This document shows positions 1 through 46,988 of a stretch of 46,988 nt of DNA, in pieces. The stretch comes from a virus. The position numbers were made by a program, and so were the translations under genes. Each line of letters opens with the position of its first letter. Position 1 is the stretch's first letter. Where the stretch lies: positions 1 to 46,988 of the IMG/VR virus record IMGVR_UViG_3300025000_000167, one strand, 5' to 3'. The notes beneath the pieces were generated by a model that saw only the letters and a list, made by a program, of their open reading frames with translations, had not been told where the DNA came from and ran no database searches.

Positions 1-1434
1 GAGTGCTGTTATTCGAAAGGAAATTCTGTTGCCTAATACGCTGTGCAGATAGAAGGGGTCAGTAATTCGTAATACTTCGCCCCAATCCTTTTCATCCCAA
101 TTTCCCTCATCCCACACCAGCGAGTTGTCAACGATGCTGTCTACCGATTTGAACCCCTCAAGGTTGCCGTAATCCACGTCATAGCCGAAGGTAATGGCGG
201 AGTTTACGGTGCCAAGGGATTCGATTTCAGGAGCAAAGTATCTCCACTGTTTCTCGTGAATAATGCCCTCGTCAAGATAGGCGTGCTGCACAGTAGAGGT
301 AATAGGCGTTCCGTCATCGGTCTGTGAGTTGTCGAGTTTGTAAAGGGTGCCGTTGGATGAATCGCCTATCAATACAGCCCCATCGTCGCCCTCTGCATCC
401 AGTACAGCAAAAGATGCAGCACTGAGCGTATCCCAAGAAGTTATGCCCTGGTAACGGTCGTCAAGGCACAATATCTGCGTGCCTACATGAACTAGGGCAC
501 GGCGCATATTGGGTTGATACACAGCAAAGCACGCGGCACGGTCGGCAGAGGTCATGCTTTCAATGACTACCCGGTGCGTGTCAGATACTTCCCTGACCCC
601 GGCAAGATCAAAAAGGTAGACGTTGTTAGCGCCAACAAATATTCCCTCGTCAAGTAGACTGTCCGGAGCTACACATCCAACAGAATCAGAAAGGGGGCTT
701 TCAGGGATACGGTAATTATCTACGTTGGTGCCGTACAGCGGCCATACTGAGCGGTTTTTGGTGATTATCAATCCACCGTCTTGCGGGGAGATGCCGGTTA
801 TTATGTCGCCGTCGCCATCCCGCACCTTGATTGCTTCCAACACCGGCCATGTCTCAGGATCTTCAAGCGCCGAACTGCGTATAACGTTCGGGTTGGCAAC
901 GTCAACAAGTCGCAAGCGCGAACCGTACACCTTGATGTATTTCGACTTGGGAGGACTTCCGGCAAGGTCGCCAAAGGTGGTTCCGTCCCATACCTTTACG
1001 TCATCAACGCCGTTGGTAAGAATCAGTTTATCTTTCCATACGACTGAGCGGAATTTGGCAGCGTTCAGGCTGTTGGCTAGTTCGGTGGGGGTCAAAAACT
1101 GCGTGCTGCCGTCATAGGCGTACTGATACAGTTTTGTTCCGAACTGCACGACTATGTATGTGGTGCCGCTTTCCTTTGCGTACCTGTGAACGCTGGTTAT
1201 TGCCCCTGCGCCCAGCGGAGTAGTGAACACTGCCGACTTGCCCCGCCGCGTCTCTAATACTCCCTCGCCGGTCATGACCATATTCAGCGCGATAAGGCAC
1301 TGATTAGGCTTGAGGAATTCCGGCAATATCTGCCTATTCTCCCCCCCGGTAAAGTCACGGTTGCGGGAAAACTCCCACCGTTCCTCAGTTTCCTGGTTGC
1401 GGTCGGGAGCTATTTGGAGGGAGGGGAAACGCAT
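1..1434 (-). CDS. P22 gp10-like tail hub / DNA stabilization protein, 3'-truncated by window edge
   Basis: This is the left copy of the gene at 42523-44013. It has 478 codons here and lacks only the last 18 residues and the stop. The product resembles the packaged-DNA stabilization (plug, hub) proteins of P22-like podoviruses, which sit below the portal-adaptor ring. The repeated beta-rich segments with turns around DG, NG and GT are compatible with a propeller-like fold. The ATG at 1434 overlaps the adaptor stop (TAATG), so translation is probably coupled. The family call rests on position and general resemblance. Confidence 0.75.
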   Translation of the reverse strand, partial: MRFPSLQIAPDRNQETEERWEFSRNRDFTGGENRQILPEFLKPNQCLIALNMVMTGEGVLETRRGKSAVFTTPLGAGAITSVHRYAKESGTTYIVVQFGTKLYQYAYDGSTQFLTPTELANSLNAAKFRSVVWKDKLILTNGVDDVKVWDGTTFGDLAGSPPKSKYIKVYGSRLRLVDVANPNVIRSSALEDPETWPVLEAIKVRDGDGDIITGISPQDGGLIITKNRSVWPLYGTNVDNYRIPESPLSDSVGCVAPDSLLDEGIFVGANNVYLFDLAGVREVSDTHRVVIESMTSADRAACFAVYQPNMRRALVHVGTQILCLDDRYQGITSWDTLSAASFAVLDAEGDDGAVLIGDSSNGTLYKLDNSQTDDGTPITSTVQHAYLDEGIIHEKQWRYFAPEIESLGTVNSAITFGYDVDYGNLEGFKSVDSIVDNSLVWDEGNWDEKDWGEVLRITDPFYLHSVLGNRISFRITAL

Positions 1435-2183
1435 TAGGCTACCCTTGTAAAGATGTGGCTGAAAGTACCGTCGCCGTTGTCTACTATCTGTAATTCGTAG
1501 AAATTACCGTCCGTTGCCTGAATTGTGTTGCTGTACATGATTGAAGCTGAACCGCCCGCTCCCATGGAGTTGGCAATGTGCGCGGCGGTAATTCTGATGT
1601 AGCCGTGAGTGTCGTTCTTCGGCAGCGGTTTTAGACGGTTGTCCCAAGACTTAGCAAGGGACATTTGATACTTGAATAACTCAGTTTCGGCGGGGAAACG
1701 TCCGTCTTTGTCGTACTTAAAGCAGCGGAGTAGCGTGCCAGAGATAAGCAGGTTTTCAAGTTCAACCGGGAAAATAGTTGAATCTTCGCTATCGGCATAC
1801 TTGGTATTAAGCCCGGTTTCATACTTCAGTTCACAACTACCTGATGCACCGGGTTCAAAAGTAATGGTGCCGTCAGGATCGCGGGTATATCCCACATAAC
1901 CGTCAAGTGCTTCAAGGTCGCTCAACTGGTCATGTGGGACAAACATTGAATCCCCCACCTTGAGGTAAACCACCTCAGAAGCGGTGGAGGGGAGGGTTAC
2001 TTGGTTATTGGAAATACTCAAGACCTCAATGGTTTCAAGGAATTTCCACGCTCTAGGCTGGTTGAGCACGTCACGTACAGTCTGATTTAGCCACGCAAGG
2101 GCTTTAACACGCATGGCGTCGCTGTTGTCGGTAACTTCCAGCATGACTGCATCAAGCACCGTTTTTGTAGTCAGAAAGACCAT
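1434..2183 (-). CDS. Head-to-tail adaptor (P22 gp4-like)
   Basis: The product has 249 residues. The N-terminal half is helical with an early conserved segment (ALAWLNQTVRDVL) of the kind seen in podovirus connector proteins that dock under the portal. The central part is beta-rich (GTITFEPGASGSCELKYETG). It follows a small frameshift gene and overlaps the gp10-like gene by TAATG. AAGGG lies about 8 bases before the ATG. The second copy at 44013-44762 differs by only a few residues. At 249 aa it is longer than P22 gp4, so the role is inferred mainly from gene order. Confidence 0.7.
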   Translation of the reverse strand: MVFLTTKTVLDAVMLEVTDNSDAMRVKALAWLNQTVRDVLNQPRAWKFLETIEVLSISNNQVTLPSTASEVVYLKVGDSMFVPHDQLSDLEALDGYVGYTRDPDGTITFEPGASGSCELKYETGLNTKYADSEDSTIFPVELENLLISGTLLRCFKYDKDGRFPAETELFKYQMSLAKSWDNRLKPLPKNDTHGYIRITAAHIANSMGAGGSASIMYSNTIQATDGNFYELQIVDNGDGTFSHIFTRVA

Positions 2184-2186
2184 TTG

Positions 2187-2290
2187 TTAGCCCTTGCACG
2201 CCTTAACGTGGTTGGTGTACGCCATCTTTATTTTGCAATCCTTACCGCATGAGGGACAAACAAAGCCGGATGCCCTATCTGTCCCTTCTA
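2187..2290 (-). CDS. -1 frame zinc-finger extension of the upstream small gene
   Basis: This reading frame has no start codon of its own but opens exactly at the -1 frame of the slippery site that ends the gene at 2288-2572. It adds 34 residues, including CPSCGKDC, then a His and a final Cys (CxxC...HxxxxC), typical of a small C2HC zinc finger. The same frame in the other copy (44766-44869) differs almost only at synonymous third positions: GTT/GTC, GGT/GGC, AAG/AAA, AAC/AAT. That pattern shows the frame is translated and under selection. It ends just before the adaptor ATG. Confidence 0.75.
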
Positions 2291-2312
2291 CTTTTTTTCT
2301 TCTTCAGGCTCC
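2252..2312 (-). promoter_or_regulatory. Programmed -1 ribosomal frameshift signal
   Basis: The elements, in mRNA order, are an SD-like GGAG (2312-2309), an 11-nt spacer, the heptamer A AAA AAG in phase (2297-2291), the zero-frame stop TAG (2290-2288), and a stem AGGGACA/TGTCCCT (2286-2280 with 2258-2252). This is the layout known from E. coli dnaX, with the same heptamer and an SD-like stimulator about 10 nt upstream plus a downstream hairpin. The other genome copy keeps all elements, with GAGG as the SD-like site and one stem pair changed to a wobble. Frameshift efficiency cannot be judged from sequence. Confidence 0.75.
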
Positions 2313-2572
2313 GGTTTCTCCGCAATCTTCAGGAGGTCGGTATTGTCAATGCCGGGGATGAATGGCTCCGAAACTTTGTAGTGCCGGAACATGCGATTGA
2401 GGTAATCGGCACGCACTGCGGAGATTTCGAAGAAGTGTCGTTCTTCGCCGTCCACTGTTTCAGATTTCAGTTTTTCACCTTCCAGTGAATGCCGGTCGTC
2501 ACTGTTCGGGTAGGGCTTATACACTCGTACACGAAACCGCTCGTTCATTTTGTCTTGAATAGTCTTTGACAT
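2288..2572 (-). CDS. Small virion-region protein, zero-frame product of the frameshift gene
   Basis: The product has 94 residues, is charged, and ends in an acidic and lysine tail (PEPEEEKK). No domain is recognised. It lies between coat-associated genes and the adaptor. Ending at TAG directly after A AAA AAG, it should be made together with a longer form of about 128 residues carrying a zinc finger. This resembles the strategy of tail-assembly chaperone genes in long-tailed phages, but no sequence similarity to those is visible and this phage appears short-tailed. An ATG follows a weak purine-rich site. Confidence 0.7.
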   Translation of the reverse strand: MSKTIQDKMNERFRVRVYKPYPNSDDRHSLEGEKLKSETVDGEERHFFEISAVRADYLNRMFRHYKVSEPFIPGIDNTDLLKIAEKPEPEEEKK

Positions 2573-2592
2573 TTAAATCCACCTTTCTCGGG

Positions 2593-2910
2593 CTATATGA
2601 GCCGCTTTTTTGTACAAAACACGTCTTTACCTTCTTTTTCCTTCTTTATTTGCAGAAACTTATGGATAGCAACAATGTCGTTGTCGATGCCTAATTTTTG
2701 TATTTCCAGCCACCACACCATAGGTACGCTTGCCATCTTGTACCCCATGTCAAGATCGCGCTTATCGAAAGCGCCTGAATTGTTTTCCCTGTCTTCGTGC
2801 GCCTGCGCAAGTACCGGGTCCAAGTCTTGAACGTAGGTCCCAACCGCCTTATCTTTCTCGTAGCGGTAATTTGCTAACATGCAGCGGGATAATCTGCTTT
2901 TATGTGACAC
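2593..2910 (-). CDS. Conserved virion-region protein of unknown function
   Basis: The product has 105 residues, is rich in charged residues, and has a hydrophobic segment near VPMVWWLEIQKLG. Here the start is GTG (VSHKSRL); the other copy has ATG at the aligned codon (MTRKSRL, 45489), which fixes the start. It lies directly after an exported protein and before the frameshift gene. No family is recognised. Position suggests a head completion or decoration role, but that is only inference. Confidence 0.65.
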   Translation of the reverse strand: MSHKSRLSRCMLANYRYEKDKAVGTYVQDLDPVLAQAHEDRENNSGAFDKRDLDMGYKMASVPMVWWLEIQKLGIDNDIVAIHKFLQIKKEKEGKDVFCTKKRLI

Positions 2911-2935
2911 GGCTCGTCTTTCTTTGAGGTAAGGG

Positions 2936-2980
2936 GGGTTATAGCCCCCCTTACGTTGTTTGGCTAAAGTAATACGTTGG
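2936..2980. promoter_or_regulatory. Intergenic hairpin plus 17-bp operator-like site A
   Basis: A strong dyad (TAAGGGGGG / CCCCCCTTA with a 4-base loop) has no U tract, so it is more likely an mRNA processing or stability element than a terminator. Next to it, 2964-2980 (CTAAAGTAATACGTTGG) matches the dispersed palindrome found at promoters elsewhere. On the minus strand it includes TATTAC, 17 bases after TTAACT, a weak promoter match. The 27 bases holding this site are missing from the other copy near 45530. Confidence 0.5.
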
Positions 2981-3412
2981 TTAATCCGAAAAGTTAAACC
3001 ACGCTTTCAGCTTGCCGCCCACGGTGCCGGAAGTCCATTTTAGGCGAACGTAATTTGAAATGTCGGCCCAGGTAAAATTACCGTTGGTGGTACGGCTAAC
3101 CGCTGTCTGTGCGTAGTCGTTGGCTACACAGGTTGACCAAGGGCCGCTTGACGTGGGACCGCATTCGGCAATGACGGTGCCGCTCATGTTCTTAAAGGTA
3201 ATGCTGGAAAGGGAACTGGTCAGCGTTACGCCGGAAACATGCAGGGTCTTGAAACGCTTGCCGGAAACGTTGTACACGTCTGAAGTCTTGACCGCAGCAC
3301 TTGCAGCTGAGATGTTGGAAAACGGTACTTTACTGGTGAAATTTGCCGCGAAAGCCGGAAGGGAAGCAAGGCAGAAGGCCGACACGACAATGAAGCCAAT
3401 CAATCTTTTCAT
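2981..3412 (-). CDS. Exported small protein encoded beside the coat gene
   Basis: The product has 143 residues. The N-terminus MKRLIGFIVVSAFCLASLPAFAA is a textbook Sec signal peptide (KR, hydrophobic core, AFA cleavage). The mature part is beta-rich with two conserved cysteines. The SD GGAGG lies 8 bases before the ATG. The gene sits between coat and adaptor-region genes, where decoration proteins are usual, yet a signal peptide would send the product to the periplasm or surface. The other copy (45533-45964) keeps the signal and differs at a handful of residues. Confidence 0.7.
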   Translation of the reverse strand: MKRLIGFIVVSAFCLASLPAFAANFTSKVPFSNISAASAAVKTSDVYNVSGKRFKTLHVSGVTLTSSLSSITFKNMSGTVIAECGPTSSGPWSTCVANDYAQTAVSRTTNGNFTWADISNYVRLKWTSGTVGGKLKAWFNFSD

Positions 3413-3425
3413 TGCGTAATCCTCC

Positions 3426-3450
3426 GTAAAGGAGGGGGCTTTCGCCCCCT
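3426..3450 (-). other. GNRA-type hairpin after the coat gene
   Basis: The minus-strand RNA folds as GGGGGC-GAAA-GCCCCC directly after the coat stop and before the SD of the next gene. There is no U run. The hairpin is kept in the other copy near 45980. It may protect or process the abundant coat mRNA. Confidence 0.55.
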
Positions 3451-3454
3451 TGGG

Positions 3455-4411
3455 TTAAGTGGTGGCAAGGTTGGTGATACGACCTGCCGATGCCTCGTTT
3501 CTTGCTTCCAGCGTGTGCTGTACGGTCAAGTGGTGCTTGGTGTTCGACCGGGAGGTTTTGGCAAGTTCGGTGATTCCCATCGGAACAAGCGTTGCTTTTT
3601 TCCAGAAAGAAATGTCGAGGATGACAAATACATCCGTGGGCATGGTACGGTGAATCTGTGCCTTTACATCGCCCCAGGAGGTCATGTAAATGTCAACAAC
3701 ATCGTTCATCTTGTTGCTGTCGCCCTGCTGCCGACGGTTGGCCTGACCACTGTTGATAAACTGGTCAAACTTGTCCTTCTGGATGCTGCCGCAGTATGCC
3801 GTAAGCATCTTGCCTGCACCACCGCCGCCTGCGGAGTACGTATTTTGCAGGACGTTCTTTACCAGGTCTTTGGTGAACTCGCGTGCCGAGCCGCCCGTTA
3901 CCGAACCGTCAGCGCCGAGGGTGGCATCAGCGGCTTTGTCGAGGTTGGTTGTGATCCACGGCAAGAGGCCGCGCATCGAGGGTGCTACAGTGTCGCTACC
4001 GTCTGCGCGTACTTCTCGCAGGAACGCCCATTCAACGTCGCCAACAAGTTCCTTCATTTTCTTGGCTTTCTGGTACTCGTACCCGCCAGATCCGCCAACG
4101 GTGGTTTCCGCTTCGGCAGTGTCGGTCATGGTGAACGACTCTTCCTGAAGCTGAATGTTGTTGTAAATCTTCGTCGGCTGGCTGGATGCCTGCATGGTGG
4201 GGTCAGAACCCAACAGCGACTTGTTTTGAGCGGGGGTGCGAAGCGTATCAGTCATGAACTCGTGCTTGATAGACTTCGGCTTATCGCCAGCACCGCAGGC
4301 ATGGTAAAACGGGCTGTCAATCGGGGTTATGATGCTGATTTCGTCCAGCAGGGATTCCCGCGTACCAGTGAGGTCATACGGGGTAAGTGCGTTGCTTGGA
4401 ATATCTCCCAT
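3455..4411 (-). CDS. Major capsid (coat) protein
   Basis: The product has 318 residues. The N-terminus (TRESLLDEISIITPIDSPFY) followed by a segment on long-range contacts, a Gly/Ser-rich loop (VGGSGGYEYQKAKKMKEL) and a C-terminal beta segment resembles the SU10/DUF5309 type of HK97-fold coat protein. It follows the scaffold gene directly, with SD GGAGG before the ATG. It is the most conserved protein between the two genome copies: only Thr/Met and Met/Ile changes are seen against many silent changes. The role is also supported by order after portal and scaffold. Confidence 0.85.
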   Translation of the reverse strand: MGDIPSNALTPYDLTGTRESLLDEISIITPIDSPFYHACGAGDKPKSIKHEFMTDTLRTPAQNKSLLGSDPTMQASSQPTKIYNNIQLQEESFTMTDTAEAETTVGGSGGYEYQKAKKMKELVGDVEWAFLREVRADGSDTVAPSMRGLLPWITTNLDKAADATLGADGSVTGGSAREFTKDLVKNVLQNTYSAGGGGAGKMLTAYCGSIQKDKFDQFINSGQANRRQQGDSNKMNDVVDIYMTSWGDVKAQIHRTMPTDVFVILDISFWKKATLVPMGITELAKTSRSNTKHHLTVQHTLEARNEASAGRITNLATT

Positions 4412-4425
4412 TGTTTAATCCTCCG

Positions 4426-5403
4426 TCAGTTTGCGGAAGCAAGCCGACGCTTTGCCGCCGAGTATGCCGCTAGGTCTTCGGCGTTCCCGCTGGTTTCGGC
4501 ACGCTTCCTCAGCGCGTCGAGTTCGGGATTGCCTATTACTTCGCCGGTTGAGGTCTTCCCCGGTGGTAACATCTGCTTTGCTTCTTCTTTTTGTTGTATG
4601 AGTGCTTCCTGCTTCTTGCCCATGTTGTTCTTGACGTGCTCCCAAGCAAAAAGTACCGCCGATGCTGCACCGCCAATCATCACCTTTTCGTCAAACTGCC
4701 GTTGCAAGAACGGGTTTGACTTGCAAGCGTTAATGAAGAATTGACGGCCTGCCTGGAAAGCGTCGTCCGGTATTCTTTCCTGATCTTTGAGAAGGGTTAA
4801 GGCATCGTTGATGCGCGACTGCATTTGCTGGTGGTACGCCTGATTCTGAGCCGTGGTCTGTTGACGCTTGACGTAATCGGCCCGGTTCCGCTCGTTTTCC
4901 CTTATTTCCCTGATTATCTGCTCCCGCTCCCCTTGTATCTGGAAAAGCTCGTTAAGCAGGTCAGAGGAAGCGTTATCAGGGTCAAGTGCAATGTCCTCGC
5001 GGATTGCCGTTTCCCGTGCTACCATTTTTTTCAGGTAGCCGTTAAGCCGGTCATAATCAACTTCAACAAAATTTGGCCGTTCAAGTGCCTGTGCCTGCTC
5101 CCTCTCTGCCAGCCGGGATTCCATCTCTTGAAGCTTGGTTTCAAGATCCCTTGTCTTGGCTTCCACAACTTCATTGACGCGAACCTCGAAAGGCTTGCTA
5201 ATGTTCTTCTCGCCCTCCGTTGCGCCTTGCGCTTCCTGACCGGTTGGTGTTCCCGCCCCTTCTCCACCCTCAATCTCCGCAGACTGAGTGAAAGGCACAG
5301 CGCCAGTGGGTTGGCTTTCCTGAATGCTCTCCTGCCCCGCGACAGGAGTTGTAGGCGCAGCGCCAGCGTCGGTAGTAGCCATTTGTGCGGTTAAATCGTC
5401 CAT
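4426..5403 (-). CDS. Scaffolding protein
   Basis: The product has about 325 residues, starting at MDDLTAQ (SD GGAAG). The N-terminal third is low-complexity and rich in T, E, G and Q. The middle is long coiled coil (ETKLQEMESRLAEREQ). The C-terminal third is helical and basic. This fits a podovirus scaffold that directs coat assembly and leaves the procapsid. It lies between portal-side genes and coat. In-frame upstream codons exist but lack an SD. Identity is from context and composition. Confidence 0.75.
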   Translation of the reverse strand: MDDLTAQMATTDAGAAPTTPVAGQESIQESQPTGAVPFTQSAEIEGGEGAGTPTGQEAQGATEGEKNISKPFEVRVNEVVEAKTRDLETKLQEMESRLAEREQAQALERPNFVEVDYDRLNGYLKKMVARETAIREDIALDPDNASSDLLNELFQIQGEREQIIREIRENERNRADYVKRQQTTAQNQAYHQQMQSRINDALTLLKDQERIPDDAFQAGRQFFINACKSNPFLQRQFDEKVMIGGAASAVLFAWEHVKNNMGKKQEALIQQKEEAKQMLPPGKTSTGEVIGNPELDALRKRAETSGNAEDLAAYSAAKRRLASAN

Positions 5404-5408
5404 ACTTC

Positions 5409-5789
5409 CTACCTTTCCCCGCGTAATGCGGTTGCTACAAACAGTCTCTTGGCTTTGTTCAGCCATCCATTGCAAATGAACTCGTCAACGATGTTCCAAA
5501 CGGATTTAAGCCACGGTTTAAACTTCCACCGTTCTTCGCCCCGCTCAACATCGACATTTACGATTTCCTCTAACACCTTGGGTATAATGATTTCGATAAC
5601 GTCCCGGTAAGCCTGAATCCGCTTCACCTCTTCGAGCGTTAAAGCGCCGTCATACTCAAGAAGCATCTTGTCAGACAGTTCTTGAAGTTTCCGCATAATC
5701 AACTGAAAACCGGGACGCGCCATGTCTTGCTCAATAAGCGCCTTTTCGTGGTTCAGCCGTGCCAGTTTCAAATAAAAGTTTTCTGTCAC
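5409..5789 (-). CDS. Helical protein between portal and scaffold
   Basis: The product has 126 residues, mostly charged helix. It starts with GTG that overlaps the portal TGA (GTGA), indicating coupled translation, and stops 5 bases before the scaffold start. No family is recognised. Its place suggests a head assembly cofactor, but nothing in the sequence proves it. Confidence 0.65.
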   Translation of the reverse strand: MTENFYLKLARLNHEKALIEQDMARPGFQLIMRKLQELSDKMLLEYDGALTLEEVKRIQAYRDVIEIIIPKVLEEIVNVDVERGEERWKFKPWLKSVWNIVDEFICNGWLNKAKRLFVATALRGER

Positions 5790-7852
5790 GCTAAGCCCCC
5801 AATCTGCCCACCTTCGCTCATCCGTACAGCCGCGTCATCGGTGCCACTAACCACTGTCCCGGTACGGTCGGGCTGCATAAAACCACCGCCGTTCTGCCGC
5901 GCCTCTTTCATCTTGGGTTCATCCACAGATGCGGTTACGCTGGCTTCCCCTGATAACAGCTTTTGTTCAATAGCCATGGCAGCGTTAGGAGACAGGGCAA
6001 GCAGTTCTTGTAGGGTAAGCGACAGATTGACCTTGTAATCCACTTCCGGCTTAGGGGGTGGCGGCGGATTCTTATCAAGGAGTTGTTCGGGGGAGTAACC
6101 GGCAAGCACCGACAACTGCTTAAACCCTTCAACAGCGTCAACTCGTATCTTGTGGGTAAGCCCCCAATCCACAAGTTGCATGGTCATATCGGCTTTTTGG
6201 TAACGTGGGGCGCTGCCAAGACCGGCGTTGATTTGCACGTCGATACAGAAATCAAGCACCGAAATATCAATGATAGAGCGGCCTTGCGGGGTCATTACTT
6301 GCGGGACTTGAATGTTGGCATTACTCCCCGCCACCTTCAGCACAACCTCGTCAGTCTCAAAAGCCATTTCGAGCTGAGCTATGAGCCACAAAACTTTTTT
6401 CAGGAAGGTGTTGTTGCGGGTGACGATGCTAACGCCCATCTTTTCATCGGAGGCGGAAAGCCCTAGCTGTGTCTGCCCAAGGGTCTTGTTGCTGCCCTTT
6501 CCGGCGACATTACGGTGAGCACCCATAACACCGGACGGGACAAGCTCGTTGATTTCCTGCTGCACAAGGTCATCAGCGCGGAGGGTGGTTATTACGTCAA
6601 ATTGCTCATTCAGTTTTTCAAAGGTTTCCCTTTCTGCACGGAAAACGCGCCGGTTCAGCAGGTCGTTTATCTCTATGTCTGCATCGGGGTCGACACGCCA
6701 GCGGCCTTGAATGGCTATTTTGGCGGCATCGTTGACGTTGTTCTTGTGGTCTATGTGCTCGTCTTCTATGGGCGCTATCGTTTCGGGGATTGCGCGGCCT
6801 ACACGCTCCCACAGTTTCAACTTTGTAACCCCAACAACCACCGGGAGGCGGTTAACCTTGCGCCCACCAAACCACACATCGTCAACCGGCTTAGGATCGC
6901 TTACAAGATCCTGCATCCCAAGGTTGAATTGACACATCCACCTGTTGCCCTGCCGGAAGAACACACAGCACAGCTCAACGGGGTTCATTTCCTGCAAATT
7001 AACGTCTTCGGGGTTGTCAACGGTGCGGTCTGCGCGGTAGGTGTAGTTATTGGTGCCGACAGTGGATTGATTAAAGAAGGTGCCTCCGTTGGCGTTCTGG
7101 AACTTTCGCAAAGTTTCGTCAGTGACCTTGCTTTTGTCCAAAATGCCAATTTCGGCCATGTTCTTTACATCGTCGGGAGACTTCCGCAGGCGCACCATGC
7201 AGAATTGGCCCAAATTCACATCAAGCAGGGGGATATTGGGATCCCAAATAACATCTTTGCCCGGTTCGAGCTGGTCTATCCACCAGGTATCAACCGATAC
7301 AACCGGATTACTGACTTTGTTTTCAACAAACATTTCAGGGAATACCGCCGAATATTGGTCAAAAACAGCTTTGTCCACCGGCTGTGATCCGCCTTGCCCA
7401 ATAACCGCGTATTCGGTGATTTCCTCGTTATACGCCTGCCGCTCCCAGCGAACTAAGGCGCATTCAAAGCCATCGGCAGCGCCGGCAAGGAGGCTAGATT
7501 GGTTCCAGTTAAAGAAATCGAAGTATTGGACCGGATTGTTGGCCCGGTAGCGGAAAATACTGGTCAACCATGAGGCCCACTGGTCTTTTTGTGTGTCACC
7601 AACAGCGGTAGAAGTAAAAGAAATAGCTTCGGGGTCTTGGTGGTACTCTATCAGCGCCCGTTCTACATACCTGTCGATGGTTGCAGTGGTCTTGGTGGAG
7701 GGGATATTGGAAAGGCCGAGCTTCCGCCGTTCTTCGGAGCGAGTAGTCTGCATCCGGTAGCGGCGGCGGTTGTCGAGGATGATTGATTTAAGTTTGCCGT
7801 CGAACCACGTTTGAGCGGCTTCAACAAACTTCTTCTGCTGTTGCAGATCCAT
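5786..7852 (-). CDS. Portal protein
   Basis: The product has 688 residues, the usual size of large podovirus portals (P22 gp1 is about 725). The N-terminus is a long basic helix (KLKSIILDNRRRYRMQTTRS) followed by an alpha/beta core. The C-terminal part is helical with a Pro-rich stretch (NPPPPPKPE). It would form the dodecameric ring for DNA entry and exit and dock the terminase and adaptor. The SD GAGGAAGGG precedes the ATG. It is the first large gene after the 7.94 kb promoter, and TerL lies upstream. Confidence 0.85.
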   Translation of the reverse strand: MDLQQQKKFVEAAQTWFDGKLKSIILDNRRRYRMQTTRSEERRKLGLSNIPSTKTTATIDRYVERALIEYHQDPEAISFTSTAVGDTQKDQWASWLTSIFRYRANNPVQYFDFFNWNQSSLLAGAADGFECALVRWERQAYNEEITEYAVIGQGGSQPVDKAVFDQYSAVFPEMFVENKVSNPVVSVDTWWIDQLEPGKDVIWDPNIPLLDVNLGQFCMVRLRKSPDDVKNMAEIGILDKSKVTDETLRKFQNANGGTFFNQSTVGTNNYTYRADRTVDNPEDVNLQEMNPVELCCVFFRQGNRWMCQFNLGMQDLVSDPKPVDDVWFGGRKVNRLPVVVGVTKLKLWERVGRAIPETIAPIEDEHIDHKNNVNDAAKIAIQGRWRVDPDADIEINDLLNRRVFRAERETFEKLNEQFDVITTLRADDLVQQEINELVPSGVMGAHRNVAGKGSNKTLGQTQLGLSASDEKMGVSIVTRNNTFLKKVLWLIAQLEMAFETDEVVLKVAGSNANIQVPQVMTPQGRSIIDISVLDFCIDVQINAGLGSAPRYQKADMTMQLVDWGLTHKIRVDAVEGFKQLSVLAGYSPEQLLDKNPPPPPKPEVDYKVNLSLTLQELLALSPNAAMAIEQKLLSGEASVTASVDEPKMKEARQNGGGFMQPDRTGTVVSGTDDAAVRMSEGGQIGGLA

Positions 7853-7890
7853 TTTTCGCCCTTCCTCGCCTGTTTGGGTAAGGGACTTAG

Positions 7891-7917
7891 CAGTTGATTA
7901 CCCGTTGTAACCAACTG
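7891..7917 (-). other. 5'-leader hairpin of portal transcript
   Basis: The arms CAGTTGATTAC and GTAACCAACTG pair over 11 positions with one mismatch around a 5-base loop. The hairpin lies between the predicted start near 7929 and the portal SD. It may stabilise the late mRNA. Confidence 0.45.
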
Positions 7918-7935
7918 TGTATAAAAACTACACAC

Positions 7936-7964
7936 TGCATAACACAGTTTACTTAGTTTGTCAA
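7936..7964 (-). promoter_or_regulatory. Sigma70-type promoter for head genes
   Basis: On the minus strand the -35 is TTGACA (7964-7959), the spacer 17 bases, and the -10 TATGCA (7941-7936). It points at the portal gene. A copy of the dispersed palindrome lies just upstream (7981-7997). The -35 is perfect and the -10 moderate. Confidence 0.6.
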
Positions 7965-7980
7965 GGATTATGTCGTTTGT

Positions 7981-7997
7981 TCAACATATTCCGTTGG
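7981..7997 (+). promoter_or_regulatory. Operator-like palindrome, site B
   Basis: TCAACATATTCCGTTGG is a variant of the CCAAC-N7-GTTGG site, centred about 25 bases upstream of the -35 of the 7.94 kb promoter. Repression or activation cannot be told from position. Confidence 0.5.
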
Positions 7998-8010
7998 TTA
8001 CAGGGTAATA

Positions 8011-8253
8011 TTAACTTTTTGTTATTTCTTTTCTGCGTTTGCGCTCTGATTGAAGCCAACTTGCAACTTCACTAGGAAAAGGTCGCGGGGAACACTTACT
8101 ACGAAAATGGTTTAGCCATACATTATGGATAACCCGCCTTATGCGCTCCATACTAAGACCGTATATCTTCGATAGTCCCTTTAATGTCTCCCCATTCAAA
8201 TAGTCTTGGGCTATAGCAATATCGCGTTGCATCAAATCATTCACTTTTTGCAC
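8011..8253 (-). CDS. Helix-turn-helix protein, sigma region 4-like
   Basis: The product has 80 residues from a GTG (VQKVND) placed 5 bases after AAAGGAG. The segment ETLKGLSKIYGLSMERIRRV has the spacing of a helix-turn-helix like sigma factor region 4 or RNA polymerase binding regulators. The C-terminus is basic. It sits between the terminase and the portal promoter, so it could control late transcription; this is inferred. A longer upstream frame overlaps the next gene and lacks a good SD. Confidence 0.6.
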   Translation of the reverse strand: MQKVNDLMQRDIAIAQDYLNGETLKGLSKIYGLSMERIRRVIHNVWLNHFRSKCSPRPFPSEVASWLQSERKRRKEITKS

Positions 8254-8267
8254 AAGAACTCCTTTCT

Positions 8268-8420
8268 CTACCACCCCAACGCACACGCCACGATAGCTGC
8301 TGAAATTACCCCAATCAGCCACTGGAACACCGGCAGCCCCTGCGGTTTGTGGTTGCATTCCTTGATTTCCATGCCCGCTAACCGCTGCTGAAGGTGGTTG
8401 TGTATGTCTTTTGAGTGCAT
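8268..8420 (-). CDS. Small C-terminally anchored membrane protein
   Basis: The product has 50 residues: a charged N-terminus (MHSKDIHNHLQQRLAG) and one membrane segment at the C-terminus (FQWLIGVISAAIVACALGW). It starts 9 bases after the TerL stop with AGGGG upstream, and ends 14 bases before the next GTG, so it fits the gap exactly. Small proteins of this kind are often holin-like or inner-membrane helpers; the holin candidate of this phage lies elsewhere, near 31 kb. Confidence 0.6.
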   Translation of the reverse strand: MHSKDIHNHLQQRLAGMEIKECNHKPQGLPVFQWLIGVISAAIVACALGW

Positions 8421-8428
8421 AATTACCC

Positions 8429-9955
8429 CTAACGCAAGTAGACGCTTGAAAAGTCTATAGATTTAGCTTGCCGTTTCTTCCCGACAAATTGCTGATCGTC
8501 AACAAAGAACGAAATAACCAAAGAATCCCATTCGTCAGGGGATTTGCCGCCTAGTTTTTTTCTGACTTCTTTTTTCTCTCCAACCTTATTCCTGTTGGCT
8601 GGGTCGTAAGTTATGGCGGAGGCTTGGTTTATAAAATCCTGATTGTACGGTATCGAAATAGAGCGGCTTTCAAATAATTCCCTAACAAGCCAGCTAATCT
8701 CTGCTTTGCGGTTAAAAAATCTTGTTTCGTCCTTAGCCCTTTCCCTTGCATCGGCCTTTCTGACCACGCAACCAGGGCGTTTTTTTAACCCAAAATATAC
8801 CCCCGCTCCTATGCCAATATTGTCAACAGCAATACACCCGGCTTCCTCTTTCAAAGACTCTGAATACAGCCAATCCTCAACAACTGTCGTATCAGCTGAA
8901 GAATTTGTAGTAAATTTTTTAACTTTGAAACCTTTCCGAGCACATGCCACCGATTTATCGCCCCCACCACCAACATCCCCGCCGACCACATTTCCCCGCC
9001 CTTCCTGATCCCCAATATCTCTATCTATGGCGTCCAGTATCCAATCAATTGGAATAAGCGTGTTGGCTTCGACCAGGGGAGGCAAGCCTTTGACCAGCAC
9101 CCGCCATTCATACGAATCTTCCCCATACTTCCGCTTGCGCTCTATTGACTCCCTATCGACCAATTCCGACTCTTCAGCATCCCACCGGAAGCATACCCAC
9201 TTATCCTTTTCCTCATTCTGCGACCTGATAGCATAACCCTTCGTCTTGATAGAGTTAAAAATCATCAGCGCGAGGTTGATAGGGTCGGTAAGCGTACCCT
9301 CCATAGTAGTGAATACCGGGTCAGGAATACCCGCCGCTTCGTCGGCAACTATCAGCATAGAATGAGCATGGCGACCGTACAGCGTCCGTGCCTGTTCTTC
9401 CTCTGAGGCGTTGGCGTTGATGGTGACGGCTTCCGCAAACCAGTTTTCATATCGCTTATCCCGATAAGTGAGCCGTTCAGTACCCCAATCAAACAACTCC
9501 TTCAGTATTGGCTTCTCGCCGGCAGGGTCAACCGGCTTAGAAAGCATGGCAATCTTCGACAATTCCGCCCACAGGACGTTGCGCAAATGTTTAGCATTGA
9601 CGCCGGTTGCAACCACCTTTGGCTTGTCCTGCTTATTGTACTTTTCATGCAGTTCAGCACGCGGGTTGATCCACAAAAACCAGTAAATAACCAACGCCGT
9701 GACAAAATCCTTGCCGACCCCCTGCCCGGCAGAGATGGAAATCCCCACCTTCTTCGACAATTCCAACTCTTCCGGCGTCAATTCCTCCCCGTTGCCGCGC
9801 TTTATCTTCGCCTGCACCAACTCCCCGAGAGCAACAAAAAACTCCCGCTGCTGAGTGGAAAGTTTAATAGTGGGGAAGTTGTCATGCACCCAAGAGAGGG
9901 GGGATTTACACCACTTATCAAGTAATTTCTTGGCGTCGGTGACTTCGTTTTTCAA
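8429..9955 (-). CDS. terL: Terminase large subunit
   Basis: The product has 508 residues. It is the packaging ATPase and nuclease. The Walker A-type loop SAGQGVGKD is at residues 75-83 and Walker B LIVADEA near 201-207. The nuclease domain begins with an acidic motif GGDVGGGGDKS (Asp 327), and a late acidic SPDEWDSL probably gives the last metal ligand. The start is TTG with GGAG 5 bases upstream. It is separated from TerS by a small exported protein. The ATPase loop is of the GxGxGK(D) type seen in some headful terminases. Confidence 0.9.
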   Translation of the reverse strand: MKNEVTDAKKLLDKWCKSPLSWVHDNFPTIKLSTQQREFFVALGELVQAKIKRGNGEELTPEELELSKKVGISISAGQGVGKDFVTALVIYWFLWINPRAELHEKYNKQDKPKVVATGVNAKHLRNVLWAELSKIAMLSKPVDPAGEKPILKELFDWGTERLTYRDKRYENWFAEAVTINANASEEEQARTLYGRHAHSMLIVADEAAGIPDPVFTTMEGTLTDPINLALMIFNSIKTKGYAIRSQNEEKDKWVCFRWDAEESELVDRESIERKRKYGEDSYEWRVLVKGLPPLVEANTLIPIDWILDAIDRDIGDQEGRGNVVGGDVGGGGDKSVACARKGFKVKKFTTNSSADTTVVEDWLYSESLKEEAGCIAVDNIGIGAGVYFGLKKRPGCVVRKADARERAKDETRFFNRKAEISWLVRELFESRSISIPYNQDFINQASAITYDPANRNKVGEKKEVRKKLGGKSPDEWDSLVISFFVDDQQFVGKKRQAKSIDFSSVYLR

Positions 9956-9965
9956 GAAAACTCCG

Positions 9966-10181
9966 CTAATTTAGTACGTATGGAACTTGTATCCAATTAG
10001 GAGAAGGTGGGAACCGTTGCAAGGAACTGTATGATTGAAATTTGATAGCCCCACACATAGGCTTATTCTTCTTTTCAATTTTCACATCGTACTCATCAGG
10101 GTCGAAGGTGATAGTTATTGTGCCAGCGTAGACAGTTGATGAAACAAACAGAAGCAAAACAAGCAAGACGGAGTTTTTCAT
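9966..10181 (-). CDS. Small exported protein between terminase genes
   Basis: The product has 71 residues with a clean signal peptide (MKNSVLLVLLLFVSSTVYA). The mature part is short, with a single Cys and an acidic patch (FDPDEYDVKI). The SD AGGGG precedes the ATG. No family is recognised. Its place between TerS and TerL is unusual for an exported product and suggests a later insertion (moron). Confidence 0.65.
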   Translation of the reverse strand: MKNSVLLVLLLFVSSTVYAGTITITFDPDEYDVKIEKKNKPMCGAIKFQSYSSLQRFPPSPNWIQVPYVLN

Positions 10182-10317
10182 ACAAGCCCCTTTTGTTTTA
10201 TATTTGTAGTTAGGGGGCTATACACAAATACAACGGTCGGTGCAATGCTACCCCCCCACCTAAAATTTATCCGAGCCGCCCCACCTGGACAGCCCCCCTA
10301 CCCCCTCGACTCACACA

Positions 10318-10410
10318 CACTTGATTGATACTCAAGTGCTCAGTATGCGCTATATGCTTGTTATGGCTACGATTACCAGTGTGCATATCGCCTCAAGTGA
10401 CGGTTCAAGT
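10318..10410. repeat. TCAAGTG repeat cluster, candidate pac/TerS site
   Basis: The heptamer TCAAGTG or its complement occurs four times: an inverted pair CACTTGA/TCAAGTG (10318-10324, 10332-10338) and two direct copies in the tandem TCAAGTGACGGT (10392-10398, 10404-10410). The cluster lies in a 240-base non-coding gap directly downstream of terS, where packaging initiation sites are common. The rest of the gap is C-rich and unexplained. Confidence 0.4.
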
Positions 10411-10421
10411 GACGGAACGTG

Positions 10422-10910
10422 TCATTCTTCCATTGCTTTTGCGAACACTGCCGCAAGGTTTACGGTGGATTGGCCGCGTTCTAGGCGCTCTTTGTCGTAC
10501 ATGATCCCGTAAACAGTCGCTAAATCCCTTGCGCTAGCCTTCTTTAATTTGTTGTGGTCAATGGCGTTAAGACACTCTATTTGCTTCACCGCCAATATGT
10601 CGCCCCTGTTCACTTTGTACTCTTCCAACGCAGTAACTTGCCCTGTGCGGAAGTCCACGCCATGCCTAGCGAACATCTGGCACACAGCCTGCTTGGATAT
10701 GCCCACAAGTTTGCCAAGGTTCTTTGCTGAGATATTTGGATACTTCTCTTTCAGTTTTACCAGCGTGGCGAAGTGGGTATTCTTGGCAGCGGTCAGCCCT
10801 GGCATCAGGTCAACCGGGTCAATTACTGGGAGGGTATTGTCTTGTTCACTTTCCATGTCTGCCGCCGCGTTTTGGGTACGCGGCTCGATTGGTTGTGTTG
10901 TGGTGGTCAT
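10422..10910 (-). CDS. Putative terminase small subunit (HTH)
   Basis: The product has 162 residues from MTTTTQP; AGGTGAG lies upstream and the ATG overlaps the previous stop (TAATG). An acidic N-terminal stretch is followed by a helix-turn-helix (ISAKNLGKLVGISKQAVCQM) and a C-terminal helix with the recurrent DKERLERGQST motif found in phage DNA-binding proteins next to TerL. As TerS it would recognise the packaging site and load TerL. It could instead be another DNA-binding regulator, but the order supports TerS. Confidence 0.65.
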   Translation of the reverse strand: MTTTTQPIEPRTQNAAADMESEQDNTLPVIDPVDLMPGLTAAKNTHFATLVKLKEKYPNISAKNLGKLVGISKQAVCQMFARHGVDFRTGQVTALEEYKVNRGDILAVKQIECLNAIDHNKLKKASARDLATVYGIMYDKERLERGQSTVNLAAVFAKAMEE

Positions 10911-11077
10911 TAGCTGCTCACCTCTTGCAGTATGTGCAATAGTTCCACCTCTGCCGGGGAATCGTCCGATAGTTCCAGAAAGCCGTGAGCCGCCAGACAT
11001 TTAATGTTGGCGATCTGTGTCCTCACCTCGCGGCGGAAGTGTTTCTTCTCTTCTTTCTTTATCTTTAAAGTCTTCAT
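10910..11077 (-). CDS. Small charged protein upstream of terS
   Basis: The product has 55 residues: a very basic N-terminus (MKTLKIKKEEKKHFRREV) and an acidic C-terminal half. Its TAA overlaps the terS ATG (TAATG), and its last codons carry the terS SD, so it is probably translated and coupled. The SD is weak and lies in a purine-rich leader with repeated AAGAG units (11080-11125). Function unknown. Confidence 0.55.
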   Translation of the reverse strand: MKTLKIKKEEKKHFRREVRTQIANIKCLAAHGFLELSDDSPAEVELLHILQEVSS

Positions 11078-11142
11078 GGTTTTAATCTCTTATAATCTAA
11101 TCTCTTCTATTCTCTTCTCTTACGGTACGTGGTTGTTATTTA

Positions 11143-11490
11143 TTAAGGGTTTGCGTCATTTTGCTGCTTGTTTTTGCTGCTGAATTGATAAGATTTTTCG
11201 CTTTCTTCTCGTATTTTGCGTAATTCTGGTGAAAAAAATAAAATGCCATCCTGTTGTATAAGTTCGCATTCAATTAGTTTGTTTAAGCTGCTTCGGTACT
11301 CTTTGAGTGTGGCCCTAACCCTTCGGGCATTGTGTTTTTCGTTGATGGGTAAACAGCAGTCCTTGTGCATCCACATGTGGTCGAGCAGCGCCCGATAAAT
11401 TGCCATGTCCTCAAGCGTTAGTTCGTCTATCCTGCTGTCGTTCCAAAACGTGTACGGGTTCCAGCGGTACCACTTTAGATTCTCGTGCAT
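11143..11490 (-). CDS. DUF1376-like (YdaU-type) protein
   Basis: The product has 115 residues. The N-terminus (WYRWNPYTFWNDSRIDELTL, then Ala-Leu-Leu-Asp-His-Met-Trp) matches the DUF1376/YdaU pattern seen in prophage replication-associated proteins that begin with a winged-helix-like domain. It lacks a long C-terminal domain, so it may be a stand-alone regulator or remnant. It lies upstream of terS, away from the replication genes at 15-17 kb, which is odd for this family. GGAG lies 10 bases before the ATG. Confidence 0.6.
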   Translation of the reverse strand: MHENLKWYRWNPYTFWNDSRIDELTLEDMAIYRALLDHMWMHKDCCLPINEKHNARRVRATLKEYRSSLNKLIECELIQQDGILFFSPELRKIREESEKSYQFSSKNKQQNDANP

Positions 11491-11618
11491 TTGGCATCAG
11501 CTCCATACCTTTCCACTGTCAAGGTTTGCCCCTGGTGTAATGCGCTCAGGTGGGGGAGCTGCCCACTTTTCGCCCCGTCGGGCTAGAGCGCAAATTTATT
11601 AGCCAGCCAGCTAGTCTG

Positions 11619-11891
11619 TTATATGCCCTTCAAATGGTTCATTAGCCGCGTTACTTCGCCTTGAACATAAAATCTTGCGCGTTCCCGTCCTGCCGCATGA
11701 ATGCATCCTTCGTAATGTGTCGCGTTATGCCTAAGTATCGACCCCATGAGGTCATGTAACTGGACACTAATGTTCTTACTTAACCAATCAACGCCCTTGG
11801 CATCTGCCAGTTCACGTAACACCCTACGATTAGCCTTAGTAGCATTCGGGAAAAGCACCATAACAAGCATGTTCTTTCTATTTATATCCAT
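11619..11891 (-). CDS. Hypothetical basic protein
   Basis: The product has 90 residues from MDINRKN. An in-frame ATG 36 bases upstream lies inside the preceding gene and lacks an SD. The protein is helical and rich in Arg, His and Asn, with no known motif. It may be DNA- or RNA-associated from its charge. It is paired with the gene just upstream inside the inverted-repeat cassette. Confidence 0.5.
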   Translation of the reverse strand: MDINRKNMLVMVLFPNATKANRRVLRELADAKGVDWLSKNISVQLHDLMGSILRHNATHYEGCIHAAGRERARFYVQGEVTRLMNHLKGI

Positions 11892-11898
11892 GTGGCGC

Positions 11899-12177
11899 TC
11901 AGATGAGCCGCTCAATGGTTCGGCCATTGTCGTTGAGTAAGTAACATTCAGTGTTTACAAACAAATGGACGGCCCCTTGCGCTTCTGTGGAGAAGGCAGC
12001 AAAAAGTATTTCGCCATCTGCCGGTGTCGCCCATTGAACATGCTTACTGTCTAACAGCTTTTCACTGCCGTACAGCGTGTAATGTAATCCTTCCACGCCG
12101 TCATACATCCGCCATGAGTGCTTTACTGGTACGTCGTCAATGTTGATTCCGTCGTCGGTCCTTACTTTGAGTATCAT
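11899..12177 (-). CDS. Hypothetical beta-rich small protein
   Basis: The product has 92 residues. The SD GGGAG lies 8 bases before the ATG. The sequence alternates beta-like segments and short turns (ILFAAFSTEAQGAVHLFVN). No family is recognised. It is the first gene of the two-gene cassette. Confidence 0.55.
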   Translation of the reverse strand: MILKVRTDDGINIDDVPVKHSWRMYDGVEGLHYTLYGSEKLLDSKHVQWATPADGEILFAAFSTEAQGAVHLFVNTECYLLNDNGRTIERLI

Positions 12178-12211
12178 GTGTCTTTCTCCCTCTCTAGCTG
12201 GCTAGCTAATC

Positions 12212-12397
12212 CTATTTACAGTGTTCCATCAACCACCTGATCCCTGCAATGTAATCGGGTTTAACTATCTGGCACCTGACCAGTACGCCGTCAGTGTTGA
12301 ACGATATGCACCAGATACCACCTAGCGCATCATTGGGTGGCTCAAATAGCGAAACGGGGGCCTGATCGTATTTCGACCGCTGCCCCCGCTCGTTCAT
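12212..12397 (-). CDS. Small hypothetical protein, first gene of late unit
   Basis: The product has 61 residues. The SD AAAAGGAA lies upstream of the ATG. It is the first gene after the leftward promoter at 12427-12455 and so heads the late unit that leads to terS. It contains two Cys and a Trp-rich core (GGIWCISFNTDGVLVRCQIV). Function unknown; a late regulator is possible only by position. Confidence 0.55.
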   Translation of the reverse strand: MNERGQRSKYDQAPVSLFEPPNDALGGIWCISFNTDGVLVRCQIVKPDYIAGIRWLMEHCK

Positions 12398-12426
12398 CGG
12401 TGCGTTCCTTTTTGTGCCATGTGCTT

Positions 12427-12455
12427 AATATACGCTTATTTTATGCGCTATGCAA
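12427..12455 (-). promoter_or_regulatory. Leftward promoter of late/terminase unit
   Basis: On the minus strand the -35 is TTGCAT (12455-12450), the spacer 17 bases and the -10 TATATT (12432-12427). Its -35 overlaps operator-like site C. It is back to back with the rightward promoter at 12484, so one protein bound here could affect both directions. Confidence 0.6.
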
Positions 12456-12468
12456 AATAATTTGTTGG
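12452..12468 (-). promoter_or_regulatory. Operator-like palindrome, site C
   Basis: Read on the minus strand, CCAACAAATTATTTTGC shares the first 11 bases with the best site (D). It lies between the two divergent promoters and over the leftward -35. Confidence 0.5.
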
Positions 12469-12483
12469 GCAACGTATTTTTTA

Positions 12484-12512
12484 TTGACAAGGTGTGTGTA
12501 ACTTGATATAAC
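12484..12512 (+). promoter_or_regulatory. Rightward promoter with shared 23-base block
   Basis: TTGACA (12484-12489), 17 bases, TATAAC (12507-12512). The -10 lies inside a 23-base block (12499-12521) starting TAACTTGATATAACTTG that recurs with one change at 24079-24101, over the -10 of another rightward promoter. The block contains a direct repeat TAACTTG. Confidence 0.75.
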
Positions 12513-12547
12513 TTGAAACAATGGAGCAATTAATGGGAGGGGGGAAG

Positions 12548-12754
12548 ATGAGAAAACAAAGCAAATACATTGGGAAACAATACATATTAACTGCATGTGA
12601 TAACCACCAAATTAAAGTGGAGGTTACGGAACATTTTAAAAACGGAATACTGCGATGCAAAATTGTCGACGGTAATTTGCCAGGGGCCAATGAAAATATT
12701 GGATTTCAAATGAAAGTGAGTAGATTAAATATGCCAGGTATTTTTGAAGTATAA
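12548..12754 (+). CDS. Rightward single gene in leftward region (moron-like)
   Basis: The product has 68 residues from MRKQSKY, with GGGAGGGGGG just upstream. It is basic and beta-rich (QYILTACDNHQIKVEV) with no known motif. It has its own strong promoter and a strong terminator, and is the only rightward gene between 1 and 23 kb. The promoter core is shared with the immunity region, so it may be expressed in the prophage state and affect the host. Its AT content is higher than that of its neighbours. Confidence 0.7.
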   Translation: MRKQSKYIGKQYILTACDNHQIKVEVTEHFKNGILRCKIVDGNLPGANENIGFQMKVSRLNMPGIFEV

Positions 12755-12782
12755 CTAACCCCCGCAGCCACGCGGGAAAGGT

Positions 12783-12806
12783 AGCCCCCAAACACGGGGG
12801 CTTTTT
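12783..12806 (+). terminator. Rho-independent terminator of the moron-like gene
   Basis: AGCCCCC (12783-12789), a 6-base loop, GGGGGCT (12796-12802), then a T run. It points rightward. A smaller GC hairpin (12761-12776) precedes it. Confidence 0.85.
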
Positions 12807-12914
12807 AGTTTTCGCTCAAATTTGCGTTGTAAGCTGTCTTTACCTGCTAACCCTCATACCCCTTTCGCCCACGCAACAAATTACTTCCTGTGGCGGATTT
12901 GGTACGTTGTGCGG

Positions 12915-13067
12915 TTATTCTTTCATCACCTCCTGCGTAGTTATTGCTTCCAGTGCTTCCCGCGCTATCCTTCGCTCATGCTCCCTTGCTCCAACTGACC
13001 CGGCGATATAGGTAAGTGCCTCCCCCAACTCCCTCGCCCTCTCCCGCAGGTCGCTATTTTCGCTCAT
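12915..13067 (-). CDS. Small helical protein at end of early operon
   Basis: The product has 50 residues, one charged amphipathic helix (LRERARELGEALTYIAGSVG). Its ATG overlaps the stop of the upstream gene (ATGA). Function unknown. It is the last recognisable gene of the early leftward operon. Confidence 0.55.
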   Translation of the reverse strand: MSENSDLRERARELGEALTYIAGSVGAREHERRIAREALEAITTQEVMKE

Positions 13068-13339
13068 GGGGTCTCCTTCCGTGCCTTATATACCGCCATT
13101 GATACATCACCTGGCATCACTGTTGTAACTTTTTGAGGCTGGAAAAGATTACCAAAGGTCAGTTGGCCTAACCATACCTTTCGATTTCTAACCAAGTCCT
13201 CAATGTCGGCATCATCCAATTCCCAGCATGACCAAATCGTTACGCAATCATCGTTGCACCTAAAGGCAGGCAATTCCATATACTCCCGTTGCCCTCTACC
13301 TAACACAAAATTCTGTCCTTCAAATTCGATCGGTTTCAT
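13064..13339 (-). CDS. Hypothetical phage protein
   Basis: The product has 91 residues with SD GAGGGAGGGG. It contains a Trp-rich acidic middle (TIWSCWELDDADIEDLVRN) and two Cys. No family is recognised with certainty. Overlap with the next gene indicates coupled translation. Confidence 0.6.
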   Translation of the reverse strand: MKPIEFEGQNFVLGRGQREYMELPAFRCNDDCVTIWSCWELDDADIEDLVRNRKVWLGQLTFGNLFQPQKVTTVMPGDVSMAVYKARKETP

Positions 13340-13383
13340 CTCCCCTCCCTCATCCTCGTTATGGCCGCGCAGATGGCGGCGGG

Positions 13384-13587
13384 TTAGACCCGTGTTTTTC
13401 TCTCGTACTCTCGGCCAGCGGTAAATGCCTCGTTTGCAAGTTTGTCGAGAAGCGCATTGAAATTGCTTTCAGTTAATGGATTCCTATCCTTGTTACTCTG
13501 GCTGGCCCAAGCACACAAACACTCCCTCAATCTACATGCCGTCTCATTGGTGGAGATGCTGACTGTGACTATTTCTCTGATTTCCAT
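13384..13587 (-). CDS. Hypothetical small protein
   Basis: The product has 67 residues with SD GGAGGGGGAG. It is helical, with three Cys in the N-terminal half and a charged C-terminus (AGREYERKTRV). Function unknown. Confidence 0.55.
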   Translation of the reverse strand: MEIREIVTVSISTNETACRLRECLCAWASQSNKDRNPLTESNFNALLDKLANEAFTAGREYERKTRV

Positions 13588-13618
13588 ACTCTCCCCCTCC
13601 GTGGTATAACTCCCGCTG

Positions 13619-13635
13619 CACCGGGCGATCCGGTG
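13619..13635. repeat. 17-base hairpin, inverted copy at 27861
   Basis: CACCGGGCGATCCGGTG forms a 6-bp stem. The exact reverse complement stands at 27861-27877, also in a gap after a gene. No U run follows. Confidence 0.55.
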
Positions 13636-13652
13636 AGGTTGGTGTTAGATTG

Positions 13653-13853
13653 TTAAAAGCTGTGCCTGTCGCAGACTGTTGACTCTGGATCATGCTCCAA
13701 ACTTATTGCTGTGTCCCTCAAGCACACTACCGGATGGTCGCAAAAGTAAGTATCGTCACTACCTTTGTAATTAGGGTCTGGTTGTCTGTACCGGCAAGAC
13801 AGGCAATTTTGCAACTTGATATGCCTAAAGTTTTTTGGTGGTAGCAATTTCAC
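13653..13853 (-). CDS. Cys-rich small protein
   Basis: The product has 66 residues from a GTG (VKLLPPK) 5 bases after GGGGG. The longer frame would start inside an intergenic hairpin. It has a CxxC (CLSC) followed by two single Cys and a CxxxH-like end (VCDRHSF), suggesting a metal site. Function unknown. Confidence 0.5.
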   Translation of the reverse strand: MKLLPPKNFRHIKLQNCLSCRYRQPDPNYKGSDDTYFCDHPVVCLRDTAISLEHDPESTVCDRHSF

Positions 13854-13881
13854 AAAAACCCCCAATCTAACCAGCTTACTG

Positions 13882-13898
13882 GTGCTGACTAGCAGCAC
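13882..13898. other. Intergenic hairpin GTGCTG/CAGCAC
   Basis: A 6-bp stem with a 5-base loop, followed by AGCT. The same stem and flank recur at 15288-15307. Confidence 0.5.
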
Positions 13899-13907
13899 AG
13901 CTTTTTG

Positions 13908-14405
13908 TTAGATATTCATAAACGTGATCCAGTGTGTGTTACTTCTCTTGCCGGACGGATGCCCGAACAGCGGCCGCCGATCCGTAAGCGCCAGCACTTC
14001 ACCAACCTTGATTTGTGTCTCGTTCCACTTGAAAATGAGGACCCCGCCAGATTCCAGCACTCGGAAACATTCAGCAAAACCTTTCCGCAGATCATCCCGC
14101 CATGTGGCCACGTCCAATTTTCCGTATTTTGCTTTCAGCCAGCTATCAGCCCCGGCCCTGACAAGGTGTGGCGGGTCAAACACCACCAGCTTAAACGAGG
14201 ACTCCTGGAATGGCAGGGCGCGAAAGTCCATGTGCATATCCGGTTCAATGGTAAGTGTCCGAGTGCCGTCCTCTCTATGGGAGCGGTCAGTTACCGTGAT
14301 TGTCTCGTTACGAATATCCCCAAACACAGCACGGGAGTCCTGTTTATTGAACCAGAACATACGAGTTCCGCAGCATGGATCGAGTATTGTTTTTTGAGTT
14401 TGCAT
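13908..14405 (-). CDS. SAM-dependent methyltransferase, probably DNA-modifying
   Basis: The product has 165 residues from MQTQKT (AGGAGG 4 bases upstream). Motif I-like DPCCGTRMFWF is at 9-19, with an acidic GD at 29-30, DFRALPF near 60 and the catalytic VFDPPH at 75-80. DPP(Y/H) motifs are typical of N6-adenine or N4-cytosine methylases. It is short and lacks an evident target-recognition domain. It may protect phage DNA from restriction or act on another substrate. It lies near the end of the early operon. Confidence 0.75.
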   Translation of the reverse strand: MQTQKTILDPCCGTRMFWFNKQDSRAVFGDIRNETITVTDRSHREDGTRTLTIEPDMHMDFRALPFQESSFKLVVFDPPHLVRAGADSWLKAKYGKLDVATWRDDLRKGFAECFRVLESGGVLIFKWNETQIKVGEVLALTDRRPLFGHPSGKRSNTHWITFMNI

Positions 14406-14467
14406 CATTCCTCCTGAATATCTAACCACCGCATGCACTCGGCCTATGGCCGGTGATGCTTGACCCG

Positions 14468-14638
14468 TTATGCGTCAATAATAACTTTCCACTTCTGCCC
14501 ACTATTTTTATGTGCTTCGTGGATAATAACCGCTTCAGCATCAGTAAGGTCACCCGCTGAATTTTTAACTTCCACGGTGATATTGCCGTATTGCTTTCTA
14601 ATTGGAATGATATGTTCTAACAATTCATCTATAGTCAT
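14468..14638 (-). CDS. Small acidic protein
   Basis: The product has 56 residues. GGGGGAGGGA precedes the ATG. An N-terminal helix is followed by a beta hairpin (NITVEVKNSAGDLTDAEAVI). The pattern is that of small phage proteins of unknown function. It sits between two GC-rich hairpins. Confidence 0.6.
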   Translation of the reverse strand: MTIDELLEHIIPIRKQYGNITVEVKNSAGDLTDAEAVIIHEAHKNSGQKWKVIIDA

Positions 14639-14665
14639 CTTGTTCCCTCCCCCGCAGCGCGGGTG

Positions 14666-14776
14666 TTAGTCTTCCTCATCATCGTATTCTGAAAAATCCC
14701 CAGCTACTTTGTGGCACTCTTGGCAGACGTACCATGACCCATCAAGGATATACTCGCCGCCACATTCACAGGTCAT
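14666..14776 (-). CDS. Zinc-ribbon micro-protein
   Basis: The product has 36 residues with two CxC/CxxC knuckles (CEC and CQEC) and an acidic tail (SEYDDEED). The SD GGGGAAGGGG abuts the ATG. Too short for a catalytic role; perhaps a regulator or protein-binding factor next to the primase-like gene. Confidence 0.55.
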   Translation of the reverse strand: MTCECGGEYILDGSWYVCQECHKVAGDFSEYDDEED

Positions 14777-14788
14777 CCCCTTCCCCTT

Positions 14789-15274
14789 TCATTGTAACGA
14801 TTTAACGGCTGTCCTAAAATCCACTGAATAAATGTGCTGGTAGGCGGCGATGGGGTCAACCTTGTAATCGCACACCGGGCACACGGCTATGTTGTGTTTC
14901 GTCCCATGGAACATGGAAGGGTGGTTGTCGGGATGCTCGGGATTGATGCACCGACACTTACCCCGCGTAAACTCCAATATCAACTCAATAGGATGCTTCC
15001 GGGCGCGTTCTATCATTTCCTCCGTCACCTCATCAGTCCTGTCCAGATCCGCCATCGCCTTCTCAACTCGCCTTATCTCCACCTCACACCACCGGGCATC
15101 ATCCAGCGCGTAATGTATGCCCACTGCGTCCTCTTCCGCCCAAAAATCGGCCATTGATAGCTTGAGGTAGCTTTCAAGAAATACCTTCCGCTTGTAGAGT
15201 GCGAAACGGTAAGGGATGCCGAAGTCTGCGGCGGCTTGCTTGATTTTGTAAAGTGTGTATGTGCGGTCTAGCAT
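14789..15274 (-). CDS. CHC2 zinc-finger primase-like protein
   Basis: The product has 161 residues from MLDRTYT (GGGAG upstream). The N-terminal two thirds are helical. The C-terminal part has a DnaG-type zinc finger: Cys 107/109, His 114, Cys 132, Cys 135, with CRCINPEHPDNHPSM and VCPVCDYKVDPI. There is no TOPRIM domain, so it cannot synthesise primers by itself in the usual way. It probably recognises single-stranded DNA or initiation sites and works with the helicase two genes upstream. Confidence 0.7.
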   Translation of the reverse strand: MLDRTYTLYKIKQAAADFGIPYRFALYKRKVFLESYLKLSMADFWAEEDAVGIHYALDDARWCEVEIRRVEKAMADLDRTDEVTEEMIERARKHPIELILEFTRGKCRCINPEHPDNHPSMFHGTKHNIAVCPVCDYKVDPIAAYQHIYSVDFRTAVKSLQ

Positions 15275-15287
15275 ATAACTCCCGCAT

Positions 15288-15307
15288 GTGCTGACCCTTG
15301 GCAGCAC
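15288..15307. other. Intergenic hairpin GTGCTG/CAGCAC, second copy
   Basis: The stem sequence and the AGCT flank are the same as at 13882-13898, with a different 8-base loop. It lies directly before the primase-like gene. Confidence 0.5.
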
Positions 15308-15321
15308 AGCTAGCTGTTCGC

Positions 15322-15480
15322 CTACATCGAGCAGGGGTGATCTTCTGCTTCCCACTCTTCGATAAGCTCTTGCATGTCACTGATAAAAAAAGCGACTCCA
15401 GTGTTTGCGCTTTCCCCGTCGTTATCCTGCAGAAGATCCATAGCCTCTTTGACTCTCTGTCTAAACTCACTTGCTTCCAT
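15322..15480 (-). CDS. Small acidic helical protein
   Basis: The product has 52 residues with SD AAAGGAGAG. It is acidic (MQELIEEWEAEDHPCSM). It lies between helicase and primase-like genes. Function unknown. Confidence 0.6.
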   Translation of the reverse strand: MEASEFRQRVKEAMDLLQDNDGESANTGVAFFISDMQELIEEWEAEDHPCSM

Positions 15481-15550
15481 CGTTCTCTCCTTTCAAAAGT
15501 AGGCGAACCAGCCGCTCAACCCGACCAAGCGGGTTATCTAAAACCGTCCG

Positions 15551-16432
15551 TTATCCCTCCCGGTAATACCGATAAGGTGCCTCATCCTGTTTATCGTGAT
15601 ACTGCATTGTTCCCCATTGATAATACAGCCCATACTTTCCTTCCGCCTCCGGCTCGTCCCTCGACTTGGAACAGTACAATATCGCGTCATACATAGCCTT
15701 GACGGTAAATATGTCCTTGTTGTTGGGTAGCTTCTCCCCTGATTCGTATATCTCCAAAAGGTCAGCTTTCTCTTTGTTGCGCCACACAGTCAACACGTTG
15801 TCTGCCATGTCGGTAATTGAGCCGGTGCCGCGTACATCCATCTTGCCGGGGATCTCGTGCTCATTCATCCCTTTGCGCGGGTGGGCTACTAGGTGGACAT
15901 GCACCATCTTTTGCTGTGCGAAGGATTGCAGCCAATCTGCCACCCGCTTCTGACTGTTGTAATCGTCCTCGTCTAATCCACACTTCATTAAGCTGTCTAT
16001 GACGAATTGAGTAACACCATTGTCTGCCTCCTCCGTAAATAGTTTGATAATCCGCTCCGCTTTGATTTGCCCCATGTGGCCGTGTATCTTCAGGGTATCG
16101 TCCCATTGCTCAAGACAGTCTGCTATCTCGTACTCCTCGGGGCGCTTGTTGGCGGTAGCCTGCACCACCATCCTTTGCAGCGTCCTACCCGGTGTCATTT
16201 CGTAGCTGGCAATGCACACCTTCTCCTGTGCCGCTATTGCGTCAAGCATCACTTGGGATAGGAATAAGCTCTTGCCGTGACCATTGAATCCTGTCCATAC
16301 ACTCATCTCCCCTCTGCCGAAAAATATATTGCGGCACTTGTCCCACCGTGGCTTAAATCCCGGCTTCGCTTCTTGGCTAGGATAGAATCGTTCCATTACC
16401 TCAGATATATAGCACTTGGCAGGTTTTATCAT
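15551..16432 (-). CDS. DnaB-like replicative helicase (RecA-fold)
   Basis: The product has 293 residues. Walker A GFNGHGKS is at 48-55, a Walker B-like strand with VIDS near 144-147, and HLVAHPRKG near 180, which fits motif H3. It covers only the C-terminal ATPase core of DnaB/T7 gp4-type helicases, without an N-terminal primase or DnaB collar domain. ATG overlaps the initiator stop (ATGA), so the two are co-translated. It should unwind the fork, recruited by the initiator. Confidence 0.85.
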   Translation of the reverse strand: MIKPAKCYISEVMERFYPSQEAKPGFKPRWDKCRNIFFGRGEMSVWTGFNGHGKSLFLSQVMLDAIAAQEKVCIASYEMTPGRTLQRMVVQATANKRPEEYEIADCLEQWDDTLKIHGHMGQIKAERIIKLFTEEADNGVTQFVIDSLMKCGLDEDDYNSQKRVADWLQSFAQQKMVHVHLVAHPRKGMNEHEIPGKMDVRGTGSITDMADNVLTVWRNKEKADLLEIYESGEKLPNNKDIFTVKAMYDAILYCSKSRDEPEAEGKYGLYYQWGTMQYHDKQDEAPYRYYREG

Positions 16433-17049
16433 CTGACACCACGCATAGAGATGAACGATGGTGACTGTGGTGCTTCTTGATTAAGGTACTTGTCAAACTT
16501 GGTTCCGAATAGGGTATCAGGGGACAGGTATTGCTTCATCTTGTCATCGTCGCCCCACTCAGTAACCTTGTTATCTATGACGGTGTGAAAGTCTTCAAGT
16601 TTGTATCCCTCATTCCACCTAGCTCGGATAAATTTCTTGTGTGCTTCCGTAGGGCGGTATTTCCTCCCGGCCTTGTTGTTCAGGTAATCAAGGATAAGGG
16701 AATGGGGTATAGCTTCTTCTTTATTAGTACTGTTACTGTTACTGCTACTGGCTAGGGGTGTGCTAGATTCTGCTAGAGGTGTGCTAGAGCAAATCGTAGC
16801 ACTGCTGGCTTTTTTCTTAGCACTGCTAGATTTTGCTAGACCTCCCTTTTTACCTGCATTCCTTTTTGTTTCCAGATAGTTGCGAGCTTCATTAATGATG
16901 GATTGTATAAAAGCAATGTCAGATTGTCCCTTAATCAAATCTTTTGCAAAGCGTGTCAAGGTTACGGTTTCACCTTCTGGGTCGGTTGCAAAATCAAGCA
17001 ATGCCCCCGGTTCAATGCGGTAAAAAAACAGCTTGTCATTATCCTTCAT
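16429..17049 (-). CDS. Replication initiator-like protein (Phg_2220_C type)
   Basis: The product has 206 residues. The C-terminal domain (HSLILDYLNNKAGRKYRPTE to the final acidic part) matches the conserved phage C-terminal domain seen in initiators and helicase-loader proteins. The middle (about 60-112) is a Ser/Thr/Ala-rich linker. The DNA encoding this linker carries iteron-like repeats, as in the lambda O gene, so the origin may lie here. GGAGG lies 10 bases upstream of the ATG, inside a 12-codon overlapping frame. Confidence 0.75.
   Translation of the reverse strand: MKDNDKLFFYRIEPGALLDFATDPEGETVTLTRFAKDLIKGQSDIAFIQSIINEARNYLETKRNAGKKGGLAKSSSAKKKASSATICSSTPLAESSTPLASSSNSNSTNKEEAIPHSLILDYLNNKAGRKYRPTEAHKKFIRARWNEGYKLEDFHTVIDNKVTEWGDDDKMKQYLSPDTLFGTKFDKYLNQEAPQSPSFISMRGVR
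16761..16840. repeat. Iteron-like repeats, candidate replication origin
   Basis: The heptamer TGCTAGA occurs five times (16761, 16771, 16782, 16824, 16834), and TAGCACTGCT twice (16797, 16818). All lie in the low-complexity linker of the initiator gene. Phage initiators often bind repeats inside their own gene. A repeated Ser/Ala/Leu linker could also produce this by itself. Confidence 0.5.
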
Positions 17050-17084
17050 GCAGTCTGTCCCTCCTTGACTGCTGCCCCAGCCAT
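17046..17084 (-). CDS. 12-codon coupling frame before the initiator
   Basis: MAGAAVKEGQTA starts by TAATG overlap with the previous small frame and stops by ATGA overlap with the initiator. It holds the initiator SD (AAGGAGG). Probably a translational coupler rather than a functional peptide. Confidence 0.35.
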   Translation of the reverse strand: MAGAAVKEGQTA

Positions 17085-17197
17085 TAGTATGTAACTACAA
17101 AGTTTAAGGTTGCCGCTGCCAGCCAATAAACGGTCTTACGCCAATCTCCGTTGTAACAATAGACGCCGGCAGCACAGATATTGATAAATATAAGCAT
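17084..17197 (-). CDS. Small two-segment membrane peptide
   Basis: The product has 37 residues with two hydrophobic stretches (MLIFINICAAGVYCY and TVYWLAAATLNFVVTY). No clear SD; it may be coupled to the upstream gene, 17 bases away. Uncertain. Confidence 0.4.
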   Translation of the reverse strand: MLIFINICAAGVYCYNGDWRKTVYWLAAATLNFVVTY

Positions 17198-17214
17198 TGT
17201 TGGAAATAGGCGGC

Positions 17215-18012
17215 TCAATCGAATAACCCCAACTGATTAGGGTCATCCTTATGTGCGTCCTCACTTAACCACCAATCCATCATTTCCTGTGCAGAATTAA
17301 ATATAATCTTGCGCGGTTTGCCTGTACGCTTGTTAGGCAAATGAGTAACTGGCCATGCCTTTTCAAAAATACGCATAAACCTGTCGTAGTATTGCGGATA
17401 CATGGCAAACTCTTTCATCATCTGCTCTGGGCCAGCTTTAGGGCAACCTATGCAACCGTACCGTTTCACTCCCCTATCGTATCCCTGACAATATTTAACC
17501 CCTTCTGAGCGTATGTATTGCCACAGTTCGTCATCATCCCACTCTATAATAGGGTTAACGTATGTCTTAGACTTGTCGCGGTAACATTGTTCAACCGATC
17601 GGCGCTTTGACCTTCTCGCGCTTTCGGCCCACCGCACACCTAAAATAATTCTCCTGCCAGATGAAATAGGTAAGTTTTCTTTCAGATATTCACAACAGTA
17701 AGCAACTCCCCTTGTTGGTGGTAGCCCCTTATGCAGTATCAATTGCTCAATAGTCCTAAGCGGTTTATTTACGACTGTGTTGGGAAAGTTTTCACGGCCA
17801 AAATAAATCAATTCGGGGGCATCAAGACCGGTGTGGGAATGATGGGATTCATATTTGACACCCGATTTCTTAGCCAAATATTCAATCACGCATGAGTCCT
17901 TGCCAAAGGAGTTACAAAGAATGTAACCTTCTGGCGGTTCAAACGTCCTAAGCCTATCTATTGCGATAGCTTCAAGGTCGTACTCACCAAATAAATCTTG
18001 TCTTAGTAACAT
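17215..18012 (-). CDS. PAPS reductase-like adenine nucleotide hydrolase-fold protein
   Basis: The product has 265 residues. PP-loop SFGKDS is at 35-40. GVRWAES is at 125-131, a Cys pair at 106-107 and CIGC at 187-190. This layout resembles phage PAPS-reductase-like and DndC-type proteins more than sulfate-assimilation CysH. Members activate a substrate by adenylation and may add sulfur to DNA or RNA. The SD CGGAG is 6 bases before the ATG. It lies 16 bases after a terminator hairpin that ends a structured RNA. An Nmad1-like gene lies directly upstream, so a DNA modification role is plausible. Confidence 0.75.
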   Translation of the reverse strand: MLLRQDLFGEYDLEAIAIDRLRTFEPPEGYILCNSFGKDSCVIEYLAKKSGVKYESHHSHTGLDAPELIYFGRENFPNTVVNKPLRTIEQLILHKGLPPTRGVAYCCEYLKENLPISSGRRIILGVRWAESARRSKRRSVEQCYRDKSKTYVNPIIEWDDDELWQYIRSEGVKYCQGYDRGVKRYGCIGCPKAGPEQMMKEFAMYPQYYDRFMRIFEKAWPVTHLPNKRTGKPRKIIFNSAQEMMDWWLSEDAHKDDPNQLGLFD

Positions 18013-18027
18013 TAAATTCTCCGTGAA

Positions 18028-18071
18028 ATAAAAAACCCCGCGCTAGGCTGGTGAGAGCAACCTAGGCGGGG
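18028..18071 (-). terminator. Terminator between Nmad1-like and PAPS-like genes
   Basis: Eleven paired bases with one bulged base, GC-rich, followed by UUUUUU. Points leftward. Genes further down the early operon must be reached by read-through, antitermination or other promoters. Confidence 0.85.
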
Positions 18072-18141
18072 CCATGGATACCCGCCGTAGCGGATAAACC
18101 AATCTTTCGCACAGTCTCTCACACTGTGTCTCTATTCAATT
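18028..18141 (-). ncRNA. Structured small RNA or attenuated leader with kissing loops
   Basis: In transcription order: H1, stem CACAGT/ACTGTG with 7-nt loop GUGAGAG (18128-18110); H2, 7-bp stem UAUCCGC/GCGGGUA capped by a UACG tetraloop (18096-18079); H3, terminator stem CCCCGC-CUAGG / CCUAG-G-GCGGGG with a 13-nt loop containing CUCUCAC (18071-18036), then U6. The H1 loop and the H3 loop are perfectly complementary over 7 nt. It starts within the end of the Nmad1-like gene and ends 16 bases before the PAPS-like gene. It could be a free RNA or a switch controlling read-through. Confidence 0.65.
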
Positions 18142-18456
18142 TTCCCCATTATCCAACAAATTACGTTGGCTGTCAAGGGTAATCTGTTGCTCAGCCCGAC
18201 GCGCCCCCAATAGCCCGTACCCTGCAATATCCCGGTACGGTGATTCCCCTAGCGCGTCCCGGTCGGTGGCTATGCGAAACAGCTTGTCAACTATCCGTAC
18301 AATGCAGAGCGCGTCATCCATCTGGTCGGGGCGGATACCTTCAGGGTAGAGTACGCGCATAATCTTCCCCGCCTTGCCGAAACTGTCACCGTATGCGGCT
18401 TGCTTCTCGTCTACCAGTGCGCCGACGCTTTCGCCAATATCTGCAAATTTTTTCAT
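18136..18456 (-). CDS. Nmad1-like (DUF1599-type) nucleotide-modification associated protein
   Basis: The product has 106 residues from MKKFADI (GGGAG upstream; ATGA overlap with the previous gene). Conserved features are KQAAYGDSFGKAGKIMRVLY, then VDKLFRIATD and a final DIAGYGLLGARR. This is the pattern of DUF1599, named nucleotide modification associated domain 1 for its occurrence in phage base-modification loci. The biochemical role is unknown. The end of the gene contains a complete promoter and operator-like site D. Confidence 0.7.
   Translation of the reverse strand: MKKFADIGESVGALVDEKQAAYGDSFGKAGKIMRVLYPEGIRPDQMDDALCIVRIVDKLFRIATDRDALGESPYRDIAGYGLLGARRAEQQITLDSQRNLLDNGEN
18148..18176 (-). 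promoter_or_regulatory. Promoter of the structured RNA, with operator in spacer
   Basis: On the minus strand TTGACA (18176-18171), 17-base spacer, GATAAT (18153-18148). The spacer is almost completely filled by the palindrome at 18153-18169, so a bound protein would block RNA polymerase. Start near 18141. Confidence 0.7.
18153..18169 (+). promoter_or_regulatory. Operator-like palindrome, site D (best match)
   Basis: CCAACAAATTACGTTGG has perfect 5-bp arms CCAAC/GTTGG and a 7-base centre. It is the reference site for the dispersed family. Confidence 0.65.
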
Positions 18457-18626
18457 ACTCCCTGCCCCCTTACCCACTCCATGACCCTGTGCGGATTGAA
18501 GCGGAACATTGACCCGCTGATCGGGACGCCAATGGGGAAGCCCGCGGGAAACTTTTTCATGGTGAGGTAGACGCCGGTCCCCTTGGTGATGGCGTCCCTA
18601 CACGCCTGTATTAGCTCGTCCTTCAT
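18453..18626 (-). CDS. Small hypothetical protein
   Basis: The product has 57 residues from MKDELIQ (GAAAGGAG). It has a helical start, then a Gly/Phe/Pro-rich end with FRFNPHRVMEWV. Coupled to the Nmad1-like gene by ATGA overlap. Unknown function. Confidence 0.6.
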   Translation of the reverse strand: MKDELIQACRDAITKGTGVYLTMKKFPAGFPIGVPISGSMFRFNPHRVMEWVRGQGV

Positions 18627-18640
18627 TTGTTCTCCTTTCG

Positions 18641-18967
18641 TTACCACGCCGTTGGTTTCATTTTACATGCAGCCTCTACCGCGTTAAAATCTCCTTTTTT
18701 TATCGCTTGGATAAAGCCATCAATAAGTTTTGCGGATTTCTTAACATCCCAAAAATCATAAATGGTTAAAGAAGTATTTGTTCCGCCATAGGTAAACACA
18801 GTTATTTCAAATCTAAATTCATCACCGTAGAAGTTAGCGGAAGTTTGTATTTGAAAGTTACTCTGCTTTAAATTGGATATTCTTGTCAGCACCTTGCGGA
18901 ACATATTTAACAATTCCTGGTGACGATACTTTCTCAGCACCGATTCTTCGTCCTTAGACATAAACAT
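18641..18967 (-). CDS. Hypothetical protein
   Basis: The product has 108 residues from MFMSKDE; AAAGGAG lies 6 bases upstream. A helical N-terminus is followed by beta segments (FRFEITVFTYGGTNTSLTIY) and a helical end. No family is recognised. Its upstream SD segment (TCTCCTTTCGTTACCA on the plus strand) is identical over 16 bases to that of the next gene (18631-18646 and 18972-18987). Confidence 0.6.
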   Translation of the reverse strand: MFMSKDEESVLRKYRHQELLNMFRKVLTRISNLKQSNFQIQTSANFYGDEFRFEITVFTYGGTNTSLTIYDFWDVKKSAKLIDGFIQAIKKGDFNAVEAACKMKPTAW

Positions 18968-18981
18968 GTGCTCTCCTTTCG

Positions 18982-19311
18982 TTACCAAGCTGCGCCAATA
19001 ATCCGCGCCATATCCCTTGTCAGCGGTCGTTCCATCCTCTTCCAATCCCGCACATGGCACTGTAAATTAATGTCAATCTGCTCTTCATCAGTCATGAGCT
19101 GCGGCGGCTTCGGGCGGGGAATCCAGGGGGGATTCAACGGTTCATCCGGCCCCAATAACTCCCCCACATAGCTCCTTTTTTCCACCACCTTCGGCGCTAC
19201 CAGTTTGCTATCCTCGTTCTTGCACGGCACGCTGCAATACTTGTCATTCGTGTGCAAATTGGCACATGGCGGGTAGGCGCAGCGGCGGAGGATGCGGGTA
19301 GGGTCTTTCAC
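18982..19311 (-). CDS. Zinc-finger protein of unknown role
   Basis: The product has 109 residues from GTG (VKDPTRI), 6 bases after GGAGG; GTGA overlap with the upstream gene. An N-terminal C-x4-C...C-x3-C cluster (CAYPPC, YCSVPCK) suggests a zinc site; a Pro-rich middle and helical end follow. May bind DNA or a protein partner. Confidence 0.6.
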   Translation of the reverse strand: MKDPTRILRRCAYPPCANLHTNDKYCSVPCKNEDSKLVAPKVVEKRSYVGELLGPDEPLNPPWIPRPKPPQLMTDEEQIDINLQCHVRDWKRMERPLTRDMARIIGAAW

Positions 19312-19562
19312 TTGCCACCTCCTTTCGAGAGTTCTATTATCCGGCGCACGCAAACGACTATTAAATCCAAAAGTTCCGCTATCAATCCATGGGGTCCATT
19401 TATGTCGCCGCGCTTGTACGCCTCGTCAACCTCGTTAAACTCATCCCTGGTAACTTGGTGCTGCTCGTAGTGGTCCAACATTTCCCATGAGGGATATTTA
19501 GCCAATGACTTCTGGCGGTATACCTGGTAAGCGGCGGCGCATACGTGGAGGAAGGAGGTCAT
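19308..19562 (-). CDS. MazG-like / all-alpha NTP pyrophosphohydrolase-like protein
   Basis: The product has 84 residues from MTSFLHV. The segment RDEFNEVDEAYKRGD (Glu 41, 44, 47) plus AELLDLIVV (Glu 63, Asp 66) gives the ExxE...ExxD pattern of MazG-type enzymes that hydrolyse (d)NTPs. It is short for a full enzyme and may be a minimal version. Overlaps both neighbours (ATGA, GTGA). Confidence 0.6.
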   Translation of the reverse strand: MTSFLHVCAAAYQVYRQKSLAKYPSWEMLDHYEQHQVTRDEFNEVDEAYKRGDINGPHGLIAELLDLIVVCVRRIIELSKGGGK

Positions 19563-19894
19563 GCTATTTCCCCTCCCAAGCCCCAAATTACCGGGCGCTC
19601 TCCTTGTCGCTCTACTATCCACAGCCCAGCATAGCCGGGAACGTGGTACGCCAACAGCCACGGCAATCTGTGCTTCTTCGCCTGCTCCTGTGCCTGTTTG
19701 CGCCACCGGCAAGGGTCAAGTAATTTGTGGTCTTTCACTTCGCACAGATGCGTGCGGCCATCGGGAGCAATGGCTACCAAGTCGGCATCATTCACCCCTG
19801 CGGATATGTCGATTACTGACCAGTCGCGGTTGCCTAGTTCAGCTTTGAACATGGTTTCAGCCAAACGTCCCTTGCGGCGTTGCATGAGTCCCAT
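19559..19894 (-). CDS. PD-(D/E)XK nuclease / Holliday junction resolvase-like
   Basis: The product has 111 residues. Glu 13 in RLAETMF, Asp 38 in VNDADLV and ExK at 52-54 (CEVKDHK) form a PD-(D/E)XK site. A conserved RKQAQEQ follows, then LPWLLAYHV. This fits small phage resolvases or VRR-NUC-like nucleases that process recombination or replication intermediates. SD AGGGGG 5 bases before the ATG; TAATG overlap upstream. Confidence 0.75.
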   Translation of the reverse strand: MGLMQRRKGRLAETMFKAELGNRDWSVIDISAGVNDADLVAIAPDGRTHLCEVKDHKLLDPCRWRKQAQEQAKKHRLPWLLAYHVPGYAGLWIVERQGERPVIWGLGGEIA

Positions 19895-20181
19895 TACGCC
19901 CCCTTTATGTTGGTATCGTAATATCCCATCAATTCATCTTTTGCCTGTTCTATCGCTTTCTTTACGTCTACAAGCGTCTTTGCATCGCTGTCCCTTACCT
20001 TTTCCCTCAGAAACCATGTCAACGCCGCAGAGAGGTCGACGAACCACTGGAATGCTACCCATGTCGGTACAGCTTCTACCCCCTTTTCCGGTCGCACGTT
20101 TCTTAACTCGCAAACCTCAAAACACCTATCGCCGCCGCGTAGCATTTTTTTTTGTGCGCCCACCTTTATAATGACTTCCAT
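19894..20181 (-). CDS. Hypothetical early protein
   Basis: The product has 95 residues from MEVIIKV (AAAGGA upstream). The N-terminal part is beta-rich with one Cys pair; the C-terminal part is a charged helix (VDVKKAIEQAKDELMG). Lies between SSB-like and nuclease genes, so a recombination or replication accessory role is possible. No family recognised. Confidence 0.6.
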   Translation of the reverse strand: MEVIIKVGAQKKMLRGGDRCFEVCELRNVRPEKGVEAVPTWVAFQWFVDLSAALTWFLREKVRDSDAKTLVDVKKAIEQAKDELMGYYDTNIKGA

Positions 20182-20248
20182 TGTGTTTTCCTTTCTTTCC
20201 TCGGTGAAAAAATCGGTGGAGATAGGGGAGGTGCCTACCCCCACCGCG

Positions 20249-20263
20249 CCCCATCGGGGCATG
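20249..20263. other. Intergenic GC hairpin
   Basis: GCCCC-ATC-GGGGC lies in the gap after the SSB-like gene and has no U run. One of a series of similar elements in this operon. Confidence 0.45.
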
Positions 20264-20285
20264 TCAACCATATAACTATTTGAAA

Positions 20286-20888
20286 TTAAAAAGGAATATC
20301 GTCGTCAGTGTTAAACTCCGGCACTTCCTCACTTACCGCCATCGCCGCCCCTTGCCGGTACTCGTCCGATTCCTTAATCATCTTCTGGATACCTTCGGAA
20401 AGGGAGTCGAATGTTTCATCATTCCAATTGGAAACATCGAACACGATGGACTGTGAAATTTGCGGGGCAACCTGCATCCCCTTGGGAAGCGCCATAACTG
20501 CGGATACTTTTGTCTTGCCGGTTTCGTTGGCGACAAGGGCCAACATGCAGGGTTTGCCAAGGATGTTAACAAGGTCAAAGCCCTTCAACTCTTCCTCGGT
20601 AAACGCCTTGCCCCGCCAGCTATCCAAGTCTTTGCGAAGGCTTGATTTCTTGTTAAGAGATGCCGTGTAAAACCGGGAAACAAGCCGGGGCTGTCCATCG
20701 TAATCCCCGCCCTCAATGAGTTCGGTGGGAAGTTCCCAGCCAACCATCACTTGCTGTTTTACCGTTGCTTTACCTTCGTACTCGCCGTGCTGTGTGCCAA
20801 GGTCGATGATGCGTACACACCGGGCGGGGTAGGTTCCCGGCTCTATCGACTTGTATTCCCCGCCTTGCTCCGAAACAGTTAATGCCAT
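20286..20888 (-). CDS. Single-stranded DNA-binding-like protein
   Basis: The product has 200 residues. The N-terminus (SIEPGTYPARCVRIIDLGTQ) and a beta-rich core resemble phage SSB-like proteins of the early operon, and the C-terminus ends in acidic FNTDDDIPF, the hallmark SSB protein-interaction tail. It would coat single-stranded DNA and recruit replication or repair proteins, fitting the adjacent nuclease, Gp157-like and helicase genes. SD AAAGGAG. Not an OB-fold by proof, only by pattern. Confidence 0.65.
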   Translation of the reverse strand: MALTVSEQGGEYKSIEPGTYPARCVRIIDLGTQHGEYEGKATVKQQVMVGWELPTELIEGGDYDGQPRLVSRFYTASLNKKSSLRKDLDSWRGKAFTEEELKGFDLVNILGKPCMLALVANETGKTKVSAVMALPKGMQVAPQISQSIVFDVSNWNDETFDSLSEGIQKMIKESDEYRQGAAMAVSEEVPEFNTDDDIPF

Positions 20889-20977
20889 GTGTATTTCTCC
20901 TTTCGTATTAGTCCCAATCCGTGTTGGGATACCGTTTGATGCTCATGCGTTCGTGTGCCTCGTAGTGCAGCACCTCT

Positions 20978-21448
20978 TCACTTAATTCTAAGGGTTGTTC
21001 CCGGTTCAATGACCGCCCCCGGTACACTTTCACCTTCCTTAATTGCCCGTTTGATAGCGTCCCGGTCATAGCTGGTGGTAATGATGCGATACTTTGCGGG
21101 GATTGCGTTTTCATCGGTAATCTCCAATCGCCCCGCCGAAGGGGAAAGGGTAATCTTGAACGTGCCAGCCTCCACGCTGTTAATGTCTAGCCGCTCCATG
21201 GAGTAGCGTACATAGTTTTCCAGCCGATCAACTAAGTTTTCCATCGACTTACGACGAGAGGACAGGCGCTTTTCTTCGGCTTTGAACTTCTCAATCTCCC
21301 CCTTGAGGTCGGCGCGAAAATGACAAATGGAATTGTTCTTTTCCTGTAACTGACCAAACGCCGCTTCTATTTGTTCTTCTGTTGCTTCGTCCGACTCCAT
21401 CAGTGCCAGCATTGCGTCTGTGATGTTGTACAAACTAGGTAAACTCAT
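20978..21448 (-). CDS. Siphovirus Gp157-like protein
   Basis: The product has 156 residues from MSLPSLY (GAGAAGGA upstream). Long charged coiled coil (AEEKRLSSRRKSMENLVDRL) and a C-terminal beta domain with PAKYRI...DRDAIKRAIKEG and GAVIEPGTTLRIK fit the Gp157 family, linked to phage resistance or recombination in lactococcal phages. It lies beside the SSB-like gene as is usual for this family. ATGA overlap with the upstream gene. Confidence 0.75.
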   Translation of the reverse strand: MSLPSLYNITDAMLALMESDEATEEQIEAAFGQLQEKNNSICHFRADLKGEIEKFKAEEKRLSSRRKSMENLVDRLENYVRYSMERLDINSVEAGTFKITLSPSAGRLEITDENAIPAKYRIITTSYDRDAIKRAIKEGESVPGAVIEPGTTLRIK

Positions 21449-21588
21449 TCCTTCTCCCTCTCTTTCAAGTAATAACACTTCCCATTATCGCCAATGGTCA
21501 ATGAGGTTTTCTGGCAGTCACCGTCACCGTTGTTGTGGATACAGGCGTGTACGTCGCATACGTAAACGTGCGGGGGGTGGGGGTTCAT
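21445..21588 (-). CDS. DUF1540-like Cys-rich small protein
   Basis: The product has 47 residues with four Cys spaced as C-x5-C...C...C (VCDVHACIHN, DCQ, KCYY), as in DUF1540 metal-binding peptides. SD AAAGGAG. Overlaps the Gp157-like gene by ATGA. Role unknown. Confidence 0.6.
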   Translation of the reverse strand: MNPHPPHVYVCDVHACIHNNGDGDCQKTSLTIGDNGKCYYLKEREKE

Positions 21589-21932
21589 GCTGTTTTCTCC
21601 TTTACGTTAGGTACTGGCAAAAATGAGTAAAGACGGAAACCATGTCTCAATATCCATGCGTGCCAACTCGCCCTTTTGTTACCTTCCATTTTGAACATGG
21701 CGCGTAAGATAGCGAACCTAACGGAAGCAAGCGCACCCTCAGTAAATCCACCGCTTCTGCTGCGTGCTGCTGAGTACAACCCCCTTTCAGTGACCTTTTG
21801 AGCGCATGAAACCAAAAAAGCGGGATTGTTTATGACGTGTGGATAAATGAGCCGTATATACCTACGTCTGGCTTTATTCAGGTATCTGGCGCTGCGTCTA
21901 AATATTTGACGCTCTTTCTGTACCGTACTCAT
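21585..21932 (-). CDS. Basic hypothetical protein
   Basis: The product has 115 residues, very basic at the N-terminus (RRSARYLNKARRRYIRLI), so nucleic-acid binding is likely. SD GGGGGGAGG. Both ends overlap neighbours (ATGA). No family recognised. Confidence 0.6.
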   Translation of the reverse strand: MSTVQKERQIFRRSARYLNKARRRYIRLIYPHVINNPAFLVSCAQKVTERGLYSAARSRSGGFTEGALASVRFAILRAMFKMEGNKRASWHAWILRHGFRLYSFLPVPNVKEKTA

Positions 21933-22174
21933 GCCGCCCTCCCCCCTATTTCTTCATTGGGCAATACCAGCCAATCCGTTGCCGCCAGGTCGCCAGTGGT
22001 AAAACGAAAGCCTTCCCCATCGTCACTTTCCAGCGACACATCGAAGGTGAGTGGGATGCAGCGGAGGCGGAAGGTCGGCCCCTTAATATTGGGGAGGTAA
22101 ATTTCGCGGATAGCGAAGTATTCCCCCGGCGCTTCCTTGATATCGCTGTTGTCGATAACCTCTGTGAGTGTCAC
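21929..22174 (-). CDS. Hypothetical beta-rich protein
   Basis: The product has 81 residues from GTG (VTLTEVI), 4 bases after AGGGGG; an earlier ATG lies inside the upstream gene. Mostly beta segments (LRCIPLTFDVSLESDDGEGF). Unknown. Confidence 0.55.
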   Translation of the reverse strand: MTLTEVIDNSDIKEAPGEYFAIREIYLPNIKGPTFRLRCIPLTFDVSLESDDGEGFRFTTGDLAATDWLVLPNEEIGGRAA

Positions 22175-22182
22175 GTTTCCCC

Positions 22183-22338
22183 CTATTCCGGTATGCACTG
22201 CCGGTCACGAATGATCTTCTGCAATGCCGCTATCTTTTCATCCTTCTCCGTATCCGCCCCAAGTGCCGCGCAGAACAGGAAGCCCAGGATGAAGCCGACA
22301 GGAGCGCCCAGGATTGCCGCCACGTATAGCCATGTCAT
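22183..22338 (-). CDS. Small inner-membrane protein
   Basis: The product has 51 residues from MTWLYVA (GGAGG upstream). N-terminal membrane helix (VAAILGAPVGFILGFLFCA), then a charged cytoplasmic helix. Could be a superinfection-exclusion or anchoring peptide; unknown. Confidence 0.6.
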   Translation of the reverse strand: MTWLYVAAILGAPVGFILGFLFCAALGADTEKDEKIAALQKIIRDRQCIPE

Positions 22339-22658
22339 GGTTGCACCTCCGCTGCGGCTTTCTCGTAAATGGATATCCATTGGTGGAGTTGGCAGATGCG
22401 GTAGTTGGCCCATTCCGGTGTGGGTTCAGCACGAAGGTCGCAAACTTCAAAAAGGCCGCCAAATTTCGTATGATCACAATCGTGGCCCTCGCAAACACTC
22501 CATGGACAAGTCGGGCAACAACTGTCAAATTGACGCGCTATTTCGCAGAGAGGGCAATCAAAAACCTTTTTTCCGGTCCCCTCGTACCACGCCAGCAACT
22601 CCCGCATCGCCGGTAAAAACTTCTCCGGTGCCACTATCTCCCGTCCCTTGTATTTCAT
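22335..22658 (-). CDS. Zinc-binding early protein
   Basis: The product has 107 residues from MKYKGRE. Cys-rich middle (CPLCEIARQ, CCPTCPWSVC, HDCDH) with at least two CxxC knuckles; helical ends. Such cysteine-rich proteins occur in many phages without known function. ATGA overlap at both ends. Confidence 0.6.
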   Translation of the reverse strand: MKYKGREIVAPEKFLPAMRELLAWYEGTGKKVFDCPLCEIARQFDSCCPTCPWSVCEGHDCDHTKFGGLFEVCDLRAEPTPEWANYRICQLHQWISIYEKAAAEVQP

Positions 22659-22750
22659 GACGGCAACCTGAACAGCAGCGCGCAGAGGATGACGACGACG
22701 GCGAGGCACTGTAGAAAGTCCTTGATAATGAGTTTGTATTTTGCGTCCAT
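22655..22750 (-). CDS. Membrane micro-protein
   Basis: The product has 31 residues with one membrane helix (CLAVVVILCALLF) after a charged start. GGAGGG precedes the ATG. ATGA overlap with the next gene. Situated between operator-like site E and the zinc-binding protein. Confidence 0.5.
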   Translation of the reverse strand: MDAKYKLIIKDFLQCLAVVVILCALLFRLPS

Positions 22751-22764
22751 ATTCCCTCCGTTGG

Positions 22765-22781
22765 TCAACGTAATTTGTTGG
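22765..22781 (-). promoter_or_regulatory. Operator-like palindrome, site E
   Basis: On the minus strand CCAACAAATTACGTTGA, one base from the best site D. It follows the stop of the excisionase-like gene at once and precedes the SD of the next gene. No promoter is evident here, so it may act like a stoperator. Confidence 0.55.
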
Positions 22782-22955
22782 TTACTTGGGCGCAGCTACA
22801 AACACCGCGTCCATTGCCTCACGAGTCACATAACGATGCTTGCCCGGTTTGGTACTCGCCACCGTTCCCTTTACGCACATCAGGCGCAGGGTGCTCAATT
22901 TTACCCCGTACATTTCCGCCGCTGTTTTCAGCGTCATTGTTACGACTTCACTCAT
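22782..22955 (-). CDS. Excisionase-like small HTH protein
   Basis: The product has 57 residues from MSEVVTM (GGAGG upstream). A MerR/Xis-type winged HTH (LKTAAEMYGVKLSTLRLMCV) is followed by a basic wing (PGKHRYVTREAMDAV). May help excise the prophage with the integrase, or regulate the early operon. Overlaps the previous gene. No separate excisionase is seen. Confidence 0.65.
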   Translation of the reverse strand: MSEVVTMTLKTAAEMYGVKLSTLRLMCVKGTVASTKPGKHRYVTREAMDAVFVAAPK

Positions 22956-23106
22956 TGATTGCCTCCTCAAGTTGTTGTACCTGCTCGGCCAGTTGCCGTA
23001 TTGCGTCCTTCGTTTCCCGTCCCTCGAATCCCTGCTCCCTTACCTGCGCCATCACCTCCATTACTTGCAAATCGATCATTTCCAGCAATGCAATTTGTTG
23101 CGTCAT
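22948..23106 (-). CDS. Small coiled-coil protein, first gene of early operon
   Basis: The product has 52 residues from MTQQIAL (AAGGAGG). One coiled coil (IRQLAEQVQQLEEAINE). It is the first gene after the leftward promoter. A regulator such as an antiterminator or Cro-like factor is possible by position only. Confidence 0.55.
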   Translation of the reverse strand: MTQQIALLEMIDLQVMEVMAQVREQGFEGRETKDAIRQLAEQVQQLEEAINE

Positions 23107-23181
23107 ACTTTCCTCCTTGACATTTTGTTTGTAAAAGCCAATATTGCGAGATACCAGTTGAAGCAAGTCGTTTCGTTTCGC

Positions 23182-23198
23182 TTCGTGTTGTTCGTGTT
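23182..23198. repeat. TTCGTGTT direct repeats beside the early promoter
   Basis: TTCGTGTT occurs at 23182-23189 and 23191-23198, after a run of TTCG pentamers (23168-23185). The pair overlaps the -10 and start region of the leftward promoter, so it may be an operator for the adjacent XRE-type regulator. Confidence 0.45.
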
Positions 23199-23224
23199 AT
23201 AAACGAGAAAAAACGGAATGTAAA
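23196..23224 (-). promoter_or_regulatory. Leftward early promoter
   Basis: On the minus strand TTTACA (23224-23219), 17 bases, TATAAC (23201-23196). It faces the long early operon that starts at 23106. Confidence 0.75.
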
Positions 23225-23288
23225 TACCCTTTTTTATTGTTTCAGATTATTTCAATTTAATGAGTTTGTAAGGGGAGAGGGTGGTGTT

Positions 23289-23642
23289 ATGAGCAAAAGC
23301 GCCCGATTGGAACAGTATTGGAATTACAAGGGGTTTGACAGCGCCAACGCCTTTGCTAAGCACTTGGGCCTGCACTCCGACCACGTAGGGCCGCGCCTAG
23401 ACAAAAAACAATCTAGCCGTACCCTGGAAAAGCGACTTAAAGAAATATGCCCTGATTTAAATTTGATATGGTTTATTACTGGTGAAGGAGAGATGCTAAT
23501 GGACAAAAACGGGATGCCGGAACTTACTAACCTGTTCGACGAGATACGCGAGCTTTACAAGAAGGCTGAAACTAAATCTAAAAGCCACCTGATACTATCC
23601 ACCCTTTACGGCAAGGTGGAAGAACTAAAAAGGGAGGGCTAA
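23289..23642 (+). CDS. XRE/CI-type phage repressor
   Basis: The product has 117 residues. N-terminal HTH (FDSANAFAKHLGLHSDHVGP), then the recurrent ICPDLNLIWFITGEGEM pattern that follows the HTH in many phage repressors. No peptidase domain, so SOS cleavage is unlikely. It is transcribed away from the early leftward promoter, and the TTCGTGTT pair lies between them. SD AAGGGGAGAGG. Could instead be the Cro-like partner. Confidence 0.7.
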   Translation: MSKSARLEQYWNYKGFDSANAFAKHLGLHSDHVGPRLDKKQSSRTLEKRLKEICPDLNLIWFITGEGEMLMDKNGMPELTNLFDEIRELYKKAETKSKSHLILSTLYGKVEELKREG

Positions 23643-23659
23643 ACAGCCCCCCCCATTCC

Positions 23660-23842
23660 CTACCCTTGTAGCCCCATTCTGATTAGGGCGCTGTCCGACT
23701 CGTCTGGCTCACAGACGATGATGATAGCGCACATCTTGTGCTCGTCCCGTTCCCCGCTCCGATAGATCTTCTGGATCTCGTTTAACTTACTCTGCGCGTC
23801 CATCGTCCGATACCGCTGCAAGACTGCCTCAGTTATTACCAT
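23660..23842 (-). CDS. Small leftward gene in immunity region
   Basis: The product has 60 residues. SD GGGGAG precedes the ATG. Own strong promoter at 23893-23921. The sequence begins with a helix (VITEAVLQRYRTMDAQSKL) and ends with a beta-helix part. It converges on the repressor gene, so it could interfere with it. No family recognised. Confidence 0.6.
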   Translation of the reverse strand: MVITEAVLQRYRTMDAQSKLNEIQKIYRSGERDEHKMCAIIIVCEPDESDSALIRMGLQG

Positions 23843-23892
23843 TCGCGCTCCCCTTCCGCTTCCCGGTCACAGGTGGTCAGATCGTCGGTAGA

Positions 23893-23921
23893 GTTATATT
23901 CTCCCTATTGCAAGGTGTCAA
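23893..23921 (-). promoter_or_regulatory. Strong leftward promoter of the 60-residue gene
   Basis: On the minus strand TTGACA (23921-23916), 17 bases, TATAAC (23898-23893); start near 23886. One of the best promoters in the window. Confidence 0.75.
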
Positions 23922-23966
23922 TGCCTTTTGCGTGAGCGTAAATACGGTTGCCAGCTAGTTTTTAGC

Positions 23967-23981
23967 GTAAACAAGGTTTAC
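23967..23981. promoter_or_regulatory. Palindrome GTAAAC-AAG-GTTTAC
   Basis: A perfect 6-bp dyad with a 3-base centre. AGCGTAAA occurs here (23964) and again at about 23935. It lies between the leftward promoter (23893) and the rightward promoter (24064), so it is a candidate operator for a regulator distinct from the CCAAC family. Confidence 0.5.
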
Positions 23982-24063
23982 ATTTTGCCCTTCAAATATG
24001 CAGAAAAATGAATGTTTGTTATTTTAAAAAATTGAATTTCACAACAATCTACAATAAAAAAAG

Positions 24064-24092
24064 TTGACTACATAAAAATAACTTGATATAAC
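24064..24092 (+). promoter_or_regulatory. Rightward promoter of regulator-integrase unit, shared 23-base block
   Basis: TTGACT (24064-24069), 17 bases, TATAAC (24087-24092). The -10 lies in the 23-base block 24079-24101 that matches 12499-12521 with one change. Operator-like site I follows at +6 to +22. Confidence 0.75.
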
Positions 24093-24104
24093 TTGGAACA
24101 ACAC

Positions 24105-24121
24105 ACAACGTAATACTATGG
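24105..24121 (-). promoter_or_regulatory. Operator-like palindrome, site I
   Basis: On the minus strand CCATAGTATTACGTTGT. It begins a few bases after the predicted start of the 24064 promoter and ends before the SD of the next gene. Confidence 0.5.
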
Positions 24122-24135
24122 TTAGGGGGCATATT

Positions 24136-24483
24136 ATGTTACAAGAGATCATTGCAAGAAAGTTCCGCGAAACAAAATACGCAAACGTCAAGGACTGGTG
24201 GTCGGAGTCAAAATGTCCTCTGTCCGTGGAGATGTGTACACAGGTAATTTTTAGGGGCCGTGAGCCGTCCCTTCCCGCCGCCATTCAAATGTTATTTTTC
24301 CTGCAAGTACCCGCCGAGGAAATAGCCGACATTTGCCGCAAGCATGGGGATACGGTCTTCCACCGGCTTATCACGCCCGTTTCCCTGACTGACGAGGAAA
24401 GTCAAGTTCTAGGGCATTTTCGAGCGTTGCAGGGGGATAAACGGCAGTTGGCAATGTTGATGCTGGAACAACTAGGGAGGTGA
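24136..24483 (+). CDS. Second immunity-region regulator
   Basis: The product has 115 residues from MLQEII (AGGGGG 6 bases upstream). The N-terminal part has the length and helix pattern of a degenerate XRE domain; the C-terminal tail SLTDEESQVLGHFRALQG is typical of small phage XRE regulators. It precedes the integrase by 3 bases and shares its promoter, so it may link lysogeny control with integration. The HTH is weak, so the role is tentative. Confidence 0.6.
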   Translation: MLQEIIARKFRETKYANVKDWWSESKCPLSVEMCTQVIFRGREPSLPAAIQMLFFLQVPAEEIADICRKHGDTVFHRLITPVSLTDEESQVLGHFRALQGDKRQLAMLMLEQLGR

Positions 24484-24486
24484 CGT

Positions 24487-25713
24487 ATGCCGAAGAAAGC
24501 GCAGCCGTTCAAAATACTCCGCTGCCATTCCTGCCAGTACACGAAGAACGACAAGACCGGCAAGGCGAAAGCTAAGTGTCAGTGTGGCGCGGAAATGTAC
24601 CCCTCCGAAAACTGGTACTCCCGCGTCATGCACAACGGGATAACTAAGGTACGCGCCCACACTACCCGCAAGGCCGACGCGGAAGATTTTATACACATGT
24701 GCGACATGGCGAGAAGGACAGGCGCAATCATGCCAGGGGAAGAGGTGGACATATCATGGAAGACGGCAAAAAAGAACGTGGAGAAGTGGTGGGAAGAGTC
24801 CAGCCTTTCCCGAGCCACCAAGGATTTCTATGCGTACATGATGCTACCACTGACAGAGTATTTCGGCGGCTCGTCCCTCCTGCGGATTACGAAAGAGGCC
24901 GTGGGCGATTACATGGTGAAGCGGCAAAGGGAAGTGTCAATTACCACCGCCCGGCACGAACTCAGTGCTTTGAAACGTATCTATAATATGCACCTTGAGC
25001 GGTTGGAGATGGAGGAGCGCCCGGCGTTGATGAAGAAGTGCATCATCATTGGCAAGATCAAGCCGCCAAAGTTGGATAACGAAATTGACCGGTTTTGCGA
25101 AGTAACCGAAGTAAGCAACGTCTTTGCCACCATTGAGGGGAACAAAAAGGCGAAAGATTACGACAAGGCAAGGACGAGATTAGGCATAATGCTAGGCGTA
25201 GGGCTGGGAATGCGCCCTATAAATATCTGCGGTCTTGAGTGGAAAGAGTTTGACTTGAAAGCCGGCACAATCGCTATTCCCAAATCGAAAATGAAGAACC
25301 GTAAGAAGGATTACATAACCGGCATCCCCCCCGGTATTCTTGCCGAGTTGACGGCATGGCGGAAGATGCAGAAGGTAATCAGCCCGTTCGTGTTCCCTTC
25401 CCCCAAGGATGCCAGCAAGCCTATCCGCAACATGCGTACCGCGATAAATAGGGCTATCAGGGAGGCGCATTTGAACGCGGAGGGGGTGGAAAGGAAGAAA
25501 AAGGTAACGCCCTATGTTCTGACGCGCCACACGTTTGCAAGTCAGGCGTTGATGAACAGCGGCGATTTAACGGCGGTCAGTGAGCAGTTGCACCACAGCA
25601 ATATACAAATCACGAAAAGGAGGTATGCGAAGGTAAACGTGGACTACAAGAAGCAGAAGATGGACGAGTATGAAACAGGGGTGTTAAATAAAATGTTGGA
25701 GGGACGGAAATGA
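24487..25713 (+). CDS. int: Tyrosine integrase
   Basis: The product has 408 residues. N-terminal CxxC...CxC (CHSC, CQC) suggests a zinc-ribbon arm-binding part. Core-binding SAM-like domain about 92-175. Catalytic domain: Arg 243 (LGMRPINICGL), Lys around 268-273, Arg 347 (VLTRHTFAS), His 370 (LHHSNIQ), Tyr 380 (KRRYAKV). The usual first His of HxxR is Val 344 here. It should integrate at the tRNA-Ala site lying 1.1 kb downstream. SD GGAGG. Confidence 0.9.
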   Translation: MPKKAQPFKILRCHSCQYTKNDKTGKAKAKCQCGAEMYPSENWYSRVMHNGITKVRAHTTRKADAEDFIHMCDMARRTGAIMPGEEVDISWKTAKKNVEKWWEESSLSRATKDFYAYMMLPLTEYFGGSSLLRITKEAVGDYMVKRQREVSITTARHELSALKRIYNMHLERLEMEERPALMKKCIIIGKIKPPKLDNEIDRFCEVTEVSNVFATIEGNKKAKDYDKARTRLGIMLGVGLGMRPINICGLEWKEFDLKAGTIAIPKSKMKNRKKDYITGIPPGILAELTAWRKMQKVISPFVFPSPKDASKPIRNMRTAINRAIREAHLNAEGVERKKKVTPYVLTRHTFASQALMNSGDLTAVSEQLHHSNIQITKRRYAKVNVDYKKQKMDEYETGVLNKMLEGRK

Positions 25714-25925
25714 ACAATGAGATATATGAAATTCTTTTGAAGTTGCCAAAGAAAAACATAATTAATTTGATGTGGGAAGCACTTGACCACATGCAAGCGT
25801 ATAACTGTAGGTCACGCACGTACTGCATCCTTGAGTCCATGGGATATAAACAGGTTGAAGATAAAAAGTGGCGTCCGTGCTCTTTGGCTGAAATCAAAAA
25901 GAATACAGACAATATGGGTCTATAA
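25710..25925 (+). CDS. Small protein coupled to integrase
   Basis: The product has 71 residues. ATG overlaps the integrase stop (ATGA). N-terminal amphipathic helix, then a Cys pair and acidic end. Unknown; perhaps an integration helper by context only. Confidence 0.6.
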   Translation: MNNEIYEILLKLPKKNIINLMWEALDHMQAYNCRSRTYCILESMGYKQVEDKKWRPCSLAEIKKNTDNMGL

Positions 25926-25932
25926 TTCACCC

Positions 25933-25961
25933 TTGCCATGCGCGGGAGGGCAACGTATTAT
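25933..25961 (+). promoter_or_regulatory. Rightward promoter overlapping operator-like site F
   Basis: TTGCCA (25933-25938), 17 bases, TATTAT (25956-25961). The -10 lies inside the palindrome 25950-25966. It serves the gene starting at 25996. Confidence 0.6.
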
Positions 25962-25966
25962 GTTGG
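25950..25966 (-). promoter_or_regulatory. Operator-like palindrome, site F
   Basis: On the minus strand CCAACATAATACGTTGC; nearly perfect dyad. Covers the -10 of the promoter at 25933. Confidence 0.55.
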
Positions 25967-25995
25967 GTAATGTAACCAAAGAAAGGGGAATATCA

Positions 25996-26274
25996 GTGTT
26001 GCTATTTAAAGACGAAATCCAACGTGTGGGGGATGCTATTGGGCTAGAAGGTGAGTTCTTGGTTCATTACGGCACCGACAACATTATAGAAGCAATCAAT
26101 GGAAACAGACTTGACATTGATCGGGCCATTGAAATGTTGAATATCGCTGCTGAGTATATCCGCACTCACTGGCCGGATGGTACTGTTTTTTATGATGAAA
26201 CCGATTGCGACGGTTATTGTGTTGCAGACGACTGCAAAACTGCCGCTGAGTCTTTAATAACACACCACCCCTAG
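25996..26274 (+). CDS. Hypothetical accessory protein
   Basis: The product has 92 residues from GTG (VLLFKDE), 7 bases after AAGGGG; an in-frame ATG at 25960 lies within the promoter and operator. Helical N-terminus, then a Cys-containing acidic end (DETDCDGYCVADDCK). Unknown. Followed by a CTAGCC/GGCTAG hairpin at 26271-26286. Confidence 0.55.
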   Translation: MLLFKDEIQRVGDAIGLEGEFLVHYGTDNIIEAINGNRLDIDRAIEMLNIAAEYIRTHWPDGTVFYDETDCDGYCVADDCKTAAESLITHHP

Positions 26275-26307
26275 CCGCCGGGCTAGCGGGAGGGATAAGG
26301 GGGGGGT

Positions 26308-26733
26308 ATGACAAAAGAACAATTGGCGGCACTTTTGAACGGTAGCGAATACGGTAACGAGGTAAGTGAGGTAGAAAGAAAGGATGCCGCCGCTGCCGGG
26401 TTGGTTATTGTTTACGGCACATCCGACGATTTGCTGGAATTTGACGGCGCAATTTATGACGAGGCCGCAGCATGGAACGGGGTGACAGTACGCGTAATTA
26501 ATGCCGACCTTTTGCGCTCATGGGAGTCAATATGTGATGACGGTGACGAGGCCGAGTGTGAGCGATATTTTAAAGACAAGGCCCGGTCCAAAGAAATCAA
26601 AGCTATCTGGCATGACAGCGAAGGCGAATATGCATGGACCCTTGAAACGGACATACCTCACGCCACTTTTGACATTATGGAGGACGGAGAGAAATTTTCC
26701 AGGGGAATAGTTTTTTCATTGTCGGACCTGTAA
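26308..26733 (+). CDS. Conserved accessory protein next to attP
   Basis: The product has 141 residues, acidic. SD AAGGGGGGGG. N-terminus (TKEQLAALLNGSEYGNEV) and GLVIVYGTSDDLLEFDGAIYD resemble a small protein common in phages and prophages of proteobacteria, with no established function known to me. It is the last gene before the attachment site. Its product may act on the host. Confidence 0.6.
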   Translation: MTKEQLAALLNGSEYGNEVSEVERKDAAAAGLVIVYGTSDDLLEFDGAIYDEAAAWNGVTVRVINADLLRSWESICDDGDEAECERYFKDKARSKEIKAIWHDSEGEYAWTLETDIPHATFDIMEDGEKFSRGIVFSLSDL

Positions 26734-26770
26734 TACCTAAATCGTTTTGCACACAGAAATGTCATGTAAG

Positions 26771-26804
26771 AAAAAAGGGGCTAACCGTAATTGGCTAACC
26801 CCTT
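26771..26804 (-). terminator. Terminator just downstream of the tRNA fragment
   Basis: AAGGGGTTAGCC / GGTTAGCCCCTT pair over 12 positions (two wobbles), followed on the minus strand by UUUUUU. After integration it would end the transcript of the rebuilt host tRNA. Confidence 0.8.
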
Positions 26805-26811
26805 GAAATTA

Positions 26812-26864
26812 TGGTGGAGCTGATCAGGATCGAACTGACGACCTCTTGAATGCCATTCAAGCGC
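26812..26864 (-). other. Candidate attP: 3' part of tRNA-Ala(GGC)
   Basis: The minus strand reads anticodon stem-loop CTTGA-ATGGCAT-TCAAG (anticodon GGC), variable region, T arm, acceptor 3' strand and CCA. No 5' half is present, so it is not a working tRNA. Temperate phages use such fragments as integration sites and restore the tRNA on insertion. Integrase lies about 1.1 kb away. The next 170 bases to the following gene hold site G and a weak promoter. Confidence 0.8.
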
Positions 26865-26915
26865 TTACTGACGAAAAGTGCCGCAAGTATTGGGCATTAT
26901 TTAGAAAAAACGTAG

Positions 26916-26932
26916 TCAAAATAATACGTTGG
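26916..26932 (+). promoter_or_regulatory. Operator-like palindrome, site G
   Basis: TCAAAATAATACGTTGG. It lies about 50 bases from attP and 44 bases before a weak promoter. Confidence 0.45.
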
Positions 26933-26975
26933 ATAAAGTACCAAAAAAGAAGTGTTCTGTAATACTAGATACTTA

Positions 26976-27004
26976 TTGCAAGTTGTGTTGTGTTGCTGTA
27001 GGAT
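26976..27004 (+). promoter_or_regulatory. Weak rightward promoter for accessory genes
   Basis: TTGCAA (26976-26981), 17 bases, TAGGAT (26999-27004). Four of six matches at each box. Serves 27039-27847. Confidence 0.4.
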
Positions 27005-27038
27005 GCATTTGTCACTTAAACGTCACTTGGAGGGGGAT

Positions 27039-27287
27039 ATGGCTTTTGTGTTTGGGCTGGTAATTGGTGTATTCTGGCGTGACCTCAAATGGTTGACGTA
27101 TGACTTTGCGAAAGCAATCTGCAAAGGCGCATACAATGCTATTCGCGTCTGCTGTTTTGGCGAACTGATGCCGGGAGTGAGTCGGTGGCAACCAGTGAAA
27201 CAGCTTCTAAAAGTAATTTATTATGAGGCTAGAGCATACCTCAAATGGGAATGGCTAGCAGGATGCAAGCTGACCAAATCAAGATAG
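27039..27287 (+). CDS. Small membrane-associated accessory protein
   Basis: The product has 82 residues from MAFVFGL (GGAGGGGG). The N-terminus is hydrophobic (AFVFGLVIGVFW) and the rest is basic and aromatic. Possible superinfection or membrane function. Its 31-base leader is repeated at 27628-27658. Confidence 0.55.
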   Translation: MAFVFGLVIGVFWRDLKWLTYDFAKAICKGAYNAIRVCCFGELMPGVSRWQPVKQLLKVIYYEARAYLKWEWLAGCKLTKSR

Positions 27288-27299
27288 AGGGAGGGAAGG

Positions 27300-27485
27300 A
27301 TGAAGCCCAAAACAATTAAACAATATCAGAAGCAAGTGGAAGAACTAAAAACCCTGCTCTCCTACTTGGTAAACGAAAACACAATACTTCCCCCACTAAA
27401 CGATAAGGGGTGGTATGAAATCAAAACAAGCATCCATCCTTACGAGTATACAAAAATACAAAAACATTTAAAGGAGGGAAACTGA
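27300..27485 (+). CDS. Small coiled-coil protein
   Basis: The product has 61 residues. SD GGGAGGGAAGG. Helical N-terminus (QYQKQVEELKTLLSYLV). Overlaps the next gene by TGATG. Unknown. Confidence 0.55.
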   Translation: MKPKTIKQYQKQVEELKTLLSYLVNENTILPPLNDKGWYEIKTSIHPYEYTKIQKHLKEGN

Positions 27486-27589
27486 TGTTAATACTATTTT
27501 GTAAGGTTTGCGATAAACAAACTGGTCATAGTGGCAGAGCGCCGTATGCCTTATGGGTAACTTGTAACGTATGCGGACACCGGCACTAA
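27485..27589 (+). CDS. Zinc-ribbon micro-protein
   Basis: The product has 34 residues with two CxxC knuckles (CKVC and CNVCGH) 18 residues apart, a minimal zinc ribbon. Coupled to the previous gene (TGATG). Unknown. Confidence 0.55.
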   Translation: MLILFCKVCDKQTGHSGRAPYALWVTCNVCGHRH

Positions 27590-27655
27590 CACATTAACCC
27601 CCGCCCGTCGCCCTAGCGTCGGGAAGGGTCGCTTAAACGTTGCTTGGAGGGGGAT

Positions 27656-27847
27656 ATGAGTGTAATTGATGAAAGCGGGATAACAGGCTATGGAGAGGTG
27701 CCAAGTAGGTTACAGCAAGAGGCGGCTTCCGCTGCATCGGCTGGTTCACTTGCCGACGGCAAACCATGCGGGCACCCCGGTTGTCTGAATCATGTTACGC
27801 ACCCTTGCGAGAGATGCGGCAGAATCGCAGGGCGGAAAAGCGAGTGA
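27656..27847 (+). CDS. Small protein with Cys/His cluster
   Basis: The product has 63 residues from MSVIDES (GGAGGGGG). Ala/Ser-rich middle, then CGHPGCLNHVTHPCERCGR, a zinc-binding cluster. Followed by a hairpin at 27855-27884. Confidence 0.55.
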   Translation: MSVIDESGITGYGEVPSRLQQEAASAASAGSLADGKPCGHPGCLNHVTHPCERCGRIAGRKSE

Positions 27848-27854
27848 ACGGCTG

Positions 27855-27884
27855 CGGCTTCACCGGATCGCCCGGTGCAAGCCG
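27855..27884 (+). other. Hairpin after accessory genes
   Basis: CGGCTT-CACCGG / CCGGTG-C-AAGCCG, 12 pairs with one bulge, then a T-rich tract (GGTTATTTT). A weak terminator or an mRNA end. Its inner 17 bases are the reverse complement of 13619-13635. The rest of the 186-base gap to 28034 holds no convincing gene. Confidence 0.55.
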
Positions 27885-28033
27885 TGGTTATTTTACTACC
27901 GCTGCGGATAGGGGGAAGAGGGGGGATTTAGCATGGTCTCGTGGTGGCGCCCAAAAGCAACCAATTTACTTACAATGCGTTGATATTGTTGCATTTAAAG
28001 TGGCTCCTAAATGGTCTCAAGTAAACGCTGGCA

Positions 28034-28333
28034 TTACCTCACCGTCGCATCCCTCGCCGCGTTCGTGAGCAATCCCTGCGCTATCCCGGTAATGCCCACC
28101 AGCGGTGCGGTAAGCGCCTGTTCAATCATCGTCGGCCTCCCCCGGTTGTCGATGGATATTTGAACATCCCCGTTGCGGTAGAGGATAGCGCCATCGTACT
28201 GAGCATAAACCCGGTACGTGTCACCGTTGGGGAGGATGACCATTGATTGACGGTTGCCCCAGGTGGAGCAGCCGGTAAGTTGCGCCAGAAACAAAAGGAT
28301 GACAATGTTTCTGTAGAAACTACCACATACCAT
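28034..28333 (-). CDS. Lipoprotein at the end of the late unit
   Basis: The product has 99 residues from MVCGSFY. Lipobox LTGC after a hydrophobic stretch (IVILLFLAQLTGC); mature part with a beta-rich ILPNGDTYRVYAQYDG and a helical end. Outer-membrane lipoprotein near lysis genes; could function in release or exclude other phages. Overlaps the previous gene by 14 bases. Confidence 0.65.
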   Translation of the reverse strand: MVCGSFYRNIVILLFLAQLTGCSTWGNRQSMVILPNGDTYRVYAQYDGAILYRNGDVQISIDNRGRPTMIEQALTAPLVGITGIAQGLLTNAARDATVR

Positions 28334-28673
28334 TCGCACGCGCTTTCCCTCCCCCGAATAGCCAAGTACCCACCCACCACAATTTAGCCCGTACATACCG
28401 CCCCTCCTCCTCGAGTATGTCGTGGAGGATAGTGGAGGCTTGTAGGTTGGTAATCGGGGTGCCATCGTCAAACTCCCCCCGGTCACACGCCACATCATGC
28501 ACCCACCATGCGCGGGAGGTGAGGTCAGGAATACCGGGGCCGGTTGCTCCGTCCGAGACGTACCCGGCAGGGACGGTGATGGTTTTGCCGTAACGGGAGA
28601 CATACACTATCTCCCGGTCAAGGCGGTACTTGCCATTAGGCATCAGGGATTGATACAGGGCAAAGGCGGTCAT
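28320..28673 (-). CDS. DUF1353-like protein
   Basis: The product has 117 residues. VPAGYVSDGATGPGIPD, WWVHDVACDRGEF and HDILEEEG match the DUF1353 pattern common near phage lysis genes; function unknown. ATGA overlap with the upstream kinase gene. Confidence 0.7.
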   Translation of the reverse strand: MTAFALYQSLMPNGKYRLDREIVYVSRYGKTITVPAGYVSDGATGPGIPDLTSRAWWVHDVACDRGEFDDGTPITNLQASTILHDILEEEGRYVRAKLWWVGTWLFGGGKARANGMW

Positions 28674-29092
28674 TTTTCACGCTCCCACTCAGCATATTCG
28701 GCAGACGATACCGTTTCATATTGTTCCGCCATCACTTCTATAATGGGAATTAAATACTCTTGGTTAGTGGTTCTAGCACGTTCAATGCAATCACTTTGAG
28801 GCGTCGGGAACACATGGAACCGTCTTATCCATTTGTCATTAATCCACTCATCTCTTCTTTTTTTAGTAATGGCTGTCGTGTCTAAAATAACTTTTGTATG
28901 CCCAGCAAAAAACAGTGCCTTTACCATGTACCTTGCCGTAGTCCACACGATAGGCTCTGCCGCTGGCACAAAGGGATAAACACCCATTGATTGACGAATA
29001 GCGTCACAGGAAACAATGGGTATACCCTGTTCTTTTGCCCATGTGCTTTTGCCGCTCCTTGGTAATCCGATAGTCATTATAAGCTCGTTCAT
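28670..29092 (-). CDS. P-loop kinase, polynucleotide kinase-like
   Basis: The product has 140 residues from MNELIMT (GGGAGGG upstream). P-loop GLPRSGKS at 9-16; VSCDAIRQ, then ILDTTAITKKRRD, as in T4 Pnk or zeta-type kinases. May phosphorylate 5' ends of RNA or DNA in repair, or a small molecule. It lies beside a metallophosphoesterase gene, so a nucleic-acid end-processing pair is possible. Confidence 0.7.
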   Translation of the reverse strand: MNELIMTIGLPRSGKSTWAKEQGIPIVSCDAIRQSMGVYPFVPAAEPIVWTTARYMVKALFFAGHTKVILDTTAITKKRRDEWINDKWIRRFHVFPTPQSDCIERARTTNQEYLIPIIEVMAEQYETVSSAEYAEWEREK

Positions 29093-29103
29093 ACCCTCCC
29101 CCT

Positions 29104-29946
29104 TCACATCAGTATTTTCTTTACGTCCTGAATGCCGCCGTCTATCTCTATCTGCACCGCCCCCAACTCAACCGGGTCATATCCGAACCGTTCAGCGTAG
29201 CCGGAACAGCCGAGGGCGAATAATTTAAGGAAAGAGCCGGTGTTGACGTACCAGCGGAGGTGATCTGGAATATACGCACTTTCCTGCGCCGTCTGCGTGT
29301 AATGCTGCTTGATGTACTCTCCACTGTCGGTCAGGTACAAAGAACGCTCTGGACGGGAAATTACAAGCTTGTGCGTGTGTCCCATTGCCATCAACACACA
29401 ATCCGCCGCTTTTGCTGCCAACTTCCGCTTGAGGCTCAATTTCATGTTGCTCTTGCGGCGTATGGGGTCATCGGCATGAGATGAAACATTGCCGTAGCCG
29501 TGAGTAGTGAAAAGTTTAAACCGTGTCTTTCCCTTACTGTCCGTCACAGTCAACTTGCTGGAATAAGTGCCGTATGGTACCTCCAACTGCTTGCACACTA
29601 CGTCACGGATGAAATTGATGTACTTGGATAGCTTGTAATCGTGGTTGCCATCGTTGATGTAAAGTATTTGTTTGGCTACAGGGCGTAATATGTCCGTTAC
29701 ACGCTCATACTGACGCATCGGGGTTATCAGCGTCTTATCGACTGTTTCCTCGTCAAACCGTTTATCGTCTACTGCAATGGATTCCGCAAGGTCGCCTAAC
29801 ACTATTAGCCGGTTGCTAGGCTTACTCCGCACCATATCTACCAATTGCCCGATACGGTCATAGTCAGTCAGGACGCAACCAACATGAAAATCACTTGCCA
29901 GGTACAGATTGAACTTCTGAGGCAAAGCGTGAGTGAATAACTGCAT
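29104..29946 (-). CDS. Metallophosphoesterase
   Basis: The product has 280 residues. Motifs of calcineurin-like enzymes in order: DFH (19-21), GDL (51-53), GNHD (100-103), THG (148-150), GHTH (189-192). Uses two metals to cleave phosphoesters; substrate unknown, possibly nucleic acid. SD AAAGGAG. Next to the kinase gene. Confidence 0.8.
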   Translation of the reverse strand: MQLFTHALPQKFNLYLASDFHVGCVLTDYDRIGQLVDMVRSKPSNRLIVLGDLAESIAVDDKRFDEETVDKTLITPMRQYERVTDILRPVAKQILYINDGNHDYKLSKYINFIRDVVCKQLEVPYGTYSSKLTVTDSKGKTRFKLFTTHGYGNVSSHADDPIRRKSNMKLSLKRKLAAKAADCVLMAMGHTHKLVISRPERSLYLTDSGEYIKQHYTQTAQESAYIPDHLRWYVNTGSFLKLFALGCSGYAERFGYDPVELGAVQIEIDGGIQDVKKILM

Positions 29947-30199
29947 ACGACTCCTTTCGATATACCCGCGTACCTTCCCGGCAGAATATGCAATCTACAT
30001 AGTCCTCGTCCATTTCGGGGTGAAGAACCGCCGCACATTTTAAGCAAAGCCCTTGCTCCCTCCGTCTTTGCCGTACCCTTAGCATCCTTCTACGGTTGTT
30101 CTCGGCGTGAATGTCGCAACAATGCCCCACGGTTGCGGGGCGGGAGCACTCCCGGCATAATCCGGATTCAATATGGCGGCGTTTACCTGCGGCGTTCAA
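29891..30199 (-). CDS. Cys-rich basic protein
   Basis: The product has 102 residues from TTG (LNAAGKR), overlapping the previous stop (TTGA), with AAGGAG 10 bases upstream. Two CxxC-type pairs (CRECSRP, CLKCAAV) and one CIFC form a zinc cluster of the HNH or FYVE-like kind but without a His-Asn-His. Overlaps the metallophosphoesterase gene by 56 bases. Nucleic-acid binding is likely from charge. Confidence 0.5.
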   Translation of the reverse strand: MNAAGKRRHIESGLCRECSRPATVGHCCDIHAENNRRRMLRVRQRRREQGLCLKCAAVLHPEMDEDYVDCIFCREGTRVYRKESYAVIHSRFASEVQSVPGK

Positions 30200-30354
30200 A
30201 CGTGTGCTACTCCTTCGTGATAGTCGGGGCAATGGTCACACTTGCCACAGGTGGCGATACGCGGCTCCCCCCGTTCGATGCAGACAAAAAACAGCGCCTC
30301 CGGCTCCTTGCGCCATGGGTAGACTAGGCGATCTGGACCTCTCCCGCTTTCCAC
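30196..30354 (-). CDS. Small Cys-rich protein overlapping endolysin end
   Basis: The product has 52 residues from GTG (VESGRGP) inside the end of the endolysin gene. CGKCDHC cluster. Supported by the coupling to the next gene; SD weak. Confidence 0.35.
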   Translation of the reverse strand: MESGRGPDRLVYPWRKEPEALFFVCIERGEPRIATCGKCDHCPDYHEGVAHV

Positions 30355-30746
30355 TTTGCCTGTACTGTTCGCCATGTCTTATCCTCCACATGAGGCGCAT
30401 CAAAGATAGTGGTGAAATAGAAACCGGAGGTTAGCCCCAATTCTCGCGCAATATCCGCCATTGTCTGCCATGTCGCTTTAGGCGCTTCCCACCAGATACG
30501 ACCATCCCGACGCATTGGGGCAAGGTCGGCAGCTAGTCCAAAATTGTGAGCGGAGGAACCGGGACGCGCATTTGTGACTACTTTCCCCGGTGCCGTTCTC
30601 CCCTGCTCATACAGCTTGAGCTGTTCCGCCATTGTGCGCCGGCCAGAGGTGATAACCCATTTAAGTTTCGTTGTCATCTCGGTGCGGTGTATCAGCTCCT
30701 TCACCTTCTCCGCAAACTCCGGTTCTAGCGTCTCTATTCTGCTCAT
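30324..30746 (-). CDS. M15-type endolysin (D-Ala-D-Ala / L-Ala-D-Glu peptidase-like)
   Basis: The product has 140 residues. Zinc-site motif SSAHNFGLAADL gives His 67 and Asp 74; His 119 lies in DAPHVED; SGRRT near 34-38 matches the VanY/M15 fold. It cuts peptidoglycan peptides after the holin opens the membrane. No signal peptide. SD AAGGAG. Holin-like gene is two genes upstream. Confidence 0.85.
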   Translation of the reverse strand: MSRIETLEPEFAEKVKELIHRTEMTTKLKWVITSGRRTMAEQLKLYEQGRTAPGKVVTNARPGSSAHNFGLAADLAPMRRDGRIWWEAPKATWQTMADIARELGLTSGFYFTTIFDAPHVEDKTWRTVQAKWKAGEVQIA

Positions 30747-30781
30747 ATTGCTTGCACTCCTTCCATTTACAATGCGTCCAC

Positions 30782-30895
30782 CTATCGTAATTGTGGTGCT
30801 GGCAATGAAACATTTTCACCCCGCTTGCTGCACCCGGCGCAGAGTTTACCTAGTCCGTGGTGTCCGTACTCCCGGTAAATCGGGCAATAGGTCAT
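30782..30895 (-). CDS. Small Cys-containing protein between holin and endolysin
   Basis: The product has 37 residues. Strong SD (AAGGAG) before the ATG. CP...CAGC resembles a small zinc ribbon with two His in between. Unknown. Confidence 0.5.
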   Translation of the reverse strand: MTYCPIYREYGHHGLGKLCAGCSKRGENVSLPAPQLR

Positions 30896-30904
30896 GTTGG
30901 CTCC

Positions 30905-31129
30905 TTACTTTAGGAAAAAGCCCTTCACCAGCTCAGTAATCCCCACTTCATTGATTACCCAAAACGACAACCCGCCAATGATCCAATTTTTGACCTTGGC
31001 AAAGTCAGAGGAAAGGGTGGTAAGGCTACTATTAAGCGTGGTCAATATTGCGTCGTGGTCCGTAATCTTCCCCTCCGCTCTGGTCAATCGTTGCTCATGG
31101 CCTATAATAAGGTTGTCGTCATGGTCCAC
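30905..31129 (-). CDS. Holin-like (XhlA-type) protein
   Basis: The product has 74 residues from GTG (VDHDDNL), 8 bases after GGAGG. A coiled coil (AILTTLNSSLTTLSSDFAKV) is followed by one C-terminal membrane segment (WIIGGLSFWVINEVGI) and a basic end, the layout of XhlA/hemolysin-type proteins. It would permit endolysin access. A longer frame reaches 31213 but has no SD. Confidence 0.65.
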   Translation of the reverse strand: MDHDDNLIIGHEQRLTRAEGKITDHDAILTTLNSSLTTLSSDFAKVKNWIIGGLSFWVINEVGITELVKGFFLK

Positions 31130-31197
31130 TCTCTCCACCTCCTCACAGTGTTTGAAGTTCGTTTGCCAGGATGCTGCGTTCGTGGGGTTGGTACATA

Positions 31198-34100
31198 TCA
31201 GTTGCAGGTACATCCCCCGCCAGAATCGACGGCAGAGGAACAGTAGCCCAAGGTTTTCCCATCAGACTTCCAGCAGATTACTTTGTTTGCTGAACCGCCG
31301 TTTTGAAAAGTTGCTGCGCCACCATAGGTAATTCTAAACTTTTCAGCCGCTACCCCATTTGTTGCAGGAGCAAAAATAATGTCTCCGGTGTCATCGTCAT
31401 TGTTTGAGCGTACCGCAGCAACCTGTCCTAAAAGTTGGTTTGTAGCCCCACTGTCGGTAGCTCGGAAAGCTATGGCAGAACCGAAACCATCAGCCATATC
31501 ATTGGTGGTGATGTGGTTTACAGCAAATGAGGCGCGATATACATTTGTTTCAGTGTGTGACCGTGAAGATTGCATGGATAAGGAGTTGGCATTGGTGAAT
31601 GTGAGTAAACCACCTGTTAAACGGCCATACTCGGTATTGTCTTCTGTGAAAGTAATATACCCGTCTCCGGTGTCGGTCGTTGTTATTGCTGTATCTCCGG
31701 TAGAGATACTTGTAGCCGTTCCTGAATTACCATCGTCCATCACGTACCAACCTTCATAAGTTCCGGCCAAATATTTGAAATGAACCCCTTTGCCGGTTGG
31801 TATAGAGTAAGAACCGTCTACTACCCCATTCAATTTCTGCCCAGCCGACAGCGGGGCTATTGTTTGCGCGTTGGCGTTATTGTTACGGATAAAGATAGAA
31901 AATCCATTAATTGAGGGATAGGCAGGAAGCCTTGTTATGGTGGTGCCACCTGTGTCGGTCAGGAATATAGCATTGTCGCCCGCTGCTATTGTCCCGGCTG
32001 GGGCAATTACTTTTACCGCAGGGATTGCTGTGATAGTTTCCCACTGCCCATTGCCGTCTGCATCGGTGGCTGTCCATACGTAGCCATCGGTGGCTGTCGC
32101 ATGGTCTATTTTAAGTGCAGGAGTGGTGAGCAATGCCCCTGTTTTATTGACCGTAATGTTTCCGGCACTTGTCAGCGTCAACACGTCATTTGCAGATGCG
32201 CCGGTGGTCGCCGTATTGTCAGGATTGAGGTTAAATATGAGTGAGTGGCTAGTATCTGATGCTGTGTGGCTAGCTGTAGCCTTGGCGTAAATATAGACAA
32301 GGGGGTTTGTTACTGATGCAGCAGAAACATCGTCGGTCGATTGGTATGTTCTCCAATCCAGTGCAGCAAACATATCCCCGCTTTGCGCTCTCAATGGAGA
32401 TGCTATGGTCCCCCTCGACCAACGCTGTGAAAGTGCTGCCGGGGTGGCCGCTGGCGCTGGCGCTGTATCGACGGCAGCAGTGTACAGCCATCCCGCACCC
32501 AAGCCGCTTGCAAGACTCCTTTTCAATATTATTCTGGAATTGGAATCAAAAGTAAGATCATCCGACCCTTCAAGCGCCCCACTGCTATTAAACTGTATTG
32601 TCCGGTCATTGCCGCCCGGTGTTCCAGCCCCACCAGTATCATAGTTAGTATTCCCGGTGCCTGAATCAGTTATTGCCGTTGTCACCAGTGACGAGCCTAT
32701 ATTTTGTCCATAAAACGAATCACTGATAGACGCTCCAAGACTCACACCTTTGGTTTTTACAATGCCCCGCGAAGTCCAGAACGTAGGTGATGAGGCGGGA
32801 GTATTCCCGGTGTTGCTATCTTGCAATGAGTGGTAAACAACGCCGCTTGATAGCACTGTGTCCCACATCTTATAGGTAGTCCCGGCAGAGTAAGTCGCAG
32901 GGTTGACCGAGTTAAAATTGTTGCCTACAACTTGCACGTTGGTTGCTGTGCCAGTGGCGGAAACATAATAGGCGTCTGTTTCGACTACTGAACCCGTAGA
33001 ACCAACAAGCATATTCTGAAATGTGTTACCGTTGATTTGCACGTTAGAAGTGCTGTCAACTAAAATATATTCGTGAGTATTGTTGGAAATCTGGTTGTTC
33101 TTAATACTGATAGTCTTAGCACCAGCAGATCCATCCACCCTTACTCCGTATTTTCCTGACCGGATATTGTTGTCGTGAATATTAATACCTTCGGCGGCTT
33201 GTACCAAAATACACGCATCGTCAACATTGGCGTCGATCTGATTGCCAACAACCGTCACCATGCTGGAAACCATCGTTGACTCCCCGGTTATTACGGAACT
33301 TGTCAGTAATAGTGGGGCGGAACCGGCAGAACCTTTTGATACTTGGAATATTCGGTTTCCCATGATAACGGAGTTTTTCAGCCCCATTGCCTTTAGCGCA
33401 TACTCAGTGTTGGTGCCGTTGCCGTGAAAAACATTGTTAATAATCTGGTAGCCCTGCATCCGTTCCAGTTCAGCTACAGGGTTCCCACCATAAAACCAGT
33501 TATTTACTATGTAACCATCATTGGTCTGCCCCTTGTATGCTCCATTGTCAACATGGGTAAACGTCTTGATAAGCGGCTTAGTGGGAGTGGCATAGATATT
33601 CTGAATGTGCATCCCGTAAAGGATAATATCCTGATCATTGGAAGGGTGAGTTGTGGCGTAATCAAGTACGGTTATGTCACTATTGGCAACAATCCCCGTA
33701 GCATCGTTATTTAGCCTTCTGCCAAACTGCCCAATAAGAGGCATGGCGTATTCATTGGTAAGGGTGGCGGTCACAAGATAGCGTTTCCAGGGGAACACAA
33801 CCGGAATACCATAGGATGAATTATTACCAGACAATACCGCTGCCGCGTCTATGGCTGCCTGTATCGCTGCCGTATCGTCGGTTACACCATCTCCGACTAC
33901 TCCATAATCAAGAACATTAACAAAACGCCCACTGTTTAATGCGTTGGCTACTGCGGGAGGAAGTTCGCTATAATCCAATATTCCCGCTTTGCTCGCATAA
34001 GTTGCCTCCACCTCATCCACCGTAGCCCTGCCCCCACCTGCGGAGGTGTATTCGTTAAACCCGGCGATGGTCTTGTACGTGGAGGCGGCGGTGGTGGTGG

Positions 34101-34554
34101 CTAGCTTGGTGTTTATTTGCGTCTGTGCCGCACTGGTCAACCCAGCAATGTAGCTGAACTCTGTAGCGGTGGGCGTTGCGTTGCCTTTGTAAGAAGTAGC
34201 ATCCCCACTGAAACCACCTCCCGCTATTGCCGACGAAAGGTTATCCAGCACAGCATCAAGGCCGGTTATTGCGCTTCTTGGGTGCTGGTCGGCAGTATCC
34301 CTCCCGGTAAGGTTGCCGTGAACAGTTACCCCCCCGCCCCCTATCGCCTGCCCGTTGTATGTCGGACCAGCGCCAAATTTCAACAGTGTTGAATGGTTAG
34401 GAAATACTTGATCGTCACCACCCTCCCTGTGAGAATTTGCGTGTTTCTTTATTACGGCAGTTGAACCGCCGATTGGGGGAGAACCGGCTATTGCAATCGT
34501 GACGATTAAAGCCAGTGTAATTATCAGGGAAACAGGGAGAGACTTCTTGAACAT
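31198..34554 (-). CDS. Tailspike with pectate-lyase-type beta helix
   Basis: The product has 1118 residues from MFKKSLP (AAGGGG upstream). A hydrophobic, signal-like start (LIITLALIVTIAIAGSPP), a head-binding region to about 190, then FVNVLDYGVVGDGVTDDTAA, the Pectate_lyase_3 signature at the entrance of a right-handed beta helix. Repeated N-rich turns (VQINGNTFQNM, INIHDNNIRSG) continue to about 600. The C-terminal 400 residues are Gly/Ser/Thr-rich and end in a Cys cluster (CTCN). It should bind and perhaps cut surface polysaccharide. The signal-like N-terminus is unusual for a virion spike. Confidence 0.8.
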   Translation of the reverse strand: MFKKSLPVSLIITLALIVTIAIAGSPPIGGSTAVIKKHANSHREGGDDQVFPNHSTLLKFGAGPTYNGQAIGGGGVTVHGNLTGRDTADQHPRSAITGLDAVLDNLSSAIAGGGFSGDATSYKGNATPTATEFSYIAGLTSAAQTQINTKLATTTAASTYKTIAGFNEYTSAGGGRATVDEVEATYASKAGILDYSELPPAVANALNSGRFVNVLDYGVVGDGVTDDTAAIQAAIDAAAVLSGNNSSYGIPVVFPWKRYLVTATLTNEYAMPLIGQFGRRLNNDATGIVANSDITVLDYATTHPSNDQDIILYGMHIQNIYATPTKPLIKTFTHVDNGAYKGQTNDGYIVNNWFYGGNPVAELERMQGYQIINNVFHGNGTNTEYALKAMGLKNSVIMGNRIFQVSKGSAGSAPLLLTSSVITGESTMVSSMVTVVGNQIDANVDDACILVQAAEGINIHDNNIRSGKYGVRVDGSAGAKTISIKNNQISNNTHEYILVDSTSNVQINGNTFQNMLVGSTGSVVETDAYYVSATGTATNVQVVGNNFNSVNPATYSAGTTYKMWDTVLSSGVVYHSLQDSNTGNTPASSPTFWTSRGIVKTKGVSLGASISDSFYGQNIGSSLVTTAITDSGTGNTNYDTGGAGTPGGNDRTIQFNSSGALEGSDDLTFDSNSRIILKRSLASGLGAGWLYTAAVDTAPAPAATPAALSQRWSRGTIASPLRAQSGDMFAALDWRTYQSTDDVSAASVTNPLVYIYAKATASHTASDTSHSLIFNLNPDNTATTGASANDVLTLTSAGNITVNKTGALLTTPALKIDHATATDGYVWTATDADGNGQWETITAIPAVKVIAPAGTIAAGDNAIFLTDTGGTTITRLPAYPSINGFSIFIRNNNANAQTIAPLSAGQKLNGVVDGSYSIPTGKGVHFKYLAGTYEGWYVMDDGNSGTATSISTGDTAITTTDTGDGYITFTEDNTEYGRLTGGLLTFTNANSLSMQSSRSHTETNVYRASFAVNHITTNDMADGFGSAIAFRATDSGATNQLLGQVAAVRSNNDDDTGDIIFAPATNGVAAEKFRITYGGAATFQNGGSANKVICWKSDGKTLGYCSSAVDSGGGCTCN

Positions 34555-34574
34555 TGGCAAACCCCTTTTGCTAG

Positions 34575-34591
34575 CCAAAGTATTATGTTTG
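34575..34591 (+). promoter_or_regulatory. Operator-like palindrome, site H
   Basis: CCAAAGTATTATGTTTG, a weaker member of the family, containing the -10 of the tailspike promoter on the other strand. Confidence 0.45.
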
Positions 34592-34610
34592 ATGACTAGA
34601 CGTGTTTCAG
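34582..34610 (-). promoter_or_regulatory. Weak tailspike promoter
   Basis: On the minus strand CTGAAA (34610-34605), 17 bases, CATAAT (34587-34582). Overlaps site H and the end of the upstream gene. Confidence 0.4.
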
Positions 34611-35108
34611 CGCACCAGAAATCTTAGCAGCCTTCTCCGCTATCTCTTCTTCTTCGCCCTCTGCCGCCCATGCCACATTTCCCGCTTCGGCTTCCGCTTT
34701 CATAGCGTTCATATCGTGAACAATGTCGCCAGATTTGGTAACGGCCATGTCAATGGTGTCTAATCCGTCACGTTTCGGGTAGCCAAGGAGCAAACTTTCA
34801 GCATTGCCGCCTTTTCTAAGGTCTTTTTTAGCCTGAAATATCGAATCAGCCATAGAACCGCCGTAAATACCCTGTACGGCTCTCTTGTCTATTACAAAGG
34901 CATTGCCCTTACCGTCAGGCCAAAATACCTTTGTGGTCGCAATACGGGAGTCGAGTTTTAGCGCCTTTGCCTCCGAAATTGTCATTTTGACCACCGGCTT
35001 GAGGTCGGGAGCTATTTCCTGTAATTCAAGCGAATCGGCCCCGGTTACTGCTGCTCCTTCAAGGTCGTCGTGAGTGGGGCGGGGGATATATCTGTATGGT
35101 GTGAACAT
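34596..35108 (-). CDS. Hypothetical virion-region protein
   Basis: The product has 170 residues with an acidic Ala/Glu-rich C-terminus (AAEGEEEEIAEKAAKISGAL). Lies between ejection protein and tailspike genes. No family recognised; perhaps a minor virion or chaperone protein. Confidence 0.6.
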   Translation of the reverse strand: MFTPYRYIPRPTHDDLEGAAVTGADSLELQEIAPDLKPVVKMTISEAKALKLDSRIATTKVFWPDGKGNAFVIDKRAVQGIYGGSMADSIFQAKKDLRKGGNAESLLLGYPKRDGLDTIDMAVTKSGDIVHDMNAMKAEAEAGNVAWAAEGEEEEIAEKAAKISGALKHV

Positions 35109-35126
35109 AATTTACCGCCTTTCATG

Positions 35127-36923
35127 TTACTGTTTACGCCTAGTTCTAGCTCCGATGAATGGATCGTAATACGTCGCTTCCGGTTGTTGTAAATTCAATG
35201 GGGTGCGAGGTAGTGAGTTGTTGGGGGATAAAGGCGCTTGCAAATTAATTGGTGTTCTTGTTGCTGAAGGGTTGCTAGCCGGTATACGCGTTCCAATAGC
35301 AAAATCGCTTAGGGTTATTGGCCCTCTTGGCAAGTTGTTAGGGTTCCTATTGTTTGGCTGGTTTTGGGTAGGCCGTCTCGCTCCAATAGTTTTATCGAAA
35401 TAAGTAGACACCTCCGGCAGCGGTATCGGGTCAGGTGTTGGTGGCCCCATGGGAGATTGCTTGTTTTTGAGTTTGTCCACCCGTTCAAACATTTTCTTGA
35501 TTGCCGTGTCAGGCTTGTTCATGTGCTTCATCCGCGCCTTAATCGCCTGCATCGTTCCCGCTTTTGCCATGCCTACCGGGTCGAGCCGCAACAAGGCGGA
35601 TACAGCCTCTGCGCCTGTCGCAACATTGGCTATATCAAAAAACCCGTTGGGCGCAGCTCTGCCGCTTACAACTGCGCGTTGGTTTACGTCCTTCTCCAAA
35701 GCCTTGAGTGCGCCATACTTATTTTTAATCTGCTGGTATCCCGGCCCCTCAAGGTTGGTGATAGTGTCGTCAAGGGACCGGCGCAAGGTGTTAACAATGG
35801 CCGCATCAACAGCTACTTTTGAAGCGGCGTCGTAGGAGGGGTTTTTGTAAAAAGCCTCAAGGGATGCGTTGTAAGAAGCAATTGCGCTTTGTGCCTGTTC
35901 GGGAGTGTACGCGCCACGCTTTGTGTATGTGTCGGCCATCTTCTTTGCGTAGGCTACTAATCCCGGCTTCATGTCTTGCAATGCTACGTTGCCGATAATT
36001 GGCGCGAGTTCTGCGGCCACACCGTCAAGTGGGACTATTGCCCCCGCTTCCCCTGCCGCCTGCTTCATTCCATCGTACTCTTTAAAAACAATTCGCTTTG
36101 CCTGGTCTATGGCTTGGGCAAATTGTGAGTTGGTTTCTGGTAGTTTACCTCGTACCACTTCCCCTTTCGCCGTGGTCAACTCTAGCGCGTCCTTATTGTC
36201 GATGATGGTTTCCACAGTAGTTTTGGCGTTCTGATTATAAGCCCTAACTTGGGGGTCGGTACGCTTGCCGGATACAGGGGGGCGAATGCCTTTCTTTACT
36301 CCGTATTCAATGGCAAAATTAATATCCGGTTCCATGTTTTTGGGTGTGTTTTTGTAAGCCTGCCGTACCTTTGCCGCCTTGCTCACTGCCTTACCAGCGC
36401 CCAACAGTGCTGCGGTATCCATACCGGCTTCTATCCCACCACGAACAATATCGCCGCCAACAGTATTAGGTAGTGCGCGGTTTACCTTGTCAACGCCGTA
36501 ACTCAACACTTCGCCCATCATCGAGGATTCCATGGGACCTTCAAGTACCGGCCTTGACTGAATCAATTGAGATGCCTTGTCCACACCAACAAAAGGAGCG
36601 GCGGCTATTCCGGCAAGGCCAGATAATGACTTAATCGCGGCGTTTGCCGGGGCGGTTACAGCTTCCTGTGCAAGTCTGAACGGTTCCTTGACCACGTTGG
36701 CTGCAGTTTCTTTTGCAGGTGTGTTTCTTATACGCGTTCCCAGCGTCCCTTCGTTGCGAAGAAACTCTTCCCGGTTTTTTGCCCACGTTGCGTCATTTTG
36801 TGGCATGGGTGTGGATTGTCCTGTACCCGCTATGGCTTCCAATTCAGCATCAGAGTATTGCGAAAGGTCGCCATTGTTGGCAATTGCCGCCAATTCCTCA
36901 TCACTGTATTTATCGAGCGCCAT
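35127..36923 (-). CDS. Large ejection/internal virion protein
   Basis: The product has 598 residues. N-terminus has two repeats of the type KYSDEELAAIANNG and QYSDAELEAIAGTG, seen in phage internal and ejection proteins. Helical, Ala/Lys-rich middle; Pro/Asn-rich C-terminal part with repeats (RTPINLQ, RTPLNLQ). Likely injected with DNA as one of the P22 gp7/gp16/gp20-type set. TAATG overlap with the preceding gene. Confidence 0.65.
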   Translation of the reverse strand: MALDKYSDEELAAIANNGDLSQYSDAELEAIAGTGQSTPMPQNDATWAKNREEFLRNEGTLGTRIRNTPAKETAANVVKEPFRLAQEAVTAPANAAIKSLSGLAGIAAAPFVGVDKASQLIQSRPVLEGPMESSMMGEVLSYGVDKVNRALPNTVGGDIVRGGIEAGMDTAALLGAGKAVSKAAKVRQAYKNTPKNMEPDINFAIEYGVKKGIRPPVSGKRTDPQVRAYNQNAKTTVETIIDNKDALELTTAKGEVVRGKLPETNSQFAQAIDQAKRIVFKEYDGMKQAAGEAGAIVPLDGVAAELAPIIGNVALQDMKPGLVAYAKKMADTYTKRGAYTPEQAQSAIASYNASLEAFYKNPSYDAASKVAVDAAIVNTLRRSLDDTITNLEGPGYQQIKNKYGALKALEKDVNQRAVVSGRAAPNGFFDIANVATGAEAVSALLRLDPVGMAKAGTMQAIKARMKHMNKPDTAIKKMFERVDKLKNKQSPMGPPTPDPIPLPEVSTYFDKTIGARRPTQNQPNNRNPNNLPRGPITLSDFAIGTRIPASNPSATRTPINLQAPLSPNNSLPRTPLNLQQPEATYYDPFIGARTRRKQ

Positions 36924-38317
36924 TACTTGCCCCCTGCCCTGCGGCGTGCGAGTTCTGCCGCTGCCTGTTGCGGAGTTATCGGCTGTTTCGGCGGTTGCTT
37001 GTTGTCTAGTGCATTCTTACGCGGCACAACTCGTTCAGGATTGTACCCGTAATCCCGCGCAAGCCCCTTGTATTCGCCTACGCGGTTGTTGTACTGCTGA
37101 GAGGCAATAACCGAGAAGTTATCAACCATGCGCTGAAGTGCAGCCCGTTCGGTTGCATCTAAGCCAGCACCGCCCTTTTGTATCTTGTCCCACTTACCCT
37201 TAATGCGGCTGAGAACAGACAAATCTTGCGGGGTACGGGCATATTCCGATTCACGCACAACAGAGGCAGGGTCAAGCATCTTATTAAAGATGGTGATAAT
37301 AGATTGGTCTACAGCAACATTAGACCCCTTGCCCTGTTCGGCAAGCGCCTTGACCGCCCGTTGTGTCTGCGCTTCCACTGTCGGGTATTCCTTAACTTCC
37401 GGCAGTGATAGGAACTCTTTTCTAAGGTCACGTTCGTCCTTAAAGTCTCGCCGCTGTTCGTTGTTGATAGTGATACGAGGGGCAGGCGCTACGCTGGTTG
37501 TCTGCGCTATGTTCTTTGGAGCGCCGAGGGCGAAGTTTTGCAATAAGCCGGTTTCCTGCGAACGTCCTACGCCGATAGAGTACGGTTCAGGAGCTCCCAT
37601 CGGCTTCTCTTTCCAATACTCCCGGTTCATGTCGGCAAACCGTTTAATGTCCTCCCCCTGGAACACGCCGGGATATTGAGAGGCAAGGTCGGCATAAGCG
37701 GCTTGAAGTTCACTCAGGTTTTTGTATGACCCGCGCTCAATTTCGGCAAGTTTGCGGTAGGCGTCGGGAGTGTAGCCGCGAACGTTTGACTTGTACGCCG
37801 TCTCCTGCTGTGTTGCCCCGGCCTTAGTCCAATCATCCATCTTCCCGCCAGCCTCCTTCATAAAGGCCGACAGTTCGCCCGGTGTCATGTTGGCTGCTAC
37901 CTGGTTAAGCGGCGTGTTGGGGTCTTTCTGGAAAGCGGAAATTAGTTTGCCATACCCGCCAGCAAGGTCTTTCTTCTGCAACCCCTCTTCCTGCTGCTTG
38001 TCTATCGCTCCCAACACCTTCGCGCCGGTTTCGAAGTCGGGCGAGTAAACTCCGGTGCCTATCTTGGTCTTTAGCTGCCGGAAGCGGTCGCGTTGAGTAG
38101 GAATGCTGCCGCTCAGTATCCCGCCGGAGGGGTTATCGTCCCATTGCGGTTGCGTTTCAGGGGCGGACTGTGCCAGCGCAAAGTCGGACAACACTTGCCG
38201 GTTATTGTCCACCGTGTTGTTTTCTTTGATCGACTTATACAGCCCCATCCAATCATTCGCCATTTCAGGGGCTATCTTTGCCGCGCCAAGGGCTAATGCC
38301 CATCCCGGTATCGACAT
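36923..38317 (-). CDS. Ejection/internal virion protein
   Basis: The product has 464 residues, helical, with long coiled stretches and no catalytic motif visible. Third member of the internal-protein cluster 35-40 kb. Expected to leave the capsid with DNA and help cross the envelope. Identity by position and composition. Confidence 0.6.
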   Translation of the reverse strand: MSIPGWALALGAAKIAPEMANDWMGLYKSIKENNTVDNNRQVLSDFALAQSAPETQPQWDDNPSGGILSGSIPTQRDRFRQLKTKIGTGVYSPDFETGAKVLGAIDKQQEEGLQKKDLAGGYGKLISAFQKDPNTPLNQVAANMTPGELSAFMKEAGGKMDDWTKAGATQQETAYKSNVRGYTPDAYRKLAEIERGSYKNLSELQAAYADLASQYPGVFQGEDIKRFADMNREYWKEKPMGAPEPYSIGVGRSQETGLLQNFALGAPKNIAQTTSVAPAPRITINNEQRRDFKDERDLRKEFLSLPEVKEYPTVEAQTQRAVKALAEQGKGSNVAVDQSIITIFNKMLDPASVVRESEYARTPQDLSVLSRIKGKWDKIQKGGAGLDATERAALQRMVDNFSVIASQQYNNRVGEYKGLARDYGYNPERVVPRKNALDNKQPPKQPITPQQAAAELARRRAGGK

Positions 38318-38320
38318 TGT

Positions 38321-38824
38321 TTAGTACCTCCGAAACCGCCGCAGGTAGGAGTTTTCCGGCTGCTGATAAGATATATTCGTTACCATCGGGGGCGCTTCCG
38401 GTGCCGCTGCGCCATTGGTCAAACTGTTGAGTTTGGCAAGAGCGTAGCCGTAGGTTTCGGGATTATTGCCCCGATTTTTGTACGCCTGCACAATGTTTTG
38501 CTCCCCACCTTTGTTTAGCCGGTCGTACATATTTACAGCCTTATCCATAAAGCCGGGGGTAGCGGTCCCATAAGTGTCTATGTTCTGCCCTGCCGCCGCT
38601 GTCGGTCCCATATTTGAAGCGGCTGCAACATTGTCGGCACCACCAAAAGAAAAGCCCTGTGTTCCTGCGCCTACGCCGTTTGACACTGGACCTGCACCGC
38701 TACCCATCACTCCACTTGTCATACTGCCGTATGACCCTACACCACCCGCCGCCCCTTGCCCCACACTGGATACACCTTGTCCTGCACCGGATACACCGGA
38801 TGCTGCCGATTGAGATTCAGACAT
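38321..38824 (-). CDS. Gly/Ser-rich internal virion protein
   Basis: The product has 167 residues; the N-terminal 90 are low-complexity (GVSGAGQGVSSVGQGAAGGV). The C-terminal end YLRRFRRY recurs in the next gene (LSRFRRY), suggesting a shared targeting or packing tag. Confidence 0.6.
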   Translation of the reverse strand: MSESQSAASGVSGAGQGVSSVGQGAAGGVGSYGSMTSGVMGSGAGPVSNGVGAGTQGFSFGGADNVAAASNMGPTAAAGQNIDTYGTATPGFMDKAVNMYDRLNKGGEQNIVQAYKNRGNNPETYGYALAKLNSLTNGAAAPEAPPMVTNISYQQPENSYLRRFRRY

Positions 38825-38826
38825 AG

Positions 38827-39201
38827 TTAGTACCTCCTGAAACGGGAAAGAAGGGATGGTTGATAGGGGGCAACATCTGAGCGGTACGGCTTATCACTGC
38901 CAAGCATATACCCCCCCTCCCCCGCTGGCATCTGCTCGAAAGCGGCTAGTTCCTGCTGTGCCATTCCTGACGCCATTGGGATATTTTGACCGCCACCGTG
39001 AGACATGGTAACACTGGCTAGTCCCAAGGGGGCGGCACCAACTGCGCTTGAATCCTTGTCGATTCGTGGTGCCGATTCGTACTTCATGCGGGGGTCTTTG
39101 TTCTGCTGGTTAAGAGACTGCGCCTGTATCCCCGCTTGGTTAGATTCAGCCCTTGATTTAAGTTGGGCAAGGCCAAGTTGAGCTATCCAATCCCATGCCA
39201 T
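38827..39201 (-). CDS. Internal virion protein with shared C-terminal tag
   Basis: The product has 124 residues from MAWDWIA (GGAG 9 bases upstream). Gln/Asn-rich first half, Gly-rich second half, ending SLLSRFRRY like its neighbour. Similar ends in adjacent genes point to a common partner. Confidence 0.6.
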   Translation of the reverse strand: MAWDWIAQLGLAQLKSRAESNQAGIQAQSLNQQNKDPRMKYESAPRIDKDSSAVGAAPLGLASVTMSHGGGQNIPMASGMAQQELAAFEQMPAGEGGYMLGSDKPYRSDVAPYQPSLLSRFRRY

Positions 39202-39202
39202 G

Positions 39203-40111
39203 TTATATACTCCACCCACCACCGGACGAGGACGACACCACCCCGCCAGTGTTGTTATAAAGCCCCTGTGCGAAGTCGAGCGGTCGCCATTTGGCTTGAT
39301 ATTCCCGGTCCTGTTCGGTCATGTTTGCCTCGTTCAGCATACCGGCGCGGCTCAAGTTGTATTGATTTTGATTTGCTGTGTTGCTTAATCCGAACTGGTT
39401 GGCCTCGTTTGCCTTAGACAAAGCAAACTGATTCTGTGCCGCTGCGTTGGATAGTCCGAACTGGTTTTGACTGTCGGCACGGCTCATTTGATACTGATTC
39501 TGTGCCGTAGTGTCGGCGAGGTTGAATTGATTGGATTCGTTAGCCCTGCTGAGTGCGAACTGGTTAAGCGTCTGCAACTCGTTTGCCTGTGCGCCATACC
39601 TTTGTGTTGCCGCCTCCGCTCCCGCTTGCGTGTAGGCCGGGAGAAACGATTGTTCAAACTCTTCCTGTTGTACCTGGACCGGCGCGCCGGATGCCCATAT
39701 GCCACGGTCGGCCATAGCTTGCTCTATATCTTGTTTCCGCAGTGACCATGCTCTTTCAAGGGGCGCTGTACGGGATGCCACCATGCTTTGCTCGAGCCGG
39801 TCGTAATCCCCGCCGCTCATAGTACGTGCATCCCCCACATCACTGAACATAGCCGAACGTGCCGCGCCGGGGTCGTTATACGAGGCATTAACCGCGCTGC
39901 CGGGGTCATTGTAAGTTGCACCCTTTGCTGTGCCAGGGTCGGTTATCGGGGTGCGTGAGTAGGCCGGGGCGTTGAGCGAGTAGCCGGTCGACGTTTGGTT
40001 TACTAGGTCAGGAGCGGCACTATAAAAACTTTCCATCCCGGCATCAAACGCACCCTTTCTCTGTTGCGGTGTTAGTGGTGCTGATTCGGATCTTGTGTCA
40101 TTACTGCCCAT
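39203..40111 (-). CDS. Repeat-rich internal virion protein
   Basis: The product has 302 residues. A first repeat set varies around DPGTAKGATYN. A second set of about 14 residues (NQFGLSNAAAQNQF, NQFALSKANEANQF) runs for eight units and is Gln/Asn-rich, forming an extended or amyloid-like fibre or a coiled helix. Podovirus ejection proteins with such repeats form trans-envelope conduits. SD GGAGGG. Confidence 0.65.
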   Translation of the reverse strand: MGSNDTRSESAPLTPQQRKGAFDAGMESFYSAAPDLVNQTSTGYSLNAPAYSRTPITDPGTAKGATYNDPGSAVNASYNDPGAARSAMFSDVGDARTMSGGDYDRLEQSMVASRTAPLERAWSLRKQDIEQAMADRGIWASGAPVQVQQEEFEQSFLPAYTQAGAEAATQRYGAQANELQTLNQFALSRANESNQFNLADTTAQNQYQMSRADSQNQFGLSNAAAQNQFALSKANEANQFGLSNTANQNQYNLSRAGMLNEANMTEQDREYQAKWRPLDFAQGLYNNTGGVVSSSSGGGWSI

Positions 40112-40529
40112 GGCTTCCCTCCTGCCTAAAGAACGTCTTTAATGTGTCGTCCTTTTCCGGTCTAACTCTGTGCCAAAAAACACCTTTCATGCCCTTGGCC
40201 TGCTCCCGTAAGCCCTTAACTATTTCGCGGATTCCTGCTGCCCCTGCTTTATTGCCGCATTCGGTAACGTACATTACTGAGCCTTGGAATACATCATATG
40301 GCCGCATTCTTTCGGTTACGGCCTCCACGTCTTCAGGGCGAATTTTCCAATAAGAGGCGAAATATAATATTTTGCTGTCAGTATCCCTTTTCAACACATA
40401 CTGCCCACTTGCCAGCGCCCACAGGATATTAGTTTCAAGATCCCCGGTAAGTCTGGTGTACGTGTCGCCGCAGGAGAACAGGAACGCGATAATCTCGTCG
40501 CACAGTGGGCCAGCTTCGGCGTAGGTCAT
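40101..40529 (-). CDS. Putative acyltransferase-like or hypothetical protein
   Basis: The product has 142 residues from MTYAEAG, TGATG overlap with the previous gene. Mixed alpha/beta with GNKAGAAGIREIVKGLREQA and a C-terminal KGVFWHRVRPEKD, a layout seen in small phage acetyltransferase-like proteins near tail genes. No catalytic residues can be assigned; low certainty. Confidence 0.5.
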   Translation of the reverse strand: MTYAEAGPLCDEIIAFLFSCGDTYTRLTGDLETNILWALASGQYVLKRDTDSKILYFASYWKIRPEDVEAVTERMRPYDVFQGSVMYVTECGNKAGAAGIREIVKGLREQAKGMKGVFWHRVRPEKDDTLKTFFRQEGSHGQ

Positions 40530-40723
40530 CAAACCACTATCCTTAATTCGCCAGTGACGGTTTTGTAAAACCTCCCAACAGGTAAACCCGCTGCCGCCGC
40601 TGTAGCGTTATCTGCGTAAGCCGGGAGTTCGGGGCATTCTGGATTGTTCAGATAATGGACGATCTCTTCTAACTGTGCGTCAAGTTTGCGGTTTTCAGCG
40701 TTATGTGTTTTGTGTGCTGGCAT
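40529..40723 (-). CDS. Small hypothetical late protein
   Basis: The product has 64 residues, helical. Coupled to the next gene by TGATG. Starts one base after the exported protein stop. Unknown. Confidence 0.6.
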   Translation of the reverse strand: MPAHKTHNAENRKLDAQLEEIVHYLNNPECPELPAYADNATAAAAGLPVGRFYKTVTGELRIVV

Positions 40724-40724
40724 A

Positions 40725-41078
40725 CTAGAAAGCCACCTTGACGCCTAGTTGATAATTCCTTACTACCGTTGTTGCTTCAATCCCTATGGTCAGCGCCTGC
40801 CATGCTGTGCGCCATTTGTCCGGTAACAGGTAGCTTATAAGCGCGTGTCCAGCTAGCGTTCCAGCAAACCAGGCGTCCACTCGGTCGCGGCTGGGGTGGC
40901 CGCCAAGAATGCCGTTTGTCTCTTTCCACTGCCCCTGTCGTTTGGCAATTAAACGAGTTTGCTGCCAATCCATTATGTGAACCGTTGCATAGGTGGCTTC
41001 CATAACTGTGTCAGTAGTTGACCACTCAGCGTAAGCAATAGTTGGTAGTAAGCAAAACATTAAAAGTAGCACTTTCAT
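40725..41078 (-). CDS. Exported membrane-associated protein
   Basis: The product has 117 residues. Signal peptide (MKVLLLMFCLLPTIAYA). Then MDWQQTRLIAK, ETNGILGGHPSRDRVDAWF and two hydrophobic stretches, a pattern I associate with small exported proteins widespread in proteobacteria and prophages; function unknown. Likely inner- or outer-membrane located. Confidence 0.65.
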   Translation of the reverse strand: MKVLLLMFCLLPTIAYAEWSTTDTVMEATYATVHIMDWQQTRLIAKRQGQWKETNGILGGHPSRDRVDAWFAGTLAGHALISYLLPDKWRTAWQALTIGIEATTVVRNYQLGVKVAF

Positions 41079-42526
41079 TAATTTGGGCCAATCGCAATGA
41101 AACTAAAAGCGTTATCTTGTGTAGACCCCGCAACAGTGGTGATGTACACTGTCATTCCCGTTGTAGATGGATTTAGTTCAAGCGATTTTCCAAAACCTGT
41201 ACCGTGTAACGATGAACCAACAGACGGGTTATCGGAAAACGCGTCTGCCCATGAAATTGTATAATTACCGGTGCTATGTCCTGATACTGTAAAACCGCTA
41301 CCTTCACCTATTGTTCCATTAGCATTGACTGTGCCTCTAATGATGCGTAATCCGTCCTCGCTTCTTGTATAAGGTATGCTTCCCGTACCTGCCGAATCCG
41401 TTGCAGTGGTAGCAGCCGTAGCACTGTCGGCGCTCCCCGCCGAGGTCGCATAAGTAACAGACTGATCGCCAATGTTTGTAGTGGTAATAGCTGTGCTGGC
41501 TGGCTGAAAATAGGCGATGCTCTCACCGTCAAGTAAGTCGGCGTTGAGTCCAGAGGAGGTGCCGTCGTTGGCTGTGTGCCAGAGAGTATATCCGCTCCAC
41601 GTTTTAGGCGAGTCTGTGCCAAGGTACAACGTGTCATCACTCGCCACGCCGATAATATTAACGAATCCAGTACCCGCCACGTCCTTAGATATTATGAAAC
41701 TATCGTTGTTTAAAAGTAAATCAGCGCCGGAAGTTAACACAGGTATTTGATTCGCACCGGGCGTCTGTGAGGCGCTGAATGTATCTACACTGCCAGCATT
41801 GCCGCTTACATCTCCGGTTACATTGCCGGTCACATTACCTGTTACGTTACCTGTCACATTGCCGGTAAGGTTGGCGGTCACTGCTCCCGCGCTAAAATTA
41901 CCTGAAGCGTCCCGCAGCACTATTGAACTTGCTGTGTTTGTAGATGCCAGCGGATACCCGGTTGATACCCGAGCCGATACCGCCGATGCATTTCCGCCTA
42001 CAGGGGTAATTATGGAGTGCTCCACGCTGGTTATGGGGCTGGTCAAAATAGCGTTGGCAAGGGTTACATGCGTCTTGCCATTTCCAGAGTTATAAGTTGC
42101 TGCTGATACCTCACTATATGCCGCCCCTGCCGCAAGGTTGGCTTTCAACCGGCGATAGGTGATGTAAATATCTGTCTGATCGCCAGTAACAAGGAACTTT
42201 GTGGAAGAGGAATATTGATATTGAGTGAAACCAGGATTGAGCCACTGGCTACCCGCTGTCACTCCTGATATGTTCTTGAATGTGCCATCTTCGTTAAGCG
42301 CCATATCCAGACGTGCATCGAGGGTGGTTTTAGTACCTGCCGCTTGGTTCATTCCCCCAATGGCCGCGTTCACGCCGGTCACGACTGCGTCAAAGTTGGC
42401 GTTAACCTTGCCTGCTTCCGCTTTGGTCGAAGAGGTAAAGGTGTACGGTTTAGTCACAAGTGAGATACCGTAAACCGAAACTGAACACGCCATAACTATC
42501 AAAGATGCCGCAAAGAGCCGTTTCAT
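41078..42526 (-). CDS. Fiber-like exported protein with GNVT repeats
   Basis: The product has 482 residues from MKRLFAA; ATGA overlap with the next gene. Signal peptide-like N-terminus (LFAASLIVMACSVSVYG), then YTFTSSTKAEAGKVNANFDAV, the N-terminal motif of many tail fibers. Tandem GNVT repeats (five units, near 41808-41877). The C-terminus is Gly/Ser/Thr-rich and beta. It could be a side fiber or an exported adhesin. The signal is unusual for a virion part. Confidence 0.65.
   Translation of the reverse strand: MKRLFAASLIVMACSVSVYGISLVTKPYTFTSSTKAEAGKVNANFDAVVTGVNAAIGGMNQAAGTKTTLDARLDMALNEDGTFKNISGVTAGSQWLNPGFTQYQYSSSTKFLVTGDQTDIYITYRRLKANLAAGAAYSEVSAATYNSGNGKTHVTLANAILTSPITSVEHSIITPVGGNASAVSARVSTGYPLASTNTASSIVLRDASGNFSAGAVTANLTGNVTGNVTGNVTGNVTGDVSGNAGSVDTFSASQTPGANQIPVLTSGADLLLNNDSFIISKDVAGTGFVNIIGVASDDTLYLGTDSPKTWSGYTLWHTANDGTSSGLNADLLDGESIAYFQPASTAITTTNIGDQSVTYATSAGSADSATAATTATDSAGTGSIPYTRSEDGLRIIRGTVNANGTIGEGSGFTVSGHSTGNYTISWADAFSDNPSVGSSLHGTGFGKSLELNPSTTGMTVYITTVAGSTQDNAFSFIAIGPN
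41808..41877 (-). repeat. Tandem GNVT-coding repeats
   Basis: Units of 12 bases encode GNVT five times, ending in GDVSGN. Length could vary by slippage and change the fiber spacing. Confidence 0.6.
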
Positions 42527-44013
42527 AAATCTCCGTGCCTCCGCCACTTTGTCACATACCCAAGGTATTTGATGCGGTCGAGTGCTGTTATCCGAAAAGA
42601 AATCCTGTTGCCTAAGACGCTGTGTAGATAAAAGGGGTCAGTAATCCGTAAGACTTCGCCCCACTCCTTTTCGTCCCAATTCCCTTCATCCCATACAAGC
42701 GAGTTGTCAACAATGCTGTCTATGGACTTGAACCCCTCAAGGTTGCCGTAATCCACGTCATAGCCAAAAGTAATGGCAGAGTTGACGGTGCCAAGGGATT
42801 CAATTTCGGGGGCAAAGTACCTCCACTGTTTTTTGTGGATAATGCCCTCGTCAAGATAGGCGTGTTGTACGGTGGAGGTAATAGGCGTGCCATCGTCGGT
42901 CTGTGAGTTGTCCAGCTTGTAAAGCGTGCCATTGGTTGCATCCCCTATCAATACCGCCCCGTCGTCGCCCTCTGCGTCAAGCACAGCAAAGGATGCGGCA
43001 CTCAGCGTATCCCAAGAGGTAATCCCTTGATAACGGTCATCTAGGCACAATATCTGCGCCCCTACGTGAACCAATGCACGGCGCATGTTGGATTGGTAGA
43101 CAGCAAAGCAGTTGGCACGGTCGGCAGCGGTCATGCTTTCAATAACTACCCGGTGCGTGTCTGATACTTCCTTAACTCCGGCAAGGTCGAAGAGGTAGAC
43201 GTTGTTTGCGCCTACAAACATCCCTTCATCAAGCAGACTATCGGGGGCAACACAGCCGATAGAATTGGAAAGGGGGCTTTCGGGGATACGATAATTGTCT
43301 TTGTTGGTGCCGTACAACGGCCACACAGAGCGGTTTTTGGTGATAATCAACCCGCCGTCTTGCGGGGATATTCCGGTTATTATGTCGCCGTCACCGTCGC
43401 GCACCTTGATTGCTTCCAACACCGGCCATGTCTCAGGGTCTTCAAGTTCTGAGCTGCGTATTACGTTAGGGTTAGCAACGTCAACAAGCCGGAGGCGCGA
43501 ACCGTACACCTTGATGTATTTCGATTTGGGAGGACTCCCGGCAAGGTCGCCAAAGGTGGTTCCGTCCCATACCTTTACATCGTCTGAGCCATTGGTAAGA
43601 ATCAGCTTATCTTTCCACACGACCGAGCGGAATTTAGCAGCGTTCAGGCTGTTGGCTAGTTCAGTGGGGGTTAAAAACTGAGTGCTGCCGTCATAGGCGT
43701 ACTGATACAGTTTTGTACCGAACTGCACGACTAGGTAGGTGGTGCCGCTTTCTTTTGCATACCTGTGAACGCTGGTTATTGCGCCAGCACCTAGCGGGGT
43801 TGTGAACACTGCTGATTTGCCCCGCCGTGTCTCTAACACTCCCTCGCCGGTCATGACCATATTCAGCGCGATAAGGCATTGATTGGGCTTGAGAAATTCG
43901 GGCAGTATTTGCCGGTTCTCTCCGCCGGTAAAGTCGCGGTTGCGGGAAAACTCCCACCGTTCCTCAGTTTCCTGGTTGCGGTCGGGAGGTATTTGGAGGG
44001 AGGGGAAACGCAT
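42523..44013 (-). CDS. P22 gp10-like tail hub / DNA stabilization protein (full copy)
   Basis: The product has 496 residues, complete copy of the gene truncated at the left edge. It has an N-terminal NRDFTGGENRQILPEFLK, then repeated beta blades with NGSDDVKVWDGTTF and GLIITKNRSVWPLYG, as in the gp10-type plug proteins. TAATG overlap with the adaptor. It differs from the left copy by few residues and many silent changes. Confidence 0.75.
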   Translation of the reverse strand: MRFPSLQIPPDRNQETEERWEFSRNRDFTGGENRQILPEFLKPNQCLIALNMVMTGEGVLETRRGKSAVFTTPLGAGAITSVHRYAKESGTTYLVVQFGTKLYQYAYDGSTQFLTPTELANSLNAAKFRSVVWKDKLILTNGSDDVKVWDGTTFGDLAGSPPKSKYIKVYGSRLRLVDVANPNVIRSSELEDPETWPVLEAIKVRDGDGDIITGISPQDGGLIITKNRSVWPLYGTNKDNYRIPESPLSNSIGCVAPDSLLDEGMFVGANNVYLFDLAGVKEVSDTHRVVIESMTAADRANCFAVYQSNMRRALVHVGAQILCLDDRYQGITSWDTLSAASFAVLDAEGDDGAVLIGDATNGTLYKLDNSQTDDGTPITSTVQHAYLDEGIIHKKQWRYFAPEIESLGTVNSAITFGYDVDYGNLEGFKSIDSIVDNSLVWDEGNWDEKEWGEVLRITDPFYLHSVLGNRISFRITALDRIKYLGYVTKWRRHGDL

Positions 44014-44762
44014 TAGGCTACCCGCGTAAAGATGTGGCTAAAAGTGCCGTCGCCGTTGTCAACTATCTGCAATTCGTAGAAATTGCCGTCCGTTGCCTGA
44101 ATCGTGTTGCTGTACATAATTGAAGCACTGCCACCTGTACCCATGGAGTTGGCAATGTGCGCGGCGGTAATCCTGATATAGCCATGAGTGTCATTCTTTG
44201 GTAGCGGTTTAAGGCGGTTATCCCAGGCTTTAGCAAGAGACATTTGATACTTGAACAACTCAGTTTCGGCGGGAAAGCGTCCATCCTTGTCGTACTTAAA
44301 GCAGCGGAGTAACGTACCAGAGATAAGCAGGTTTTCAAGTTCGACAGGGAAAATGGTTGAGTCTTCGCTGTCGGCATACTTGGTATTAAGCCCGGTTTCA
44401 TACTTCAATTCACAACTACCAGATGCACCAGGCTCAAAAGTAATGGTGCCGTCTGTATCGCGGGTGTACCCCACACAGCCATCAAGTGCCTCAAGGTCGC
44501 TCAATTGGTCATGCGGGACAAACATGGAATCGCCCACCTTAAGGTAAACAACTTCTGAGGCGGGGGCCGGAAGGGTAATTTGGTTGTTGGAAATACTCAA
44601 AACCTCGACAGCTTCAAGGAACTTCCACGCCCTAGGCTGATTGAGTACGTCGCGTACAGCCTGGTTTAGCCATGCAAGGGCCTTGACGCGCATAGCGTCG
44701 CTGTTGTCGGTAACTTCCAACATGACTGCATCAAGCACTGATTTTGTGGTCAAAAAAACCAT
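44013..44762 (-). CDS. Head-to-tail adaptor (second copy)
   Basis: The product has 249 residues. Compared with the left copy it has a few conservative changes (T/A, Y/C and P/T substitutions) against many silent ones. See the left copy for role. Confidence 0.7.
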   Translation of the reverse strand: MVFLTTKSVLDAVMLEVTDNSDAMRVKALAWLNQAVRDVLNQPRAWKFLEAVEVLSISNNQITLPAPASEVVYLKVGDSMFVPHDQLSDLEALDGCVGYTRDTDGTITFEPGASGSCELKYETGLNTKYADSEDSTIFPVELENLLISGTLLRCFKYDKDGRFPAETELFKYQMSLAKAWDNRLKPLPKNDTHGYIRITAAHIANSMGTGGSASIMYSNTIQATDGNFYELQIVDNGDGTFSHIFTRVA

Positions 44763-44765
44763 TTG

Positions 44766-44869
44766 TTAGCCCTTGCACGCCTTGACGTGATTGGTGTACG
44801 CCATCTTGATCTTGCAATCTTTGCCGCATGAGGGACAGACAAAGCCGGATGCCTTATCTATCCCTTCTA
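44766..44869 (-). CDS. -1 frame zinc-finger extension (second copy)
   Basis: The same 34-residue extension; only I/T and K/R type changes near its start, while CPSCGKDCKIKMAYTNHVKA is unchanged. The silent changes demonstrate constraint on this frame. TAA at 44768-44766. Confidence 0.75.
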
Positions 44870-44890
44870 CTTTTTTATTTCTTCAACCTC
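44831..44890 (-). promoter_or_regulatory. Programmed -1 frameshift signal (second copy)
   Basis: AGAGG, 10 bases, A AAA AAG, TAG, then stem AGGGATA/TGTCCCT. The codon before the slip changed from GAA to ATA yet the heptamer is kept, and the stem change gives a G-U pair. Both point to selection for the signal. Confidence 0.75.
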
Positions 44891-45151
44891 TGGTTTCTCA
44901 GCTATCTTCAAGAGGTCGGTATTGTCAACACCGGGAATGAAAGGTTCAGAAACCTTGTAATGCCGAAACATCCGATTGATGTAATCGGCGCGTGCGGCGG
45001 ATATTTCAAAAAAGTGTCGTTCTTCGCCGTCCACCGTTTCGGATTTCAGTTTTTCACCTTCCAGTGAATGCCGGTCATCACTGTTCGGGTGGGGCTTGTA
45101 CACTCGTACACGGAACCGCTCGTTCACTTTGTCCTGAATTGTTTTCGACAT
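44867..45151 (-). CDS. Small virion-region protein, frameshift gene (second copy)
   Basis: The product has 94 residues ending PEVEEIKK. Differs from the left copy at about eight positions. Zero-frame product; see the left copy. Confidence 0.7.
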   Translation of the reverse strand: MSKTIQDKVNERFRVRVYKPHPNSDDRHSLEGEKLKSETVDGEERHFFEISAARADYINRMFRHYKVSEPFIPGVDNTDLLKIAEKPEVEEIKK

Positions 45152-45171
45152 TTAAATCCACCTTTCTTGGG

Positions 45172-45489
45172 CTATATGAGCCGTTTTTTTGTGCAGAACA
45201 CGTCCTTACCTTCTTTTTCCTTCTTTATTTGCAGAAACTTATGAATAGCAACAATGTCGTTGTCGATGCCTAATTTTTGTATTTCCAGCCACCACACCAT
45301 AGGGACGCTTGCCATTTTGTAGCCCATGTCAAGATCGCGCCTGTCAAAAGCGCCTGAATTGTTTTCCCTGTCTTCGTGCGCCTGTGCTAGTACCGGGTTC
45401 AAGTCCTGAACATAAGTTCCCACCGCTTTATCTTTCTCGTAGCGGTAATTTGCCAGCATACAGCGTGATAATCTGCTCTTACGTGTCAT
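45172..45489 (-). CDS. Conserved virion-region protein (second copy)
   Basis: The product has 105 residues from ATG (MTRKSRL). An upstream in-frame start (45519) lies in the gap and lacks support from the left copy. Function unknown. Confidence 0.65.
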   Translation of the reverse strand: MTRKSRLSRCMLANYRYEKDKAVGTYVQDLNPVLAQAHEDRENNSGAFDRRDLDMGYKMASVPMVWWLEIQKLGIDNDIVAIHKFLQIKKEKEGKDVFCTKKRLI

Positions 45490-45532
45490 GTCTTTGCTTT
45501 CTTTAAGTGAAGGGGGCATAAGCCCCCCTCTG

Positions 45533-45964
45533 TTAATCGGAAAAGTTAAACCACGCTTTCAACTTGCCGCCCACGGTGCCGGAGGTCCATTTCAACCGAA
45601 CATAGTTGGAAATATCGGCCCACGTAAAATTACCATTGGTGGTGCGACTCACTGCCGTCTGCGCATAGTCGTTGGCTACACAAGTTGACCAAGGACCGCT
45701 TGACGTGGGCGCACACTCGGCAATGAAGGTGCCGCTCATGTTCTTGTAGGTGATACTGGAAAGCGAACTGGTCAGCGTTACACCGGAAACGTGCAGGGTT
45801 TTAAACCGCTTGCCAGAGACGTTGTAAACATCCGAAGTCTTGACCGCAGCACTTGCCGCTGAAATGTTGGAAAACGGTACTTTACTGGTAAAATTTGCCG
45901 CGAAAGCCGGAAGGGAAGCAAGGCAGAAGGCCGACACGACAATGAAGCTAATCAATCTTTTCAT
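45533..45964 (-). CDS. Exported small protein beside coat gene (second copy)
   Basis: The product has 143 residues. Signal peptide kept (MKRLISFIVVSAFCLASLPA). Changes cluster around ITYKNMSGTFIAECAP. See the left copy. Confidence 0.7.
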   Translation of the reverse strand: MKRLISFIVVSAFCLASLPAFAANFTSKVPFSNISAASAAVKTSDVYNVSGKRFKTLHVSGVTLTSSLSSITYKNMSGTFIAECAPTSSGPWSTCVANDYAQTAVSRTTNGNFTWADISNYVRLKWTSGTVGGKLKAWFNFSD

Positions 45965-46005
45965 TGCGTAATCCTCCGTAAAGGAGGGGGCTTTCGCCCC
46001 CTTGG

Positions 46006-46962
46006 TTAAGTGGTGGCAAGGTTGGTTATACGGCCTGCCGATGCCTCATTTCTTGCTTCCAGCGTGTGCTGTACGGTCAAGTGATGCTTGGTGTTTGACC
46101 GGGAGGTTTTGGCAAGTTCGGTGATCCCAATCGGAACCAGCGTTGCTTTTTTCCAGAAAGAAATGTCAAGGATGACAAATACATCCGTGGGCATGGTTCG
46201 ATGGATCTGCGCCTTTACATCGCCCCAAGAGGTCATGTAAATGTCAACAACATCGTTCATTTTGTTACTGTCGCCCTGCTGCCGACGATTGGCCTGACCG
46301 CTGTTGATGAACTGGTCAAACTTGTCCTTCTGGATGCTGCCGCAGTATGCCGTAAGCATCTTGCCAGCACCGCCGCCGCCTGCTGAATACATGTTTTGCA
46401 AGACGTTCTTTACCAGGTCTTTGGTAAACTCGCGGGCAGAGCCGCCAGTAACCGAACCGTCAGCGCCTAGGGTGGCGTCTGCGGCTTTGTCGAGGTTGGT
46501 CGTGATCCACGGCAGAAGGCCGCGCATCGAGGGGGCTACAGTGTCGCTACCGTCTGCACGGACTTCCCGCAGGAACGCCCATTCAACATCGCCAACAAGT
46601 TCCTTCATCTTCTTGGCTTTCTGGTACTCGTACCCACCAGAACCGCCCACGGTGGTTTCCGCTTCGGCAGTGTCGGTCATGGTGAACGACTCTTCCTGAA
46701 GCTGGATGTTGTTGTAAATCTTCGTCGGCTGGCTGGATGCTTGCATGGTCGGGTCGGAACCCAGCAGGGATTTGTTCTGAGCGGGAGTGCGAAGCGTATC
46801 AGTCATAAACTCATGCTTGATAGACTTCGGTTTGTCGCCAGCACCGCAGGCATGGTAAAAGGGGCTGTCAATCGGGGTAATGATGCTGATTTCGTCCAGC
46901 AGGGATTCCCGCGTACCAGTGAGGTCATACGGGGTAAGTGCGTTGCTTGGAATATCTCCCAT
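46006..46962 (-). CDS. Major capsid protein (second copy)
   Basis: The product has 318 residues, two substitutions compared with the left copy (Thr/Met and Met/Ile). Strong purifying selection in both lineages. See the left copy. Confidence 0.85.
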   Translation of the reverse strand: MGDIPSNALTPYDLTGTRESLLDEISIITPIDSPFYHACGAGDKPKSIKHEFMTDTLRTPAQNKSLLGSDPTMQASSQPTKIYNNIQLQEESFTMTDTAEAETTVGGSGGYEYQKAKKMKELVGDVEWAFLREVRADGSDTVAPSMRGLLPWITTNLDKAADATLGADGSVTGGSAREFTKDLVKNVLQNMYSAGGGGAGKMLTAYCGSIQKDKFDQFINSGQANRRQQGDSNKMNDVVDIYMTSWGDVKAQIHRTMPTDVFVILDISFWKKATLVPIGITELAKTSRSNTKHHLTVQHTLEARNEASAGRITNLATT

Positions 46963-46976
46963 TGTTTAATCCTCCG

Positions 46977-46988
46977 TCAGTTTGCGGA
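46977..46988 (-). CDS. Scaffold gene 3' end, truncated by window edge
   Basis: Only the last three codons and the stop (SAN-stop) of the scaffold gene, aligned with 4426-4437. Confidence 0.8.
   Translation of the reverse strand, partial: SAN

Follow-up and report, generated by a model that had tools for sequence, protein, structure and literature searches.

A predicted dnaX-type −1 frameshift cassette that would add a zinc-finger-like extension to a small virion-operon protein of an SU10/LUZ24-type phage

A small gene in the virion operon of a short-tailed phage stops directly after a slippery heptamer, and a second reading frame with the ligand pattern of a zinc finger continues in the −1 phase toward the adaptor gene, which raises the question of whether, and by what route, the finger is translated. 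The material is the IMG/VR virus record IMGVR_UViG_3300025000_000167, and the whole stretch analyzed (positions 1–46,988) is termed the window. The arrangement of elements listed in Table 1 very probably constitutes a dnaX-type programmed −1 frameshift cassette that yields a minority zinc-finger isoform.

Table 1. Coordinates of the frameshift gene, its sister allele and the marine loci
Feature	Position	Strand	Details
Zero-frame ORF	2288..2572	−	94 aa, terminal codons GAA AAA AAG TAG
Slippery heptamer A AAA AAG, in phase	2291..2297	−	
Zero-frame stop TAG (UAG)	2288..2290	−	directly 3′ of heptamer
−1 extension, zinc-finger-like	2187..2291	−	34 codons plus stop, without own start
Predicted stimulatory hairpin	2252..2286	−	15 bp, 5-nt loop, 4 nt 3′ of heptamer; −22.2 kcal/mol, z −4.1
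SD-like GGAG	2309..2312	−	11 nt 5′ of heptamer; 17% match rate at random positions
Adaptor gene, SU10_adaptor	1434..2183	−	PF24175, E 1.8e-9
Sister allele, zero-frame ORF	44867..45151	−	protein 93% identical
Sister allele, SD-like GAGGT	44886..44890	−	9 nt 5′ of heptamer
Sister allele, heptamer A AAA AAG	44870..44876	−	preceding codon ATA
Sister allele, predicted hairpin	44831..44865	−	15 bp; −23.3 kcal/mol, z −4.9; three substitutions, pairs kept
Sister allele, −1 extension	44766..44870	−	32/34 residues identical
Marine family loci	L204:8871-9150, L114:2447-2745, L189:5400-5750		about 75 further loci (L362-L436)

Slippery site, −1 frame and genome context

The zero frame closes with A AAA AAG TAG (2297–2288(−)), exactly as a sequence-only reading of this DNA had described it, and the heptamer follows the X XXY YYZ pattern in zero-frame phase in both of the alleles compared below. 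The coding part of the −1 extension occupies 2291–2190(−) with its stop at 2189–2187, and translation onward from the G that closes the heptamer gives VEGTDRASGFVCPSCGKDCKIKMAYTNHVKACKG; the predicted fusion product has 128 residues and carries the finger at its C terminus. The same reading had pointed to a start-less −1 frame of 34 residues containing a finger, and this is correct, with ATG, GTG and TTG all absent, in both alleles, from the stretch that separates the upstream stop of this frame from the finger. The ligand spacing is C-x2-C-x12-H-x3-C in both, fitting the CxxC and HxxxC halves of C2H2/C2HC fingers, and zinc binding by the extension is predicted from this sequence. The best Pfam matches have E values of 0.013–0.023 (zf-C2H2, E 0.023), which are below the gathering scores and do not reach the cut-off of a curated finger family, and comparison of the extension with zinc fingers in the PDB gives E 0.18.

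Production of the finger on its own, as a small free protein, by re-initiation after the UAG or from an independent non-standard start, is geometrically possible close to the stop because the UAG shares nucleotides with the first codons of the −1 frame. This alternative is nevertheless extremely improbable, given that no standard start codon precedes the finger (near-cognate starts remain compatible with the sequence) and that the sole ATG of the −1 frame sits within the finger, where it would yield a fragment of 12 amino acids without the CxxC.

The coat protein encoded in the window matches SU10_MCP (PF17236, E 2.1e-67), and SU10_MCP and SU10_adaptor occur in order and above cut-offs, as in the module of SU10/LUZ24-type podoviruses; the nearest cultured coats are those of LUZ24-type Pseudomonas phages (32%). 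By its coat and adaptor sequences the phage is of the SU10/LUZ24 type. The position of the gene between coat and adaptor genes is as first described, but the phage had been called P22-like and no P22 coat model is matched. An integrase is encoded in the window, so the phage may be temperate. Encoded in the virion operon, the zero-frame protein would by gene position be a small head/neck-region protein; it has no family match, its AlphaFold model is of low confidence and fold searches with that model are uninformative. The 104-nt gap between the zero-frame stop and the adaptor gene is filled by the −1 frame, the stop of which lies 3 nt 5′ of the adaptor ATG, and the other gaps of the same operon (−67 to 70 nt) are all below this length.

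A coat profile search returns 80 viral and 39 genome loci at 26–35% identity, whereas homologue searches with the adaptor and with the single-sequence coat find nothing near, and tblastn of the fusion against all of the coat relatives fetched gives no copy of the frameshift gene. The distant relatives inspected have, 3′ of the coat gene, a small gene with the motif of window gene 2593–2910, and in most of them it directly precedes the gene in the adaptor position and is without a −1 finger. Judged against these relatives, the frameshift gene is an extra gene lying between the 2593–2910 gene and the adaptor. Gene 2593–2910, the upstream neighbor, has an in-phase A AAA AAG of its own near its end (2605–2611(−)); this site was rejected as a second cassette, its −1 extension being just 10 codons long and the sister allele having AAAAAAA in its place.

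Hairpin, SD-like site and the sister allele

The stem predicted 3′ of the heptamer is formed by two perfectly paired, uninterrupted arms (2286–2272 and 2266–2252). Not one of 200 dinucleotide shuffles folds as well as the native sequence for either allele, equally stable folds occur in 0.15% of 28,356 46-nt genome windows, and the 18 other non-duplicate AAAAAAG sites in the window have no comparable hairpin, the next best being −13.7. A slippery heptamer close to the end of an ORF with some −1 extension occurs in several cases and is not rare alone; the combination of heptamer, strong hairpin, finger and absent start is rare. SD-like sites are present in both alleles, 11 and 9 nt upstream, and are weak evidence because random positions match at 17%. 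The dnaX-like arrangement proposed from the letters alone is seen in the heptamer and a hairpin at short spacing, with a more weakly supported SD-like site 9–11 nt upstream, and two of its details change. The 4-nt spacing of the stem stands and its length, given as 7 bp, is 15 bp by folding, and the GGAG about 11 nt upstream is that of allele 1, the SD-like site of the second copy being GAGGT at 9 nt.

That second copy arises from an overlap of the contig ends, in which positions 1–4437 match 42580–46988 at 89.3% identity, reaching both ends and with no further repeat. The overlap probably reflects an assembly that went once through a circular or permuted genome and continued into a sister strain, in which case the true genome length would probably be about 42.6 kb; a true terminal duplication whose two copies have diverged by 11% is a less likely reading. 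Since the end-to-end overlap is read as a sister strain, the two copies are treated as alleles, and the diverged copy at 44766–45151 that had been described as keeping the signal is a sister allele rather than a duplicate. It does keep the heptamer; the codon before the two lysines changes from GAA to ATA, and the A needed by the heptamer is retained. The evidence for conservation within this gene rests on the two alleles because no homologue of the 94-residue protein or of the fusion was found outside the contig in IMG/VR, the INPHARED phages and 13 genomes carrying coat relatives.

Across the whole element the alleles differ at 46 sites, nine of which lie in the extension. In agreement with the claim that changes there are mostly silent, seven of the nine are silent in the −1 frame and two are replacing, compared with none silent in the zero frame, and random placement of the same substitutions gives two or fewer amino acid changes in 0.6% of trials (P 0.006). 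Both replacements are placed in the linker ahead of the finger and outside the finger itself. From this pattern, amino-acid-level constraint is acting on the extension. The stem carries three substitutions (C-G to U-G, G-U to A-U and G-U to G-C), all of them still paired, so the claim that the stem is kept in the copy extends to all 15 bp; the changes are consistent with selection on the stem and are too few for proof.

The −1 stop just ahead of the adaptor ATG would bring shifted ribosomes to the adaptor start site, and the hairpin and frameshift could on this account serve chiefly to couple or tune adaptor translation, with the finger sequence being of little importance. Such a role as the main one is unlikely, as the extension is conserved as protein, with its replacements confined to the linker, and as the unrelated marine family described below likewise ends in a metal-binding finger.

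A marine family of the same layout

A scan of IMG/VR for AAAAAAG close to a stop codon and with CPxCG codons 3′ of it revealed a family of small coiled-coil proteins encoded near head-decoration and tail-spike genes in apparently marine phages. In these genes A AAA AAG lies at the end of the zero frame, in most cases with TAG directly after it, and a C4-like finger of the type CPVCGTTFNTMEQRRIYCSGACKTKSCR is encoded in the −1 frame. Conservation was assessed with a protein profile search in which the heptamer was not required, giving 80 loci. AAAAAAG is in phase at 76 of the 80, with 72 of those 76 having no start codon ahead of the finger; one of the remaining four has AAAAAAA and three are without such a site. 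The 76 loci do not represent as many independent events, since many loci are near-identical, the distinct contexts numbering 59. In the distant member L438, which is among the 76, the finger frame opens with an ATG, and a separate gene is the better reading there. The position of the zero-frame stop shifts between members (0, 3 or 6 codons past the heptamer), the heptamer stays constant, and differing zero-frame N termini carry it. Clearly stable hairpins (z below −2) occur in about 56% of the distinct members, no covariation is found in the marine hairpins beyond arm permutation (P 0.24), and SD-like sites are present in 17 of 43 distinct upstream contexts compared with the 17% background.

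Both the window gene and the marine family encode a small protein close to virion genes and have A AAA AAG, a nearby stop and a start-less −1 finger. Their zero-frame parts are unrelated, and common descent of the fingers was considered and rejected, with shuffles that preserve Cys and His scoring higher and the likeness being limited to CPxCG. Because the fingers are not detectably homologous beyond that motif, the two cases look like independent use of one design, and the marine genes are probably an undescribed frameshift family of their own. A search of 15 partial marine records for SU10_MCP, run without a positive control, gave no match.

RNA polymerases slip on long A-runs, and transcriptional rather than ribosomal slippage could in principle produce the fusion, with seven consecutive A in allele 1 and up to nine or ten in some marine members. 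Transcriptional slippage typically involves runs of eight or more (PMC3711429), and the run in allele 2 is six A. The exact A AAA AAG phase is moreover constant despite changing run length, and transcriptional slippage would not call for a strong hairpin at a spacing suited to ribosomes, which together make this route very unlikely. Indels in A-runs are also a common sequencing error and the window is a single contig, so that the two frames could be one true frame split by a sequencing or assembly error, or the finger the dead remnant of a recent frameshift mutation. Alleles 11% apart share the frame relation despite their different run lengths, the finger is under amino acid constraint and the marine family repeats the layout in dozens of contigs, leaving an error or mutation with scarcely any probability.

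Proposed mechanism and comparison with known systems

Programmed −1 frameshifting explains the observations best by a wide margin because it accounts for the heptamer, the hairpin, the SD-like site, the lack of another start, the constraint on the extension and the independent marine family; the slippage itself is predicted from these features. In the proposed mechanism the majority of ribosomes would stop at the UAG and release the 94-residue protein. Some would pause at the hairpin with two Lys-tRNAs on A AAA AAG, assisted by the upstream SD-like site, which is able to pair with 16S rRNA, and both tRNAs would slip one base back so that 34 further codons are read to give the longer isoform. 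The frameshifted ribosomes would finish at the adaptor start, with possible coupling to adaptor translation.

The frameshift elements of dnaX are A AAA AAG, an upstream SD-like site and a downstream hairpin (PMC7282821, PMC3711429), and the E. coli gene and the window gene share all three, the SD-like site being the weakly supported one in the window. A noticeable difference is that the dnaX shift shortens the protein (gamma), whereas the shift in the window extends it past an immediate UAG, and the predicted hairpin is 15 bp compared with 10 bp in the dnaX model RNA.

Recoding is known in phage structural genes, including those for tail chaperones, coat and tail proteins and Ig-like domains. 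Coat-gene frameshifts in the SU10/phiEco32 lineage give a minority structural protein with a C-terminal extension (PMC7881722). The phiEco32/SU10/Privateer coat frameshift, and T7 10A/10B, resemble the window case in the related virion module and the minority extended product; in phiEco32, SU10 and Privateer the recoded gene is the coat gene and the heptamer GGGAAAG, whereas in the window a small adaptor-adjacent protein gains a finger at A AAA AAG. The closest concept is provided by frameshift-attached Ig-like domains, which place a small domain on part of a phage structural protein population (PMC5009743), the difference being that the window adds a 34-residue zinc-finger-like extension and not an Ig fold. 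The G/GT tail-assembly chaperone has a similar purpose, and its gene lies between the major tail protein and the tape measure of long-tailed phages; identity with it was rejected, as the window gene lies between coat-side genes and the SU10_adaptor gene with no tape-measure context.

The recoding literature searched, mainly openly accessible papers, contains no description of a zinc finger attached by frameshifting to a small neck-region protein. A gene finder would list the truncated product alone, and the recurrence of this layout in marine phages, in an unrelated family, suggests that fingers which are recoded and have no start have been overlooked in phage annotation. By analogy with other frameshifts in phage structural genes, which yield extended proteins as a minority product (PMC5009743, PMC7881722), the minority isoform may fix a ratio in head-neck assembly, a few copies being docked through the finger to DNA or to a neighboring neck protein, a tentative proposal that is more doubtful than probable. 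With the window gene, control of the isoform ratio in phage particles becomes open to direct testing. A broader reading, somewhat easier to credit and still short of an even chance, is that phages have repeatedly and independently used dnaX-type frameshifting to equip a small protein of the virion region with a small metal-binding finger, a set minority of subunits carrying a metal-dependent docking module; if true, this would be a general and so far undescribed means of setting assembly stoichiometry.

Pattern scans for other stop-proximal heptamers with a CxxC...HxxxC finger gave mostly chance matches or fingers with their own starts, which were set aside. Two small phage ORFs (L328, L353) end in LKK at AAAAAAG and have a −1 CxxC...HxxxC finger with an overlapping ATG; either a gene overlap or a further frameshift could account for them. 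A finger closely similar to that of the window, VCPDCGKLCKNAGSLSNHMKGCKAK, is present in a phage protein at L472:5792-6139, where it is in frame with its own start in an unrelated setting. Directly after the coat gene, the window also contains a 143-amino acid gene (2981–3412(−)) with a signal-peptide-like start, MKRLIGFIVVSAFCLASLPAFA, which is unusual within a capsid operon.
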